From contig NZ_WPAG02000002.1 of assembly GCF_013602415.1 (NCBI RefSeq), positions 744,001-808,000 on the forward strand: a stretch of 64,000 nt of DNA. Direction: 5' to 3'. The notes below the pieces were generated by a model that ran no database searches, was not told where the DNA came from, and saw only the letters and a list, made by a program, of their open reading frames with translations. Within the stretch, counting starts at the first letter, position 1. Each line of letters begins with the position of its first letter. This document shows, one piece after another, positions 1-64,000 of this stretch. This DNA comes from Rhodococcus sp. B50 (GTDB taxonomy: Bacteria > Actinomycetota > Actinomycetes > Mycobacteriales > Mycobacteriaceae). The position numbers and the translations under genes are program-made.

Positions 1-578
1 AGCAGATCGATGTGGATTCCGGCCTGTACATCCACGCCGATCCCCGCGGACCCGTCGGCGTTCATGACCACGACCGTCCACGTGCCGTCGCGTAGATCCC
101 ACTCCAGTTGCCGTGTTCCTGTCCCTTCCGCGGATGCGACCCAGAACTGCTGTGCCGCCGGTGCAGTCGGGACGTTGCCACCGGGAACGTCTTGGTACGT
201 GACATCGAACGGTTCGAACCGCAGGTCGGTCACCACGGTATGGGCGACACCCGACAGATAGGACTCGACGTCCTCGACCGGAGCTATGCCGACGAACACT
301 GCCTGTGTGGGATCGGTTGCGGTGGCACGCACCAGCAGTCGGCCGATGTCCTCGCCGCGCAGGCCCGACGGAGTCTGGTCGTCGGTGACCAGGTCGAGTC
401 GTTCGGAGACCAGCGCGTGTGTCTGTGTCCGGAAGGTCTCCGTGGGCCCGGTGAGGAATCCGCCGTCGCGCTGGAGGACGACGAACCATCCCAGCACGAG
501 CGCTCCGACTGCAGCAGCGGCGCCGAGGAGCGCGAGGAGAGTTCCGACGATCAGCATGATCACTCTGCCGACGTTCAT
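1..578 (-). CDS. Conserved membrane protein (3' end outside window)
   Basis: The reading frame begins at an ATG on the minus strand (576-578) preceded by GGAGGA at a good distance and is still open at base 1, so about 192 residues are visible. Residues 7-34 form one strong hydrophobic segment followed directly by an extracytoplasmic-looking domain. The stretch GIAPVEDVESYL lies in a conserved part of a family of actinobacterial membrane proteins of unknown role that I recognise only by pattern. Further membrane segments may lie beyond the window edge. It faces away from the ugp genes and has its own start region. Function is unknown. Confidence 0.7.
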   Translation of the reverse strand, partial: MNVGRVIMLIVGTLLALLGAAAAVGALVLGWFVVLQRDGGFLTGPTETFRTQTHALVSERLDLVTDDQTPSGLRGEDIGRLLVRATATDPTQAVFVGIAPVEDVESYLSGVAHTVVTDLRFEPFDVTYQDVPGGNVPTAPAAQQFWVASAEGTGTRQLEWDLRDGTWTVVVMNADGSAGIGVDVQAGIHIDL

Positions 579-691
579 CGATCCGTCCTCCGGACAATCG
601 TGGCGGCCCTCGACGTGCGATTCGTACACGATAGCTGTCGTTCGGGACCGATTTCCAGCGTCGCTCGGTCGCCGCGTCCCAGGTGGACGTG

Positions 692-732
692 CCTGTCCGG
701 CTTCTCGCCCGGTGTACGAGAAGCCGGACAGG
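692..732 (-). terminator. Rho-independent-type hairpin ending the ugp operon
   Basis: Perfect 16-bp inverted repeat (CCTGTCCGGCTTCTCG and its complement) with a 9-base loop, beginning two bases after the stop codon of the phosphodiesterase gene. No long T run follows, as is usual in GC-rich actinobacteria. Confidence 0.8.
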
Positions 733-733
733 G

Positions 734-1501
734 TCAGAGCGCGAGTTCCGCGCGGGCGCGGCTCAGCCAATCCATCGCGGCCCGCGGGTCGTCCACTGTT
801 CCTCCGCCGAAGCCGAGCACGAGACCGCGTCGCAACTCCTCGAACGTGCGGACCGGCCAACCACCCATCTCGTATCCGGAGTCCTGGATCCGGGTGACGA
901 GGTCGTCGGTCAGCCCGTTCCAGCCGCAGTAGAACGCATCCGCGTCGATGTCGGCGAGGACCTGTTCGATGCCGGTGGGGTGGCGTTCGGCGTCGGGACA
1001 GCCGTGCGTGATCAGCCCCCGGGAGATGTGCGGCGCGAGCGTGAGCATCCGGCGCAGGGCCTCCGGCGAGAAGCTCGTGAAGCGGATTCGTGAGGCGTCC
1101 TCCGGGCGGTCCTCGACCACCGCGGCGATCGCCTCGCACGCCTCGACAGCCTTGATCTCGACCTGCAGGAACACATTTGTGGCGTCGAGGACCTCGGTCA
1201 GGGTGGGCACGTGGCGGCCCTCGCCGACGTCGACGGCCCGGATGCGCTCGTAGGGAAGTTCCGCGACAGGACCGAGCCCGTGGCCCGACGGGTCGGCGGC
1301 GGTGCGATCGAGGGTCGCATCATGCACCACGATCGGTACACCGTCCGAGGACAGTCGCACGTCGAACTCGAGTTCGTGGACACCGATCTCCTCGGCGAGC
1401 AGGAACGATTCGATCGTGTTCTCGGGGGACAGGTCCTTGGCGCCGCGGTGCCCGACGACGTGGTAGGTGCCGCGGCGGGGGGTCGATTCGGTGGTGGCCA
1501 T
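734..1501 (-). CDS. ugpQ: Glycerophosphodiester phosphodiesterase (UgpQ-like)
   Basis: A 255-residue cytoplasmic enzyme of the GDPD family, which hydrolyses glycerophosphodiesters to glycerol 3-phosphate and an alcohol. The family signature is present: HRG at 18-20, PENT at 26-29, the metal ligands E45 and D47, and the VVHD motif ending at D61. No signal peptide is visible, so it would act on imported substrate. Its ATG overlaps the stop of the upstream binding-protein gene by one base (TGATG), so translation is probably coupled. It is the last gene of the ugpA-E-B-Q transcript and is followed by a strong terminator. The gene symbol is assigned by context and family. Confidence 0.88.
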   Translation of the reverse strand: MATTESTPRRGTYHVVGHRGAKDLSPENTIESFLLAEEIGVHELEFDVRLSSDGVPIVVHDATLDRTAADPSGHGLGPVAELPYERIRAVDVGEGRHVPTLTEVLDATNVFLQVEIKAVEACEAIAAVVEDRPEDASRIRFTSFSPEALRRMLTLAPHISRGLITHGCPDAERHPTGIEQVLADIDADAFYCGWNGLTDDLVTRIQDSGYEMGGWPVRTFEELRRGLVLGFGGGTVDDPRAAMDWLSRARAELAL

Positions 1502-2886
1502 CAGGCGACGAGCTCCTCGTACTGCTTGCGGATGTCTTCTGTGTCGCGCCGGATCACCGTCGCGGCCGCGGCGAGCGCGGCGGCCGGATCGGCGTTCTCG
1601 GTGTAGAGCTTCTGGATCACGGTGCGCATCTCGAGGATGGTCGAGGACACGTAGCGGCGGACGGCATCGGGCTGGCGGGCGCGGTCGAGTTGTTCCACGG
1701 CGAGACCGTAGTTCGGATTCTCGGCGATGCGGCTCGTGACGATCGGGGACGTCGTGGCCCCCTTCGTCGCCGGCAGGTATCCGGTGCCGACCGCCCATTC
1801 TGCTGCCTCGTCGTCGCCGGCGAGGAATTCGATCACCTTGGCCGCGGCGGCCTTCCGTTCCGGGTCGGCCTGCTTGAGAATGCCGAGTCCGGCACCGCCG
1901 GTGGGTACACCGGTGTCCTGTGCGACGGGAAGGAAACCGGCTCCGAGCTCGAACCCGGCCGCGTCGGCGCCCTTCGTCAGACCGGTCAGCGAACCCGTCG
2001 AGTTGCAGACGGTGGCCACGAGCCCGTTCGTGAAGTCGGTGTTCATCTCCTGCGCGAGATAACCGATCCGGTCGTCGTTGACACAGGCGCGGTCGAACTC
2101 GGCGGCGGCGATCGACGCGGCGGCGTCCACGGTGACATCGAGCCCGTCGGAGATCGAGCCGCCGAAATTCCACAGCAGCCCTTGCATGTACCAGTCGTCG
2201 GCGCCGGTATAGGCGCGCATCATCAGTTTGTTTCCGCGGTAGTCGCGGCCGGTGATGCGGTTGCCCCACTCGCGGAACTCGTCCCAGGTCTCGGGCGCAC
2301 GGTCGGGCAGACCCGCATCCGCGAAGATCTCCTTGTTGTAGTAGAACAACGGAGTCGACCGGCCGAACGGGACCCAGAACGCTTCGCCGCGTACAACGCC
2401 TTCCTGGAAGAGGCGGTCGTGGTAGGTGTCGGCGTTCCACGTATCGGTGAAATAGCCGTCCATCGGTTCGAGATGCCCGGACAGGAAGAATTTGTTCCAC
2501 GACACGTCCGAGAAGATCGCCAGGTCGGGGATCTGCCGCGCCTGAAGGCCGGCCGAAAGTTTTTCGGTGAGCCCGTCGTAGCCCTGGAACTGCTGGATCT
2601 CGACGTAGATGTCGTTCTGGGATTCGTTGAAACGGCGGATCAGTGCGGCGAGGACCTCGCCGTTCGTGCCGGCCCAGCCGCTCCAGAACACCACATTGGT
2701 GCGACCTGCGAACTCACCGGGCGGATCGACATCGGGTTGACCGAACGAACCGGACGACCCGCCGGCAGGCGAGCCGCACGCGGCCAGGATGGGGACGGAC
2801 GCCGCGGCGATTCCGGCCACGGTCAGGAACCGACGTCGGCTGAGTGACGGAACGGGTGCGGTGTTTCGTCGGATGGACGGGAACAT
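1501..2886 (-). CDS. ugpB: ABC transporter substrate-binding lipoprotein, UgpB-like
   Basis: A 461-residue family 1 extracellular solute-binding protein. The N-terminus carries a twin-arginine motif (RRRFLT, residues 17-22), a hydrophobic stretch and a lipobox LAAC with the modified cysteine at 37, so it is predicted to be exported by Tat and anchored as a lipoprotein. The region around residues 85-130, with a QFQGYDGL segment and FSDVSW, resembles UgpB proteins that bind glycerol 3-phosphate or glycerophosphocholine. It follows the two permease genes and overlaps the phosphodiesterase gene by one base. The exact ligand cannot be read from sequence; a maltose-type sugar is the main alternative. 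Confidence 0.85.
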   Translation of the reverse strand: MFPSIRRNTAPVPSLSRRRFLTVAGIAAASVPILAACGSPAGGSSGSFGQPDVDPPGEFAGRTNVVFWSGWAGTNGEVLAALIRRFNESQNDIYVEIQQFQGYDGLTEKLSAGLQARQIPDLAIFSDVSWNKFFLSGHLEPMDGYFTDTWNADTYHDRLFQEGVVRGEAFWVPFGRSTPLFYYNKEIFADAGLPDRAPETWDEFREWGNRITGRDYRGNKLMMRAYTGADDWYMQGLLWNFGGSISDGLDVTVDAAASIAAAEFDRACVNDDRIGYLAQEMNTDFTNGLVATVCNSTGSLTGLTKGADAAGFELGAGFLPVAQDTGVPTGGAGLGILKQADPERKAAAAKVIEFLAGDDEAAEWAVGTGYLPATKGATTSPIVTSRIAENPNYGLAVEQLDRARQPDAVRRYVSSTILEMRTVIQKLYTENADPAAALAAAATVIRRDTEDIRKQYEELVA

Positions 2887-2923
2887 GAATTCTCCTCGAA
2901 GGGGATTCGTGGGGAAGGGGAGG

Positions 2924-3808
2924 TCAGCGCCGTGCGGCAGCGCCGGCGAAACCGGCGATGATGTAGCGCTGGGCGAACAGGAACAGCAGGAGCATCGGCA
3001 GGATCACCAGGACGGTGCCGGCCATGATCGGGCCCCACTGGTCGACACCTTCGGTCTCCTTGAGAAACATCAGACCGATGGGCAGCGTGCGGGCCTGCAG
3101 AGTGTTGGTCACGAGCAGCGGCCAGATGAAGTCGTTCCACTCGTCGATGACCGCGATCAGCGCCACCGTGACGACGGCGGGACGCGACATCGGAAGGACG
3201 AAGTGCACGAGTCGGCGCAGATGACCGCAGCCGTCGAGCTCGGCGGCTTCGAGCACTTCCTTCGGCAGTGCCAGGAAGTGTTGACGCAGAAGGAAGGTCC
3301 CGAAGGCACTCGCGAGACCGGGAAGGAAGATGCCCGCATAGGTATTGATCAGACCGAGGTTGCCGATGGTGATGTAGTTGATCAGCAGGGTGACGTGGCC
3401 CGGCACCATGAGCGCTCCGAGGACGGCGAGGAAGAAGATCTTCTTGCCCGGAAAACGCAGGAACGCGAAGGCATAGGCGCTGAAGACCGCGAGCAGCACC
3501 TTCAGCGTCGATCCGACCGCGGTGACGATCACCGAGTTGACGAAGAACTGTCCGAACGGCACCGCCTCCCATGCGCGGGCGAGATGCTCGAGCGTGATCG
3601 TCGACGGAATCCATTGCGGCGGCCACGAATAGATCTCGTGTTCCGGTTTGAACGCCGAGGAGACCATCCAGTAGAAGGGGACGAGGAAGACTGCGGCGAC
3701 GACGACGAGCCCGAGGACGGTGAGGGGCTTGCCGATTCGTCGTCCGCGGAGACGGCGACCGGGCTTCGTGCTGCGCACCCTGAAGGGGCGTTCGACGGTG
3801 GTGGTCAT
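2924..3808 (-). CDS. ugpE: Sugar/glycerophosphodiester ABC permease, UgpE/MalG type
   Basis: A 294-residue inner-membrane permease of the carbohydrate ABC transporter class. Six hydrophobic segments are visible from residue 30 onward. The EAA loop (EAAELDG, residues 187-193), which docks on the ATPase, is intact. The ATG overlaps the stop of the upstream permease gene by four bases (ATGA). The 37-base gap to the binding-protein gene downstream contains a ribosome-binding-site-like GGAG. It should form a heterodimer with the adjacent UgpA-like permease and be energised by the UgpC-like ATPase encoded at 6.7-7.8 kb. Confidence 0.88.
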   Translation of the reverse strand: MTTTVERPFRVRSTKPGRRLRGRRIGKPLTVLGLVVVAAVFLVPFYWMVSSAFKPEHEIYSWPPQWIPSTITLEHLARAWEAVPFGQFFVNSVIVTAVGSTLKVLLAVFSAYAFAFLRFPGKKIFFLAVLGALMVPGHVTLLINYITIGNLGLINTYAGIFLPGLASAFGTFLLRQHFLALPKEVLEAAELDGCGHLRRLVHFVLPMSRPAVVTVALIAVIDEWNDFIWPLLVTNTLQARTLPIGLMFLKETEGVDQWGPIMAGTVLVILPMLLLFLFAQRYIIAGFAGAAARR

Positions 3809-4791
3809 CGGTAGTGCACCTTCTTCTCGACGAAGCGCATCTGCAGAACGGTGACGACCATGAGCAGGACGAACATGATCATCGCGCCGGCCGCGGCGGA
3901 TCCGGCCTTGAATTGCCGGAATCCCTCGTTGTAGATGAACCAGCTCAACGTGGTGGTCGCACCGGCCGGTCCGCCGCCGGTCATCATCGCGATGAGGTCG
4001 AACGACTGGAACGCGCCGATGACCTGGGTGACGAGCAGGAAGAACGTCGTGGGGGAGAGCAGGGGCATCGTGATGTGCCGGAAGGTCTGCCATCGCGACG
4101 CGCCGTCGAGTCGCGCGGCTTCCATCACGTCCCGGGGGAGGGCGAGAATCGCCGCGAGGTAGACGATGGCGACGAATCCCACGCCTTTCCAGACGGCCAC
4201 GATGATGAGCGCGGGCAGTGCCCAGCTGCTCGAGGTCGTCCAGTGCGGGGAGTCGAGTCCGAAGGTGTCGAACAGGATGCGGGACAACCCGTAGTTGGGA
4301 TCGAAGAGGAACAGCCAGATGGCGGCGACCGCGGCACCCGACAGGATGTGGGGTGAGAATGCCAGTGCCGAGACCGCCGATCGCCCTCGGTTTCCGGAGG
4401 CGAACAGCAGGGCCAGCGCGAGGCCCCCGGTGAGGCCGATGCCGACGACGGCGAGGACCCAGACCGCTGTGATGCGAAGAACTCTCAGGAACGACGGATC
4501 GCTCAGCAGGGTGACGTAGTTGTCGAGCCCCACGAAGGTGGGGGACGGCGCGATCATGTCCCATCGCGTCAGACTCAGCGCGGCGTTACCGAGCACCGGC
4601 CAATAGGCGAACACGACGATCAACGCGAGATTGGGGAATGCGAACAGCGCGAACAACAGGTACTCGCGCCGCTTTCGGTCGCGGGCGCCGCGGCGGCGGT
4701 CGGACCGCCTGCCCGGGGGAGCTGCTGGGGTGACGGGCGCCGCCGTTGCCCGCACGGGTGTGTCGGGAGCGCGCTGGGCGGTGACGGACAT
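3805..4791 (-). CDS. ugpA: Sugar/glycerophosphodiester ABC permease, UgpA/MalF type
   Basis: A 328-residue membrane protein and the first gene of the leftward ugp operon. A Pro/Arg-rich cytoplasmic N-terminus of about 43 residues precedes six hydrophobic segments. The EAA motif reads EAARLDG at 224-230. The start chosen is the ATG at 4789-4791. The alternative ATG 25 bases upstream is in another frame and has no homology support. The promoter must lie in the roughly 300-base region shared with the divergent DeoR-type regulator, so both are probably controlled by that protein. Confidence 0.88.
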   Translation of the reverse strand: MSVTAQRAPDTPVRATAAPVTPAAPPGRRSDRRRGARDRKRREYLLFALFAFPNLALIVVFAYWPVLGNAALSLTRWDMIAPSPTFVGLDNYVTLLSDPSFLRVLRITAVWVLAVVGIGLTGGLALALLFASGNRGRSAVSALAFSPHILSGAAVAAIWLFLFDPNYGLSRILFDTFGLDSPHWTTSSSWALPALIIVAVWKGVGFVAIVYLAAILALPRDVMEAARLDGASRWQTFRHITMPLLSPTTFFLLVTQVIGAFQSFDLIAMMTGGGPAGATTTLSWFIYNEGFRQFKAGSAAAGAMIMFVLLMVVTVLQMRFVEKKVHYR

Positions 4792-5106
4792 GTCCGCCCT
4801 CCTTCCGAGTTATCAACGAACTGTTATTTCCGGGGTGGAATGCCGATCATGGTGGCACTGCCGACGGGGGTGGTCAAAATGGACGTCGGCACCCCTGGTG
4901 AGAGCTGTCGGTATGTTGATATGTGAGATGAAGGCTTGTGATACAACGCAATTCACGGGAATGTCGGTCATCGCTCACCGTGGGTGTCAAGTTCCGTTGG
5001 GTCGGGATCCAGCGAAGTTTCCTTTCGTGTTCACAACCCGTTAATCACATGAAAAGTGATATAAACAGCGTCACCGATCCCCGATTCGACGATGGAGGCG
5101 ACCGCT
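4792..5106. promoter_or_regulatory. Divergent promoter region ugpA / DeoR-type regulator
   Basis: No gene is apparent in these 315 bases between two divergent start codons. The region is locally less GC-rich than the genes. It holds one clear inverted repeat (listed separately) and two further TGTGATA/TGATATG-like half-site copies near 4915-4945. A TATAAA -10-like element lies at 5060-5065 for the rightward gene. The leftward promoter could not be placed with confidence. Confidence 0.55.
5044..5060. promoter_or_regulatory. Candidate operator of the DeoR-type regulator
   Basis: Inverted repeat ATCAC-N7-GTGAT overlapping the -10-like TATAAA element just upstream of the regulator gene. Its position suggests autoregulation and control of the divergent ugp operon. 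This is an inference from symmetry and position only. Confidence 0.45.
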
Positions 5107-5976
5107 GTGCCCTCGAAAGCCATCAGCACGTCACGCCAGGAACGGCTCGATGCGATCATCGAAGTGCTGCTCGCCGACGACACGACCTCGGCGCAGGCGC
5201 TCGCCGAGACGTTCGGGGTCTCGCTCATGACCGTCCACCGCGATCTCGACGAACTTCAGCGCCGCGGCATCGTCCGCAAGTTCCGTGGTGGAGTCAGCGT
5301 GGCGCGTACGAGCACGTACGAGATCAGTGCCGCGCTGCGCCGACGCCTGGCCGTGCCGGAGAAATCTGCGATCGCCGCAGCGGCGGCCCGCACGGTGACG
5401 CCCGGAAGTTCGATCCTGCTCGACGATTCGACCACGGTGGCGATCATGGTCGACCACTTGCTCGACGTCGAGGACCTGCACGTGGTCACCAACTATCTGC
5501 CCACCCTCACCCGTCTCGGGCGTGCCGCCACCGGAGTGGGAAGCAGCACCGTGACGGGACTCGGAGGCACCTACAACGTGAGTCACGAATCGTTCCTCGG
5601 GGTCGGCGCCGTGAGTGCGATCCGGGCGCTCCGCGTCGACGTCGCCTTCCTGTCCACCACGACGGTCGACACAGAAGGCCTCTACCATCAGGAGGAATCG
5701 ATCGTGGCGGTCAAGTCCGCCATGATCCGCTCCGCGCGCCGCAGTGTGCTGCTGGCCGATTCGACCAAGCTCGGGGCCACGTCGCTCCACCGCATCTGCG
5801 ACTGGGACGTCGTCGACGAGTTGATCACCGATGCCGGTGCTCCCGTCGACCTGCTCGACACGATCCGTGCCCGCGGGGTGCAGGTGACCACGGTCGACGC
5901 CGAACGGGACGAGAACGCAACCGCCTGCTCCGAACGAGAGCAGGGCGCCGAAGAACACGACGAGGAGAACACGTGA
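5107..5976 (+). CDS. DeoR/GlpR-family transcriptional regulator
   Basis: About 290 residues. An N-terminal DeoR helix-turn-helix lies at about residues 28-50 (ALAETFGVSLMTVHRDLDEL), followed by a C-terminal sugar-phosphate sensing domain of the DeoRC type (about 80-245). A GTG start at 5107 is preferred because GGAGG sits eight bases before it. An in-frame ATG at 5092 lies within that ribosome-binding region and has none of its own. It diverges from the ugp operon and overlaps the HAD gene by four bases. GlpR-like members respond to phosphorylated sugars or glycerol 3-phosphate, which fits a repressor of this uptake locus. The C-terminal 20 residues are unusually acidic. Confidence 0.85.
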   Translation: MPSKAISTSRQERLDAIIEVLLADDTTSAQALAETFGVSLMTVHRDLDELQRRGIVRKFRGGVSVARTSTYEISAALRRRLAVPEKSAIAAAAARTVTPGSSILLDDSTTVAIMVDHLLDVEDLHVVTNYLPTLTRLGRAATGVGSSTVTGLGGTYNVSHESFLGVGAVSAIRALRVDVAFLSTTTVDTEGLYHQEESIVAVKSAMIRSARRSVLLADSTKLGATSLHRICDWDVVDELITDAGAPVDLLDTIRARGVQVTTVDAERDENATACSEREQGAEEHDEENT

Positions 5977-6683
5977 GCCAGACGGACACCGACCGGACAC
6001 CGCGGGTGCAGATCGACACCGGCGTCCATGCCGTGCTGTGGGACATGGACGGCACGCTCGTCGACACCGAACCGTACTGGTTCCGGGCCGAGACCATGCT
6101 CACAGCCGAACACGGTGTTCCGTGGACTCACGAGCAGGCGGCCGCACTGGTGGGCAACTCGCTGCCCACGTCCGCTGCGATCCTGCGGGAGGCCGGCGTC
6201 GGCCTCGGAATTCGGCAGATCATCGACACCTTGGTCGACTCCGTGGTCGAGCAGGTCCGTGAGGCCGTGCCGTGGCGCCCGGGCGCCCGGGAACTGCTCG
6301 CCGAGATCCGGGATGCCGACGTCCCGTGTGTCATGGTCACGATGAGCGAGCGAAAGCTGGCCTCCGAGATTCACCGGCTCCTGCCCTCCGGCACCTTCGA
6401 ATTCGTGATCAGTGGCGACATGGTCGAGCGCGGGAAGCCCGATCCGCAGCCCTACGATCTGGCCGTGGAACGACTCTCCGCGACCCGCGGAGTCCTCTCG
6501 CGTGAGCGGATCGTGGCCATCGAGGACTCGCTGCCCGGTCTCGCGTCGGCCAAGGCGGCGGGTGTCGTGACCCTCGGTGTGCCGAACATGGTGGCCTTGC
6601 CCGACGGTCCCGGCCACACGCTGTGGCCGACACTCGAAGGTCGTGGTCTCGCCGACCTCGGTCGTTTGCTCGACGCGGCCTGA
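5973..6683 (+). CDS. HAD-superfamily phosphatase
   Basis: A 236-residue cytoplasmic hydrolase. All four HAD motifs are visible: DMDGTLVDTE at 24-33 (nucleophile D24), VTMS near 122-125, K155 in GKPDP, and the acidic pair E184-D185. A helical cap of about 75 residues sits between motifs I and II, typical of the subfamily that removes phosphate from small sugar or polyol phosphates. The start is a GTG overlapping the regulator's stop (GTGA) after a GAGGAG site. In this context a glycerol 3-phosphate or related phosphatase is plausible, but substrate specificity cannot be read from sequence. Confidence 0.85.
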   Translation: MSQTDTDRTPRVQIDTGVHAVLWDMDGTLVDTEPYWFRAETMLTAEHGVPWTHEQAAALVGNSLPTSAAILREAGVGLGIRQIIDTLVDSVVEQVREAVPWRPGARELLAEIRDADVPCVMVTMSERKLASEIHRLLPSGTFEFVISGDMVERGKPDPQPYDLAVERLSATRGVLSRERIVAIEDSLPGLASAKAAGVVTLGVPNMVALPDGPGHTLWPTLEGRGLADLGRLLDAA

Positions 6684-6688
6684 CAGTG

Positions 6689-6716
6689 GCGGCGGGACCC
6701 GCGCGGGTCCCGCCGC
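6689..6716. terminator. Bidirectional terminator hairpin
   Basis: A perfect 28-base palindrome (GCGGCGGGACCCGC and its complement) in the 41-base gap between the convergent HAD phosphatase and ugpC genes. Confidence 0.75.
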
Positions 6717-6724
6717 GGTGGGGT

Positions 6725-7807
6725 CTATGCGCTCAGCCGACGACCGGTGACCCCATCGAAGAGGTGCACCGCCGACGCATCCGGACGCACGCGCACCGTC
6801 GTGTCCACCGCAGGATGATTGTTTCCGTCGGTGCGCACGGTGAGCGGGTACGAGTACTCCGCACCGGTCACCCGTCCGTACAGATAGGCATCGGCACCGA
6901 GAACCTCCACGGCATCGACGATCATGTCCACACCGTCGGAATCCCCGGTGAGATGCGCGGATTCGGGTCGAACACCCACCGTGACCTGCCCGCTCGTGAC
7001 CGCTCTCGAGACCGTCCGCTCCACCGGAACGACGGTACCCGCGAAGTCGACGCCACCGTCGACGAGCGGCAGATCGAACAGACTCATGGCCGGTGATCCG
7101 ATGAACCCGGCGACGAACCGGTTCGCCGGACGTTCGTAGAGCGCGCGCGGGGTGTCGACCTGCTGCAGGAGCCCTCCGTCGAGCACTGCGACACGGTCGC
7201 CCATCGTCATCGCCTCGACCTGGTCATGCGTGACGTACACGGTGGTGACGCCGAGACGGCGTGTCAGCCGCGAGATCTCGTTCCGGGTCTGCACACGCAG
7301 CTTGGCATCCAGATTCGACAGCGGCTCGTCCATGAGGAAGACCTGCGGATTGCGGACGATGGCGCGTCCCATCGCCACCCGCTGACGTTGTCCACCGGAC
7401 AGTGCGGAGGGCTTACGCCCGAGATGCTGTTCGAGATCGAGCATGCGCGCTGCCTCCGTCACGCGGCGGGTGCGTTCGTCCTTCGAGACCCCGGCGATCT
7501 TCAGGGCGAATCCCATGTTGTCCGCGACGGTCATGTGCGGATAGAGCGCGTAGTTCTGGAAGACCATCGCAATGTCGCGTCGCGAGGACTCGACATCGGT
7601 GACGTCGGTGTCGCCGATGAACAGATGCCCCGCATCGATTTCCTCGAGACCGGCGAGCATGCGCAATGAGGTCGTCTTGCCGCAACCGGACGGGCCCACG
7701 AGCACGAGGAACTCGCCGTCGGCGATGTCGAGGTCGAGCCCGTCGACCGCGGGACGGGGCGCGCCGGAATAGTGCCGGGTGACGCCGTCGAAAGTAACTG
7801 TTGCCAC
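6725..7807 (-). CDS. ugpC: ABC transporter ATPase, UgpC/MalK type
   Basis: A 360-residue nucleotide-binding subunit. Walker A is at 38-46 (GPSGCGKTT), the Q-loop at Q84, the signature LSGGQ at 136-140, Walker B at 156-161 and the switch histidine at H194. A C-terminal TOBE/OB domain (about 235-360) is typical of UgpC, MsmK and MalK ATPases. The other ugp genes lack an ATPase, so this separately transcribed gene most likely powers them. Such ATPases are sometimes shared by several sugar importers. Roughly 190 bases upstream without a gene contain its promoter. Confidence 0.9.
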   Translation of the reverse strand: MATVTFDGVTRHYSGAPRPAVDGLDLDIADGEFLVLVGPSGCGKTTSLRMLAGLEEIDAGHLFIGDTDVTDVESSRRDIAMVFQNYALYPHMTVADNMGFALKIAGVSKDERTRRVTEAARMLDLEQHLGRKPSALSGGQRQRVAMGRAIVRNPQVFLMDEPLSNLDAKLRVQTRNEISRLTRRLGVTTVYVTHDQVEAMTMGDRVAVLDGGLLQQVDTPRALYERPANRFVAGFIGSPAMSLFDLPLVDGGVDFAGTVVPVERTVSRAVTSGQVTVGVRPESAHLTGDSDGVDMIVDAVEVLGADAYLYGRVTGAEYSYPLTVRTDGNNHPAVDTTVRVRPDASAVHLFDGVTGRRLSA

Positions 7808-7994
7808 GAAATATTCCTCTCACGGGCAGGAACGTGCCCGACGATCCGAAGTGAAGAGACGTCCGAGACGGACCGATGCATCACATCGGGTCTCCGTGAA
7901 CGACAGGCAGCGTCGATCCGAACGGGATGTGGACCGTGCGAGAGGAGTGTGCGGGGGACCGTTCGAGCACCGGGACCCCGAGCACGTCACGCGA

Positions 7995-8567
7995 TCAGCG
8001 AGCGGTGTTCGCCGGTCGGCCCGCACCTCGTCGTGCAACGATGTCGTCGAACGCATCGATGAGACCGGCGGGATACCAGCGGGAATTCGTATCCGCGGTG
8101 GTGGCGACGAGCAGCAATTGCCGTTCGCTTGCGCCGGTCGCGATCGCGGCGAGCCGCTCCCGTCCCTCGTCGTCGAGCGCCGCGACCGCTGCCGCAAGGT
8201 CGGCGACGAGGAGCACGCGCGGGGGTCCGACGATCGGTGAATCGAGTGCGGCCACGACACGGGTGATCTGCTCGGCGGTCGTAGCCCAGCAGCTCGGCCC
8301 CGAGGGAAGCGGGGCCGATCCTCCGAGCCAGCGATGCCGACGGTGGGGGTCGACGACGACCAGATCATGGGTGTCGCCGGTCAGCGTCGTCATGGCGATC
8401 AGATCGAGCGACACGCTGGGCGCCGAGCGGCGCTCGTCGCGTTGGATCAGCAGGTGTCGTCCGGCGGAGAGATCCCACGAGACGGGTGTGCCGTCGCTGT
8501 CGCGCCCGAACGGGATCGTCGTTCTACATATGGTGGCCCGTGTGGTGAGTCCACGAGCAGATCGCAT
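7995..8567 (-). CDS. Degenerate FtsK/SpoIIIE-motor-like protein
   Basis: About 190 residues that follow the order of an FtsK-type motor domain but have lost its catalytic motifs. IPFGRDSDGTPVSWDL and HLLIQ match the segment leading into Walker A in FtsK, but the P-loop itself is replaced by RDERRSAPS. VVVDP matches the strand after it. VLLVADLAAAV sits where Walker B would be but lacks the paired acidic residues, and LLLVATT matches sensor I. The start is uncertain: an in-frame ATG at 8619-8621 adds 18 low-complexity residues and neither start has a clear ribosome binding site. It is unlikely to hydrolyse ATP. It could be a relic or a repurposed DNA- or protein-binding domain. Confidence 0.6.
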   Translation of the reverse strand: MRSARGLTTRATICRTTIPFGRDSDGTPVSWDLSAGRHLLIQRDERRSAPSVSLDLIAMTTLTGDTHDLVVVDPHRRHRWLGGSAPLPSGPSCWATTAEQITRVVAALDSPIVGPPRVLLVADLAAAVAALDDEGRERLAAIATGASERQLLLVATTADTNSRWYPAGLIDAFDDIVARRGAGRPANTAR

Positions 8568-8753
8568 CGGGAGGGAAGGCCGGCACGATCGATGTGTGGG
8601 CGGCATGGCGGGCATCGGCATGGCGGATCCGTTTCGTATCGCTGGGTCCGGAGCGATCCCCGGACGGCAGAACTCTAGAGGGGGCTACCGACAGGAACGG
8701 TCGAGCGCAGGTCGCAGCCGTTACGGAGCGCCGACTTCGGGGTAATCGCCGTC

Positions 8754-9587
8754 ATGCGCCCGATTGCGACAGTCCTCGCCGTAGCCACCATCACCGCCTT
8801 CGGCGGTCACCTCGCCTCCGCAGCGCCCGCTCCGATCGTGGACGACAGCGGCGCAATCGCCGCCCCGAGCAGTACACAGATCTCGTTCGCCCACACCCCG
8901 AGCGGTCTGCGCGCCGGCACCGCGAACGAACACGAGTCCCGCGCCGGTGTGTCGATCGTCAAGCTGTACCTGGCCGAGTACGTCCTCACCTCCGGCGAGC
9001 CCGCGGACCATGCCGACGCGACCGAGATGATCCGGTCGTCGAACGATGCGATCGCCGACCGTCTGCACGCGAAATACCCGCAGGCGATCTCCTCGATCGC
9101 AGCGGAATTCGGACTCACCGACACCTACGTGCCCGGCTACTGGGGTGTCGGCACCACGTCGACGCACGACATGGTCACCTATCTCGAGACGAAGAAACGC
9201 ACCGATCCCGGTTCACCGGTGCTCGCCGCGATGGCCTCGGCCTACGACACCGCGGCCGACGGATATCCGCAGGATTACGGCACGGCGCTGATCGCCGGTG
9301 TCATCGGCACGAAATGGGGATGGAGCGACGACCGCTCGTTCCACGCCTCCGCCTCGTTCGGTCCCGACTTCTCCGTCGCGGCGTCGACCTACGGCTCTGC
9401 CGCACAATTGTCCGAGCATGTCCTCGGCGCATTCACCGAAGGGGTGCCGCCCGGACCGGAACCCGGTCCTCGGCTGCAGGACTGCCCGCCGCTCGGTCTG
9501 CTCGCCGGCGATCCCCTCCTGGGAGCACCCGCGCAGGACCTCCTCGACGGACTGCCGCCGGTCGTCACCGATCCGATCTGCGGCTGA
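8754..9587 (+). CDS. Secreted serine beta-lactamase/PBP-fold-like protein
   Basis: A 277-residue exported protein with a signal peptide (cleavage probably after ASA at 21-23). Three motifs are spaced as in penicillin-recognising serine enzymes: SIVK at 67-70 (SxxK), S95-S-N97 (SxN) and K187-W-G189 in place of KTG. The C-terminal 50 residues are Pro/Gly/Leu-rich with two cysteines and are probably not part of the fold. The motif spacing is close to class A beta-lactamases, though overall similarity looks low and no Glu166 equivalent was identified. A cell-wall or regulatory role is as likely as antibiotic hydrolysis. It converges on the LexA-like gene with a gap of only 12 bases. Confidence 0.65.
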   Translation: MRPIATVLAVATITAFGGHLASAAPAPIVDDSGAIAAPSSTQISFAHTPSGLRAGTANEHESRAGVSIVKLYLAEYVLTSGEPADHADATEMIRSSNDAIADRLHAKYPQAISSIAAEFGLTDTYVPGYWGVGTTSTHDMVTYLETKKRTDPGSPVLAAMASAYDTAADGYPQDYGTALIAGVIGTKWGWSDDRSFHASASFGPDFSVAASTYGSAAQLSEHVLGAFTEGVPPGPEPGPRLQDCPPLGLLAGDPLLGAPAQDLLDGLPPVVTDPICG

Positions 9588-9599
9588 CCACGACAACGA

Positions 9600-10262
9600 T
9601 CAGATGCGGCGCATGACGGACACGACCGTGCCCAGCACGATCGCCTCGTCACCGTCGAGGACGGGGTAGGCGGAGTTCCGCGGTTCGAGATAGACGTGAC
9701 CGGACCGGCGTCGATACACCTTGACCGTCGCTTCGCCGTCGATCATCGCCGCGACGATCTGACCGGAGTGGGCCTCGTGCTGCCGCCGAACCACCACCGT
9801 GTCGCCGTCGCAGATCGCCGCATCGACCATCGAATCGCCGCGCACACGCAACGCGAAGACGGTGCCGGAGCCCACCAGATCGCGGGGGAGTGTGAGCAGG
9901 TCGTCGGTGTGCTCCTCGGCGAGAATCGGTGCGCCCGCCGCGATGTCGCCGACGACCGGCACGGTCACGGTGTCGTCGGACGCTCGTTCCCCACCGGTTG
10001 CGCCGAGGAACGGGCGCACGTCGAGCTGTCGGGCGACGGCGCTGCCGCGGCGCAGGAAGCCCTTCTCTTCGAGGCTCGCGAGATGCTTCGACACCGTCGA
10101 CGTCGACCGGAGACCCACCGATTCGGCGATCTGACGGGTGCTCGGCGACGACCCCTGAGCGACGATCCAGTCCCGGATCGCAGCCAGGATCTGCTGCTGG
10201 CGCAGCGGCAGGGAAGCGGGGTCGAGGCCCCCGAACATGTCGAAATCGTCGTAACCGGTCAC
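9600..10262 (-). CDS. lexA: LexA-family repressor (probable second LexA)
   Basis: A 220-residue LexA/S24 protein with a winged helix-turn-helix (about 41-62, STRQIAESVGLRSTSTVSKHL) and a self-cleaving domain. The scissile Ala109-Gly110 bond, catalytic Ser144 (GDSM) and Lys181 are all intact, so RecA-stimulated autoproteolysis is expected. The recognition helix differs from the [21 protein letters not shown] form of the canonical mycobacterial-type LexA. This copy also lacks the usual nrdR/LysM-protein neighbours, so it is probably a paralogue. The start is taken as GTG at 10260-10262; no strong ribosome binding site is visible. No GAAC-N4-GTTC SOS box was seen in its 77-base upstream gap. Confidence 0.8.
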   Translation of the reverse strand: MTGYDDFDMFGGLDPASLPLRQQQILAAIRDWIVAQGSSPSTRQIAESVGLRSTSTVSKHLASLEEKGFLRRGSAVARQLDVRPFLGATGGERASDDTVTVPVVGDIAAGAPILAEEHTDDLLTLPRDLVGSGTVFALRVRGDSMVDAAICDGDTVVVRRQHEAHSGQIVAAMIDGEATVKVYRRRSGHVYLEPRNSAYPVLDGDEAIVLGTVVSVMRRI

Positions 10263-10291
10263 CCGGCGAATCGTAGTGGGCGAGACGGGCT

Positions 10292-10315
10292 CGGTCCGCT
10301 GCGGGCGGCGGACCG
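10292..10315 (-). terminator. Hairpin between membrane-protein gene and lexA-like gene
   Basis: Inverted repeat CGGTCCGC-N8-GCGGACCG in the 77-base gap between two leftward genes. It could terminate the upstream gene or act as an operator for the LexA-like gene. The evidence does not decide between these. Confidence 0.4.
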
Positions 10316-10339
10316 GACGAGAGAGCGGAGCCGGCACCG

Positions 10340-10870
10340 CTACGCGGTCTCCGCCAGGTCCGGGGGAGTACCGGCGGAGCCCGGTCCGTTCTGCAGCTGC
10401 TCCATCGCGCGGCGTTCCCTCAACGCACGGATGAGCTGCCGGTCCTGCACCTCCGCCGGATCGGCGGACAGGGCCGGAATCGAGAATCCGACCAGGGCGC
10501 CGCCCAGCAGCGCGAGGGCCACCCGGACCGAGTCGTCCTCCCGGATGTTCAGGACGAGCTCCAGGAACACGAGGGCGCCGACGACCAAGAGCACGACTCC
10601 GGCCAGAGCCAGGATCCGGCGCACCCGAGGCTTCGGGCGCGATCCCGGTGGCAACGGCATCGACTGGGCCGCCAGATGCCACAGCCGGGCATCGATGCTC
10701 TCGCGGACCGGACGCTTCCGGAACTCGTCGCCGAGTTCGTTGTAGATGGCGAGATCGGCTGCGATCCGGATCCGGAGGTTTCTGCGGGCCAGCTCGCGCG
10801 ACAGGCGTACGGCTGCCCACGCCACCGTCCCGGTGACGAGTGCAACGACGACAAGAATCCAGATACTCAC
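10340..10870 (-). CDS. Small integral membrane protein of unknown function
   Basis: A 176-residue protein with an N-terminal hydrophobic helix (2-21) and two more at about 86-106 and 117-135. A basic cytoplasmic-looking segment of about 60 residues lies between the first and second helices. The C-terminus is polar (residues 137-176) with a QDRQLIRALRERRAME helix. I do not recognise the family. It begins about 100 bases from the tRNA-like gene and precedes the LexA-like gene on the same strand. Confidence 0.6.
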   Translation of the reverse strand: MSIWILVVVALVTGTVAWAAVRLSRELARRNLRIRIAADLAIYNELGDEFRKRPVRESIDARLWHLAAQSMPLPPGSRPKPRVRRILALAGVVLLVVGALVFLELVLNIREDDSVRVALALLGGALVGFSIPALSADPAEVQDRQLIRALRERRAMEQLQNGPGSAGTPPDLAETA

Positions 10871-10976
10871 GTCGGAACATTACGACAGGGAAGCAGGAAT
10901 CGGCGGGAGGCGGCCGGCTTCGTGCGGACCGCGCGGCGCCGGCCGAGAAATGGGCCGACCGAGAAGCGAAAGGCGG

Positions 10977-11050
10977 TGCCCCCGGTGAGACTCGAACTCA
11001 CACTGGACGGGTTTTGAATCCGTTTCCTCTGCCAATTGGGATACGGGGGC
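10977..11050 (-). tRNA. tRNA-like gene, apparent anticodon CAA (Leu), class I shape
   Basis: A 74-base cloverleaf can be drawn. It has a perfect 7-bp acceptor stem (GCCCCCG/CGGGGGC), a T arm GTGAG-TTCGAGT-CTCAC, a D loop with AATTGGCA, and a 7-base anticodon loop TTCAAAA that places CAA at 34-36. The variable region is only five bases, whereas leucine tRNAs normally have a long variable arm. The anticodon stem has an A-C mismatch next to the loop, the D stem has a mismatch, and two bases separate the D and anticodon stems. CCA is not encoded (ACCG follows). It may be a true but unusual tRNA. The amino acid assignment is uncertain. Confidence 0.7.
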
Positions 11051-11158
11051 GTTGCGGACACCACTGTAGAGGATCGGGCGAAGCGGGCGCGCACCGGTAC
11101 CCTTCTTACGTTCCACCCCCGCACCGGGGACCGCCAGTACCGAGGGGAAGGCCCGACC

Positions 11159-11773
11159 ATGACCTCCGCGCCGCACGACAGCACACCAACTCCGCGTCGG
11201 GTCGTCGTAGCGGAAGACGAGGCCCTGATCAGGCTCGATCTCGTCGAGATGCTGCGGGAAGAGGGCTACGAGGTGGTCGGCGAGGCCGGCGACGGACAGC
11301 GCGCCGTCGAGCTCGCCGACGAGCTCCGTCCCGATCTGGTGATCATGGATGTCAAGATGCCGCGACGCGACGGCATCGACGCCGCGTCCGAGATCGCACA
11401 GCGCCGCATCGCCCCTGTGGTCATTCTCACAGCCTTCAGCCAGCGCGAACTCGTCGAACGCGCCCGCGACGCAGGCGCTATGGCGTACCTCGTCAAGCCG
11501 TTCTCGAAGAGCGATCTCGTGCCCGCCATCGAGGTGGCCGTGAGTCGCTTCTCCGAACTGCGCGAACTCGAGCGCGAGGTGCAGGGCCTCAACGAGCGCT
11601 TCGAGACCCGCAAACTCGTCGACCGGGCCAAGGGTCTGCTCATGGAGAAGCACGCGATGACCGAGCCGGAAGCGTTCCGGTGGATCCAGCGGGCAGCTAT
11701 GGACCGCCGCACCACCATGAAGCAGGTCGCCGTGGTGGTTCTCGAGACCCTCGGAAACGACACCACCGAGTAG
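11159..11773 (+). CDS. pdtaR: ANTAR-domain response regulator PdtaR
   Basis: A 204-residue two-component response regulator with a receiver domain (15-130: acidic pocket E19/D20, phosphorylated D64, T91, K113) joined to a C-terminal ANTAR RNA-binding domain (about 144-199). PdtaR proteins are phosphorylated by the sensor kinase PdtaS and bind dual-hexaloop RNAs to prevent premature termination. The ATG is preceded by GAGGGGAAGG. The position near polA, rpsA and coaE matches the mycobacterial order, supporting orthology. It is a single-gene unit downstream of the tRNA-like gene, and no ANTAR-target hairpin was identified in the window. Confidence 0.92.
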   Translation: MTSAPHDSTPTPRRVVVAEDEALIRLDLVEMLREEGYEVVGEAGDGQRAVELADELRPDLVIMDVKMPRRDGIDAASEIAQRRIAPVVILTAFSQRELVERARDAGAMAYLVKPFSKSDLVPAIEVAVSRFSELRELEREVQGLNERFETRKLVDRAKGLLMEKHAMTEPEAFRWIQRAAMDRRTTMKQVAVVVLETLGNDTTE

Positions 11774-11959
11774 CTGTCCGAACCGGTTTCGCGTGCTCAC
11801 GGCGCTGTGCCGTGTTACCGCCACATCAAATCTCCGCCCCGCAGATAACGGTCGTATCACAAGGATTTCGGCCCGGTTCGCGGGGTCCTTCCGACCGCTA
11901 TGTTTCGACCACATCCGGAATCCGCCGGATGCGGTGTCAGGCGTTCGAAGGAGAGTTGA

Positions 11960-13291
11960 ATGGCAAGACGGACTCTGGTCCGCGCCGTAGCGGTACTCGG
12001 TGCTGCGACGCTCGCCCTCGCCGGGTGCAGTTCGGACAGTGACGATTCGACGTCCGGCACGTCGGCCGGCGACGAGGGATCGGCGGCCGCGACGACCGTC
12101 GAGACCGATTGCGAACCGCAACAGGCCACAGCAGGGGCGACTCCCGCCACGGGACCGCTGAAGATCGGCACGATCCTCCCCGAGACCGGCAGCCTCGCCT
12201 TCCTCGGACCGCCCGAGGTCGCCGCCGTCCGACTCGCCGTCGACGAGATCAATGCCGCGGGTGGAGTTCTCGACCAACCCGTCGAACTGTTCCCCGGCGA
12301 TTCCGGCGACACGACGACCGATACCGCGAACACCACCGTCGACCGGCACCTCGCCAGCGGCACCCAGGTGATCGTGGGCGCAGCCTCGTCGTCGGTCTCG
12401 CTCAAGGTGATCGACAAGATCGTCAGCGCCGGCGTCGTGCAGTTCTCGCCGGCGAACACGTCCGACCAGTTCGTCTGTTATCCCGACCGCGGGTTGTACT
12501 TCCGTACCGCCCCCACCGACGTGCTCCAGGCGCAGGCGCTCGCGCAGTTGATCGCCGAGGACGGAGCGCAGCGCGTGTCGATCCTGGCGCTGAACGATCC
12601 GTACGGCACCGGCCTCGCCGAGAACACCGTGAGCAACCTCGTCGACGCCGGTATCCCGGAGGACCAGATCCAGAAGATCATCTACGACCCCAACGCGCAG
12701 TCGTTCAACGCGGAGGTCGACCAGGTGGTCAACTTCGGACCGGATGCGGTGGCGCTCATCGGGTTCGAGGAGTCGGCGAAGATCATCACCCGCATGCACG
12801 AGGTGGGCATCGGCCCGTCCGACGGCACAGCGGTGTTCGGCGTCGACGGCAACATGGGTAATGCGCTGGGCGAGAACGTCGCCGAGGGACTGCTCGACGG
12901 CATGGCCGGCACCACACCGCTGACCGACACCGGGCAGGAGTTCCAGCAGCGATTGCTCGGCGTCGATCCCGGTCTGATCGACTTCAACTATGCCGGTGAG
13001 TCGTACGACGCGGTAGTGGTCTCGGCGCTGGCCGCCGTGCAGGCAGGATCGACCGCCGGGGTGGACATCGCCGCGAACATCAACTCGGTGACCCGTGACG
13101 GGGCGAAGTGCACCAGTTACCAGCAGTGCCTCGACCTTCTCCGTGCGGGTGAGGACATCGACTACGACGGTGCCACCGGCGAACTCACCTTCGTGGACGC
13201 GGGCGAACCGGGTGTGGGGTCGTACGGCCGACTCGTGTTCGGTCCCGACAACACGCTGACCACCGAGGACTACATCGTGGTCGGGGAGTGA
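11960..13291 (+). CDS. livK: Branched-chain amino acid-type ABC substrate-binding lipoprotein
   Basis: A 443-residue periplasmic-binding protein of the LivK/amide class. The signal peptide ends in a lipobox LALAGC with the lipidated cysteine at 23, followed by a Ser/Asp/Thr-rich linker to about residue 55. The mature domain (57-430) has the receptor ligand-binding family layout starting LKIGTILPETGSLAFLG. The start has AAGGAGAG just upstream. A TATGTT -10-like element with TTCGCG 16 bases before it lies at 11877-11904. It converges on the permease and ATPase genes of the same system. The ligand (branched-chain amino acid, urea or amide) cannot be fixed from sequence. Confidence 0.88.
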   Translation: MARRTLVRAVAVLGAATLALAGCSSDSDDSTSGTSAGDEGSAAATTVETDCEPQQATAGATPATGPLKIGTILPETGSLAFLGPPEVAAVRLAVDEINAAGGVLDQPVELFPGDSGDTTTDTANTTVDRHLASGTQVIVGAASSSVSLKVIDKIVSAGVVQFSPANTSDQFVCYPDRGLYFRTAPTDVLQAQALAQLIAEDGAQRVSILALNDPYGTGLAENTVSNLVDAGIPEDQIQKIIYDPNAQSFNAEVDQVVNFGPDAVALIGFEESAKIITRMHEVGIGPSDGTAVFGVDGNMGNALGENVAEGLLDGMAGTTPLTDTGQEFQQRLLGVDPGLIDFNYAGESYDAVVVSALAAVQAGSTAGVDIAANINSVTRDGAKCTSYQQCLDLLRAGEDIDYDGATGELTFVDAGEPGVGSYGRLVFGPDNTLTTEDYIVVGE

Positions 13292-13306
13292 CCGGCAGGT
13301 CGTGAG

Positions 13307-13342
13307 CGAAGGGGTGGCCGCCGGTGGGCGGTCACCCCTTCG
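13307..13342. terminator. Bidirectional terminator between livK and livF
   Basis: A 16-bp stem with one G-T pair and loop GGTG lies between two convergent genes. Its right arm includes the last codons and stop of livF, so the terminator overlaps coding sequence. Confidence 0.8.
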
Positions 13343-14201
13343 GCTTCTCCCGGCTGCCGGCGAGAGTACCGAGATACAGTTCCACGACCTTCGGGTCGTG
13401 CATGAGATTCGTGCCGGTGTCGGTGTAGGCGTTGCGGCCCTGGTCGAGAACGTAACCGCGGTCGCAGATCTGCAGGCAGCGCCGTGCGTTCTGCTCGACC
13501 ATGATGATCGAGACCCCCGCGGCGTTGATCTTCTTGCAGCGGATGAAGACCTCGTCCTGGAACATCGGAGACAGTCCGGCCGACGGCTCGTCGAGGAGCA
13601 GCACCGACGGCTCCATCATCAACGCCCGGCCCATCGCGACCATCTGGCGCTCACCGCCGGACAGCGCCCCCGCCTTGACCTTCCGGCGCTCGGCGAGCAG
13701 CGGGAACAGCGACGCCACCCGCTCGAACTGCTTCTCGAACGCCTTGGGGCGCAGATAGATCCCCATCTCGAGGTTCTCCTCGATGGTGAGCGAGGGGAAC
13801 ACGTTCTGCGTCTGCGGCACGTAGCCGATCCCTTTGCGCACGAGGACGTGCGCGGGCGCCGACGTGATCGGGTCCCCGCCCAGCGTGACGGTACCGCTGC
13901 GGATGGGGATGAGACCGAACAACGCCTTGAGCAGAGTGGACTTGCCGGCTCCGTTCGGACCGATGATGCCCACGATCTCTCCGTCGCGCAGGTAGAAGTT
14001 GCAGCCGCGCAGGATGTCCACCCCGGGGAAGTAACCGGCCACGAGGTCGTCGGCGCGCAGGAGTGCGTCGGTGGCGAGGCGGGCATGCTCCTCCGGGGAC
14101 GCCGCACGCTCGGCCGGCGTGGTCCCGGTGGGCGTGGTTCGGGTGGGTATCGCCTCGGCGGGTGTCGTCTCGGTGGGCGTAGGAGGGATGTTTTCACTCA
14201 C
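13332..14201 (-). CDS. livF: Branched-chain amino acid-type ABC ATPase LivF
   Basis: An ATPase subunit of 289 residues. Walker A is at 81-89 (GPNGAGKST), LSGGE at 180-184 and Walker B ends in DEP at 204-206. An unusual Thr/Pro/Ala-rich N-terminal extension of about 45 residues, with a repeated TPTGTTPAE-like pattern, precedes the canonical LivF start. The GTG start overlaps the livG stop (GTGA), so the two ATPases are translationally coupled. An internal start closer to the ATPase core is possible but no good ribosome binding site was seen there. It is the last gene of the liv operon. Confidence 0.88.
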   Translation of the reverse strand: MSENIPPTPTETTPAEAIPTRTTPTGTTPAERAASPEEHARLATDALLRADDLVAGYFPGVDILRGCNFYLRDGEIVGIIGPNGAGKSTLLKALFGLIPIRSGTVTLGGDPITSAPAHVLVRKGIGYVPQTQNVFPSLTIEENLEMGIYLRPKAFEKQFERVASLFPLLAERRKVKAGALSGGERQMVAMGRALMMEPSVLLLDEPSAGLSPMFQDEVFIRCKKINAAGVSIIMVEQNARRCLQICDRGYVLDQGRNAYTDTGTNLMHDPKVVELYLGTLAGSREKPKG

Positions 14202-15226
14202 GGCTTCTCCAGTGTTCTCGCCGTCGTGTCCGTCGACGCGGCATCGGACAGGTCGCCTCCGGCTTCGAGGGTCTGCGCCTCCGCGTCGGCGAGGGCGTCG
14301 GCGAGTTCGGCGGTCGCGCCCACGGGATTGCCGTCGTCGTCGAATTCGAGTGCCTGATCGTGATGACTGCCGAGATAGGCGTCGACCACGGCGGGATCGG
14401 ACGACAACGCCTCCGGTGGTGCCTCCGCGATCACCGAACCCTGCGCCATCACCACCACCCAGTCGGAGATGTCGCGGATGACGTCCATGTCGTGCTCGAC
14501 GAACACCACCGTCGTCCCGTCGTCGCGCAATGTCTTGATGTGCCCGAGCAGGCTCTGCGTGAGCGCCGGATTGACCCCGGCCATCGGCTCGTCGAGCATG
14601 ACGACGGTCGGCTCGGTCATCAGCGCCCGTGCCATCTCGAGCAGTTTGCGCTGGCCACCGGACAGCGAACCGGCGAAGTCCTCGGCCTTCGCCGCCAGCC
14701 CGAAGCGGTCGAGCAGTTCGTGCGCGCGTGCGGTGATCTCGCGTTCCTGCCGGCGCCACGTCCACGGCAGCAGCGCACCGGCCATGCGCTCCCCGGTCTG
14801 GTGCCGGGCGCCGAGGCGGACGTTGTCGAGGACGGTCATCTTCGACAACGCCTTGGTGAGCTGGAAGGTGCGCACGATCCCGCGGCGTGCCACCTGATGG
14901 GGATGAAGTCGGCCGAGCCGGACGCCGTCCATCGCCCACGTGCCGGTGTCGGGCCGGTCGAAACCGGTGAGGAGATTGAACAGGGTGGTCTTGCCGGCGC
15001 CGTTCGGGCCGATCAGACCGGTGATGCACGAGCGTTGGATCTCGAGATGGCCCACGTCCACGGCCTTGAGTCCCCCGAAAGTGCGGCACAGGTCGTCGAC
15101 GACGAGGATCGGGTCGGGTTTGGCGGCACCGGGCGTGCGGGGGACGCCGGCGAACAGGGCGGCGCGTTCGTCCGCGCCGAGGATCGTCCGGGACGTCTGC
15201 GGGTCGGGTCGGATCGTGTCAGGCAT
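14198..15226 (-). CDS. livG: Branched-chain amino acid-type ABC ATPase LivG
   Basis: The second ATPase of the system, 342 residues. Walker A is at 73-81 (GPNGAGKTT), with the LSGGQ signature and a VVMLDEP Walker B. The LivG-type loop with ARRGIVRTFQ is present. The C-terminus after the TSD-like PAVVDAYLG segment is extended by about 60 acidic and alanine-rich residues, beyond the usual length of about 255-290. Its start overlaps the end of livM by eight bases. It is expected to pair with LivF beneath the LivH-LivM channel. Confidence 0.9.
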   Translation of the reverse strand: MPDTIRPDPQTSRTILGADERAALFAGVPRTPGAAKPDPILVVDDLCRTFGGLKAVDVGHLEIQRSCITGLIGPNGAGKTTLFNLLTGFDRPDTGTWAMDGVRLGRLHPHQVARRGIVRTFQLTKALSKMTVLDNVRLGARHQTGERMAGALLPWTWRRQEREITARAHELLDRFGLAAKAEDFAGSLSGGQRKLLEMARALMTEPTVVMLDEPMAGVNPALTQSLLGHIKTLRDDGTTVVFVEHDMDVIRDISDWVVVMAQGSVIAEAPPEALSSDPAVVDAYLGSHHDQALEFDDDGNPVGATAELADALADAEAQTLEAGGDLSDAASTDTTARTLEKP

Positions 15227-16208
15227 CGAGTTGCACCTTCCGCTTACTTCCCAGGATGCCTTGTGGCCGGAAGACCATCATCACCGCGATGAGAACGCCG
15301 AGCAGTACGTACCGCATCGCGCCGACCTGCTGTTCGGTGAGGGGTAGCAGCGGGTCGGGTCCCGCGATCGCCTGACGCAGGAAGGCGTCCGGGAGGGTGA
15401 GCAGGAACCAGAACACCATCGCACCGAGCACCGGTCCGAAGACCGTTCCCGCCCCGCCGAGGATGAGCGCGCCGAACGCGAAGAACGTCTGCGCCGTCGA
15501 GTAGAAGTCGGGGTTGATCGACTTGGTTTGCAGCGCGTTGAAGATACCGCCGAGACCACCGATCATGCCGCCGAGCACCAGGGCCTGCATCTTGTAGGCG
15601 AAGACGTTCTTGCCCAGCGCCCGGGCCGCGTCCTCGTCCTCGCGCACCGCTTCGAGGACCCGCCCCCACGGACTGTGGGAGAGGAGATAGACCAGGCCGC
15701 ACAGCAGCAGCACGAGCGTCCATCCGACGACCATCGCCCACAGGTCGTCGCCGTAGAACCGCATGCCGAGCAGGTTGTACTGGCGACTCGAGTCGAACGG
15801 GCTCAGAGAGGTGAACGGGTCGGCGAATCCCCACAGGCCGCGGGTGGAGCCGGTCACGGAGTCGGATGCGGTGGAGCGGAACACCAAGCGCAGGATCTCC
15901 GCCGCGGCGATCGTGGCGATGGCGAGATAGTCGGCGCGCAACCGCAGGGTGGGGATGCCGAGGACCAGGGCGAGCACACCTGCCAGGGCGAGGCCGACGA
16001 GGATGCCCACCCACAACGGCTGGTCGTAGGTGACGGTCATGATGCCCACGCCGTAACCGCCCAGCAGCGCGAAGCCGATCTGCCCGAAGTTCAGCAGGCC
16101 GGCGTAACCGTAGTGCAGGTTCAGCCCGATCGCGAGCAGGGCGTAGAAGATCGCCGACGGGCCGATGAGCTGGGCGAAGGAAACCTGTAGTACCGCAACG
16201 AGATCCAT
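15219..16208 (-). CDS. livM: Branched-chain amino acid-type ABC permease LivM
   Basis: A 329-residue membrane permease with eight to nine hydrophobic segments. It contains the conserved LNLHYGYAGLLNFGQIGF segment (29-46), typical of the LivM family, and AGPD/GGAGTVFGP in the ATPase-contact region. The gene lies three bases after livH and overlaps livG. Partner of LivH in the transmembrane channel. The C-terminus ends FRPQGILGSKRKVQLDA; this RPQGILG motif recurs at the LivH C-terminus. Confidence 0.9.
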   Translation of the reverse strand: MDLVAVLQVSFAQLIGPSAIFYALLAIGLNLHYGYAGLLNFGQIGFALLGGYGVGIMTVTYDQPLWVGILVGLALAGVLALVLGIPTLRLRADYLAIATIAAAEILRLVFRSTASDSVTGSTRGLWGFADPFTSLSPFDSSRQYNLLGMRFYGDDLWAMVVGWTLVLLLCGLVYLLSHSPWGRVLEAVREDEDAARALGKNVFAYKMQALVLGGMIGGLGGIFNALQTKSINPDFYSTAQTFFAFGALILGGAGTVFGPVLGAMVFWFLLTLPDAFLRQAIAGPDPLLPLTEQQVGAMRYVLLGVLIAVMMVFRPQGILGSKRKVQLDA

Positions 16209-16211
16209 GGG

Positions 16212-17582
16212 TCAACCGATCCTTGTCCGACTGCCGAGGATGCCCTGGGGGCGGATGACCAGGATCACGATGAGTACGAGCAGACCGCCGATGTACTTCA
16301 GGTCCGGGTTGATCAGGAGGGTGGACAGCTGGACGAGGAGGCCCACCACCACGCATCCGACCAGCGCGCCGTAGGCGGTACCGAGGCCGCCGAGGATGAT
16401 GCCGGCGAACATCAGCAGGAGAAGTTTGAAGCCCATCTCCCACTGCACGCGCCCTCCGAGCTCCGACAGGCCGAAGAGCACACCGCCGAGTGCGGCGAGT
16501 CCGCCGCCGAGCCCCCACACGAAACGGATGACGTGTTCGACGTCGATCCCCGATGACGCCGCGAGGTCGCGGTTGTCGGCCACGGCGCGCATGGCTTTGC
16601 CGATCCGGGTGCGCTGCAGCAGCAGGGCCACCCCGACGAGCACCACGAGGCTGATCACGATGCACGCGAGGTTGACCGGTGTGATCGCGATCGGCCCCCA
16701 TACCAGCTGTTGCTGGGCCTGGTAGTCGTCGAAGGGCTGTGTGCGGTCGGAGAAGAAGGCCAGGATGAGATACCGCAACGAGATCGCGAGGCCGATCGAG
16801 ACCACCAGCTGAGCGATCAGGCCGGTGCGGCGCCGCCGGAGCGGAGCCCAGATCAGCGTGTTGTTGAGCAGGCCGATGATGATGCCGACGATCACCGCCA
16901 GGATCGTGGCGGGTATCAAGTGGACGCCGAGCGTGACGTTGAAGATCCACGCCGCGACCGCCCCGAGGGTCACCAACTCGCCGTGGGCGAAGTTCGTCAG
17001 GCCCGTGGTGCCGAAGATGAGGCTCAGGCCCACCCCTGCGATGGCGATGACCAGGCCGAAACGCAGACCGTCGACGATCGTGCGCACCAGCGTCTCGCTC
17101 CAGGCGACCGTCGAGCCGGTGCGTGCCTCTCCGAACGAGAAGATCACCGTGTTGGCCTGTCCCGGCGCCACTTCCCGGGTGACGGAGGTCTGGACGGTGA
17201 CGTCGTCGGGCAGGCTCTCGGTGTCGATGTCGAAGACGTAGGTGCCCGGCGGGACGGTGAGTTCCCAACGTCCGCCGTCGGCCGACTCGGCTTCGGCGAC
17301 CACCTCGCCGCCACTGGTCGTCGCACGGACGACGACGCCGTCGAGGCGTTCACCGGCGTTGTTGAGTGTGCCGCGGACCGTCACCCCCTCCGCGGACTCC
17401 TCGCCGGGGGACGCCGGTGCCGTGTTCGCGGGCGGCGAAGGTGGATCCGGGGGATCCTGCGCGGAGGAGAATCCGACGCCGAGAAGGACGAACAGGACAC
17501 TCGCGAGCGTGACGAGTGCGGCGCGGACCGATCGGCGGAGTGTCGACGTCGGTGGTCGCCGACATCCCGAGGTTGGGGCCAC
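16212..17582 (-). CDS. livH: LivH permease fused to exported carboxypeptidase-regulatory-like domain
   Basis: 456 residues, against about 290-310 for ordinary LivH. The C-terminal part (about 158-456) is a complete permease with GLSLIFGTTGLTNFAHGE and RPQGILG. The N-terminal 157 residues consist of a signal-peptide-like helix (20-41), a Pro/Ala/Ser linker, and a beta-rich domain at about 66-150 (VTVRGTLNNAGERLDGVVV, YVFDIDTESLPDDV) of the CarboxypepD_reg/Ig-like type. That domain should sit outside the membrane. It is the first gene of the liv operon. A perfect inverted repeat lies 50 bases upstream of the start. Confidence 0.85.
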   Translation of the reverse strand: MAPTSGCRRPPTSTLRRSVRAALVTLASVLFVLLGVGFSSAQDPPDPPSPPANTAPASPGEESAEGVTVRGTLNNAGERLDGVVVRATTSGGEVVAEAESADGGRWELTVPPGTYVFDIDTESLPDDVTVQTSVTREVAPGQANTVIFSFGEARTGSTVAWSETLVRTIVDGLRFGLVIAIAGVGLSLIFGTTGLTNFAHGELVTLGAVAAWIFNVTLGVHLIPATILAVIVGIIIGLLNNTLIWAPLRRRRTGLIAQLVVSIGLAISLRYLILAFFSDRTQPFDDYQAQQQLVWGPIAITPVNLACIVISLVVLVGVALLLQRTRIGKAMRAVADNRDLAASSGIDVEHVIRFVWGLGGGLAALGGVLFGLSELGGRVQWEMGFKLLLLMFAGIILGGLGTAYGALVGCVVVGLLVQLSTLLINPDLKYIGGLLVLIVILVIRPQGILGSRTRIG

Positions 17583-17632
17583 GCAGGTCCTCCCGGTCGG
17601 TGCGCTGTCATCGAGCGCGGCACCGCGCCCGA

Positions 17633-17658
17633 GGTGTCATCCGAACAGGGATGACACC
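17633..17658. promoter_or_regulatory. Inverted repeat upstream of the liv operon
   Basis: Perfect 10-bp arms GGTGTCATCC and GGATGACACC separated by six bases, in the 253-base region between divergent livH and polA. It lies 51 bases upstream of the livH start and 178 bases upstream of polA, so it more likely regulates livH. It could be an operator or a hairpin in the livH leader. Confidence 0.5.
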
Positions 17659-17835
17659 GGACTACGGTGTCGTGACAGGGGACTCTATCGGCTGCGACGC
17701 GGCTCGAGGGAAAAATTGGATCACCCGGACGTTTCGGTCTCGTTTCTTCGGTCGACGAGCGTTCGCAGATGGCGGCGGGACGCAGGTCGGGCGGTGTGGC
17801 CGACGCTGTCGCCCACGGTCCCTAGACTGGCACGC

Positions 17836-20559
17836 GTGACCCGTGCATCCACTTCCGCGACGTCCACCGCGGCCACCGACGACCGCCCGACCCTGCTGCT
17901 CCTCGACGGCCATTCGCTCGCGTTCCGCGCGTTCTACGCGCTGCCCGCCGAGAACTTCAAGACCCACAGCGGGCAGACCACGAACGCGGTCTACGGGTTC
18001 ACCTCCATGCTCATCAACCTGCTGCGCGACGAACAGCCCACGCACGTCGCGGCGGCATTCGACGTCAGCCGCAAGACCTTCCGTGCCGAACTGTTCGCCG
18101 CCTACAAGGCCCAGCGCAGCGCCGCGCCCGACGATTTCAAGGGCCAGATCGACCTCACCAAGGACGTCCTCGGCGCGATGGGTATCCCGGTCATGGCGAT
18201 CGAGGGTTACGAGGCCGACGACATCATCGCCACGCTCGCCACGCAGGCGCATGCCCAGGGCTTCAAGGTGCTCGTGGTGACGGGCGACCGCGACGCGCTC
18301 CAGCTCGTCAACGGCGACATCACGGTGCTGTACCCGCGGCGCGGCGTCTCCGACCTGACGCGGTTCACCCCCGAGGCGGTGGAGGAGAAGTACGGGCTCA
18401 CCCCCGAGCAGTATCCCGACTTCGCGGCGCTGCGCGGCGACCCGAGCGACAATCTGCCCGGCATCCCCGGTGTCGGCGAGAAGACCGCCGCGAAGTGGAT
18501 CCGCGAGTACGGAAGCCTGAGCGGACTCGTCGACCGGGTCGACGAGGTACGCGGGAAGACCGGAGACGCGCTGCGCGAGAATCTGTCCAACGTGCTGCTC
18601 AACCGTCAGCTCACCGAGATGGTGCGCGACGTGGCGGTGCCCTACGCCCCCGAGCAGCTCGCGCTCGCCCCGTGGGACCGCGACCGGATCCACCGCCTCT
18701 TCGACGATCTCGAGTTCAAGGTGCTGCGCGACCGGCTGTTCGAGACGCTCTCGTCGGCCGAGCCCGAGGCCGAGGAGGGCTTCGAGGTGCGCGGCGGGAT
18801 CGTCGAGCCGGGTGCTCTCGGCGACTGGCTGGCCGAACACGCTCCGGCGGGCCGACGACACGGACTCGCCGTGGTGGGCACCGGCACCCCCTACGGCGGC
18901 GACGCGACCGCGATCGCCGTCGCCGGGGCCGACGGCGAGGGTGCCTACGTGAGCACCGTGGCGCTCACCCCCGAGGACGAGAACGCCCTCGCTGCATGGC
19001 TCGCAAATCCTGCGGTGGAGAAGGCGGTGCACGAGGCGAAGCCCGCCATCCACGCGCTGCGCGGTCGCGGCTGGTTGCTCGCCGGCATCACCAGCGACAC
19101 GGCGCTCGCCGCCTATCTGGTGCGGCCCGGGCAGCGCTCGTTCAAGCTCGACGACCTGTCGCTGCGCTACCTCAAGCGGGAGCTTCGGGTGGAAGAGTCC
19201 GGGGCGCAACAACTCTCGTTGCTCGACGACGAGGACGCGGCCGACGCACAGGCGGCCGAGGCCCAGATCCTCGCGGCGCGCGCCGTCGTCGACCTCGCCG
19301 CGGCCCTCGACACCGAACTCGGCGACATCGAGTCGGTGCGGCTGCTCACCGAGATGGAACTGCCTCTGCTCGAGGTCCTTGCGGACCTCGAGGCCACCGG
19401 CATCGCCGTCGACGCGACGCACCTGCACGACCTGCAGTCCGAATTCGCGGCCCAGGTCGCCGCGGCCGCGAACGCCGCCTACGAGGTCATCGGCAAGCAG
19501 ATCAATCTCGGTTCGCCGAAGCAGCTGCAGGTGGTGCTGTTCGACGAGCTCGAGATGCCGAAGACGAAGAAGACCAAGACCGGCTACACCACCGACGCCG
19601 ACGCGCTGCAGAACCTGTTCGACAAGACGGGCCACCCCTTCCTCGAACACCTGCTCGCGCACCGTGAGCACACCAAGATGAAGACCACCGTCGACGGGCT
19701 GATCAAGTCCGTCGCCGACGACGGCCGCATCCACACCACCTTCAACCAGACCGTCGCGGCGACGGGCCGGCTCTCGTCGACCGAGCCGAATCTGCAGAAC
19801 ATCCCGGTGCGGACCGAGGCCGGTCGCCGGATCCGCGACGGCTTCGTCGTGGGCGACGGCTTCGACGTGCTGCTCACCGCCGATTACAGCCAGATCGAGA
19901 TGCGCATCATGGCGCACCTGTCGGCCGACGAGGGGCTCATCGAGGCCTTCCGCACCGGCGAGGACCTGCACACCTTCGTGGCGTCGCGCGCGTTCGGGCT
20001 GCCGCTCGAGGAGGTCACCCCGGAGCTGCGTCGCCGGGTCAAGGCGATGTCCTACGGCCTCGCCTACGGGCTGAGCGCCTACGGATTGGCCCAGCAGCTG
20101 AAGATCTCCACCGACGACGCCCGCGAACACATGGAGGCCTATTTCACCCGCTTCGGCGGCGTGCGCGATTACCTCTACAACGTGGTCGAGGAGGCCCGCA
20201 AGGTCGGCTTCACGTCCACCCTGTACGGCCGCCGGCGGTACCTGCCCGACCTCAACAGCGACAACCGGCAGCGCCGGGAGATCGCCGAGCGCGCCGCGCT
20301 GAACGCCCCCATCCAGGGCACGGCCGCCGACATCATCAAGGTCGCGATGATCGACGTGCAGAAGGCGCTGAACGAGGCCGGGTTGCGGTCGCGGATGCTG
20401 CTGCAGGTGCACGACGAACTCGTGCTCGAGGTGGTCGAATCCGAACGCGAGCAGGTCGAGGCGCTCGTGCGCGACAAGATGGATTCGGTGATCGAGCTGT
20501 CGGTGCCGCTCGAGGTCTCGGTCGGCTACGGCCGCAGCTGGGACGCCGCCGCACACTGA
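17836..20559 (+). CDS. polA: DNA polymerase I
   Basis: 907 residues, close to the length of mycobacterial Pol I. It has an N-terminal 5'-3' flap exonuclease (about 15-300), a degenerate 3'-5' exonuclease-like domain (about 315-500) and a polymerase domain. Polymerase motif A is DYSQIE at 683-688 and motif C is VHDE at 858-861. The proofreading domain lacks the DxE metal ligands (VVGTGTP occupies that place), so proofreading is not expected. The GTG start aligns with the family N-terminus (DDRPTLLLLDGHSLAFRAF follows). It works in Okazaki fragment maturation and excision repair. It forms a single-gene unit ended by a large palindrome. Confidence 0.95.
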   Translation: MTRASTSATSTAATDDRPTLLLLDGHSLAFRAFYALPAENFKTHSGQTTNAVYGFTSMLINLLRDEQPTHVAAAFDVSRKTFRAELFAAYKAQRSAAPDDFKGQIDLTKDVLGAMGIPVMAIEGYEADDIIATLATQAHAQGFKVLVVTGDRDALQLVNGDITVLYPRRGVSDLTRFTPEAVEEKYGLTPEQYPDFAALRGDPSDNLPGIPGVGEKTAAKWIREYGSLSGLVDRVDEVRGKTGDALRENLSNVLLNRQLTEMVRDVAVPYAPEQLALAPWDRDRIHRLFDDLEFKVLRDRLFETLSSAEPEAEEGFEVRGGIVEPGALGDWLAEHAPAGRRHGLAVVGTGTPYGGDATAIAVAGADGEGAYVSTVALTPEDENALAAWLANPAVEKAVHEAKPAIHALRGRGWLLAGITSDTALAAYLVRPGQRSFKLDDLSLRYLKRELRVEESGAQQLSLLDDEDAADAQAAEAQILAARAVVDLAAALDTELGDIESVRLLTEMELPLLEVLADLEATGIAVDATHLHDLQSEFAAQVAAAANAAYEVIGKQINLGSPKQLQVVLFDELEMPKTKKTKTGYTTDADALQNLFDKTGHPFLEHLLAHREHTKMKTTVDGLIKSVADDGRIHTTFNQTVAATGRLSSTEPNLQNIPVRTEAGRRIRDGFVVGDGFDVLLTADYSQIEMRIMAHLSADEGLIEAFRTGEDLHTFVASRAFGLPLEEVTPELRRRVKAMSYGLAYGLSAYGLAQQLKISTDDAREHMEAYFTRFGGVRDYLYNVVEEARKVGFTSTLYGRRRYLPDLNSDNRQRREIAERAALNAPIQGTAADIIKVAMIDVQKALNEAGLRSRMLLQVHDELVLEVVESEREQVEALVRDKMDSVIELSVPLEVSVGYGRSWDAAAH

Positions 20560-20587
20560 GCCCTACAGGAACACCGAGACGCACATA

Positions 20588-20629
20588 CGACGGCGCCCGC
20601 CCCCGGAATTCCGGGGGCGGGCGCCGTCG
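20588..20629. terminator. Large bidirectional terminator after polA / trxA
   Basis: A 19-bp perfect stem closed by AATT. The whole 42-base element is a perfect palindrome, between the convergent polA and thioredoxin genes. Confidence 0.85.
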
Positions 20630-20640
20630 ACGCGAGTGGG

Positions 20641-21012
20641 TCAGCCCTGCTCGGCGCGAGCCTCCGCGATCTGCTTGCGCACATCGTCCATGTCGAGGTT
20701 CTTCACCTGCGAGACGAGATCCTCGAGGGCGGCAGGCGGAAGAGCGCCGGCCTGGTTGTAGACGAGGATGCCTTCGCGGAACGCCATGATCGTGGGGATC
20801 GAGCGGATGTTCGCCGCCGCCGCGATGGCCTGCTCGGCTTCGGTGTCGACCTTCGCGTGCACGACGTCGGGGTGCTTGTCCGAGGATGCCTCGAAGGTGG
20901 GCGCGAACTGCTTGCACGGGCCGCACCAGTCGGCCCAGAAGTCCACGAGCACGATGTCGTTGCTCGTGACGACCTCGTCGAAGTCCTGCTGAGTGAGAGC
21001 CTTGGTTGCCAC
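20641..21012 (-). CDS. trxA: Thioredoxin
   Basis: A 123-residue thioredoxin with the catalytic WCGPC (active-site motif in FWADWCGPCKQF) and the conserved cis-proline segment SIPTIMAF. The start is the GTG at 21010-21012 behind AAAGGA. Longer in-frame starts add unrelated residues. The C-terminus after the thioredoxin fold is extended by about 15 residues (MDDVRKQIAEARAEQG). It acts as a cytoplasmic dithiol reductant supplied by thioredoxin reductase. It is transcribed alone, convergent with polA. Confidence 0.92.
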   Translation of the reverse strand: MATKALTQQDFDEVVTSNDIVLVDFWADWCGPCKQFAPTFEASSDKHPDVVHAKVDTEAEQAIAAAANIRSIPTIMAFREGILVYNQAGALPPAALEDLVSQVKNLDMDDVRKQIAEARAEQG

Positions 21013-21152
21013 GGAAATCCTTTCGGTCGGGCGTGTCGACGGGTCCAACATCCGGCCGCCGTTGTTTCTTCCCGTCACGTGTTCCTTTCGCCCACGCTAC
21101 GTGACGGCACCGCTTCGGGGGACGCGTCGAGACGGGCGAATCGACGGATGCG

Positions 21153-22160
21153 TCACACGCCTACAGGCTCGACGGCGCGACGGAAGGTTCGGCGATAGGC
21201 CTGCGGTGTGGTCTGCCGCAGCCGCAGGAAATGCTGACGCAGCACCGCGGCGGTGCCGAACCCGACACGGTCGGCCACCACGTCCACGGGAAGGTCCGTC
21301 TCCTCGAGAAGCCGCTGGGCGGCCAGTACCCGCTGGTCGCGGAGCCAGCGGGCGGGGGTGGCCCCGACTTCGGCGACGAAACGACGCGCGAACGTGCGTG
21401 CCGACATGTGTGCCTTCCGGGCCAAGGCGGCCACGGGGAGTTCCTGATCGAGATGTGCGCTCATCCAGTCGAGCAGCGGCGCCAGCGACTCGTCCTTGCA
21501 TTCGGGCAGCGGCATCGCGACGTACTGTGCCTGTCCGCCGTCGCGATGCGGCGGTACGACCATGCGCCGGGCGATCGTGTTGGCGACCTGCGCTCCCTGC
21601 ACGGTGCGCACGATGTGCAGGCACAGGTCGATGCCGGCCGCGGTGCCTGCGGCGGTGAGCACGGACCGGTCGTCGACGTAGAGCACGTCCCGGTCGACCT
21701 GTGCTGTCGGGTACATCCGGGCGAGACGATCGGCGTGCATCCAATGGGTCGTGCAGCGGCGCCCGTCGAGTAGCCCGGCCGCGCCGAGGATGAACGCGCC
21801 GGTGCACATGCTCGCCACGCGCGCGCCTCGATCGACGGCTGCGCGCAGTTTCGCGAACAGCGGTTCGAGGCGCTCGTCGTCGAGCCCGATGCCCTCGCTG
21901 TTCACCGCCGGCAGCAGGATCAGATCGGCGTCGTCGAGCAGATCGAGCGTGTGAGGCACTTCGATGGTGTAGCCGAACCGGGTGTGCACGGGCTCGGTGG
22001 TCGCGGCGACGAGGTGGAAGTCGTAGGTGGGCAGGCCGTCGTCGGAGCGGTCGAACCCGAACACCTCGCACGCCACGCCGAGTTCGAACGTCTCGACGTA
22101 GGGGAGGAGGGGGACGACCACCTTCTCGAGCCGGCCGGTGATTCGAGGTGTTCCGGACAC
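21153..22160 (-). CDS. GlxA-type transcriptional regulator (DJ-1/PfpI + AraC domains)
   Basis: About 335 residues. The N-terminal DJ-1/PfpI-like domain (about 15-185) contains FELGVACEVFGF and the nucleophile-elbow-like SMCTGAFILGAAGLL. The C-terminal AraC/XylS DNA-binding domain has two helix-turn-helices (about 235-325, with ARTFARRFVAEVGATPARWL and VADRVGFGT). Such proteins often sense small metabolites and activate a neighbouring gene. GTG at 22158-22160 is taken as the start; the N-terminus before RLEKVVVPLLP is uncertain. A 39-residue membrane peptide gene diverges from it 93 bases away and may be its target. Confidence 0.82.
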   Translation of the reverse strand: MSGTPRITGRLEKVVVPLLPYVETFELGVACEVFGFDRSDDGLPTYDFHLVAATTEPVHTRFGYTIEVPHTLDLLDDADLILLPAVNSEGIGLDDERLEPLFAKLRAAVDRGARVASMCTGAFILGAAGLLDGRRCTTHWMHADRLARMYPTAQVDRDVLYVDDRSVLTAAGTAAGIDLCLHIVRTVQGAQVANTIARRMVVPPHRDGGQAQYVAMPLPECKDESLAPLLDWMSAHLDQELPVAALARKAHMSARTFARRFVAEVGATPARWLRDQRVLAAQRLLEETDLPVDVVADRVGFGTAAVLRQHFLRLRQTTPQAYRRTFRRAVEPVGV

Positions 22161-22253
22161 GGTATCCAGTGTGACAGCGCGATGGCAGAAAATCGAGGTT
22201 CTCCGACGATTCTGCCACTGTCGAGGCAGGCTCCGACGCAGCATGCTCGAAGC

Positions 22254-22373
22254 ATGATCCTGACGGTCCTGGTTCTCCTGACGACCTTCCTGCTCCTCGA
22301 CGTGCTGGCCCTCACCGGTCGCACGCCCGACACCCATCGGGAAGTGACGCAGTTCGGCGACTACCGCTTCTGA
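22254..22373 (+). CDS. 39-residue single-span membrane peptide
   Basis: A small open frame (ATG 22254, TGA 22371-22373) encoding a peptide with one very hydrophobic helix (ILTVLVLLTTFLLLDVLAL, residues 2-20) and a short polar tail THREVTQFGDYRF. It is divergent from the GlxA-type regulator. The ribosome binding site is weak. A clean membrane helix followed by a charged tail argues for a real gene, but no family is recognised. Confidence 0.45.
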   Translation: MILTVLVLLTTFLLLDVLALTGRTPDTHREVTQFGDYRF

Positions 22374-22392
22374 ACCCCGCCCCTCACCGCGC

Positions 22393-22944
22393 TCAGGTGA
22401 GCAACCACTCCCGCTTGGCGTCGCCGTCCCAGCGCCGCACACCCGCGCTCGACCCGGACAGCTGCCGTTCCGGTGTCTGCGCCGCCACGATTGCCGCCCC
22501 GACCCGTGCGGCCGGCACCCGCCGTGCCAGGGTGACGTGCGGTGTCCACTCGCCCGGCCGGATGTGCGCCGGAATCCCCGGGCACTCCGCCAGTGACTCG
22601 AACACCCGCGCCTGGAGTTCGAGCAGGTCGATCGACGGCACGACCGTGCGGGCGAGCGTCGCGTACCGGCCGCCGAAGATCACCACACCGCCGAGCCGGA
22701 CAGTGATCCGCCGGACCGTGATCGCGGCACGCACCGCGTCCTCGAGTTCGGGTGGCACGGCGTGAGCGACGAACAGCGTGACGTGCGGACGGTTGGATTC
22801 GGAACGGACGCGCGCCTGACTGTGCAGGCCTGCCTCGAGCAGGCGCGTCCACTCGTCGCGCACCGCCGCGTCGAGCGGGGTGTCGAGGAGGAGTTCCACC
22901 GACTGGACCACGGTAGGCAATGATGGCCGGGTGACCGACGACAC
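22393..22944 (-). CDS. 2H phosphoesterase / 2'-5' RNA ligase family protein
   Basis: 183 residues with the two hallmark HxT motifs of the 2H phosphoesterase family: RPHVTLFV (about 54-60) and TPHVTLARR (about 134-142). Members cleave or form 2'-5' or cyclic phosphodiester bonds in RNA or nucleotides; the bacterial substrate here is unknown. Its 5' end overlaps the 5' end of the divergent dehydrogenase gene by 14 bases if that gene starts at GTG 22931. The two genes would then share a very compact or overlapping promoter region. Confidence 0.82.
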   Translation of the reverse strand: MSSVTRPSLPTVVQSVELLLDTPLDAAVRDEWTRLLEAGLHSQARVRSESNRPHVTLFVAHAVPPELEDAVRAAITVRRITVRLGGVVIFGGRYATLARTVVPSIDLLELQARVFESLAECPGIPAHIRPGEWTPHVTLARRVPAARVGAAIVAAQTPERQLSGSSAGVRRWDGDAKREWLLT

Positions 22945-24019
22945 CGCAATGCTTCAGCGCCACCGCATCGGACTTCTCGAGGGAGACGGCATCGGCCTCG
23001 AGATCGTGCCGGCGACCCGCAGGGTCGTCGACACCGCCGTCGCAGCAGTCGGGGGAGTCGCGATCGACTGGGTCCCGTTGCCGGTGGGCGCCACCGCCAT
23101 CGACACCCACGGCAGTCCGCTGCCGCAGGAGACCCTCGACGCCCTCGCCGAGCTCGACGTGTGGATCCTCGGCCCGCACGACAGCGCCTCCTACCCACCC
23201 GAGTTCCGGGGGCAGCTCACCCCGGGCGGACGGATCCGCAAACATTTCGACCTCTACGCGAACATCCGGCCCGCCTGCGCGCTGCCCGGGGTGGCGTCGG
23301 TCTCGCCGAGGATGGACCTCGTCGTCGTCCGGGAGAACACGGAGGGCTTCTACGCCGACCGCAACATGGCCGTCGGCAGCGGCGAGTTCATGCCCACACC
23401 CGACATCGCGCTCGCGGTCGGGGTGATCACCCGCGCGGCCTGTGAACGCATCGCGCACACCGCCTTCGACCTCGCGTCGCGTCGCCGCAAGCGTGTCACC
23501 ATCGTGCACAAGGCGAACGTGCTCTCCCGCACCACCGGACTGTTCCGGGACGTGTGCCAGGAAGTGGGACGCCTCTACCCGAGCGTCGCCGTCGACGACC
23601 AGCACGTCGACGCGATGGCCGCGCTGCTCGTGCGCCGCGGCGCCGACTTCGACGTGATCGTGACGGAGAACATGTTCGGTGACATCCTGTCCGACCTCGC
23701 CGCCGAACTCTCCGGCTCGCTCGGCACCGCGGCGTCGATCAACGCGTCGCGTACCAAGGCGATGGCTCAGGCCGCGCACGGCGCCGCACCGGACATCGCC
23801 GGGCAGGGCCGCGCCAATCCGATCGCGCTGATCCTCTCCGCCGCCATGCTTCTCGACCGCCTCGGTGCCCGAGCGGACATCGAGTTCTCCGCCGCTGCCC
23901 GCAACATCGAGGACGCGGTACGCGCGACGGTCGCGGCGGGTGTCGCCACCGCCGATCTCGGTGGTACCGCCTCGACGGACGAGTTCACCGCCGCCGTCGT
24001 CGCTCGCCTCGGGGCCTGA
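22931..24019 (+). CDS. Isocitrate/isopropylmalate/tartrate dehydrogenase-family enzyme
   Basis: A 362-residue NAD(P)-dependent beta-decarboxylating dehydrogenase. GLLEGDGIGLEI (nucleotide-fold start), YANIRPACALPG, the VVRENTEGFYADRN loop, K in HKANVL and the DILSDLAAEL metal-binding segment are all present. The RENTEGFYADRN form and the absence of a leu operon make tartrate/malate dehydrogenase or a relative more likely than LeuB. The start is uncertain between GTG 22931 (used) and ATG 22949; neither has a strong ribosome binding site. Confidence 0.82.
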   Translation: MTDDTAMLQRHRIGLLEGDGIGLEIVPATRRVVDTAVAAVGGVAIDWVPLPVGATAIDTHGSPLPQETLDALAELDVWILGPHDSASYPPEFRGQLTPGGRIRKHFDLYANIRPACALPGVASVSPRMDLVVVRENTEGFYADRNMAVGSGEFMPTPDIALAVGVITRAACERIAHTAFDLASRRRKRVTIVHKANVLSRTTGLFRDVCQEVGRLYPSVAVDDQHVDAMAALLVRRGADFDVIVTENMFGDILSDLAAELSGSLGTAASINASRTKAMAQAAHGAAPDIAGQGRANPIALILSAAMLLDRLGARADIEFSAAARNIEDAVRATVAAGVATADLGGTASTDEFTAAVVARLGA

Positions 24020-24067
24020 GCTTCGGGTTTGCATTCGCCCCCCTCCCGGGTTGGATACTGTTCGACT

Positions 24068-25000
24068 GTGAATCGAGCAGTGCACACCCGCCGCGCGACC
24101 TCGTGGGTGCGTGGTGGCGCCCGGATCCTGAGCCGGCTGGCGGGGGGAGTCGCGGTGCTCGCCCTCGCGACCGGGTGCGTGGTGAACACCGAATCGACCG
24201 TCCCGCCCGGCGACCGGGTCGGCGTCGAGAAGGTCGACGCCATCGCCGACCGGTTGCCACCCGACATCGCCGACGGCGGAACCCTCGACGTCGGGGTGAA
24301 CGTCCCGTACGCCCCCAACGAGTTCAAGGACGACGACGGGACCATCGTCGGCTTCGGTGTCGAACTCGTCCAGGCCCTCGGCGACGTCCTCGGACTCGAG
24401 GCGGTGCTCAACGAAGCGGACTTCGACCGGATCATCCCGGCCGTCCAGGCCGGCACGTTCGAGATGGGCTCGTCGTCGTTCACCGACACCAAGGAACGCG
24501 AGGAATCGGTCGACTTCGTCACCTACTACAGCGCCGGGGTGCAGTGGGCGCAGCGCACCGGCGAATCCGTCGACCCCGCCAACGCGTGCGGACTGCGGGT
24601 GGCGGTGCAGACCACCACGATCGAGGACCTCGAGGAGGTCCCGGCCAAGAGCGAGGAGTGCGTCGCCCGCGGGCTGCCGCCCATCGACAAGGTCAAGTAC
24701 GACAGCCAGGACGAGGCCGCCAACGCCCTGATCCTCGGCCGGGTGGACGCACTGTCCGCCGACTCGCCGGTCACGGCGTACGTCATCTCCCGCAGCGAGG
24801 GACGACTCGAGCCTGCCGGTGAGGTCTTCGACGCTGCGCCCTACGGATTCGTCGTCGCCAAGGGCTCGCCGTTCGGTCCCGTACTGCAGCAGGCGATGCA
24901 GTACCTCATCGACTCCGGTGCGTACGACGAGATCATCGCGCGCTGGGGCATGGAGGACGGCGCCATCACCACGTCGCAGATCAACGGCGCGACGAGCTGA
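24068..25000 (+). CDS. Polar amino acid ABC substrate-binding lipoprotein
   Basis: 310 residues. The signal peptide with lipobox LALATGC places the lipidated cysteine near residue 38, followed by a family 3 solute-binding domain ([16 protein letters not shown] onward; [17 protein letters not shown]). The GTG start at 24068 lies seven bases after TACTGT (24056-24061), the arrangement of a leaderless actinobacterial transcript. An upstream GTG at 24029 would have no signal. It heads a three-gene importer operon with a permease and an ATPase. Ligand unknown; the two cysteines in the mature domain (NACGL, SEECVA) may form a disulfide. Confidence 0.87.
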
Positions 25001-25011
25001 GAAAGGGAACC

Positions 25012-25998
25012 ATGAGCGAGTCCACGTCCGCGAGACCCGCGGAACAGCGACCGAACGAACCGGAGCCGATACGCGCAGTACCCCTGCGTCATCCCGGGCG
25101 ATGGATCTCCGGCGCAATCGTCCTGATCGCACTCGGGCTGTTCGCCTGGGGAGCGGCCACCAACGAGGCCTACCGATGGGACATCTACGCCCAGTACCTG
25201 TTCGACGCCCGCATCACTGCGGCCGCCTGGAAGACCGTGCAGCTGACGGTGCTGGCGATGCTCATCGCCGTGCTCCTCGGCGTGGTGCTCGCGGTGATGC
25301 GCCTGTCCCCGAATCCCGTGCTGCGCTCGGTGGCGTGGCTGTACCTGTGGGTCTTCCGCGGCACCCCCGTGTACGTGCAACTCGTGTTGTGGGGGTTGTT
25401 CCCGTCGATCTACAAGCAGATCGACCTCGGAATCCCGTTCGTCCACCAGTTCGTCCACATCGACGTGCAGGGCCTGAACGCGGCGTTCCTGTTCGCCGTC
25501 ATCGGCCTGGCGCTCAACGAAGCGGCCTACATGGCGGAGATCGTGCGCGCCGGCATCACCTCCGTGCCCGAAGGACAGCTCGAGGCGTCCACCGCGCTCG
25601 GCATGTCGTGGTCGCAGACGATCCGTCGTACCGTCCTTCCTCAGGCGATGCGGGTGATCATCCCGCCCACCGGCAACGAGCTGATCAGCATGCTCAAGAC
25701 CACCTCACTGGTCGCCGCCGTGCCCTACAGCCTCGAGCTGTACGGCCGCGCCCGCGACATCTCGGGTGCGAACTTCCAGCCGATCCCGCTGCTCCTCGTC
25801 GCCGCGACCTGGTACCTCGCGATCACCAGCCTGCTCATGATCGGCCAGTACTACCTCGAACGGCACTACTCGAAGGGCCTGACCCGGCAGCTCACCGCCC
25901 GTCAGCTGCAGGCACTCGCCGACGCACAGAACGCACCGGTCACCGAGGCCGGCAAGCCGACGCCGAAGCCCGGCGCACCGGGGGAGGAACGCATATGA
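25012..25998 (+). CDS. Polar amino acid ABC permease
   Basis: 328 residues. A cytoplasmic tail of about 30 residues precedes a His/Glu/Gln permease domain with five to six hydrophobic segments. Family signatures [10 protein letters not shown] and the EAA-type loop [22 protein letters not shown] are present. The start follows GAAAGGGAAC and lies 11 bases after the binding-protein gene. As no second permease is encoded, it should act as a homodimer. The C-terminal 35 residues are Pro/Ala-rich. Confidence 0.9.
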
Positions 25999-26768
25999 CG
26001 TCCGTCGACACGCCGATGGTGCGGGCCGACCGGGTCTGCAAGAGCTTCGGCGCCGTGAAGGTGCTCAAGGGCATCTCGCTCGAGGTCGGACGCGGCCAGG
26101 TGACCTGTCTGATCGGCCCGTCCGGATCGGGCAAGTCGACCTTCCTCCGGTGCATCAACCACCTCGAGCGCGTCGATGCCGGTCGCCTGTACGTCGACGG
26201 TGATCTCGTCGGCTACGCCGAGCGCGGCTCGAAACTGTACGAACTGCACCCGCGTGCCGCCGCGAAGCAGCGTCGCGACATCGGCATGGTCTTCCAGCAT
26301 TTCAATCTGTTCCCGCACCGCACCGTGCTGGAGAACGTCGTCGAGGCGCCGATCCTCGTGAAGAGGGTCAAGCGCGGCCAGGCGGTCGAGAAGGCCCGCG
26401 ATCTGCTCGCCCGGGTGGGGCTGGCCGACAAGGTCGACGCCTATCCCGCGCAGCTCTCGGGTGGCCAGCAGCAGCGTGTGGCGATCGCCCGCGCGCTCGC
26501 GATGGATCCCAAGCTCATGCTGTTCGACGAGCCCACCTCGGCTCTCGACCCCGAACTCGTCGGCGAGGTGCTCGCGGTGATGCGCGATCTCGCGGCCGGC
26601 GGTATGACGATGGTCGTCGTGACGCACGAGATGGGTTTCGCCCGGGAGGTCGCAGACCAGCTGGTCTTCATGGACGGCGGTGTCGTCGTCGAGGCGGGCG
26701 ATCCCCGCAAGGTCCTGGCCGACCCGAAGGAGAGCCGCACCCGGGAGTTCCTGTCCCGGCTGCTGTGA
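25995..26768 (+). CDS. Polar amino acid ABC ATPase
   Basis: 257 residues, GlnQ/HisP type: Walker [11 protein letters not shown]-loop in [11 protein letters not shown], signature LSGGQQQR, Walker B LMLFDEP and switch histidine in VVTHEMGFA. The ATG overlaps the permease stop (ATGA). An insertion between Walker A and the Q-loop ([21 protein letters not shown]) is longer than in standard GlnQ. It completes the importer encoded from 24.07 kb and is the last gene of that operon. Confidence 0.92.
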
Positions 26769-26807
26769 AGGCCGAACCCTGAAGCCGGCGTGGGTCGTGG
26801 GTCGGGG

Positions 26808-27713
26808 TCAGGCGGGTTTGCGGCTGCAGAAGATGGCGGTGCCCGGGAAGATCGATCCGCGCAGCGGACTCCACTGCCCCCACTCGCGATCGAGATGCTC
26901 GGGCCACTCGGGTTCGACGATGTCGTAGACCTCGAGCCCGGCGGCCACGAGTTCGCGCACCCGGTCGCCCACCGTGCGGTGGTGCTCGGCGTAGGTCGCG
27001 CGACCCGTCGGGTCGACCTCCACGTAGGGGGTCCGGTCGAAGTAGGGGAACATCGCGACCAGGCCCTGCTCGCCCGGGTCGTCGGGGAAGATCCACCGCA
27101 TCGGGTGGTTCACGGAGAACACCCATCGTCCGCCGGGGCGCAGCACCCGCGCGACCTCGCGCATCACCCGGGCGGAATCGGCGACGAAGGGCACCCCACC
27201 GAAGGCCGAGCACACGACGTCGAAGCTGGCGTCGGCGAAGGGCAGGTTCTCGGCGCCGGCCTGTACGAGCGGAACCGCCGGGCCGGAGGCGGCCATCGCC
27301 GCGCGCCCGCGCTGCAGCATCCCCATGGAGATGTCCAGTCCGACCGCGCGGGCGCCCTGCCCCGCCAGCCAGCGGGCGCACGGGGCCGAACCGCATCCGA
27401 GTTCGAGAACGTCGCGTCCGGAGACCGGGCCGAGCAACTGCACATCGGCCTCGTGCAGTCCCTCCGGGCACCACACGAACTCGCCGTCGGTCGAATCCAC
27501 GCCGAGGAACTCGCCGTGGGTGCGGTGATAGTCCTCGGCGTCGGCGTCCCACCACACCCGGTTCGCGCGTTCGCTTTCGAGGGAGCCGAGGCGGGTGCGG
27601 GTGGGCCGGGTCTCGCCGAGAACGGTCTCCGCGTTCGCGTGTCGCGTGGCTTCGTCGGTCCCGTCCGGGTCGCCGGAAAAGTCTGGGGAAGGGGTGTTCG
27701 CGGAGCCCGACAT
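26808..27713 (-). CDS. SAM-dependent class I methyltransferase
   Basis: 301 residues. Motif I reads VLELGCGSAPCARWLA, motif II VGLDISMGMLQRG and post-motif region VCSAFGGVPFV, all typical of class I SAM methyltransferases of the Methyltransf_11/25 type. The N-terminal 45 residues look disordered. The C-terminal half (SVNHPMRWIFPDDPG, FDRTPYVE) resembles actinobacterial methyltransferases of unassigned substrate. It converges on the amino acid ATPase gene and diverges from rpsA. The substrate is not inferable. Confidence 0.85.
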   Translation of the reverse strand: MSGSANTPSPDFSGDPDGTDEATRHANAETVLGETRPTRTRLGSLESERANRVWWDADAEDYHRTHGEFLGVDSTDGEFVWCPEGLHEADVQLLGPVSGRDVLELGCGSAPCARWLAGQGARAVGLDISMGMLQRGRAAMAASGPAVPLVQAGAENLPFADASFDVVCSAFGGVPFVADSARVMREVARVLRPGGRWVFSVNHPMRWIFPDDPGEQGLVAMFPYFDRTPYVEVDPTGRATYAEHHRTVGDRVRELVAAGLEVYDIVEPEWPEHLDREWGQWSPLRGSIFPGTAIFCSRKPA

Positions 27714-27932
27714 GTGCGTGAGCCTAACGGGTCGGCAGGACGGACCACGATATCGGTTTGCCCGGGTCCCCTCGAAGCGCGTAGCCTGGTGATCGCGAGT
27801 GTCCGCAGTTCGGCTCCAGGGCCGAGCGAGGAACTCGCCGTGACTCACACATCGCCGTATCGCAGTGGGTGATTCACGTGCCCGACCGAATTTGACCAAC
27901 CGACTATCAACCCGTCCGGAGCAACTCAACAC

Positions 27933-29393
27933 ATGGCCTCCACCACCGTCACCTCGCCGCAGGTAGCCGTCAACGACATCGGCTCCGCCGAGGATTTCCT
28001 CGCCGCCATCGACGCCACGATCAAGTACTTCAACGATGGCGACATCGTCGAGGGCACCATCGTCAAGGTCGATCGCGATGAGGTGCTGCTCGACATCGGT
28101 TACAAGACCGAAGGCGTCATCCCGTCCCGCGAGCTCTCCATCAAGCACGATGTCGACCCCAACGAGGTCGTGTCGGTGGGCGATGAGGTCGAGGCTCTTG
28201 TTCTCACCAAGGAGGACAAGGAAGGCCGTCTGATCCTGTCCAAGAAGCGTGCGCAGTACGAGCGCGCCTGGGGCACGATCGAGGAGCTCAAGGAGAAGGA
28301 CGAGGCCGTCAAGGGCACCGTCATCGAGGTCGTCAAGGGCGGCCTGATCCTCGACATCGGCCTGCGCGGCTTCCTGCCCGCCTCGCTCGTCGAGATGCGT
28401 CGCGTCCGCGACCTCCAGCCGTACGTCGGCAAGGAGATCGAGGCCAAGATCATCGAGCTCGACAAGAACCGCAACAACGTGGTCCTGTCGCGCCGCGCAT
28501 GGCTCGAGCAGACCCAGTCCGAGGTCCGCAGCGAGTTCCTGCACCAGCTCCAGAAGGGCCAGGTCCGCAAGGGCGTCGTGTCCTCCATCGTCAACTTCGG
28601 CGCGTTCGTCGATCTCGGCGGTGTCGACGGCCTCGTGCACGTCTCCGAACTGTCCTGGAAGCACATCGACCACCCGTCCGAGGTCGTCGAGGTCGGCACC
28701 GAGGTCACCGTCGAGGTTCTCGACGTCGATCTCGACCGCGAGCGCGTCTCCCTGTCGCTCAAGGCCACGCAGGAAGATCCGTGGCGTCAGTTCGCCCGCA
28801 CCCACGCGATCGGTCAGATCGTGCCGGGCAAGGTCACCAAGCTCGTTCCGTTCGGCGCGTTCGTCCGCGTCGAGGAGGGCATCGAGGGCCTCGTCCACAT
28901 CTCCGAGCTGGCCGAGCGCCACGTCGAGGTTCCGGACCAGGTCGTTGCGGTCGGCGACGACGCGATGGTCAAGGTCATCGACATCGACCTCGAGCGTCGT
29001 CGTATCTCGCTGTCGCTGAAGCAGGCGAACGAGGACTACACCGCCGAGTTCGACCCGTCGAAGTACGGCATGGCCGACAGCTACGACGAGCAGGGCAACT
29101 ACATCTTCCCCGAGGGCTTCGATCCCGAGACCAACGAATGGCTCGAGGGCTACGAGAAGCAGCGTGAGGAGTGGGAGTCCCGCTACGCGGAGGCCGAGCG
29201 CCGCCACAAGATGCACACCGCTCAGATCGAGAAGATGGCTGCCGACGAGGCTGCCGAGGCTGCGGCCGGCGTGTCCGGTGGCAACTACTCGTCCGAGTCG
29301 GGTGCCGAGGCGGCTCCGGAGACCACCGGCGGATCGCTCGCGAGCGACGCCCAGCTCGCCGCTCTGCGCGAGAAGCTGTCGGGCAACGCCTGA
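27933..29393 (+). CDS. rpsA: 30S ribosomal protein S1
   Basis: 486 residues with four S1 RNA-binding domains (roughly 34-103, 120-185, 206-274 and 291-361). The actinobacterial C-terminal acidic/alanine-rich tail without further S1 repeats follows. It binds mRNA on the 30S subunit during initiation and in trans-translation. The ATG start gives the expected N-terminus MASTTVTSPQVAVNDIGS. The position between polA and coaE is the conserved mycobacterial order. A strong terminator follows directly. Confidence 0.96.
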   Translation: MASTTVTSPQVAVNDIGSAEDFLAAIDATIKYFNDGDIVEGTIVKVDRDEVLLDIGYKTEGVIPSRELSIKHDVDPNEVVSVGDEVEALVLTKEDKEGRLILSKKRAQYERAWGTIEELKEKDEAVKGTVIEVVKGGLILDIGLRGFLPASLVEMRRVRDLQPYVGKEIEAKIIELDKNRNNVVLSRRAWLEQTQSEVRSEFLHQLQKGQVRKGVVSSIVNFGAFVDLGGVDGLVHVSELSWKHIDHPSEVVEVGTEVTVEVLDVDLDRERVSLSLKATQEDPWRQFARTHAIGQIVPGKVTKLVPFGAFVRVEEGIEGLVHISELAERHVEVPDQVVAVGDDAMVKVIDIDLERRRISLSLKQANEDYTAEFDPSKYGMADSYDEQGNYIFPEGFDPETNEWLEGYEKQREEWESRYAEAERRHKMHTAQIEKMAADEAAEAAAGVSGGNYSSESGAEAAPETTGGSLASDAQLAALREKLSGNA

Positions 29394-29406
29394 CATATCG
29401 TTCCCA

Positions 29407-29442
29407 CGGACGGCCCCGCACCATTCGGTGCGGGGCCGTCCG
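29407..29442 (+). terminator. rpsA terminator
   Basis: A 16-bp perfect stem (CGGACGGCCCCGCACC) with loop ATTC, 14 bases after the rpsA stop codon. Confidence 0.85.
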
Positions 29443-29494
29443 CGTTCCGGGGAATCGTTGCGCCGGGCGCGCAGTCGTTCCGGGACATGACGAG

Positions 29495-29525
29495 ACCGAC
29501 CCCCTCCGGAACGGAGGGGGTCGGT
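29495..29525. terminator. Second hairpin facing the 70-residue gene
   Basis: A 14-bp perfect stem (ACCGACCCCCTCCG) with a GAA loop, followed on the plus strand by TGTCT. It sits 41 bases from the stop of the leftward small gene, so it probably ends that transcript while the first hairpin ends rpsA. Confidence 0.75.
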
Positions 29526-29566
29526 TGTCTGGACTTCGGTAGGCGGGCGTTCAGCTCACGGCGAGC

Positions 29567-29779
29567 TCAGCCCACGGCAGGAGTGGCCCACTGCGTGGGC
29601 AGAGCCGTCGCTCGCTTGCGCATCGCCGCGTGGCTGTGGCGCGCGTTCGTCAGCAGCGCGGTGAACCAGTTCCGCCGGTGCTCGGCGAGGGCGGCAGCAA
29701 CCTCGGGGATGAGGATGCAGTGAACACCGTTTTCCATGCCGAGGCGATGCCGACCTGTGGTGGAGGTGGAGGATCGCAT
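29567..29779 (-). CDS. 70-residue protein of unknown function
   Basis: A short leftward frame starting at ATG 29777-29779 with GAAGG about ten bases upstream and ending before its own hairpin. The protein has no membrane segment. The central part (GVHCILIPEVAAALAEHRRNW) is helical and the rest basic with several histidines. I do not recognise it. Having a dedicated terminator and plausible ribosome binding site supports it as a real gene, but coding evidence is modest. Confidence 0.5.
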   Translation of the reverse strand: MRSSTSTTGRHRLGMENGVHCILIPEVAAALAEHRRNWFTALLTNARHSHAAMRKRATALPTQWATPAVG

Positions 29780-30158
29780 GGCCTGCCTTCTCGAATGCTC
29801 CGGACGAGCCGGGACGGACGCTTCGCAACGACGATATCGGACAGCCCGGCGAATTCTGCGCATTTACCCCAGGTGGGAGGGGGTGTGTCCGGTCGCCGAG
29901 TGGTGTTGCGACCGCCCCGTGACCCCGCCGTGATCGGTGTGTGATCCTGCGGGTGCTCCGGACGCTGGTCTCGACCACAGGATGCCCGACGGGCACCCGC
30001 ACGGACACGACCCGGAGAGGCTCTACGGCACACCCCTTTTCGGTATGCACTACTGCACGACGGACGAGTACGTCGTCGCGCTGTCGCGCCGACGAGGTGC
30101 GAAGCGTCGTAGGGACCGCGGAGATGCCTCGGCGGCGCGGTGATGCGAGACTGGCAGC
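29780..30158. other. 379-base divergent intergenic region before coaE
   Basis: No convincing gene; the frames here are short and unlike proteins. It contains a long-range inverted repeat GCGGGTGC (29949-29956) / GCACCCGC (29993-30000) enclosing a GGTC-TC-GACC palindrome, which could be a structured RNA or chance in GC-rich DNA. A GAGACT -10-like element lies six bases before the coaE GTG, compatible with leaderless transcription. Confidence 0.4.
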
Positions 30159-31376
30159 GTGCTGCGAATGGGGTTGACCGGAGGAATCGGTGCGGGCAAG
30201 TCGACCGTCGCCAAGGAGCTTGTCGAACTCGGGGCGGTGATCGTCGACTCCGATGTCGTCGCCCGAGAGATCGTCGCTCCCGGCTCCGACGGCCTCGCCG
30301 AACTCGTCGACGCCTTCGGCGAGGACATCCTGCACGCCGACGGCACGCTCGACCGCCCGGCGCTCGCGGCGAAGGCGTTCGCGAGCGACGACGCGCGCGC
30401 CGTCCTCAACGCCATCACGCATCCGCGGGTCGGCCGCCGCACCACCGAGTTGGTGGCCGCCGCGCCCGCCGACGCGGTGGTCGTGCAGGACATCCCCCTG
30501 CTCGTCGAGGGTGGCATGGCGCCGGCCTTCCATCTCGTCGCCGTGGTCCACGCCGACGAGTCCGAGCGGGTCCGCCGCCTCGTCGAGCTGCGGGGTATGC
30601 CCGAGGCCGACGCCCGGGCGCGCATCGCGGCGCAGGCGACGGAGGAACAGCGGCGTGAGGTCGCCGATGTCTGGCTCGACAACACCGGAGATCAGCAGGT
30701 GCTGGTCGAGCAGGTCCGCAGGCTGTGGAACGAGCGCCTGGTGCCCTTCGAGGAGAATCTGCGCACCGGCGTCGCGGTCGAGGCGGAACCGGTGCTCGTG
30801 CCCGCCCGCGAGGAGTGGCATCGTCAGGCCCAGCGGCTCATCGCCCGGCTGGCCCTCGCCGCCGGAGGCGCGGCGAAGCGCATCGACCACATCGGCTCCA
30901 CCGCTGTGCCCGGTCTGGCCGCCGTCGACGTCATCGACCTGCAGATCACCGTCGGCGACCTCGCGGCGGCCGACGCGCTCGCACCCGCACTCGCTGCTGC
31001 GGGCTTCCCGCGCATCGACGACGTGGTGACCGACGAACCGAAGCCGTCCTACGGTGCCGGGGGAGAGACCGACCCGGCCGTGTGGGAGATGCGGTTGCAC
31101 GGCAGCGCCGATCCCGGCCGTCCGGCGCGGGTGGCGGTCCGCGTGGACGGCTGGCCCGCCCAGCAGTTCGCGTTGCTGCTGCGCGACTGGCTGTCCGCGG
31201 TCGACACCGCGAAGCGCGAGTACGCAGACCTCAAGGCCGACGCCGCAGCCGAAGCAGGGCAGCGGTCCGACTCTGCCGAGGCGGCGGCCGCCTATGCGGC
31301 GCTCAAGGCGCCGTGGTTCGACCGTGCGCACCATCGCGCGTGGGAGTGGGCCGAGAGCACCGGCTGGTCGGCCTAG
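30159..31376 (+). CDS. coaE: Dephospho-CoA kinase fused to GrpB/UPF0157 domain
   Basis: 405 residues. The N-terminal CoaE kinase (about 1-200) has the P-loop GGIGAGKST (8-16), DSDVVAREIV and the helical lid, and catalyses the last step of CoA synthesis, phosphorylating the 3' hydroxyl of dephospho-CoA. The C-terminal GrpB-like domain (about 215-385, RIDHIGSTAVPGLAAVDVIDLQI) belongs to the nucleotidyltransferase-like UPF0157 family of unknown role. The same fusion is known in mycobacteria. The GTG start gives the expected MLRMGLTGGIG N-terminus. Confidence 0.94.
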   Translation: MLRMGLTGGIGAGKSTVAKELVELGAVIVDSDVVAREIVAPGSDGLAELVDAFGEDILHADGTLDRPALAAKAFASDDARAVLNAITHPRVGRRTTELVAAAPADAVVVQDIPLLVEGGMAPAFHLVAVVHADESERVRRLVELRGMPEADARARIAAQATEEQRREVADVWLDNTGDQQVLVEQVRRLWNERLVPFEENLRTGVAVEAEPVLVPAREEWHRQAQRLIARLALAAGGAAKRIDHIGSTAVPGLAAVDVIDLQITVGDLAAADALAPALAAAGFPRIDDVVTDEPKPSYGAGGETDPAVWEMRLHGSADPGRPARVAVRVDGWPAQQFALLLRDWLSAVDTAKREYADLKADAAAEAGQRSDSAEAAAAYAALKAPWFDRAHHRAWEWAESTGWSA

Positions 31377-31435
31377 AGGCGTCCGGATCCGGCTGGATTC
31401 CCACCCGGGAATGTTCTGGGCGCACCGTCCGTTAG

Positions 31436-31457
31436 AGTAGTTGACAGTTCAACTACT
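31436..31457. promoter_or_regulatory. MarR-type palindromic operator before the LLM monooxygenase
   Basis: Perfect 9-bp arms AGTAGTTGA and TCAACTACT with four bases between, ending 16 bases before the GTG start and just before the ribosome binding site. TTGA-N4-TCAA symmetry is typical of MarR-family operators. No MarR gene is adjacent. Confidence 0.65.
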
Positions 31458-31473
31458 TGACGGAGGTTCCATC

Positions 31474-32616
31474 GTGCAGTTCGGCATCTTCACCATCGGC
31501 GACGTGACGCGCGACCCCACGACGGGCCGGGTCCCCACCGAACACGAACGCATCGTCGCAATGACGAAGATCGCGCTGAAGGCCGAGGAGGTGGGGCTGG
31601 ACGTCTTCGCGTCCGGCGAGCACCACAATCCGCCCTTCGTCCCGTCCTCGCCGACGACGATGCTCGGCTGGATCGCCGCGAGGACCGAGAAGCTCATCCT
31701 CTCGACCGCGACCACGCTCATCACCACCAACGACCCGGTCAAGATCGCCGAGGACTTCGCGATGCTGCAGCACCTCTCCGGTGGCCGCGTCGACCTCATG
31801 ATGGGCCGCGGGAACACCGGGCCGGTCTACCCGTGGTTCGGCAAGGACATCCGTCAGGGCATCCCTCTCGCCATCGAGAACTACCACCTGCTGCGGCGGC
31901 TCTGGCGCGAACGCGTCGTCGACTGGGAAGGCGAGTTCCGCACGCCGCTGCACGGCTACACCTCCACCCCGTGGCCGCTCGACGACACACCGCCCTTCGT
32001 CTGGCACGGCTCCATCCGTTCGCCCGAGATCGCCGAACAGGCCGCCTTCTACGGCGACGGCTTCTTCCACAACAACATCTTCTGGAACAAGGAACACATC
32101 CAGCAGATGATCACCCTCTACCGGCAGCGATTCGAGCAGTACGGACACGGCGCTGCCGACCAGGCGATCGTCGGGCTCGGCGGACAGGTGTTCATGGCCG
32201 AGACGGAGGCCGAGGCGAAACGGATCTTCCGTCCCTACTTCGACAATGCTCCCGTCTACGGCCACGGCCCGTCGCTCGAGGACTTCTCGACGATGACACC
32301 ACTGACCGTCGGCACACCCGAACAGGTCATCGAACGCACGCTCGGCTTCGCGGACTACGCCGGCGACTACCAGCGTCAACTGTTCCTCATGGACCACGCC
32401 GGCCTGCCGCTCGACGTCGTGCTCGAACAGATCGAGATCCTCGGGCGAGAGGTCGTGCCCGTGCTGCGAACGGAATTCGAACGCCGTCGCCCCGCCCACG
32501 TGCCGTCCGACCCGCCCACACACAGCACGCTCGCCGCGCAGGGAGCCGACTCGGCGCACCGGCAGGTGATCCCGGCCCGCGTCGACCTCGTGCCGGAAGA
32601 GGCGGAGGCCCGATGA
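31474..32616 (+). CDS. CE1758-family FMN-dependent luciferase-like monooxygenase
   Basis: 380 residues of the LLM/bacterial-luciferase class. VQFGIFTIGDVTRDPTTGR at the start, SGEHHNPPFVPSSP, HLSGGRVDLMMGRGNTGPVYPWFGKD and HNNIFWNKEHI are typical of the CE1758 subgroup, which normally travels with a dedicated FMN reductase (CE1759 family). Start GTG 31474 has CGGAGG seven bases upstream. The ATG of the partner reductase overlaps its stop (ATGA), but that reductase is broken here (next entry). The substrate of this monooxygenase family is unknown. Confidence 0.87.
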   Translation: MQFGIFTIGDVTRDPTTGRVPTEHERIVAMTKIALKAEEVGLDVFASGEHHNPPFVPSSPTTMLGWIAARTEKLILSTATTLITTNDPVKIAEDFAMLQHLSGGRVDLMMGRGNTGPVYPWFGKDIRQGIPLAIENYHLLRRLWRERVVDWEGEFRTPLHGYTSTPWPLDDTPPFVWHGSIRSPEIAEQAAFYGDGFFHNNIFWNKEHIQQMITLYRQRFEQYGHGAADQAIVGLGGQVFMAETEAEAKRIFRPYFDNAPVYGHGPSLEDFSTMTPLTVGTPEQVIERTLGFADYAGDYQRQLFLMDHAGLPLDVVLEQIEILGREVVPVLRTEFERRRPAHVPSDPPTHSTLAAQGADSAHRQVIPARVDLVPEEAEAR

Positions 32617-32762
32617 CCCGCCGCATCGTCGTCCCCTGCTGAGCTACCTGCGCGCTCGTCGTGCCCACGGGGGTGTTCGCCGCGATCGAGGACTTCGGGG
32701 CCGGTGCCGCGCTGAGCACCCGAATCGGCAGAGCTGCAGAAGAACTTGCTCGGCAGATCACG
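32613..32762 (+). pseudogene. Remnant of CE1759-family FMN reductase (internal deletion, frameshift)
   Basis: The frame begins with the expected reductase N-terminus MTRRIVV in an ATGA overlap with the monooxygenase stop, then stops after nine residues. Immediately downstream, TACCTGCGCG (reading YLRA) and, after an apparent two-base loss, LVVPTGVFAAIEDFGAGAAL...RAAEELARQI match the C-terminal end of the same reductase family. About 130-150 codons between the two ends are missing and the original stop codon is lost. This looks like an internal deletion plus a frameshift. The family assignment is from memory of LLM-duo proteins. Confidence 0.7.
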
Positions 32763-32789
32763 CGCGGCACCTGCGCGGTCGGCCCGCCG

Positions 32790-33560
32790 TCACGAACGAT
32801 CCCACCGGAAGACCGTCGCGGCGACCGCCGCGCCCACCCCGATCGCGGCGGCGAGACCGATGAGGTTCGCGGGTGCGATCGCGGTGCCGGCCCATGCCGC
32901 CGACAACGCCTCGACGGAGGCCCCGAAGGGCAGCCACCCCCCGACCTGCGCGACCGGATCGGGTAGCGCATCGGGACTGCCGAACAACCCGCCGCATGCT
33001 CCCAGGGCGAAGAAGACGACGAGTCCGATCGCCACCGCTGCGTTGGGAGTCGGCGCGATCGCCGCGACGATCATCCCCACGGCATACATCGCTCCCATGA
33101 CCAGAGCGAAGACTCCGACCGCCGCGAACGGATCGACGGGAGGGCGAGCACCGAAGAACGAGAATGCCGCGAGCAGAGCCGCACCGACACCGAGCAGCGT
33201 CTGCACGGCGCCGACCACGACCTGGGCGACGAGCATCATCGCGGGTGAGGCGGGCGTGACGGACAGCCTCCGTAGGATGCCCGAAAGCCGGTAGTAGGCG
33301 AGAAAACTCGGCATGTTGACGAGACCGATCGTGGCGACCACGATCGCGATCACCAAGGGCAGGACGAACACCTCGAGCACCGTGCGCTCGTTCACCACCG
33401 TCTCGGTGCTCGCTGTCGACGCACTCATCGCCAGGATCAGCAACGGCAACCCGACCGGCACGACGAGCCCGGCGGTGTCCCGCATCACCATCTTCGCTTC
33501 GCAGCGGACCAGCATCAGCCATGCCGTGGCGCCCGGGCGGTGAGTCCTCGAGGCGGTCAT
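32790..33560 (-). CDS. ABC-2 type export permease
   Basis: 256 residues with six hydrophobic segments and the LRRLSVTPASPAMMLVAQ segment typical of ABC-2 drug or lipid exporters. The ATG overlaps the stop of the upstream ATPase gene (ATGA). Together they form a two-gene efflux system diverging from a histidine kinase/response regulator pair, an arrangement usual for antibiotic- or membrane-stress-inducible exporters. The substrate is unknown. It converges on the reductase remnant. Confidence 0.87.
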   Translation of the reverse strand: MTASRTHRPGATAWLMLVRCEAKMVMRDTAGLVVPVGLPLLILAMSASTASTETVVNERTVLEVFVLPLVIAIVVATIGLVNMPSFLAYYRLSGILRRLSVTPASPAMMLVAQVVVGAVQTLLGVGAALLAAFSFFGARPPVDPFAAVGVFALVMGAMYAVGMIVAAIAPTPNAAVAIGLVVFFALGACGGLFGSPDALPDPVAQVGGWLPFGASVEALSAAWAGTAIAPANLIGLAAAIGVGAAVAATVFRWDRS

Positions 33561-34309
33561 CGCGTCTCCCCGAGGTCCCGGCCGGTGAGTGCGACGAAGG
33601 CGTCGTCCAGGTCGGCGGCCCCGGCGCTCTCGACGATCCCCGCAGGCGTGCCGACCGCGACGACGCGTCCGCGGTCCAACAGCACGACCCGGTCGCACAG
33701 ATGCTCGATCTCCTCCATCGCGTGGCTGACCAGCAGAACCGCGACGCCGTCGGCGCGCAACCGTTCGATCGCCGACCACATCCGGCGCCGCGCTCGCGGG
33801 TCGAGACCGGTGGTGAGTTCGTCGAGGACGACCACGCGAGGCCTGCCGACGAGAGCGAGTGCCACCGACAATCGTTGCTGCTGACCGCCGGAGAGATTCT
33901 CGAACCGCGTGTCGCCCCGATCGGACAGTTCGACCGAGTCCAGGAGTTCCGCGGCCGGGACAGGGTCGGGGTAGAAGCTGCGGTACAGGTCGACGAGTTC
34001 CCGCGCGGTCAGCGCGTGGTGGAGGGTCGCCCGTTGCAGTTGGACGCCGAGCACCTGCCGCAGCGCCGTCCGATCCCGCAGTGGATCGAGACCGAGCACG
34101 CGCACCCTGCCGCCGTCGGGTGCCCGCAATCCGGCGATCGTCTCGACCGTGGTCGTCTTTCCGGCGCCGTTCACACCCACGATTCCGACGGTCTCACCGA
34201 TGCCGACCGTCACGCTCACATCGTGTACGGCGACCGTATTGCCGTAGCGCTTGCAGAGGTGCTCGGCGACGATCGCCGGTGTGCCCTGCTCGTTCTGGAG
34301 ACCGTCCAT
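33557..34309 (-). CDS. ABC-2 exporter ATPase
   Basis: 250 residues. Walker A GVNGAGKTT, signature LSGGQQQR, Walker B VVVLDELTTGLDP (Glu followed by Leu rather than Pro) and the switch histidine in LLVSHAMEE identify a DrrA/CcmA-type export ATPase. The QLQRATLHHALT segment replaces the usual Q-loop PQ form. It starts at ATG 34307-34309. The 111-base divergent gap to the histidine kinase gene holds a long inverted repeat, so the exporter is probably induced by the adjacent response regulator. Confidence 0.88.
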   Translation of the reverse strand: MDGLQNEQGTPAIVAEHLCKRYGNTVAVHDVSVTVGIGETVGIVGVNGAGKTTTVETIAGLRAPDGGRVRVLGLDPLRDRTALRQVLGVQLQRATLHHALTARELVDLYRSFYPDPVPAAELLDSVELSDRGDTRFENLSGGQQQRLSVALALVGRPRVVVLDELTTGLDPRARRRMWSAIERLRADGVAVLLVSHAMEEIEHLCDRVVLLDRGRVVAVGTPAGIVESAGAADLDDAFVALTGRDLGETR

Positions 34310-34344
34310 GTCCTCGACGCTACGAGTGGACGCTTCCGCGGCGC

Positions 34345-34387
34345 GCGTGCCGAAAGTCGGGATCGGCGCCCATGACTTTCGGCACGC
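34345..34387. promoter_or_regulatory. Candidate response-regulator operator
   Basis: Two perfect 14-bp inverted arms (GCGTGCCGAAAGTC / GACTTTCGGCACGC) separated by 15 bases in the divergent region between the ABC exporter and the two-component system. The paired GAAAGTC/GACTTTC half-sites fit a NarL/DesR-type dimer site. Inference from symmetry and position. Confidence 0.6.
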
Positions 34388-34408
34388 CCCCACGAGGTCA
34401 CCGAGCCC

Positions 34409-34420
34409 TACAGTGGTGAT
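34409..34420 (+). promoter_or_regulatory. Leaderless promoter of the histidine kinase gene
   Basis: TACAGT (34409-34414) matches the TANNNT actinobacterial -10 and lies six bases from the GTG start, so transcription probably begins at the start codon. Confidence 0.5.
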
Positions 34421-35521
34421 GTGCGTCGATGGACTGCAGACGAGCTGTCGGGCCTGGCGATGCTCGTGATCGTGGTGGCCGTGGGACTTCCGGTGTTGTT
34501 CGGAGCCGCGACCCCGAGAATCCCCAGGGGCGTGTGGGCCGCGCTGTTCGTCGTCACCGTGACGGCGTTGTTCTGGGCAGCGGTGATCGAACAGCGCTCG
34601 CGGAGAGCCCGTTTCGCACTCGCGGTCGCCGTCGGATCGTCGTGGGCCGTCGTTGCGACCGCCCCGGCGATGGGACTGCTTCCGATCCTGCTGGTCGTCA
34701 CCGCCGCGGTGAGCGTCTATCTGGTGCCGGTGCAGGTGGCGCTGACGATCGTCGCGCTGAACACGGTCGTGCTCGCCGCGTCCGCCGCGATCCCGGGTGC
34801 GGCCGGCGAGATCCCCCTGATGGTCGGCTTCTACCTGCTGATCCAGCTCGCCACCGTCTTCGGATCGGTGTCGCTGCTCCGGGAACAGCGCATGCGCCGG
34901 GAACTCACCGAAACCCACGTCGACCTACGGGCCGCGACGGTGCTGCTGGCCGAATCGGCGCGCACCGCCGAACGCCTGCGGATCTCCCGCGACCTCCACG
35001 ATCTGATCGGCCACCAGCTCACGGTGCTCGCCCTCGAACTCGAGGCCGCTCGCCATCGAGACGGCGACGGCGCACACGAGCACGTCGAGCGTGCGGCCGG
35101 GGTCGCGCGCGCACTCCTCTCCGACGTCCGGAACACAGTGGGGGAGTTGCGCGCCGAACCACGCGATCTCGCGGACGCCCTGCACCGGGTGGCGCACGAC
35201 CTCCCCGGCCTGGACGTGTCGATCGCCGTCGATCCCGAAGTGCGGGTGGGGGACGAGGAAGTCGTCGCCTTCGTGCGGGCGTTGCAGGAGATCGTCACCA
35301 ACACCCTCCGCCACGCCGACGCCCGCGAACTCCGGGTCGCCGTGACCGGTGACGGCAGGGGGACGGCCATGTCGGCCGTCGACGACGGATCCGGTGCCCG
35401 CACGCCGGTGATCGGGAACGGCTTGCGAGGGCTGTCCGAGCGATTCGAGGCGCTCGGCGGAGAAGTGACCGTCGACGGGAGTCGGGGATTCCGCGTGACG
35501 GCCCGGGTGCCTGCGCCGTGA
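34421..35521 (+). CDS. NarL-type sensor histidine kinase
   Basis: 366 residues. About five to six hydrophobic segments fill residues 8-160, with little extracytoplasmic domain, typical of intramembrane-sensing kinases of the DesK type. A HisKA_3 dimerisation helix follows with the phosphorylated H193 in RISRDLHDLIGHQL, and a C-terminal ATPase domain (NTLRHADA N-box; GNGLRGLSERFEALGG). In the G1 box, DDGSGA is shorter than usual. The stop overlaps the response regulator start (GTGA). Confidence 0.88.
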   Translation: MRRWTADELSGLAMLVIVVAVGLPVLFGAATPRIPRGVWAALFVVTVTALFWAAVIEQRSRRARFALAVAVGSSWAVVATAPAMGLLPILLVVTAAVSVYLVPVQVALTIVALNTVVLAASAAIPGAAGEIPLMVGFYLLIQLATVFGSVSLLREQRMRRELTETHVDLRAATVLLAESARTAERLRISRDLHDLIGHQLTVLALELEAARHRDGDGAHEHVERAAGVARALLSDVRNTVGELRAEPRDLADALHRVAHDLPGLDVSIAVDPEVRVGDEEVVAFVRALQEIVTNTLRHADARELRVAVTGDGRGTAMSAVDDGSGARTPVIGNGLRGLSERFEALGGEVTVDGSRGFRVTARVPAP

Positions 35522-36156
35522 CCCGTCTCGTGGTGGTCGACGATCAGACCCTCGTACGGCAGGGTATCCGCACCCTGCTGGAGATGGCGGGCTTCGAGGT
35601 GGTCGCTGAAGCGGACGATGGGCGGGTCGCGCTCGAGGTCATCGTCGCGACATCCCCGGACGTGGTGCTCCTCGACCTGCGTATGCCCGGTGCCGACGGC
35701 ATCTGGACACTCGACCGCCTGCGCGAGCAGGGCATCGAGATTCCCGTGCTCGTGCTCACGACCTTCGACGACGACCAACTCGTCCTCGCGGCGCTGCGGG
35801 CCGGTGCTCGCGGATATCTGCTCAAGGACGTGACCTTGGACCAGCTCACCCGTGCAGTGCGGACCCTCGACGAGGGAGGCACGCTCGTCGCGCCCTCGAT
35901 CACCGACCGGCTGCTGCGCGCCATCAGGTCCGCCCCGCTGCCCGACGACACCGTCGGCGTACAGGACTTGACCGCACGCGAAGTCGAAGTGCTGCGATTG
36001 ATGGCGGAAGGCTTCGGCAACCGCACGATCGCCGAAGCGCTGTTCCTCGCCGAGGGCACGGTGAAGAACCACGTGTCGTCGATCTTGCTCAAACTCGGCG
36101 CGCGGGACCGCACGAATGCGGTCCTGCGCGCGTTGCGGGAGGGGATCCTGCACTGA
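35518..36156 (+). CDS. NarL/LuxR-family response regulator
   Basis: 212 residues. The receiver domain (1-120) has acidic pocket D8/D9, phosphorylation site D53, a Thr-Thr switch (LTTFDDD) and K in YLLKDV. The LuxR-type helix-turn-helix is at about 145-210 (LTAREVEVLRLMAEG, GTVKNHVSSILLKL). GTG start overlaps the kinase stop. It probably activates the divergent ABC exporter and its own operon through the 14-bp inverted repeat in the shared upstream region. Confidence 0.92.
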   Translation: MTRLVVVDDQTLVRQGIRTLLEMAGFEVVAEADDGRVALEVIVATSPDVVLLDLRMPGADGIWTLDRLREQGIEIPVLVLTTFDDDQLVLAALRAGARGYLLKDVTLDQLTRAVRTLDEGGTLVAPSITDRLLRAIRSAPLPDDTVGVQDLTAREVEVLRLMAEGFGNRTIAEALFLAEGTVKNHVSSILLKLGARDRTNAVLRALREGILH

Positions 36157-36202
36157 GGATCGGATCTTCGGGGTCGCGGTGCCGGCGCGGAAGAGCGAGT
36201 GC

Positions 36203-36712
36203 TCAGCGCCAGCGGACGGGCGCGCCCCGCTCGCGGAGCCACGCGTCGAGATCGTGACCGTGCGCGGCAATGCCGTCCACCGCCCGCAGCGCCGTGTCGA
36301 TCGCGGTCTCGGCCGTGGCCGCGTCGATCATGCCGGCGGTGACCGCGACGACCAGTTCGTCGATGTCCTCGACGGCGGTGTCGCGACCGGTGCGGACGAT
36401 CAGGTCGAGATAGTGGTCGTGGGAGTACCAGACATCGCCGTCGCGCCGGAACTCGCCGACGTCGACGTACCGGTCCTGGTCGCGTTCGTTGCCCGGTGTG
36501 AAGTGGAAGATCGAGGCCCGCAGTCGCAGGTCCGGCAGCAGCCACGACTCGAGGTAGTGGAACTGCGGGTGATCGGACGGCCGCGCCATGTAGAGGCCCC
36601 ACTCCTCGACGCGGTACTCGTCGACGGCGCGCACGAAGCCCTTCGGGTCGATGTTGGTCTTCGCTGCGACGTCGAACGTCTCGGTCTTCACAGGATGCGG
36701 GGTCGCGGACAC
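36203..36712 (-). CDS. DUF402 family protein
   Basis: About 169 residues matching the DUF402 family of putative phosphoesterase or RNA-associated proteins: RVEEWGLYMARPSD, WLLPDLRLRASIFHF, RDQDRYVDVGEFRRDGDVWYSHDHYLDLIV. A leftward conserved gene lies at the same place between coaE and uvrB in mycobacteria, supporting orthology. The start is uncertain: GTG 36712 is used, with another GTG nine bases upstream and a longer ATG start at 36781 that would collide with the uvrB promoter. Function unknown. Confidence 0.75.
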   Translation of the reverse strand: MSATPHPVKTETFDVAAKTNIDPKGFVRAVDEYRVEEWGLYMARPSDHPQFHYLESWLLPDLRLRASIFHFTPGNERDQDRYVDVGEFRRDGDVWYSHDHYLDLIVRTGRDTAVEDIDELVVAVTAGMIDAATAETAIDTALRAVDGIAAHGHDLDAWLRERGAPVRWR

Positions 36713-36803
36713 GGGATGCACGCTAGCGGTCGGGCCGTCCCGCGTGCAGGACCACGCTGCGTGTCCCGCACGCAGGAGCACATTGCGTGTCGGTGGGAGC
36801 GCT

Positions 36804-36816
36804 TACTCTGGTTTCC
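36804..36816 (+). promoter_or_regulatory. Leaderless promoter of uvrB
   Basis: TACTCT (36804-36809) is a TANNNT -10 element seven bases before the ATG at 36817. No ribosome binding site precedes that ATG, consistent with a leaderless mRNA. No GAAC-N4-GTTC SOS box is visible nearby. Confidence 0.45.
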
Positions 36817-38976
36817 ATGGCGTTCGCAAGTGAACATCCCGTCGTCGCCCACTCCGAGTTCCGGCCGGTGGGTGAGATCGAGCGCACCGAGGCCCGCTTC
36901 GAGGTCGTCAGCGAATACGAGCCGGCGGGTGACCAGCCCGCCGCCATCGACGAGCTCGAACGCCGGCTGAAGGCGGGGGAGAAGGACGTCGTCCTGCTCG
37001 GTGCCACCGGTACCGGCAAATCCGCCACTACCGCGTGGCTCATCGAGCGCGTCCAGCGTCCCACCCTCGTGATGGCGCCCAACAAGACCCTTGCCGCGCA
37101 GCTCGCCAACGAGCTGCGAGACATGTTGCCCAACAACTCGGTCGAGTACTTCGTCTCGTACTACGACTACTACCAGCCCGAGGCGTACATCGCGCAGACC
37201 GACACCTACATCGAGAAGGACTCGTCGATCAACGACGACGTCGAGCGTCTGCGGCATTCGGCGACTTCGTCGCTGCTGTCGCGTCGCGACGTCGTGGTGG
37301 TCGCGTCCGTCTCGTGCATCTACGGCCTCGGCACCCCGCAGTCCTATCTCGACCGGTCCATCCAGCTCGAGGTGGGTGTGGAGGTGCCGCGCGATGCGTT
37401 GCTGCGCCTGCTCGTCGACGTCCAGTACACCCGCAACGACATGGCGTTCACCCGCGGCTCGTTCCGCGTCAAGGGCGATACCGTCGACATCATTCCCGCC
37501 TACGAGGAACTCGCCGTGCGGATCGAGTTCTTCGGCGACGAGATCGACGCGCTGTACTACCTGCACCCGCTGACCGGCGACGTCGTGCGCAAGGTCGACT
37601 CCCTGCGCATCTTCCCCGCCACCCACTACGTGGCCGGTCCCGAACGCATGGAACGCGCCGTCGCGAGCATCGAAGCCGAACTCGAGGAGCGCCTGGCCGA
37701 TCTGGAGAACCGTGGCAAGCTGCTCGAGGCGCAGCGTCTGCGCATGCGCACCCAGTACGACATCGAGATGATCCGGCAGGTCGGCTTCTGCTCCGGCATC
37801 GAGAACTACTCCCGTCATATCGACGGCCGTCCCGCCGGGTCCGCTCCCGCGACGCTCATCGACTACTTCCCGGAGGATTTCCTTCTGGTCATCGACGAGT
37901 CGCACGTCACCGTGCCGCAGATCGGCGCGATGTACGAAGGCGACATGTCGCGTAAGCGGAACCTCGTCGACTTCGGCTTCCGCCTTCCCTCTGCGGTCGA
38001 CAACCGGCCCCTGACCTGGGAGGAGTTCGCCGCCCGCATCGGGCAGACGGTCTACCTGTCGGCCACCCCCGGCCCATACGAGCTCGGGCAGACCGGGGGC
38101 GAGTTCGTCGAGCAGGTCATCCGCCCCACCGGCCTCGTCGACCCGCAGGTGGTCGTCAAGCCCACCAAGGGCCAGATCGACGATCTCGTGCACGAGATCC
38201 GTGAGCGTGCCGACCGCGACGAGCGCGTCCTCGTCACCACGCTCACCAAGAAGATGGCCGAGGACCTCACCGATTACCTGCTCGAACTCGGCATCCGGGT
38301 GCGCTATCTCCACTCCGACATCGACACCCTGCGGCGCGTCGAACTACTGCGGCAGCTGCGGCTCGGCGAGTACGACGTGCTTGTCGGCATCAATCTGCTC
38401 CGTGAGGGCCTCGACCTTCCCGAGGTGTCGCTGGTCGCGATCCTTGATGCCGACAAGGAGGGCTTCCTGCGGTCGACGACCTCGCTGATCCAGACCATCG
38501 GCCGCGCGGCGCGCAATGTCTCGGGCGAGGTCCACATGTACGCCGACAAGATCACCGACTCGATGGCCCGAGCGATCGAGGAGACCGAACGGCGCCGCGA
38601 GAAGCAGGTCGCCTACAACGCCGAGCACGGTCTCGATCCGAAGCCGCTGCGCAAGAAGATCGCCGACATCCTCGATCAGGTCTATCAGGAGGCCGAGGAC
38701 ACCGAGACCGTCGAGGTGGGCGGCTCCGGCCGCAACGCCTCGCGCGGCCGGCGCGCGCAGGGCGAGTCCGGGCGCGCGGTCAGCTCCGGTGTGGTGGAAG
38801 GTCGCGACACCTCGACGATGCCGCGGGCCGAACTCGCCGATCTCGTGCAGCAGCTCACCGATCAGATGATGCAGGCCGCACGCGACCTGCAGTTCGAGCT
38901 CGCCGCGCGGTTGCGCGACGAGATCTCCGACCTGAAGAAGGAACTGCGCGGCATGGACGCCGCGGGGCTGAAGTAG
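36817..38976 (+). CDS. uvrB: Excinuclease ABC subunit B
   Basis: 719 residues. UvrB loads on DNA with UvrA and verifies damage before UvrC incision. Walker A is LGATGTGKS at 61-69. The beta-hairpin with [11 protein letters not shown], helicase motifs ([28 protein letters not shown]) and the C-terminal UvrC-interacting helices ([19 protein letters not shown]) are present. Start ATG 36817 is chosen over 36787 because a -10 element lies between them. The N-terminal 27 residues before [14 protein letters not shown] extend beyond the mycobacterial form. Confidence 0.95.
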
Positions 38977-39022
38977 CCGCCCGGCCCGGTCGAGGGCCGG
39001 AGACTCGGTAGGGTCCTTTCCC

Positions 39023-39895
39023 ATGGAGCCCTCATCGGCCGGGCGTGCTGCCCGCGCGCTCGAACTGCTGCACTCGGTCGTCTACTTCGCACCGGAGGTC
39101 GCGAGTGAACTCGCCGCGCTGGGCGTCGAGGGGCCGGCCGCACAGTATTTCGGTGGACGCTCGGCGCCCCTGGGTGCCGTCGGACCCGGCGTCGTAACGG
39201 CGACGTTCTACAGTTTCTCGCCCCGTCTGGTGTCCTCGGCCGTCCCGGCGGTGTGGGAGACGGCTGCGCCGGCGGCGATCACGACAGCGCGGTTGCGCGG
39301 GCTCGACGCGCTCTATCGGCGCGTCCTGGGGCAGGACGTGCTCGACTCCGCGGAGATGAGCGAGGCAGCGGATCTTGCCGCCACCGCGGCCCGCGCGATT
39401 CCCGGCCCCGACGGGCGACCGCTCTACGCCGCTTACGCCGACCTGCCCTGGCCCGAACAGGTGCATCTCCGCCTGTGGCACGCGCTGACACTGCTGCGCG
39501 AGTACCGCGGGGACGGCCATATCGCAGCGCTGCAGACGGCGGGGCTGTCGGGGATCGAGTCGCTGGTCACTCACACGGCGACCGGTATCGGATTCGCCAC
39601 CGATCCCGCCCGGAAGCTTCGCGGATGGTCGCGGGACGACTGGGCGGACGCAGAGAAGGGACTGCGTGGGCGCGGCCTGCTGGACAAGCGCGGCGAGCTC
39701 ACCGGGGAAGGGTTCGAGGTCCGCGAGCTCGTCGAGGATCTGACCGACGACCTGGCGGTCGCCCCGTGGGGTGTGGTCGGGGAGGACGGTGTGGAGCGTC
39801 TGCTCGACCTCGCGTTGCCGTGGCGCGACGCGTTCGTCGACGCCGAGGTGTTCCCTGCCGGTCTGTTCGGTCCCCGTTACGGTGACGCGCGGTAA
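39023..39895 (+). CDS. SCO6745-like helix-turn-helix-related protein
   Basis: 290 residues resembling the actinobacterial SCO6745 protein family: ELLHSVVYFAPEV at the start, YFGGRSAPLGAVGPGVVTATFYSFSP, HLRLWHALTLLREYRGDGHIAAL and the winged-helix-like C-terminal part DWADAEKGLRGRGLLDKRGELTGEG. The last segment resembles MarR-type DNA-binding domains. Biochemical role is unknown. It follows uvrB by 46 bases and may be co-transcribed. Confidence 0.8.
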   Translation: MEPSSAGRAARALELLHSVVYFAPEVASELAALGVEGPAAQYFGGRSAPLGAVGPGVVTATFYSFSPRLVSSAVPAVWETAAPAAITTARLRGLDALYRRVLGQDVLDSAEMSEAADLAATAARAIPGPDGRPLYAAYADLPWPEQVHLRLWHALTLLREYRGDGHIAALQTAGLSGIESLVTHTATGIGFATDPARKLRGWSRDDWADAEKGLRGRGLLDKRGELTGEGFEVRELVEDLTDDLAVAPWGVVGEDGVERLLDLALPWRDAFVDAEVFPAGLFGPRYGDAR

Positions 39896-40051
39896 CATCA
39901 AACGCAATTGTGGGATGAGACCCAAACGTCCCACCCGGGCCGCTCGTCCCGCTACTGTCGACGCAGCGTATGGCGGGGGAGCGTGCGTGTCCTCCGTCGA
40001 CGACGGCATCGGCGGCACGCGTCGATGGACCACACACTCGATGGAGGATGA

Positions 40052-40504
40052 ATGAGCGCCTACCGGACCATAGTCGTCGGAACCGACGGTTCCGAATCGT
40101 CGTATCGGGCCGTGGAGAAGGCAGCTGCTCTGGCCGGCGACGCCGGCGCCCAACTGGTGATCGCCTGCGCCTACTACCCGGCCGACCCCAAGGACACCGC
40201 GCAGGCCGCCGACGCGCTGCGCGAGGAGGCGTACCAGGTCACCGGTTCGGCACCGACCTACGAGATCCTGCGCACCGCACGGGAGAAGGCGACCGTGGCG
40301 GGCGCCCGCAAGATCACCGAGCGCCCCATCGTCGGTGCTCCCGTCGAATCGCTCCTCACGCTCGTCGAGGAGGTCGACGCCGATCTCATCGTCATCGGCA
40401 ACCGCGGTCTCAACACGCTGACCGGACGCTTGCTCGGCTCCGTCCCCTCGGACGTCGCCCGCAAGGCCCTGTGCGACGTGCTGGTGGTGCACACCGTCCG
40501 CTGA
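40052..40504 (+). CDS. Universal stress protein (ATP/cAMP-binding type)
   Basis: 150 residues, a single UspA domain. The nucleotide-binding motif G-2X-G-9X-G-S is intact (GNRGLNTLTGRLLGS, about residues 116-130) after VVGTDGSESS near the start. Its place between uvrB and the uvrA block corresponds to the mycobacterial Rv1636 protein, which binds cAMP. It is transcribed alone and converges on the DUF732 lipoprotein gene with four bases between stops. Confidence 0.9.
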   Translation: MSAYRTIVVGTDGSESSYRAVEKAAALAGDAGAQLVIACAYYPADPKDTAQAADALREEAYQVTGSAPTYEILRTAREKATVAGARKITERPIVGAPVESLLTLVEEVDADLIVIGNRGLNTLTGRLLGSVPSDVARKALCDVLVVHTVR

Positions 40505-40508
40505 CGGA

Positions 40509-40931
40509 TCAGCAGTACTCCTCGCGGGCAATCCCGAGGTAGCGGACGGCGGCGTCGTCCGCTGTCATCTGCGACCCCGTGGCCCCCGCGGCATAAGCGG
40601 CGATCGGCCGGAGCGTGGCGAGGACGTCACGCTCCGGCACTCCCGCATTCAACTGGTCGCACACCCCGCGCACCACCGCGAGCACGGTGTCGTCCTTGAC
40701 GTCGGCGACCAGACCGGACGCTTCCAGTGCCTCCTTCACCCGCAGGAAGCGCGCGTCGGGCGGGGTCGTCGACGTCGTCGGCACGATCGAGGCCGTGGAG
40801 GTCGCGGCCTGCGCCTCGTCCGGGGCGGGCGCCCCCGACCCGCAGGCGGCGGAGACGAAGAACCCGATCAGCGCCGCGATCGCCGCGCACCCCGCTCGAC
40901 GTACCCGATGGTGCGCTGCCGAATAGGCCAC
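40509..40931 (-). CDS. DUF732 lipoprotein
   Basis: 140 residues. A signal peptide (12-30) ends in VSAACGS, a lipobox-like site with the modified cysteine at about 30. A Thr/Ser/Pro linker to about 57 follows. The C-terminal 80 residues match the mycobacterial DUF732 domain (FLRVKEALEASGL, VCDQLNAGV, AVRYLGIAREEYC) with its pair of cysteines. Envelope-located, function unknown. Confidence 0.8.
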   Translation of the reverse strand: MAYSAAHHRVRRAGCAAIAALIGFFVSAACGSGAPAPDEAQAATSTASIVPTTSTTPPDARFLRVKEALEASGLVADVKDDTVLAVVRGVCDQLNAGVPERDVLATLRPIAAYAAGATGSQMTADDAAVRYLGIAREEYC

Positions 40932-41013
40932 TTGTTCGTTCCTCCGCGGATGATCCGTCCCGTGTCCCTGCCCGGAAGGACGGTACCCTCCTTCCGGCCG
41001 GCCATGGGTCGGC

Positions 41014-43329
41014 TCAGCAGCGGGTCGGCGCCGCGAGACCCGAGAGCACGTCCGGCAGCGGCTCCGAGTGCACCACCCCGAGACGCTGGGTCGCGCGGGT
41101 CAACGCCACGTACAGATCGTTCATCCCGCGCGAGGAGTCGGCGAGGATCTCGGCCGGTTCGACGAGCAGGACCGCATCGAACTCCAGGCCCTTGACCTCC
41201 TTGACGGTCGCGACCGTGACCGAATCGGACGCGAGATGTTCCCACGCGCCCACGAGGCGTGCGGGAGCGAGCACGGCCGTCGTGCCCGGGCCGGTCTCGG
41301 CGTCGAGAGCGGCCCGCACGGTCGCGGAGACCGCCTCCGCGTCCACGTGCTGCGCCCACGGCTCGAAACCGGATTCGCGCACCGATTGCGGCGGCACCTG
41401 ATCGGGATCGATCTCCGCCAGCACCGCATGCGCGACCCGCATGATCTCCGCGGGGGTGCGGTAGTTGACGGTCAGCTCGGTCTTCTTCCACCGGTTCGCG
41501 ACGTACGGTTCGAGGATCTGCTGCCACGACTCGGTTCCCGCCGGATCACCGGTTTGTGCGGTGTCGCCCACCAGGGTCATCCAGCGATTCGGAATGCGGC
41601 GCATGATCGTTCGCCACGCCATCGCGGAGAGCTCCTGCGCCTCGTCGACGATCACGTGACCGTAGGTCCAGGTGCGATCTCCGGCCGCCCGCTCGGCCGT
41701 GGTCTCGTGGCGGCGGTGGTTCTGCCGTTCGGCGAGCTGAGTGGCATCGATGAGGTCGTACGCCATGAGCAGTTCCGGATCGAGATCGTCCTCGAGGTCC
41801 TGGGGCGCCGAACCGGTGAGGATGTCGAGAGCGCCCTGAGCGTCGGCGATCTGCTTGCGCCAGCGCCGTTTCGCGCGTTCGCGCTCGGCGGCGTCGTCCA
41901 CGCCGAGCAGTTCGGCGAGTTCGTCGAGCAGGGGAGCGTCGGCCGCGCTGAAACGTCCCGGTGCGCCTGGCCGGTGCAGCGCGTCGATCTGCTCGTCGGA
42001 CAGCGCCGGAGCCGCCGACGCGATCCGGTCGCGCGAAGCGAGCAGGTCCGAGAGCACTTGCTGCGGAGACAGTTCCGGCCACAACGCGTCGATCGCGGCG
42101 ATGATGTCGCGGTCCGAACGCATCTCGGACCGGATGTCCTGGATGTCCTCCCGGCTCAACAGATTCGCGCCGCCGAGAGGATTCGATCCGATGATCCCCG
42201 CGAGCTGGTCGGCAAGTGCGTCGATCACCCCGCTCACGAAGATCGGCCGGGCCAGGTTGTGCGGTCGGCGGGACGACCGGGCGCGACCGCGTGCGCGGGT
42301 GACGATCTTGCGGTCGAGCGTGAGCGCATAGGTGTCGAAGCTCAGGTGCACGGGGGAGCGGGGCACCTCCTGCCGGTCGCGGACGGCCTTCTCGAGCACC
42401 TTCACCATGTCCGGGGAACCCTTGAGCTCGCCGCCCTCGGGGCTGTCCTCGACGGTCGGCGTCACCCCCGGATACAGATCGCCGACGGTGGAGAGCAGCA
42501 CTCCGGTCTCACCGAGCGACGGCAGCACCTGACCGATGTAGTCGAGGAAGCGGCTGTTCGGCCCCACGATGAGCACACCGCTCTTGGCCAGCTGCTTGCG
42601 GTAGGTGTAGAGCAGGTAGGCCGCGCGGTGCAGTGCCACCGCGGTCTTGCCGGTTCCCGGACCACCCTGGACGACGAGCACACTGCGATGCTCGGAGCGG
42701 ATGACCGTGTCCTGCTCGGCCTGGATGGTCGCTACGATGTCGTGCATCTGCCCGGTGCGCGCGGCGTTCAGTGCGGCGAGCAACGCCGATTCACCCGCGA
42801 CGCCCCCGGCCGCCTGGGTGTCGGCGTGTTCGAGGGCAGCGTCGAGGTCGAGGTATTCGTCGTGCAGTGCGGTGACGGTCCGGCTCCGGCTGCGGATGTG
42901 CCGTCGCAGCACGACGCCGTCCGGAGCGGCGGGGGTGGCGAGGTAGAAGGGGCGGGCCTGCGGGGCCCGCCAGTCGAGCAGCAGCGACTCGTAGTCGTTG
43001 TCCTCGTCGAGGATGCCGAGCCGACCGATGTACCGGGTCTCCGTGCCGTCCTCCGTCGTCACTTCGGCGTCGGTCCCGTCGTCGCGGACATCGATGCGGC
43101 CGAAGCACAGGCCGTGCTCGGCGGCGTCGTATTTCGCGATGTCCTCGGTGTACATCTGCGTGAAGGACTCGCGTTCGCTGCGCGCCTGAGGGGTGCCTCC
43201 CGTCTCCTTCAGCACGCGGGTCAACCGAGTCTTGGCATAGTCGCGCAGCGCGTCGAGATGCGTGTAGAGCATCGCCACGTAGGCCTGCTCGCGATCGAGC
43301 TCCGGATGGGACGCGCCATCAACCGGCAC
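41014..43329 (-). CDS. helR: HelD/HelR-like RNA polymerase recycling ATPase
   Basis: 771 residues, UvrD-like SF1 helicase of the HelD family. Residues 10-75 form the coiled-coil arm expected for RNA polymerase insertion, Walker A is QGGPGTGKTA (about 221-228), and an IVDEAQE motif, GDTAQTGD and a C-terminal helicase core (YVALTRATQRLGV) are present. HelD-type factors displace stalled RNA polymerase from DNA, and HelR members also give rifamycin tolerance. Whether this one is HelR needs phylogeny. No rifamycin-associated promoter element was recognised upstream. It is transcribed alone. Confidence 0.85.
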   Translation of the reverse strand: MPVDGASHPELDREQAYVAMLYTHLDALRDYAKTRLTRVLKETGGTPQARSERESFTQMYTEDIAKYDAAEHGLCFGRIDVRDDGTDAEVTTEDGTETRYIGRLGILDEDNDYESLLLDWRAPQARPFYLATPAAPDGVVLRRHIRSRSRTVTALHDEYLDLDAALEHADTQAAGGVAGESALLAALNAARTGQMHDIVATIQAEQDTVIRSEHRSVLVVQGGPGTGKTAVALHRAAYLLYTYRKQLAKSGVLIVGPNSRFLDYIGQVLPSLGETGVLLSTVGDLYPGVTPTVEDSPEGGELKGSPDMVKVLEKAVRDRQEVPRSPVHLSFDTYALTLDRKIVTRARGRARSSRRPHNLARPIFVSGVIDALADQLAGIIGSNPLGGANLLSREDIQDIRSEMRSDRDIIAAIDALWPELSPQQVLSDLLASRDRIASAAPALSDEQIDALHRPGAPGRFSAADAPLLDELAELLGVDDAAERERAKRRWRKQIADAQGALDILTGSAPQDLEDDLDPELLMAYDLIDATQLAERQNHRRHETTAERAAGDRTWTYGHVIVDEAQELSAMAWRTIMRRIPNRWMTLVGDTAQTGDPAGTESWQQILEPYVANRWKKTELTVNYRTPAEIMRVAHAVLAEIDPDQVPPQSVRESGFEPWAQHVDAEAVSATVRAALDAETGPGTTAVLAPARLVGAWEHLASDSVTVATVKEVKGLEFDAVLLVEPAEILADSSRGMNDLYVALTRATQRLGVVHSEPLPDVLSGLAAPTRC

Positions 43330-43445
43330 AGGGACTCCTCGGGATAGACAGGACGAGATCGCTCCGCCGTGCGCGGGGTGATGCGTCGACGAAAGTGCCC
43401 GAGAAGTCTAGTCGTCGCCGGAAGGAAACGGACAGAAATCCTGGT

Positions 43446-43492
43446 CACAGCAGTGCGGGCGTGCGATCTGTTCGCACGCCCGCACTGCTGTG
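43446..43492 (-). terminator. Terminator of the DoxX-like gene
   Basis: A 20-bp perfect stem (CACAGCAGTGCGGGCGTGCG) with a 7-base loop, beginning 10 bases after the stop of the leftward DoxX-like gene. Confidence 0.85.
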
Positions 43493-43502
43493 CCGTACTC
43501 GA

Positions 43503-44534
43503 TTACTTCTTCTTCTCGAGCGCCCTCAGGTTCTTCGCGAGCTTCTTCTCCGCCTTCGTGCCCTGCTTGCGGGCGGCCTCGGCGCGCAGGCGTGCCTTCT
43601 CTGCGGCGACGTGGGCCCGAGCGTTCAGGATCGCGGACTGCTCCTCGGCAAGCTTCGCCCACTCCGAGCTGCGATCGACCGTCGTGTCCCACAGCTTCGA
43701 CCCACGCTTGCGGGCCACGTCGGCCAGCTCGGGGGTGCGCTCCCGGGCCAGCCCGAGCAGCTCGGTGCCGCGTTCGCGGGCACCCTCGGCGAGCTCGGGG
43801 GCACGCTCACGCGCAACCCCGAGAATCTCGGCGCCGCGATCGCGCGCCCGCTCGGTCAGCACCGGGCCCCGGTCGCGGGCGACCTCGAGCAGTTCGGTGC
43901 CGCGTTCGCGCGCGACTTCGGCGAGTTCCGGTCCACGTTCCTTGGCGATCTCGAGGAGATGGCCGCCCTGTTCACCGGCCTCTTCGGTCAGTGCCTTCAC
44001 CCGTCCGGCGACGGTGTGCAGCGCTTCGGCCGTGTGGCCGTCCGAGGCGTGGCCGGGCAGGGCGGCGGCCACCGACTTCTGCGCGGCGCGCGCGGCACGA
44101 CGGCCTCGCCAGCCGAGCGACGGCTTGCCTTCGGTGTCGACGGCCGCGATGAGCAGTCCGCCGATCAGGCTCACGTTCTTGATGAGCTGAGTGCGCTGCT
44201 GGGCGCGGGCCTCCGGGTCCTCGACGTTCCAGAAGTCGTGGCCCGCAACGGTGGTGGGCACGAGGCTGCCGACCAGGGCGAGAGCGGACAAGCGCGGCGC
44301 CTTGCCGAGGGCGAACAGGGTGCCGGCGCCGATCTGGACGGCGGCGTTGATCTGTACGAGAGTCTCGGGATTGCTGGGCAGCCGGTCGGTGATCGATGCC
44401 GGCAGTGCGTTCACAGCCTGATCGAGCCCGGGCTGCGCGGCCCCTGCCTTCGGCTCGGGCTTCCGCAGGGCGTCGATACCCCCGGCGATGAAGATGGACG
44501 CGAGCATGGGCCGCGCGATTCTCCGGACGAGCAT
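43503..44534 (-). CDS. DoxX-family membrane protein with 11-residue repeat helix
   Basis: 343 residues in two unlike parts. Residues 1-135 form a DoxX-type membrane domain (RIARPMLASIFIAGGIDALR, AAVQIGAGTLFALGK, IKNVSLIGGLLIAAVD). Residues 186-284 are nine consecutive 11-residue units of the type ARERGTELLEV, followed by a Lys/Ala-rich helix to the end. The ATG at 44532-44534 has GGAGGAA upstream; a longer start at 44594 has none. The repeat part should form a long amphipathic or coiled-coil helix. Function unknown. Confidence 0.82.
   Translation of the reverse strand: MLVRRIARPMLASIFIAGGIDALRKPEPKAGAAQPGLDQAVNALPASITDRLPSNPETLVQINAAVQIGAGTLFALGKAPRLSALALVGSLVPTTVAGHDFWNVEDPEARAQQRTQLIKNVSLIGGLLIAAVDTEGKPSLGWRGRRAARAAQKSVAAALPGHASDGHTAEALHTVAGRVKALTEEAGEQGGHLLEIAKERGPELAEVARERGTELLEVARDRGPVLTERARDRGAEILGVARERAPELAEGARERGTELLGLARERTPELADVARKRGSKLWDTTVDRSSEWAKLAEEQSAILNARAHVAAEKARLRAEAARKQGTKAEKKLAKNLRALEKKK
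43683..43979 (-). repeat. Nine tandem 33-base coding repeats (11-residue units)
   Basis: In-frame repeats within the DoxX-like gene. Each unit encodes A-(R/K)-(E/D)-R-G-x-E-L-x-E-V with acidic, basic and aliphatic residues at fixed positions. At the base level the copies are diverged but still recognisable around CGCGAACGCGGCACC-like segments. Confidence 0.8.
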
Positions 44535-44700
44535 GTGGTTCCTCCCGTGGTCGGCTGTGTTTCCAAACCTTGACACAGGTACCCCGGGCGTCACGGGAAT
44601 ATGCGTGAAGCAAGGCCAAAGGGCACAGAACAGTATTTCGGATGGTACGGAAACCAGTTAATAACAGAATACATCGCGGTGGAGTACCGCCCCTCCCGCA

Positions 44701-46431
44701 TCACTTCGACGGCCTGCCCGCCGCGCGGGCCGACGAGATCCGGGGCGGCCGATCCTCGGTGGTCAACGGCAAGTCCGCGACCTTCTCGAACAGATGCGTA
44801 CCAGCTGCGGTATCGATGCTTCGCTCGACGGTCAGATGCGCGACACGGCCTCGCGTCCGGAGCGTGGCGATCTGATTTCCGAAACTCGGTCCCGACATCC
44901 TCGACCACGAGAACGACGCGACGGGAACTGCCGTCACGCGACCGAGCAGTAGCCGCACGACATGCTCCGCCGTGCGGCTCCATGCAGCGCGGAAGGCGAC
45001 TCGGACGGCTGCGGGGACATGGTTGTGCAACGGTGAACAGGTCAACTGGTAGACCGCACCGGCGGTCGGCGTCCCGAACCGGACACGGGCGGCATACGCA
45101 TGGTGCACGTCGCCCGAGAGGACACAGATCGTCGCGGGCGCACGACCGGACGTCCCGGCGCGCCGCCCGGCGGCGACGTCCCGCAGCAGCCGTCCGAGTC
45201 GCTCGAAAGAGTCGCGAAAGGCCGACCAGTGTTCGAGATCCGCAGCACGACGAAGCTTCTCGGCCCAGCGAGCCCAGCGGTCTCCGCGCGCACCGGACGC
45301 GAGTTTCTCGTCCCAAGCCTCGAGGTCGTGCATCGCGCGAGGGAGCAGCCACGGCAGCGACGTGCCGACCAGCAGATGGTCGTAGTCGCCGTCGGTCTGC
45401 TGCTCGATCCAGTCGAACTCCGGATCGGACACCATGTCCCGCCGGTCGGGCGCAAGCACTCGCCCGCACCGCGAGTCGATCACCAGCAGACGCACCGACC
45501 CGAAATCGCGGCGGTAGGACCACCGTGCACCCGGACCCCCGTCCGCTTCTTCGTCGGCACCGGATGCGAAGACGCGCAGGATCGGTTCGGCGTCCCCGGC
45601 GCAGTTCCGCACCCGCTCGTAGAGCGGCTCCTCGTCCAGCTCGGCGGGGGAGAGGTTTCCGAGATGCTGGTAGATCCAGTACGACGCGAGTGCCCCGACG
45701 ATGCGTTCCTCCCACCACGCGGATGCTTCCATCTCCCTGCGCCACGAGTAAGAGGTGTTCCAGTCGTCGTGCACGTCGTGGTCGTCGAAGATCATCGACG
45801 TCGGCACGTTCGACAGCAGCCACCGGACGTTGTCTTCGGACCACGACCGGTGGTACAGCCAGGTGTACTCCTCGAAGTCACGGACCTGCGCCCCTGGTGG
45901 TTCCGACAGATCGTGCCGCTCACCGACCCGCCGCTTCATTTCCGGGGACAGCTCGTCGGCGTACACCTGATCGCCGAGCAGCAATAAGGCATCGGGCCAC
46001 TCGTCGGTGGGCAGGGAGTGCATGCGCTGCGCGTACGCGACGAGCGCGTCCTTCCCCATGACGGCCGTCGGTTCTGCGCTCTCCGACGCCACGCGGCACG
46101 ACCCGAACGCGAGCACGAAGTTGTCGGTGTCGCCCCCCGAAGTCCGGATCGACGGGGCTGCGTCACCGGCCGGCGGCCACACGAGGTGTCCGTCCGCTCT
46201 CACCTCGTAGGGCGTCTCCGATCTGGCTTCCAGCCCTCGGACGACGATGAGCGCGTAGTGATGGCCCGCGACGGTCCACGTGCGTTCCGAACTGCCGAGC
46301 ACCTCGACCGTGCAGGGCTCGGACGTCTCCACCCAGATCGTGGCGTCCGTGTCGCCGATGTGCCGGAGTACCGGCCCGAGTACGAGATCCGCCACGGTGT
46401 CAGCGCCTTCGTGCTCGAGCGAGCTCGTCAT
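44701..46431 (-). CDS. PhoD-like alkaline phosphatase/metallophosphatase
   Basis: 576 residues of the PhoD-type metallophosphatase family. VLAFGSCR, LLLLGDQVYADEL, IFDDHDVHDDWN and CVLSGDVHHAYAARV supply the metal-binding residues. No signal peptide or Tat motif is visible at the chosen ATG (46429-46431), so it may be cytoplasmic, unlike classical secreted PhoD. A long C-terminal segment (about 445-576) is specific to this actinobacterial subgroup. It diverges from a small acidic protein gene. Substrate unknown; phosphodiesters are typical for the family. Confidence 0.85.
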   Translation of the reverse strand: MTSSLEHEGADTVADLVLGPVLRHIGDTDATIWVETSEPCTVEVLGSSERTWTVAGHHYALIVVRGLEARSETPYEVRADGHLVWPPAGDAAPSIRTSGGDTDNFVLAFGSCRVASESAEPTAVMGKDALVAYAQRMHSLPTDEWPDALLLLGDQVYADELSPEMKRRVGERHDLSEPPGAQVRDFEEYTWLYHRSWSEDNVRWLLSNVPTSMIFDDHDVHDDWNTSYSWRREMEASAWWEERIVGALASYWIYQHLGNLSPAELDEEPLYERVRNCAGDAEPILRVFASGADEEADGGPGARWSYRRDFGSVRLLVIDSRCGRVLAPDRRDMVSDPEFDWIEQQTDGDYDHLLVGTSLPWLLPRAMHDLEAWDEKLASGARGDRWARWAEKLRRAADLEHWSAFRDSFERLGRLLRDVAAGRRAGTSGRAPATICVLSGDVHHAYAARVRFGTPTAGAVYQLTCSPLHNHVPAAVRVAFRAAWSRTAEHVVRLLLGRVTAVPVASFSWSRMSGPSFGNQIATLRTRGRVAHLTVERSIDTAAGTHLFEKVADLPLTTEDRPPRISSARAAGRPSK

Positions 46432-46590
46432 GGGTTTCGAGCGTACTCGCGGCGGTCCTGCCCAGGATGGTTCCGGCGAACTTCGATTCCGGTTCGGCCT
46501 CCGGGATGCCGCGACGGGGAGCACCCTGGAACGGACGCATCCGAATCGACCCACATGGGTCGGTGCTGCGTAGTGGAAGGGGGCCCGGAC

Positions 46591-46857
46591 ATGACCGACG
46601 CAGAGGAACCGACCCGCTGGGACACGCTCGACGAGGACGAGCAACGGCAGGCACGTGAAAAGGCCGAGGAGATCGACCGGATGTACGAGCCCGGGGTTCG
46701 GCCGACCACCGTCGTGCCGGGGACGAACGGGATGGTCTCGGGAACGGCGTTCGCCGACATGGTCGACGAACACGCGAAGGATGAGCTCCCGGCCGGCGGG
46801 CAGTCGACAGCGGGGAAGTCCGACGCGGACGCGAACAGGGAACGCTCGGACGATTGA
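46591..46857 (+). CDS. Small acidic protein of unknown function
   Basis: 88 residues starting at ATG 46591 after GGAAGGGGG. It is highly charged (TRWDTLDEDEQRQAREKAEEIDRMYEPG) with a disordered-looking Gly/Ser/Asp C-terminus and no membrane segment. I do not recognise a family. The good ribosome binding site and divergent position relative to the phosphatase support it as a gene. Confidence 0.65.
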   Translation: MTDAEEPTRWDTLDEDEQRQAREKAEEIDRMYEPGVRPTTVVPGTNGMVSGTAFADMVDEHAKDELPAGGQSTAGKSDADANRERSDD

Positions 46858-46902
46858 GGCGCTGCCGTAGCCGTGAGGCCGTCGGCCACGACCGTGGGCC
46901 GA

Positions 46903-47391
46903 CTACGGCCGCTGCGATCCGGGCTCGGTGCCCGCTGCTGCCCGCACCGCACGGATGATGCCCTGATAGCCCGTGCACCGGCACAGATTGCCGGAGAGCC
47001 CTTCGCGGATGTCGTCGTCGCTCGGCTCGGGGTTGTCTCGCAGGAAGGCGGTGGCCGAGACGATGAATCCGGGTGTGCAGAAGCCGCACTGCAAGCCGTG
47101 CTGGTCGCGGAAGGCTGCCTGCACCGGTGACAATTCTCCGTCCGGCCCGGCGAGTCCTTCGATGGTCGTCAGTTCTGATCCGTCGACCTGGACGGCGAAC
47201 AGTAGGCATGCCCGCACCGCCTCGCCGTCGAGCAGCACCGTGCACGATCCACAGACGCCGTGTTCACATCCCAGATGGGTGCCGGTGAGTCCGCAGCGAT
47301 CGCGGAGATAATCGGCCAGGGTCAGGCGCGGCGGGACCCGGTCGGTGCGATTCGAGCCGTTGATGCGTACTCGAATGTCGATGTCGGTCAC
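46903..47391 (-). CDS. Molybdenum hydroxylase small [2Fe-2S] subunit (CoxS-like)
   Basis: 162 residues. Plant-type [2Fe-2S] ligands C42, C47, C50 and C62 are followed by the second cluster ligands C102, C105, C137 and C139, all present. It carries electrons between the molybdenum and FAD subunits. GTG start follows GGAGG and overlaps the medium-subunit stop (GTGA). A hairpin-like repeat (GTCGGCC/GGCCGAC) just beyond its stop may end the operon. Confidence 0.9.
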   Translation of the reverse strand: MTDIDIRVRINGSNRTDRVPPRLTLADYLRDRCGLTGTHLGCEHGVCGSCTVLLDGEAVRACLLFAVQVDGSELTTIEGLAGPDGELSPVQAAFRDQHGLQCGFCTPGFIVSATAFLRDNPEPSDDDIREGLSGNLCRCTGYQGIIRAVRAAAGTEPGSQRP

Positions 47392-48257
47392 AGGGCCTCC
47401 TTCAACGCTCGCGCCCACGCGCGCGTGACCATCACGGCGCCCACTCGTCGTCGGTACTCAGCGGTGCCGTGGATGTCCGACGGCACCGAGTCGAGCAGAT
47501 CGGTTACCGCGCCGCCGAGATCGGTCGCGTCGATCTCGGTCGCCGCCCGGCCGACGAGCTCCGCTTCCACCGCACGGGCGCGTGCAGGAGCCGGCGAGAG
47601 ACCGAACACGGTGATGGCGCACTGCTCGATTCGCGCGTCGGCGTCGAGTTGCACGGCCACCGCCGCTCCGGCGATCGCGAAATCGCCGCTGCGCCGGGTG
47701 AATTCTTCGATCGCGAAGCCCCACCGGCCGTGCAGGACAGGGAAGGCGATGTCGGTGACGAGTTCGTCGGGTTCCATGGCGGTGGTCCACATGCCGCGGA
47801 AGAACTCGGATGCGGCGATGCTGCGCCGGCCGCGTGGGGACAGGGTGCCGATCGTGGCATCCAGGGTCAGCGCGACAGCCGGATATTCGGCGGCGGCATC
47901 GGCGTGCGCGAGGGATCCGCCGAGGGTGCCGCGATTGCGGATCTGGAAATGCCCGATGAGCGGTGTGGCCCGGGCGAGGAGGGGCACGAGTCGCCGGATA
48001 TCGGCGTCGCGGCCGATCGATGAGTGCGTGGTCGTTGCGCCGATCCGCACTGTGGTCCCTTCCGTCCGGATACCGTGCAACTCGGTGAGTCGACGAAGGT
48101 CGACGAGATGTCCGAAGGTGGCGAGTCGCAGCGTCAGCAATGGCATCAGGCTCTGGCCGCCCGCGATGAATTTCGCGTCGTCGCCGAATCGGGAGACGAG
48201 ATCGACTGCTTCGGCCGGGGTGTGCGGGGCGTGGTACTCGAACGCCGCGGGTTTCAC
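47388..48257 (-). CDS. Molybdenum hydroxylase FAD subunit (CoxM-like)
   Basis: 289 residues. The FAD-binding motifs AGGQSLMPLL (about 32-41) and the GTLGGSLAHAD segment are typical of CoxM-type medium subunits. GTG start 48255-48257 has GGAGG upstream and overlaps the large-subunit stop. It passes electrons from the iron-sulfur subunit to an unknown acceptor. Confidence 0.9.
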   Translation of the reverse strand: MKPAAFEYHAPHTPAEAVDLVSRFGDDAKFIAGGQSLMPLLTLRLATFGHLVDLRRLTELHGIRTEGTTVRIGATTTHSSIGRDADIRRLVPLLARATPLIGHFQIRNRGTLGGSLAHADAAAEYPAVALTLDATIGTLSPRGRRSIAASEFFRGMWTTAMEPDELVTDIAFPVLHGRWGFAIEEFTRRSGDFAIAGAAVAVQLDADARIEQCAITVFGLSPAPARARAVEAELVGRAATEIDATDLGGAVTDLLDSVPSDIHGTAEYRRRVGAVMVTRAWARALKEAL

Positions 48258-50605
48258 AGCGCCTCCATCTTTTCGGCGTGCGCCCGATCGATCATCGAGA
48301 CGATCCTGGCCGGCGAGAGCGGCAGGTGGGAGATCTCCACCCCGAACGGACTCAGCGCATCCGCTACCGCGTTGAGTACGGCCGGGGTCGCGCCGATCGC
48401 GCCGCCCTCTCCGACCCCCTTGACATTGCCCGGTCCCGGACTCGGGGTCTCGATGTGCCCGATCTCGATCGTCGGTGCCTCGGTCGCGGTCGGAAGCAGA
48501 TAATCCATGAAGGTCGTGGCGATCGGGTTCCCGGCATCGTCGTAGGGCAGGTGTTCGTAGAGTGCCCCGCCGATTCCCTGCACCGTGCCGCCGCAGATCT
48601 GACCTTCGACGACGTTCGGGTTGATCATCGCGCCGCAGTCCTCGCTGACGATGTACCGCAGCAGGGTCACCTTGCCGGTTTCGATATCCACCTCGCAGGT
48701 GCACAGGTGGGTCGCGTTGGCCCAGATCGCCATATGAGGTGTGCGGTACCGGCCGCTCGCTTCGAGTCCCGGCGGAACACCGGGCGGCAGGCCGTCGCCC
48801 TGGAAGTACGCGATGTCGGCGATCTCGGCGATCGTCAGTCGTGGACCGGGATCGTTCCGGAGCCTCGCGATCCCCTCGGCGAACACCACGTCCTCGGGCA
48901 GAACATTCAGGCGGTGAGCGGCGATCGCGACGATGCGTTCTCGCAGTACCGACGCGGTCTCGGCAATCGCACCCGCGGTCATCGAGCCCGAGCGACTGCC
49001 GCCGGTACCGCCACCGAACGGGGTGATCGAGGTGTCACCCTGGATCGTGCGAACGTCGGCGATCGGGACGCCCAGAGCGTCCGCCGTCAACTGCACGACG
49101 GTCGTCTCGATACTGTTGCCCGCCGAACCTCCCGCCACGTACACGTTGACCTTGCCGGACGGTTCGATCCGGATGGTCGCGCCTTCGGTGCTGTGGAATG
49201 CGGTGCTGCCGGTCGTCGGCTCCAGATACGTGCACGTGCCTACGCCGAGATAGCGGCCCTGCTCGCGGGCGCGACGCTGATCGGCGCGGAACCCGTCGTA
49301 ACCGAGCATCCTGACCGCCTGCTCGAGGGTCTCGAGCGGCGAGACATGGTCGTGCGGCATGCCGTTCGGGTTCATCATCGGCAGGTCTTCCTGCCGCAAC
49401 ATGTTGCGTCGACGAAGTTCTATGGGGTCGATGCCGATTCGGCGGGCAGCCTGGTCGAGGAGGAGTTCGCGGGTGACCGACTCGAACTGCCACGGACCGC
49501 GATAGGCGAGGCGCCCGACCGTGTTGGAGTACACGAACTTCGAACTGAACGACGCGTCGGTGATCCGGTACGGCCCGGGAAACAGGAGGCCGACGACCAC
49601 ACCTGCGGTGATGGGCGACGGAGTGGGGTATGCACCGACGTTCTGCACGTGATCGATCCCCGCCGCCAGGATTCGGCCGTCGGAATCGAAAGCCATTCGC
49701 ACATCGGCATGTTCGTGGCGTGCCATACCCGACGCCATCAAGTGTTCCTGCCGGTCCTCGATCCACTTGACGGCGCGGCCGAGTTTGCGGGCCGCGAGTT
49801 GCACGCAGATCTCCTCCCGCAGCGGCGCCACCTTGAGCCCGAAGCCACCGCCGGTATCGCGGGCGATCACGCGCACCTGATGCTCGTCGATCCCGAGGAG
49901 CCGGGCACAGAAGCCCCGTACCTCGTGCGGTGACTGCGTCGAGATCCACACGGTCATCTCCGCGGTGGGAGCGGACCACTCGGCGACGACCCCGCGGGTT
50001 TCCATCGGCACCGGGATGTAGGCCTGCTGGAAGATCGTCTGCTCCACCACGTGTGGAGCGGTCTCGAAGATCGGATCGAGATCCGCGGCCGGACGACCGG
50101 CCATCTCGCCGGCCGAATTCCCGGCGAACCCGGCGTGGACCAGGTGGGGGGACGTGTGGGCGGTGGTGTAGTCCACCACCGCGTCGAGTGGTTCGTAGTC
50201 GACATCGACGAGTTCGACCGCGTCCTCCGCCACGTACCGGTCGCAGGCGATCACCATCGCGACCGGGTCGCCCACGAATCGAACCTCCTCCTCGGCCAGA
50301 GGCGGGCGGGGCACGGGAGGTAGGCCGGGCATGTCCAGCGCGTAGGAGATGCGGTGCGCGACGGGCCCGAGTTCGGCCGCGGTGTACACGGCGACGACCC
50401 CGTCGAGTTCGGTTGCGGCGGCGACGTCGATATCGATGATGCGCGCACGGGCGAAGGGGCTGCGCACGAAGCACACGTGCACCATGCCGGGGCGGGTGAC
50501 GTCGTCGACGAACGTTCCCGCACCGGTCACCAACCGCAGGTCCTCGACCCGCGGAACGGATGTGCCCACGCTCCCGCGGGTGGGGGGTGCCGCTATGTCG
50601 GTCAT
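48254..50605 (-). CDS. Molybdenum hydroxylase large subunit (CoxL-like, atypical active-site loop)
   Basis: 783 residues with the xanthine oxidase-family fold. The segments GGGFGLK, the FGGGTGGSRS loop and the C-terminal GVGEGGAIGATPAVLNAVADAL with the catalytic Glu region are present. The loop that carries CSFR in form I and GAGR in form II CO dehydrogenases reads AYRGPW (367-372). It is therefore not a canonical CO dehydrogenase; the substrate is probably another small organic molecule. First gene of a three-gene operon in L-M-S order, without coxD/E-type maturation genes nearby. Confidence 0.88.
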   Translation of the reverse strand: MTDIAAPPTRGSVGTSVPRVEDLRLVTGAGTFVDDVTRPGMVHVCFVRSPFARARIIDIDVAAATELDGVVAVYTAAELGPVAHRISYALDMPGLPPVPRPPLAEEEVRFVGDPVAMVIACDRYVAEDAVELVDVDYEPLDAVVDYTTAHTSPHLVHAGFAGNSAGEMAGRPAADLDPIFETAPHVVEQTIFQQAYIPVPMETRGVVAEWSAPTAEMTVWISTQSPHEVRGFCARLLGIDEHQVRVIARDTGGGFGLKVAPLREEICVQLAARKLGRAVKWIEDRQEHLMASGMARHEHADVRMAFDSDGRILAAGIDHVQNVGAYPTPSPITAGVVVGLLFPGPYRITDASFSSKFVYSNTVGRLAYRGPWQFESVTRELLLDQAARRIGIDPIELRRRNMLRQEDLPMMNPNGMPHDHVSPLETLEQAVRMLGYDGFRADQRRAREQGRYLGVGTCTYLEPTTGSTAFHSTEGATIRIEPSGKVNVYVAGGSAGNSIETTVVQLTADALGVPIADVRTIQGDTSITPFGGGTGGSRSGSMTAGAIAETASVLRERIVAIAAHRLNVLPEDVVFAEGIARLRNDPGPRLTIAEIADIAYFQGDGLPPGVPPGLEASGRYRTPHMAIWANATHLCTCEVDIETGKVTLLRYIVSEDCGAMINPNVVEGQICGGTVQGIGGALYEHLPYDDAGNPIATTFMDYLLPTATEAPTIEIGHIETPSPGPGNVKGVGEGGAIGATPAVLNAVADALSPFGVEISHLPLSPARIVSMIDRAHAEKMEAL

Positions 50606-50637
50606 GCGTCTCCTCGCTCCGCCGGAGGACCAGAGGG

Positions 50638-50653
50638 TCGTACTTCAGTACGA
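50638..50653. promoter_or_regulatory. Palindrome upstream of the hydroxylase operon
   Basis: TCGTACT-TC-AGTACGA, a 16-base perfect palindrome 33 bases upstream of the large-subunit start. Candidate operator for a TetR- or GntR-type regulator encoded elsewhere. Confidence 0.5.
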
Positions 50654-50670
50654 GACGAGAAATGTGCACA

Positions 50671-50691
50671 ATCGAGAATTTCGCTCTCGAT
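50671..50691. promoter_or_regulatory. Second inverted repeat upstream of the hydroxylase operon
   Basis: ATCGAGA-N7-TCTCGAT, 66-86 bases upstream of the large-subunit start. Its sequence differs from the palindrome at 50638, so a second factor or chance is possible. The rest of the 286-base gap to the hydrolase gene holds no gene that I can support. Confidence 0.35.
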
Positions 50692-50891
50692 CGGGGCAGA
50701 CGATACACCGCGGTGCACGTTCGGTGACCGAAACGGGTAGATCCGAGTCATCGTTGCGCCGGTATGTCGACGCCGTTCGAAGTGCGGTCTCCGGGCGACC
50801 CGACGTCTACGACCACACCCGCGAGCGGACGGTGTCTGTCATCGGAAGGCGCTTGCTGCCCGCCCGACGACGTGTGCTGCGTGCAGAACGG

Positions 50892-51581
50892 TCACCAGCC
50901 GCGCTCCCGCCACTCTCCGAGATGCGGTCGCTCGGCTCCGAGGGTCGAGTCCTTGCCGTGCCCCGGATAGAAGATCGTCTCGTCGTCGAACCGGTCGAAG
51001 ATCTTGGACTCCACGTCGCCGAGCAGGGAGCGGAAGGCGTCGTCGTCCGGGGTCTTGCCGACCCCGCCGGGGAAAAGCGAGTCGCCGGTGAAGATGTGCG
51101 CGCGGCCCGCGCCCTGTTCCGTGAGGACCAGTGCGACCGACCCCGGGGTGTGCCCTGAGAGGTGGATCACCTCGAGATTCAGCTCACCGATCTGCACAGT
51201 GTCGCCCTCGGCCAGGATCCGGTCGGGCGTCACCGGCAGGGGAGCGGCGTCGAGTTCGTGCGCCGCCGTCGGCACACCGGTCTCCGCGGCGACCCGCTCG
51301 AGGCCCTGCCAGTGATCCCAGTGCTGATGGGTGGTGACGATCAGCTCGAGTTCCGGTGCGTTGTCGCGGAGGAACTGCACGAGCCGTCCGGGTTCGTTTG
51401 CGGCATCGATGAACACGGACTTGCCGGTCGCGTCGTCGGTGACGAGATAGGTGTTGTTGTTCATCTCGCCGACGGCGAGTTTGACGATGCTCGCTCCGGG
51501 AATCCTTCGGCGTTGCGCGGGTCCGCCGGGAGTGACGTCGCCGGTGTAGGTGTCCTCGATGATCACGGGCTGCTGCGTCAT
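50892..51581 (-). CDS. Metallo-beta-lactamase-fold hydrolase
   Basis: 229 residues. The zinc motif reads HQHWDH (H85, H87, D89, H90), followed by GHTPGS, FTGDSLF and GHGKDS, the layout of glyoxalase II-like hydrolases. It corresponds in position to the leftward MBL gene beside uvrA in mycobacteria. It diverges from uvrA with about 150 bases between starts. It is cytoplasmic, without a signal peptide. Thioester hydrolysis is the usual activity of this subgroup; the substrate is unknown. Confidence 0.9.
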
Positions 51582-51732
51582 GCAGCCAACCTACCTTCGC
51601 GTGCGCGCGCAGGAGTGCCGGACGTGCGGTTCGTCGACCGGGATGCGGTTCGTCGGCACGGAAACGTGTCGGTACCCGCGCCTACCATGGCTGAGGGCCG
51701 AACTGCGGCCTTGTCTACAGGAAGGATGTGGC

Positions 51733-54707
<2,975 letters not shown>

Positions 54708-54708
<1 letters not shown>

Positions 54709-54750
54709 CGACCCGATCCGCCCGCCTCAGGGGCGGGCGGATCCGGTCGT
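54708..54750. terminator. Bidirectional terminator after uvrA
   Basis: A 12-bp perfect core stem (GATCCGCCCGCC) extended by six more pairs after a C-C mismatch, beginning at the last base of the uvrA stop and facing the DUF1844 gene. Confidence 0.8.
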
Positions 54751-54788
54751 ACGGGTCGGAGGTGGGGCGGAAACGGTGCTGCGTCGGG

Positions 54789-55154
54789 TCAGTAGACCGG
54801 ACCGGTGTATTTCTCGCCCGGACCCTTGCCCGGTTCGTCGGGCACCGCGGACGCCTCGCGGAAGGCGCGCTGCAGCGCCTGCAGTCCTTCGCGCAGCGGG
54901 CCGGCGTGCGGACCGAGATATTCCACCGAGGAGGTGATCAGTCCGGCGAGTGCGGTGATCACGCGGCGGGCCTCGTCGAGGTCGAGTCGTGTGCTGCTGT
55001 CGGGATCCTCGTCGGCGAGACCGAGCTTCTCGGCAGCCGAACTCATGAGCATCACGGCTGCGCGGCTGATCACCTCGACGGCCGGAATGTCGGCGAGCTC
55101 GCGCACATCCTGTGCCGCAGCGTCCTGATCGGGGGTCTCGGGAGCGTCCGTCAT
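54789..55154 (-). CDS. DUF1844 family protein
   Basis: About 121 residues matching the DUF1844 family, often found beside infC in actinobacteria: VREL, PAVEVISRAAVMLMSSAAEKLGL, DLDEARRVITALAGLITSSVEYLGP. Mostly alpha-helical, cytoplasmic, function unknown. Start ATG 55152-55154 is used; an alternative ATG lies 12 bases upstream. It diverges from the infC operon promoter. Confidence 0.82.
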   Translation of the reverse strand: MTDAPETPDQDAAAQDVRELADIPAVEVISRAAVMLMSSAAEKLGLADEDPDSSTRLDLDEARRVITALAGLITSSVEYLGPHAGPLREGLQALQRAFREASAVPDEPGKGPGEKYTGPVY

Positions 55155-55239
55155 AGGGACGAGCATAGGGTCGTCGCTCGTCGCCGACGGCGCGGGTGGG
55201 GCGCGAATGCGCCGATTCGTCGTCGACGTGCATTTTTGT

Positions 55240-55245
55240 TAGACT
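55240..55245 (+). promoter_or_regulatory. -10 element of the infC-rpmI-rplT operon
   Basis: TAGACT with TTCGTC 18 bases upstream (55216-55221) in a locally AT-richer stretch (CATTTTTGTTAGACT). Transcription would start near 55252, about 290 bases before the infC start codon. Confidence 0.55.
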
Positions 55246-55251
55246 GACTCT

Positions 55252-55539
55252 CACGACCGCCCGCGGTGATCCTCCGTGGGCAGCAAAGTGGAGTCCGACT
55301 CCCACCTCTGGCGGCACATCGATGCAGCTCAGGGGTCCGGTCCTCCGGGTGCGTACGCTCCGGATGTCCGCCCTTCATCGGGCGGTGCGGATCACGCAGC
55401 GCGAGCTGGGTGCCGCCGACCGGTCGGTATCGGACCCCGCGTGGAGCCTCGGCGCCACAGCGGGGTCTTCTTGTCGAGGAGTAGGGCCACGTGCTGCGGT
55501 GCGGTCAGACCGACCACACCGCTCTACCTAGGAGGCCCC
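55252..55539 (+). promoter_or_regulatory. Long structured infC leader with candidate attenuator
   Basis: About 288 bases of untranslated leader. A terminator-like stem GACCCCGC (55433-55440) / GCGGGGTC (55460-55467), with inner GTGG/CCAC pairing, is followed by TTCTTGT. The left arm can instead pair with GGGGTCCG at 55332-55339 (CGGACCCC at 55431-55438), giving two mutually exclusive structures. A further hairpin (55496-55522, GCGGTG-c-GGTC / GACC-a-CACCGC) ends nine bases before the GGAGG site. These features suggest attenuation and translational control by L20 or IF3, by analogy with other bacteria. Confidence 0.6.
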
Positions 55540-56184
<645 letters not shown>

Positions 56185-56255
56185 CCCGCTCAGGCAGCAC
56201 ATCCGGTGCTGTCCGTGAGCACCGATGTACGCACACGACAAGAACTGAGGACTCC

Positions 56256-56450
56256 ATGCCCAAGTCGAAGACCCACAGCGGCACCGCGAAGCGATTCAAG
56301 GTGTCCGGTAGCGGAAAGGTCCTGCGCCAGAAGGCGGGTCGCCGCCACCTGCTCGAGCACAAGTCCTCGCGGGTGACGCGTCGCCTCGACGGCAAGGCCG
56401 TCGTCGCCGATGCCGACGCTCCGCGCGTCAAGCGCATGCTCGGGCTCTGA
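56256..56450 (+). CDS. rpmI: 50S ribosomal protein L35
   Basis: 64 residues, full length for L35, with the signature [21 protein letters not shown] and the basic [16 protein letters not shown]. Second gene of the infC-rpmI-rplT operon, 71 bases after infC. The ATG has GAGGA eight bases upstream. Confidence 0.96.
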
Positions 56451-56515
56451 GCCTCTCCGACCGATCCACCCGGGGACGGACACCTCGTCCCCCGAACTCT
56501 GACAGGACATAACCA

Positions 56516-56896
56516 GTGGCACGCGTGAAGAGGGCCGTCAACGCCCAGAAGAAGCGTCGTTCGATTCTCGAGGCCTCGAAGGGCTACCGCGGACAGCGCT
56601 CGCGCCTGTACCGCAAGGCCAAGGAGCAGCAGCTTCACTCGCTGACCTACGCCTACCGCGACCGTCGCGCCCGCAAGGGTGATTTCCGCAAGCTGTGGAT
56701 CAGCCGCATCAATGCTGCTGCCCGCGCCAACGACATCACCTACAACCGCTTCATCCAGGGCCTGAAGGCCGCCGGTGTCGAGGTCGACCGCAAGATCCTC
56801 GCCGAGCTCGCCGTCTCCGACGCCGAGGCCTTCGCCGGTCTCGTCGCCGTCGCCAAGGCTGCACTGCCGGCCGACGTCAACGCTCCGGCTGCCTGA
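56516..56896 (+). CDS. rplT: 50S ribosomal protein L20
   Basis: 126 residues, the expected length. GTG start giving [19 protein letters not shown]; the RNA-binding basic N-terminal helix and C-terminal globular domain ([19 protein letters not shown]) are complete. L20 is an early assembly protein of the 50S subunit and in several bacteria represses its own operon by binding the leader. Confidence 0.96.
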
Positions 56897-56934
56897 GTGC
56901 TGCCCTGAGCAACGACAACATCCAGGAACGACCC

Positions 56935-58904
<1,970 letters not shown>

Positions 58905-58980
58905 GAGCCCCGGCCTCTCTGACGCCGCCTCCCGACACCGATTCCATCGACCGACGACCGAACGAAAGAGCTGAGCACAA

Positions 58981-61467
58981 GTGCGAGTAGCGCAGTCCTG
59001 GCTGACCGAGATCCTGCAGCGCGCCACCCCGGAGTGGAACGTCACCGCCGAGGAACTCGACGCGGGATTCGTCCGGGTCGGACTCGAGGTCGAGGACGTC
59101 GAGACCCTCGGCCGCATCGACAACCTCGTCGTCGGGCGGGTCGCGGAGATCACCGAGCTCACCGAGTTCAAGAAGCCCATCCGCTTCTGCAAGGTCGACG
59201 TCGGTGAGGACGAACCGCGCGGCATCGTGTGCGGCGCCCGCAACTTCGCCGAGGGCGACCTCATCGTCGCCGCACTGCCCGGCGCCGTGCTCCCGGGCGA
59301 CTTCGTCATCGCCTCCCGCAAGACGTACGGGCACATCTCCGACGGCATGATCTGCTCACTGGCCGAACTGGGCATCGGCAAGGACCACTCGGGCATCCTC
59401 GTGCTCGAACCGGGCAGTGCCGAACCCGGCACCGACGCCAACGACCTGCTCGGTCTCGGCGACACGCTCGTCGAGCTCAATATCACCCCCGACCGCGGTT
59501 ACTGCTTCTCCGTCCGCGGGCTCACGCGCGAACTCGCGTGCGGTTTCGACCTCGAGTTCGCCGATCCGGCGACCGTGCCGGCGCTGCCGTTCGACGGTGG
59601 AGAGGCCTACCCGATCCGGCTCGACGCCGAGACGAACGCGACCCGGTTCGTCGCGCGCCGCGTCACCGGCATCGACCCGAAGGCCGTCACCCCGTGGTGG
59701 ATGCAGCGTCGCCTGCTCACCGCCGGTGTCCGCCCGATCTCGCCCGCGGTCGACGTGACCAACTACGTCATGCTCGAGCTCGGCCAGCCGCTGCACGCCT
59801 TCGATGCCGCGACCCTGCAGGGCGAACTGGTCGTGCGGCGTGCCCGGCCAGGGGAGAAGCTCACCACCCTCGACGGTGTCGAGCGCGACCTCGATCCCGA
59901 GGACGTCGTCATCACCGACGACTCCGGGGTGATCTCCCTCGCCGGCATCATGGGCGGCGCCACCACCGAGGTGAGCGACTCGACCACCGACGTGCTGCTC
60001 GAGGCCGCCACCTGGGACCCGCTCGCCGTCTTCCGCGGCAACCGTCGGCACAAGCTCAGCAGCGAGGCCGGCAAGCGCTTCGAGCGCACCGTCGACCCGG
60101 CCGTGGCCCGCGCCGCGCTCGACCGGGCCGCGAGCCTGCTCGTCGAGATCGCCGGTGGCCGGGTCGAGCCGACGCTCACCGACATCGTCGTGCCCACCGA
60201 GAGCCCGACGATCCGCATGGACATCGACCTGCCCGACCGCGTGGCCGGGGTGAGCTACCCGAACGGCACCGCCGCCCGCCGCCTCACGCAGATCGGCTGC
60301 ACCGTCGAGGTCGGTGTCGGCAACGACGGTCACGGCCAGCTCGTGGTGACCCCGCCGACCTGGCGTCCCGATCTGCGTCAGCCCGCCGACCTGGTCGAGG
60401 AGGTGCTGCGTCTCGAAGGACTCGAGCAGATCCCGTCGGTGCTGCCCACCGCCCCGGCCGGTCGCGGCCTGACGGCCACACAGAAGCGTCGCCGCGCCGT
60501 CTCCCGCGCCCTGGCCTACGACGGCTACGTCGAGGTGCTCGCCCCGGTGTTCCTGCCGGCGGGCGTGTTCGACACCTGGGGCCTCGATGCCGACGATCCG
60601 CGCCGGGTCACCACCACGGTGCTCAACCCCCTCGAGTCGGACCGCCCGGAGCTGGCCACCACGCTGTTGCCGGGCCTGCTCGAGATCCTCGGCCGCAACG
60701 TCTCGCGCGGCCAGCGCGACCTGTCGCTCTACGCGATCGCGCAGGTCGTGCAGCCCACCCCGGAGACCAAGCCGGTCGACGCGCTGCCGGTGGACCGTCG
60801 TCCCACCGACGACGAGATCGCCCTGCTCGAAGGGTCGCTGCCGCAGCAGCCGGTCCACGTCGGCGGTGTGCTCGCCGGTCTGCGCGAACCGGCCGGACCG
60901 TGGGGCACGGGGCGGGCCGCGGATGCCTTCGACGCCTTCGCCGCCGCGGAGAGCGTGGCGCGCGCCGCGGGAGTGCGTCTCGAGCGCCGCGCCGCGCAGT
61001 ATCTGCCGTGGCATCCGGGACGCTGCGCCGAACTGCTCGTCGACGGGGTCGTCGTCGGTCACGCCGGTGAACTGCATCCCGCGGTGATCGAGCGGGCGGG
61101 CCTGCCCGCACGCACGTGCGCGTTCGAAGTCGACCTGGACGCCTTGCCGATCGTGGAATCTCTTCCGGCCCCGATCGTCTCGCCGTTCCCGGCGGTCCTG
61201 CAGGACGTCGCGGTCGTCGTCGATGCGAGCGTTCCGGCCGCCGATGTCGAGAGCGCCCTGCGCTCGGGTGGCGGCGACCTGCTCGAGGACATCCGCTTGT
61301 TCGACGTCTACGAGGGCGCCCAGCTGGGCGAGAACCGCAAGTCGCTCGCGTTCGCGCTGCGCTTCCGCGCCCCGGACCGCACCCTTACCGAGGACGAGGC
61401 CAGCGCCGCCCGCGAGGCGGCCGTCGCCGCCGCGGCCGCCGCGGTCGGCGCGCAGCTACGCGCCTGA
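58981..61467 (+). CDS. pheT: Phenylalanyl-tRNA synthetase beta subunit
   Basis: 828 residues. EMAP-like tRNA-binding domain (about 40-155), B3/B4 editing domain ([18 protein letters not shown] region), B5 domain (about 405-475) and the C-terminal ferredoxin-fold anticodon-binding domain ([19 protein letters not shown] to the end). GTG start 58981. Its last 12 bases overlap the tail of the convergent Lrp/AsnC gene, with no room for a separate terminator between them. Confidence 0.95.
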
Positions 61468-62529
61468 GGTGACGCCCGTGTCCCCGCCCGGCAGCCACAC
61501 GTCGGGCGGGACCGTGGCGACCTTGCGACCCGCCCGGTCGAGGACGTGTCCGGCGAGTTTGTGGATGCGCAACACGAGGACACGATCGCGGATCGTCAGA
61601 TCGGGGCACCGCGCGAGCACCCGGGCCTCGAAGTCGGGAACGTCGGCAGGGGAGTGCAACCACGCCTGCACCACGAGGTTCGAGGCGCCGATGACGGCGA
61701 AACAGTTGCGCACTTCCGGTTCCCGGCTCACCACCCGCCCGGTGGCGGTCAGCCGTCCGACGGGCACCGTGCACCACAACGTGACGAGCACCGCGAACCC
61801 CGCTGCGGGATGAGCGAATTCGCACCGAAGGCCGACCACTTCGGCGGACAGCAGTGCCTCGACCCGGCGCTTGACCGTCGCCGCGCCGGCACCGGCGATC
61901 TCCGCGAGAGTGCGCATCGGGGTCCGACCGTCGACCGCCAGGGCCGAGAGAATCGCCCGGTCGGTGGCGGTGACCGTCGTGCGTCCGCGACGTTCACCCG
62001 CCCGGCGGGCACCCGGCGCCGAGGTCAGTTCCCCGCGCTCGCCCGGGCCGAGCGCGTTCAGTCGCCACGCCCCGCCCTCGGTGAACCACTCCGAGACCAC
62101 GTGCGTGCGGATCGACGCGACACCCGGCAGCTCGGCCAGGTCGTCGACGACCAGCCGGGTCATCTGCTCGTAGGTTGCGGTGGCGGCGGTGACGAGCAGA
62201 TCTGCCCCCGCGGACGGCACCTCGACGGTCACCGCGTGCGGACGCCCGGTCATCGCCTCGTTGACCGAATTCCTCGCGCCGGGCATCACGGTGATCTCGA
62301 GGAGCGCGGTGGTCACCTGCTCGAGGATGCGCGGGCCCGGAGTGATCGTCGTCCACGCGAGGTGTTCGCGTTCGAGGCGACGCCAATGGCGGGCCAGGGT
62401 GGCGGCGTCGAGACCGAGCGGACCGGCCAGCGCATCCCAGGTGGAACGTGGGGACCACTGGAGCGCATTGATTATCCTCAGGTCGATTTCATCGATCGAT
62501 CGCGCACTTCCGTACTCGGAATCGTCCAT
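61456..62529 (-). CDS. Two-domain Lrp/AsnC-type regulator
   Basis: 357 residues, about twice the usual Lrp length. Two consecutive AsnC units: the first HTH at about 10-55 ([24 protein letters not shown]) with its ligand-sensing domain to about 165, the second HTH at about 195-240 ([34 protein letters not shown]) with a second sensing domain to about 335. Fused double-Lrp regulators occur in actinobacteria. Start ATG 62529 leaves 58 bases to the divergent monooxygenase gene, which it probably controls. Confidence 0.85.
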
Positions 62530-62587
62530 TTCGTCATTATCCTGCAAGATTCGTCTCTGATCGGCGGGGCCTGCCAGCCTACGAATC

Positions 62588-63919
62588 ATGCAGACGGAGC
62601 AGAAGTATGCGCTGATCGGGGCGGGCCCATCCGGGCTCGCCGGAGCCCGCGCGCTGTCCCGGCAGGGCATCGGCTTCGTCGGCTTCGAGTCCCACAGCGC
62701 CGTCGGGGGGCTGTGGGACATCACCAATCCGGTGAGCACGGTGTACGAGTCGGCACACCTGATCTCCTCGAAGACCACGACGGAGTTCGCCGAGTTCCCC
62801 ATGTCGCCGCAGACGCCGGACTATCCGGACCATGCGGCGCTCGCCCGCTATTTCCGGGACTACGCCGACGCCTTCGGGTTGCCCGAGCACTACCGCTTCG
62901 GAACCACCGTCACCCGCGTCGAACCTGACGACGACCGGTGGCGGGTGACCGCCACGGACCGGACCGGCACCGAGACCACCGAGCTCTACCGCGGGGTCGT
63001 GGTCGCCAACGGCACCCTCGCCACGCCGAACCACCCGTCGATCCCCGGCGCATTCGACGGCGAGATCCTGCATACCAGTGCCTACAAGGACGCGGCGATC
63101 TTCCGCGGCAAGCGGGTGCTGATCGTGGGCGCCGGCAACAGCGGCTGCGACATCGCCGTCGACGCCGTCCATCACGCCAGGTCTGTGGATCTGAGCGTGC
63201 GCCGCGGCTACCACTTCGTCCCCAAGTACCTGTTCGGGCGCCCCGCCGACACCCTCACCCGCGGACGGCCGCTTCCGGCGCCGATCAAGCAACGTCTCGA
63301 CGCGCTGCTGCTGCGCCAGTTCACCGGCGACCCCACCCGATTCGGGCTGCCGGCCCCCGACCACCGCCTCTATGAATCGCACCCGGTGGTCAACTCACTG
63401 ATCCTGCACCATCTCGGTCACGGGGACGTGCAGGTCCGGCCCGACATCGAGCGCTACGACGGCGCCGAGGTCCGGTTCCGGGATGGCTCCGCCGCCGAGT
63501 ACGACATGATCGTGCACGCCACCGGCTACGTCCTCGACTACCCCTTCGTGGACCGCGACCTTCTCGACTGGCGCGGCCACGCCCCCGACCTGCTGCTGAA
63601 CATGATCAGCCGCCGGTTCCCGGACCTGTTCGTCCTCGGCATGGTCGAGTCGTCCGGGCTGGGCTGGCAGGGACGCTACGAACAGGCCGAACTTGCCGCC
63701 GCCGCGATCCGCCTCGCCGACGCCGACCCGGCAGCGGCCGAGCGGTGGCGCGCGGCGCTGGCCGCCTCGCCCCCGGATCTCACCGGCGGCTACCGCTACC
63801 TGAAACTCGGCCGGATGGCCTACTACGTCAACAAGGACGCCTACCGTACCGCGCTGCGCAAGCAGACCCGCGCGGTCCACGAAGCCCTCACGCCGACGAG
63901 CGCGGCGGGCGCGCGGTGA
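62588..63919 (+). CDS. Flavin-containing monooxygenase (FMO type)
   Basis: 443 residues. FAD-binding GAGPSG at 11-16, NADPH-binding GAGNSG at about 181-186, and an FMO/BVMO-like fingerprint FDGEILHTSAYKD about 25 residues before it. The segment HLISSKTTTEFAEFPM and C-terminal RFPDLFVLGMVESSG match class B flavoprotein monooxygenases that oxidise nitrogen, sulfur or carbonyl groups. Divergent from the double-domain Lrp/AsnC regulator and overlapping a symporter-like gene by four bases, it is probably a substrate-inducible catabolic enzyme. Substrate unknown. Confidence 0.88.
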   Translation: MQTEQKYALIGAGPSGLAGARALSRQGIGFVGFESHSAVGGLWDITNPVSTVYESAHLISSKTTTEFAEFPMSPQTPDYPDHAALARYFRDYADAFGLPEHYRFGTTVTRVEPDDDRWRVTATDRTGTETTELYRGVVVANGTLATPNHPSIPGAFDGEILHTSAYKDAAIFRGKRVLIVGAGNSGCDIAVDAVHHARSVDLSVRRGYHFVPKYLFGRPADTLTRGRPLPAPIKQRLDALLLRQFTGDPTRFGLPAPDHRLYESHPVVNSLILHHLGHGDVQVRPDIERYDGAEVRFRDGSAAEYDMIVHATGYVLDYPFVDRDLLDWRGHAPDLLLNMISRRFPDLFVLGMVESSGLGWQGRYEQAELAAAAIRLADADPAAAERWRAALAASPPDLTGGYRYLKLGRMAYYVNKDAYRTALRKQTRAVHEALTPTSAAGAR

Positions 63920-64000
63920 ATGTCGACGACGCCACGCTCTCCTTCGACTCCGGTTCGCTCGTCGTACTCAACGTCGTGCTCGCCGCGATCATGCTCGGCA
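63916..64000 (+). CDS. Bile acid:sodium symporter-like protein (start only)
   Basis: A GTG overlapping the monooxygenase stop (GTGA) opens a frame that continues past the window end. The 28 visible residues (VNVDDATLSFDSGSLVVLN then VVLAAIMLG) look like the start of a membrane protein and recall the N-terminus of bile acid:sodium symporter (BASS) family members. The identification rests on this short piece only. Confidence 0.5.
   Translation, partial: MNVDDATLSFDSGSLVVLNVVLAAIMLG

Follow-up and report, generated by a model that had tools for sequence, protein, structure and literature searches.

The doxX gene studied here lies on the minus strand of the window, the whole analysed stretch of 64,000 nucleotides from Rhodococcus sp. 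B50, and extends from an ATG at 44534 to a stop codon at 43503, encoding a protein of 343 amino acids (43503-44534). A possible GTG start at 44594 was set aside because conservation in the family begins at the ATG. Two plus-strand open reading frames (43395-44573 and 43369-44190) were rejected as GC-rich shadows since the codon-position mismatches fit the minus frame. A perfect inverted repeat of 16 bases (43450-43488, arms read by eye), which resembles a terminator without a T run, sits between the doxX stop codon and the helicase gene.

The gene belongs to a conserved neighbourhood (window positions 36787-54708) that holds uvrB, HTH_67, Usp, helicase, doxX, metallo-beta-lactamase and uvrA genes. 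In the clade of the window, uvrB and the HTH_67 and Usp genes lie on one side of doxX, and the metallo-beta-lactamase gene and uvrA on the other. Two further genes between doxX and the lactamase gene, one PhoD-like (44701-46773) and one molybdopterin-binding (48254-50605), occupy that place in 3 and 2 of 80 loci, respectively. The helicase gene is present at 47 of the 80 loci, and in 39 of these 47 it follows doxX on the same strand within 250 nucleotides. Its product is a UvrD-type helicase according to Pfam, presumably of the HelD/HelR-like kind. The Mycobacterium loci have instead an RDD-family gene as neighbour (17 of 23 by blastp, with a Pfam check on two), and the RDD-bearing rows form one supported group in the domain tree. 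One locus (L025) adjoins the Mycobacterium rows in this tree, retains the helicase gene and carries a SigF-type box 10 nucleotides before the start. Its placement, in a tree with many unresolved forks, suggests that the helicase and RDD contexts belong to one lineage.

The earlier note had assigned a DoxX-type membrane domain to this protein, and the Pfam search bears this out: PF07681 covers residues 6-99 (44238-44519, minus strand) and scores 37.7 bits, the Pfam gathering cut-off being 23.6. The same model matched all of the 20 family members searched (E<=0.1), and the related SURF4 and HR_lesion families gave matches below cut-off in the window protein. An AlphaFold2 model built from 20 aligned sequences places helices at residues 2-24, 26-43, 56-76, 80-98, 107-132 and 140-157, followed by a single helix from 170 to 342; those at 2-24, 56-76, 80-98 and 107-132 are the predicted membrane helices. 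The model has a mean pLDDT of 69.6 and a pTM of 0.37, with confidence of 35-60 across about residues 151-240 and up to 95 near the C-terminal end. A fold search with it gave no match at E<=0.001; the hits to the DoxX-like TMEM35A/NACHO (E 1.6) and to proteins with long helices, VIPP1 among them, were non-significant and were discarded. The fourth membrane helix is followed by invariant columns, DTEGKPSLGWR, and a basic stretch (residues 133-158; 44061-44138, minus strand). This stretch contains six Lys/Arg and two Asp/Glu, the N-terminus three Lys/Arg and no Asp/Glu, and the second outer loop is acidic. The positive-inside rule is an established principle of membrane protein topology. Applied to these charge clusters, it indicates that the C-terminal tail probably lies on the cytoplasmic side of the inner membrane.

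This tail contains a tandem array with a period of 11 residues. Translation confirmed that nucleotides 43683-43979 (minus strand) encode residues 186-284, which had been described as nine uninterrupted copies of A-R-E-R-G-x-E-L-x-E-V. The motif A-(R/K)-(E/D/K)-R recurs every 11 residues exactly in eight of the nine steps (residues 197, 208, 219, 230, 241, 252, 263 and 274); few units fit the literal consensus, and the first step, AGEQGGHLLEI, is degenerate. The array is indeed continuous, and the family profile extends it to 11 units over residues 182-302 (43629-43991, minus strand), beyond which the predicted helix ends in a stretch rich in Lys/Arg (residues 303-343; 43506-43628, minus strand). 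Lags of 11 and 22 gave self-identities of 0.50 and 0.57 over residues 181-285, against a best value of 0.28 among 2000 shuffles at lags 5-44, and lag-11 identity did not exceed 0.14 in 52 control windows of 150 amino acids from eight neighbouring proteins. The repeat is thus real and exceeds chance. The stronger 22-residue super-period, which the earlier note did not mention, accompanies prolines in alternate units (RGPELAEVARERGTELLEVARDRGPVL). The power of the hydrophobicity signal was 133 at 98 degrees, the angle of an 11/3 helix, and 16 at the heptad angle of 102.9 degrees. This periodicity analysis, which had been suggested as a check, rules out a plain heptad coiled coil.

Matches to the protein at E<=1e-5 were found in 52 of 61 genomes (its own and 60 relatives). 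A scan of named genomes confirmed 533 places, and the 80 best of these, which were kept, came mainly from Rhodococcus, Mycobacterium/Mycolicibacterium, Gordonia, Williamsia, Nocardia and Prescottella. After removal of N-truncated and duplicate entries, 111 loci gave 97 distinct complete proteins, on which the counts are based. The comparison of repeat number across strains that had been proposed shows that it varies: an iterated 11-residue profile, which began from a typed seed and is thus biased toward it, found 1195 units, with a median of 12 per protein and a range of 1 to 21. Successive units were spaced by exactly 11 residues in 1029 of 1098 cases. Among family tails of at least 90 residues, which come from related proteins and are not independent events, the best lag was 11, 22 or 33 in 96 of 96 (2 of 52 control windows) and the hydrophobicity peak fell at 97.2-99.2 degrees in 93 of 96. 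In other families of the order, the DoxX domain (E<=1e-10) was found in 16 of 24 genomes, at 17 places. Four of these tails were too short for periodicity analysis; the best lag of the 13 longer ones was 11 in six, 22 in one and neither in six, and the periodic tails differ from those of the window family in residue make-up. Ala, Gly, Ser and Lys abound in the long tails of two DoxX proteins from one such family (L126 and L127), which are built of 11- and 22-residue repeats.

Several loci of the survey have peculiarities of their own. R. globerulus (L042 and L046) and ARC_M6 (L041 and L057) each possess two copies of the doxX gene. The frame is broken before the domain and in the tail in Rhodococcus sp. 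JCM 9791 (L019) and in L071, both from draft assemblies. A record labelled Kitasatospora arboriphila (L110) has a domain identical to that of L026 of the window's family, which suggests that its assembly is contaminated or mislabelled.

The wide range of unit numbers would be expected of a neutral low-complexity tail, prone to slippage and devoid of any specific role, and one near relative (L010) carries exactly 11 extra residues in its array, which implies that units are gained or lost whole. However, the changes within the array fall mostly at third codon positions, as do 33 of the 41 mismatches with a relative (L005), so that the protein sequence of the array is under selection. As the 11-residue period was also kept in every long tail, we regard a neutral tail as very improbable.

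The 1195 units define a consistent chemistry. Position 1 is Leu, Trp, Phe or Ile (92% bulky), position 2 Ala, position 3 Glu/Asp, position 4 Val, Leu, Thr or Ala and position 5 Ala (92%); position 6 is Arg, Ala, Gln or Lys, about two-thirds charged or amide, position 7 Glu, Asp or Lys, position 8 Arg/Lys (86%), position 9 Gly, Ala or Ser, position 10 Ala, Ser, Pro or Thr and position 11 Glu/Lys. On an 11/3 helix, the apolar face is bordered on both sides by basic positions, 8 at -61 and 6 at +103 degrees from its centre, and the acidic positions 11, 7 and 3 lie at 127-168 degrees from it, a class A layout. Prolines in the units (251 in number) fall at position 10 in 187 cases, and 101 of the 154 listed intervals between proline-bearing units measure two units. 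An aromatic residue occupies position 1 at least once in 88 of the 96 proteins with at least four units.

This chemistry has to be weighed between a helix lying on a membrane and a hendecad coiled coil. In the latter, right-handed or untwisted, the tails would pair through positions 9, 1, 2 and 5, and the resulting scaffold would cluster DoxX units or reach a polar or division partner. These four positions do have the 3-4-4 spacing of a hendecad core in the family profile, and the 11/3 hydrophobicity period fits such a coil. The only other protein of the same genome below E 1e-3 was Wag31, a weak match, which has an 11-residue repeat of its own (SDARTRSEAMI type; L135, C2:616986-617288) whose hydrophobicity peak likewise lies near 98.8 degrees; hendecads therefore occur in two unrelated proteins of this genome that are linked to the envelope. 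The NCBIfam Wag31 model matched 7 of 20 family members at E<=0.01, and the window protein itself obtained 23.2 bits against the cut-off of 260 (NF050102). The M. smegmatis protein MSMEG_3255, considered below, is listed in the FhaA interactome table of PMC11898655, although with two membrane helices, which disagrees with the four predicted here. Against pairing, the arginines on both flanks would meet each other across the coil interface, where they would repel, while they would be attracted to lipid phosphates; Pro, Gly and Trp/Phe are also frequent in the tails, unlike the Wag31 repeat. These features favour a surface helix. A HeliQuest-type lipid-binding score of 0.26 with zero net charge counts against it. 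The HeliQuest threshold is near 0.68, and the group 3 LEA consensus scored 0.16. We consider the coiled coil rather unlikely, and it ranks next after the membrane helix as its main rival.

Comparison with solved structures gave partial support to the lipid-surface class named in the earlier note. Apolipoprotein A-I was the chief natural match of the family profile in the PDB, a weak one (E 0.004-0.07) that spans about 107 residues in most cases, and argues for a surface helix. The best match was a designed helical protein (E 1.1e-10), and the others comprised further designed helical proteins, ATP synthase b and apolipophorin III. The tail searched by its sequence had no match to solved structures at E<=1. 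Likewise, the Pfam apolipoprotein family PF01442 (Apolipoprotein A1/A4/E) did not match the window protein at E<=1 and matched 4 of 20 family members at E<=0.1 (best E 1e-4). The lipid droplets proposed in the same context gained no support. A protein of the droplet surface could be envisaged, since LPD06283/MLDS, the major droplet protein of Rhodococcus, has been assigned an apolipoprotein domain and some family members weakly match PF01442. A multi-helix membrane anchor such as that of the DoxX family misfits the monolayer of a droplet, though, and family members with short tails occur outside oleaginous genera. DoxX was absent from the main texts of the lipid-droplet papers searched, and the sole paper in which a literature search met the terms was an unrelated review. 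The chance that this is a droplet protein is slight, and nothing was found in support of the DNA-associated role that had also been put forward.

The likeness to LEA proteins, known for protecting plants against drought, was upheld at the level of the pattern. The published rule for group 3 LEA proteins calls for apolar residues at positions 1, 2, 5 and 9 and charged or amide residues at 3, 6, 7, 8 and 11, as in TAQAAKEKAGE (PMC8123400), and the profile of the 1195 units obeys it in the same register, with Arg replacing Lys. LEA_4 (PF02987) had no match in the same genome at E<=1 or among 20 family members at E<=0.1, and membership in it was rejected. Taken together, these membership tests indicate that the window protein is a DoxX-domain protein and not a member of LEA_4, the apolipoproteins or Wag31. 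The fit to the rule would also agree with a molecular shield, unfolded in water and structured once dried, that prevents proteins from aggregating, with the DoxX domain serving just to bring the tail close to the membrane; bacterial LEA3 domains are reported to act as such anti-aggregation shields. Tethering is nevertheless ill-suited to a soluble shield, and position 1 is much more hydrophobic than in the LEA consensus. We judge a shield improbable.

A stress role, raised as conceivable in the earlier note, gained support from the upstream sequences and from published work on a mycobacterial ortholog. The motif GTTT-N14-17-GGG[TA]A, a SigF-type promoter, ends 10-11 nucleotides before the start in 22 of 23 Mycobacterium loci (shuffled controls: mean 0.04, maximum 2), and these orthologs appear to be activated by SigF, a general stress regulator. 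Upstream of the window gene there was no strict match to this motif. Aligned upstreams inspected by eye revealed a promoter-like pair, GCAT (44601-44604) and GGGTA (44580-44584), 16 nucleotides apart on the minus strand, and G(C/A/G)AT-N15/16-GGGTA is kept in all 17 aligned upstreams of the window clade. The pair is suggestive of a SigF-like -10 box with a divergent -35; the SigF box is clear in Mycobacterium and not in the window clade. Among the 74 upstreams from other genera, 5 had the strict motif and 21 a looser form (shuffle means 0.2 and 1.0); one clade, with GCTT-N15/16-GGGTA 89-108 nucleotides before the start, accounts for 15 of the 21. Other loosened patterns, applied to all 96 upstreams, gave 44 (shuffle mean 12.3) but 29 on the reverse strand, and were dropped. 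GTTT-N18-GGGAG found 7 nucleotides before the start in five near relatives (N16 in a sixth) was taken as a ribosome-binding site.

In M. smegmatis, MSMEG_3255 (DoxX) appears with -3.16/-5.18 in the sigF mutant table of PMC4694148, where the motif GTTT-N15-GGGAA is given at 36 nt for this gene and the identical motif at 923 nt for MSMEG_3254 (RDD). The resulting 887 nucleotides between the two starts would fit a DoxX domain plus about 125-140 residues, and from these promoter distances we infer that MSMEG_3255 carries a tail. MSMEG_3255-3254 is among the operons confirmed and picked for RT-PCR in PMC5741613. Both genes were raised (intensity ratios 1.3 and 1.0) in the log phase of a lineage taken through repeated rounds of spray-drying and regrowth, according to the data tabulated in PMC5445863; the authors linked this lineage to raised SigF output, so that the rise is not independent of SigF. 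The biofilm phenotype of the M. abscessus DoxX protein MAB_4706c was not used, as its MmpS/MmpL operon is unlike both contexts found here.

We propose, at a probability somewhat below even, that the protein is induced by stress and places an amphipathic helix, anchored by DoxX, on the cytoplasmic face of the membrane. The DoxX domain would hold the protein in the inner membrane and leave its C-terminus on the cytoplasmic side, and the tail would be a conditional helix, amphipathic with an 11/3 period, that lies along the inner leaflet. Lipid would be contacted by Leu/Trp/Phe, Ala and Gly/Ala, Glu/Asp would point toward the cytoplasm, Arg at both edges of the apolar face would reach lipid phosphates, and Pro/Gly, often in every second unit, would allow the helix to bend. 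During drying, osmotic or stationary-phase stress the tail might thereby coat and stabilise the membrane, much as a group 3 LEA protein or an apolipoprotein would if tethered to it. This tethered helix is favoured by the mycobacterial SigF-type promoters, the published sigF dependence and operon, and the rise in the lineage selected by spray-drying. The fit to the LEA rule also speaks for it, together with the group 3 LEA proteins LEAM and DosH being reported at membranes (PMC8123400). It is weakened by the low HeliQuest-type score, the Wag31 matches and the unmatched LEA_4 model, as well as by the missing PF01442 match of the window protein, the designed protein as best profile match and the unclear SigF box in the window clade.

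A broader statement, which we put forward with more doubt, would be that mycolic-acid actinobacteria have their own, tethered equivalent of LEA proteins and apolipoproteins: an 11/3 helix, anchored by DoxX and induced by general stress, which would line the inner leaflet when cells dry out or meet osmotic stress, with unit number tuning its reach. It would take in the 5 to 21 units of nearly all members and the recurrence of the 11-residue rhythm in some other families of the order. If true, it would explain a means by which mycobacteria and rhodococci guard the inner membrane in dryness and dormancy-like stress, give a role to a DoxX lineage annotated solely by its domain, and add a case of LEA/apolipoprotein-type helices hard-wired to a membrane anchor. 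The component parts, DoxX and an 11-mer amphipathic helix, are of known kinds. A repeat tail on a DoxX protein was not found named in the titles and abstract openings searched, a search mostly outside subscription papers, nor did the literature covered describe the fusion as a conserved one, the strictness of its 11/3 design or the mycobacterial SigF link.

Among known systems, Rv3005c (of the SodA-SseA-DoxX membrane oxidoreductase complex), Rv2617c and MSMEG_3255 have in common with the window protein their DoxX annotation; MSMEG_3255 shares in addition the promoter layout and RDD neighbour of the mycobacterial orthologs found here. No tail is described for these three proteins in the published passages covered. 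Wag31/DivIVA resembles the family in its 11-residue repeat with Ala at position 5 and basic residues at 6 and 8, and differs by an acidic position 4 and the lack of a membrane domain; unlike the family tails, the 90 residues of its repeat contain no Pro, one Gly and no aromatics. Group 3 LEA proteins, including Deinococcus DR_1172 and DosH, are alike in their tandem 11-mers of the same apolar/charged register, their variable unit number and their stress regulation, known here through the ortholog. Unlike them, the window family joins the array to a DoxX membrane domain and has Leu/Trp/Phe at position 1, where the LEA consensus is far less hydrophobic, and Arg in place of Lys. The exchangeable apolipoproteins (ApoA-I, PF01442) and apolipophorin III share with it the 11/22-residue amphipathic helix and recurrent prolines, and presumably also the class-A-like charge arrangement. 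In contrast to apolipoproteins, the window family is membrane-anchored, bacterial and built of regular 11-mers.
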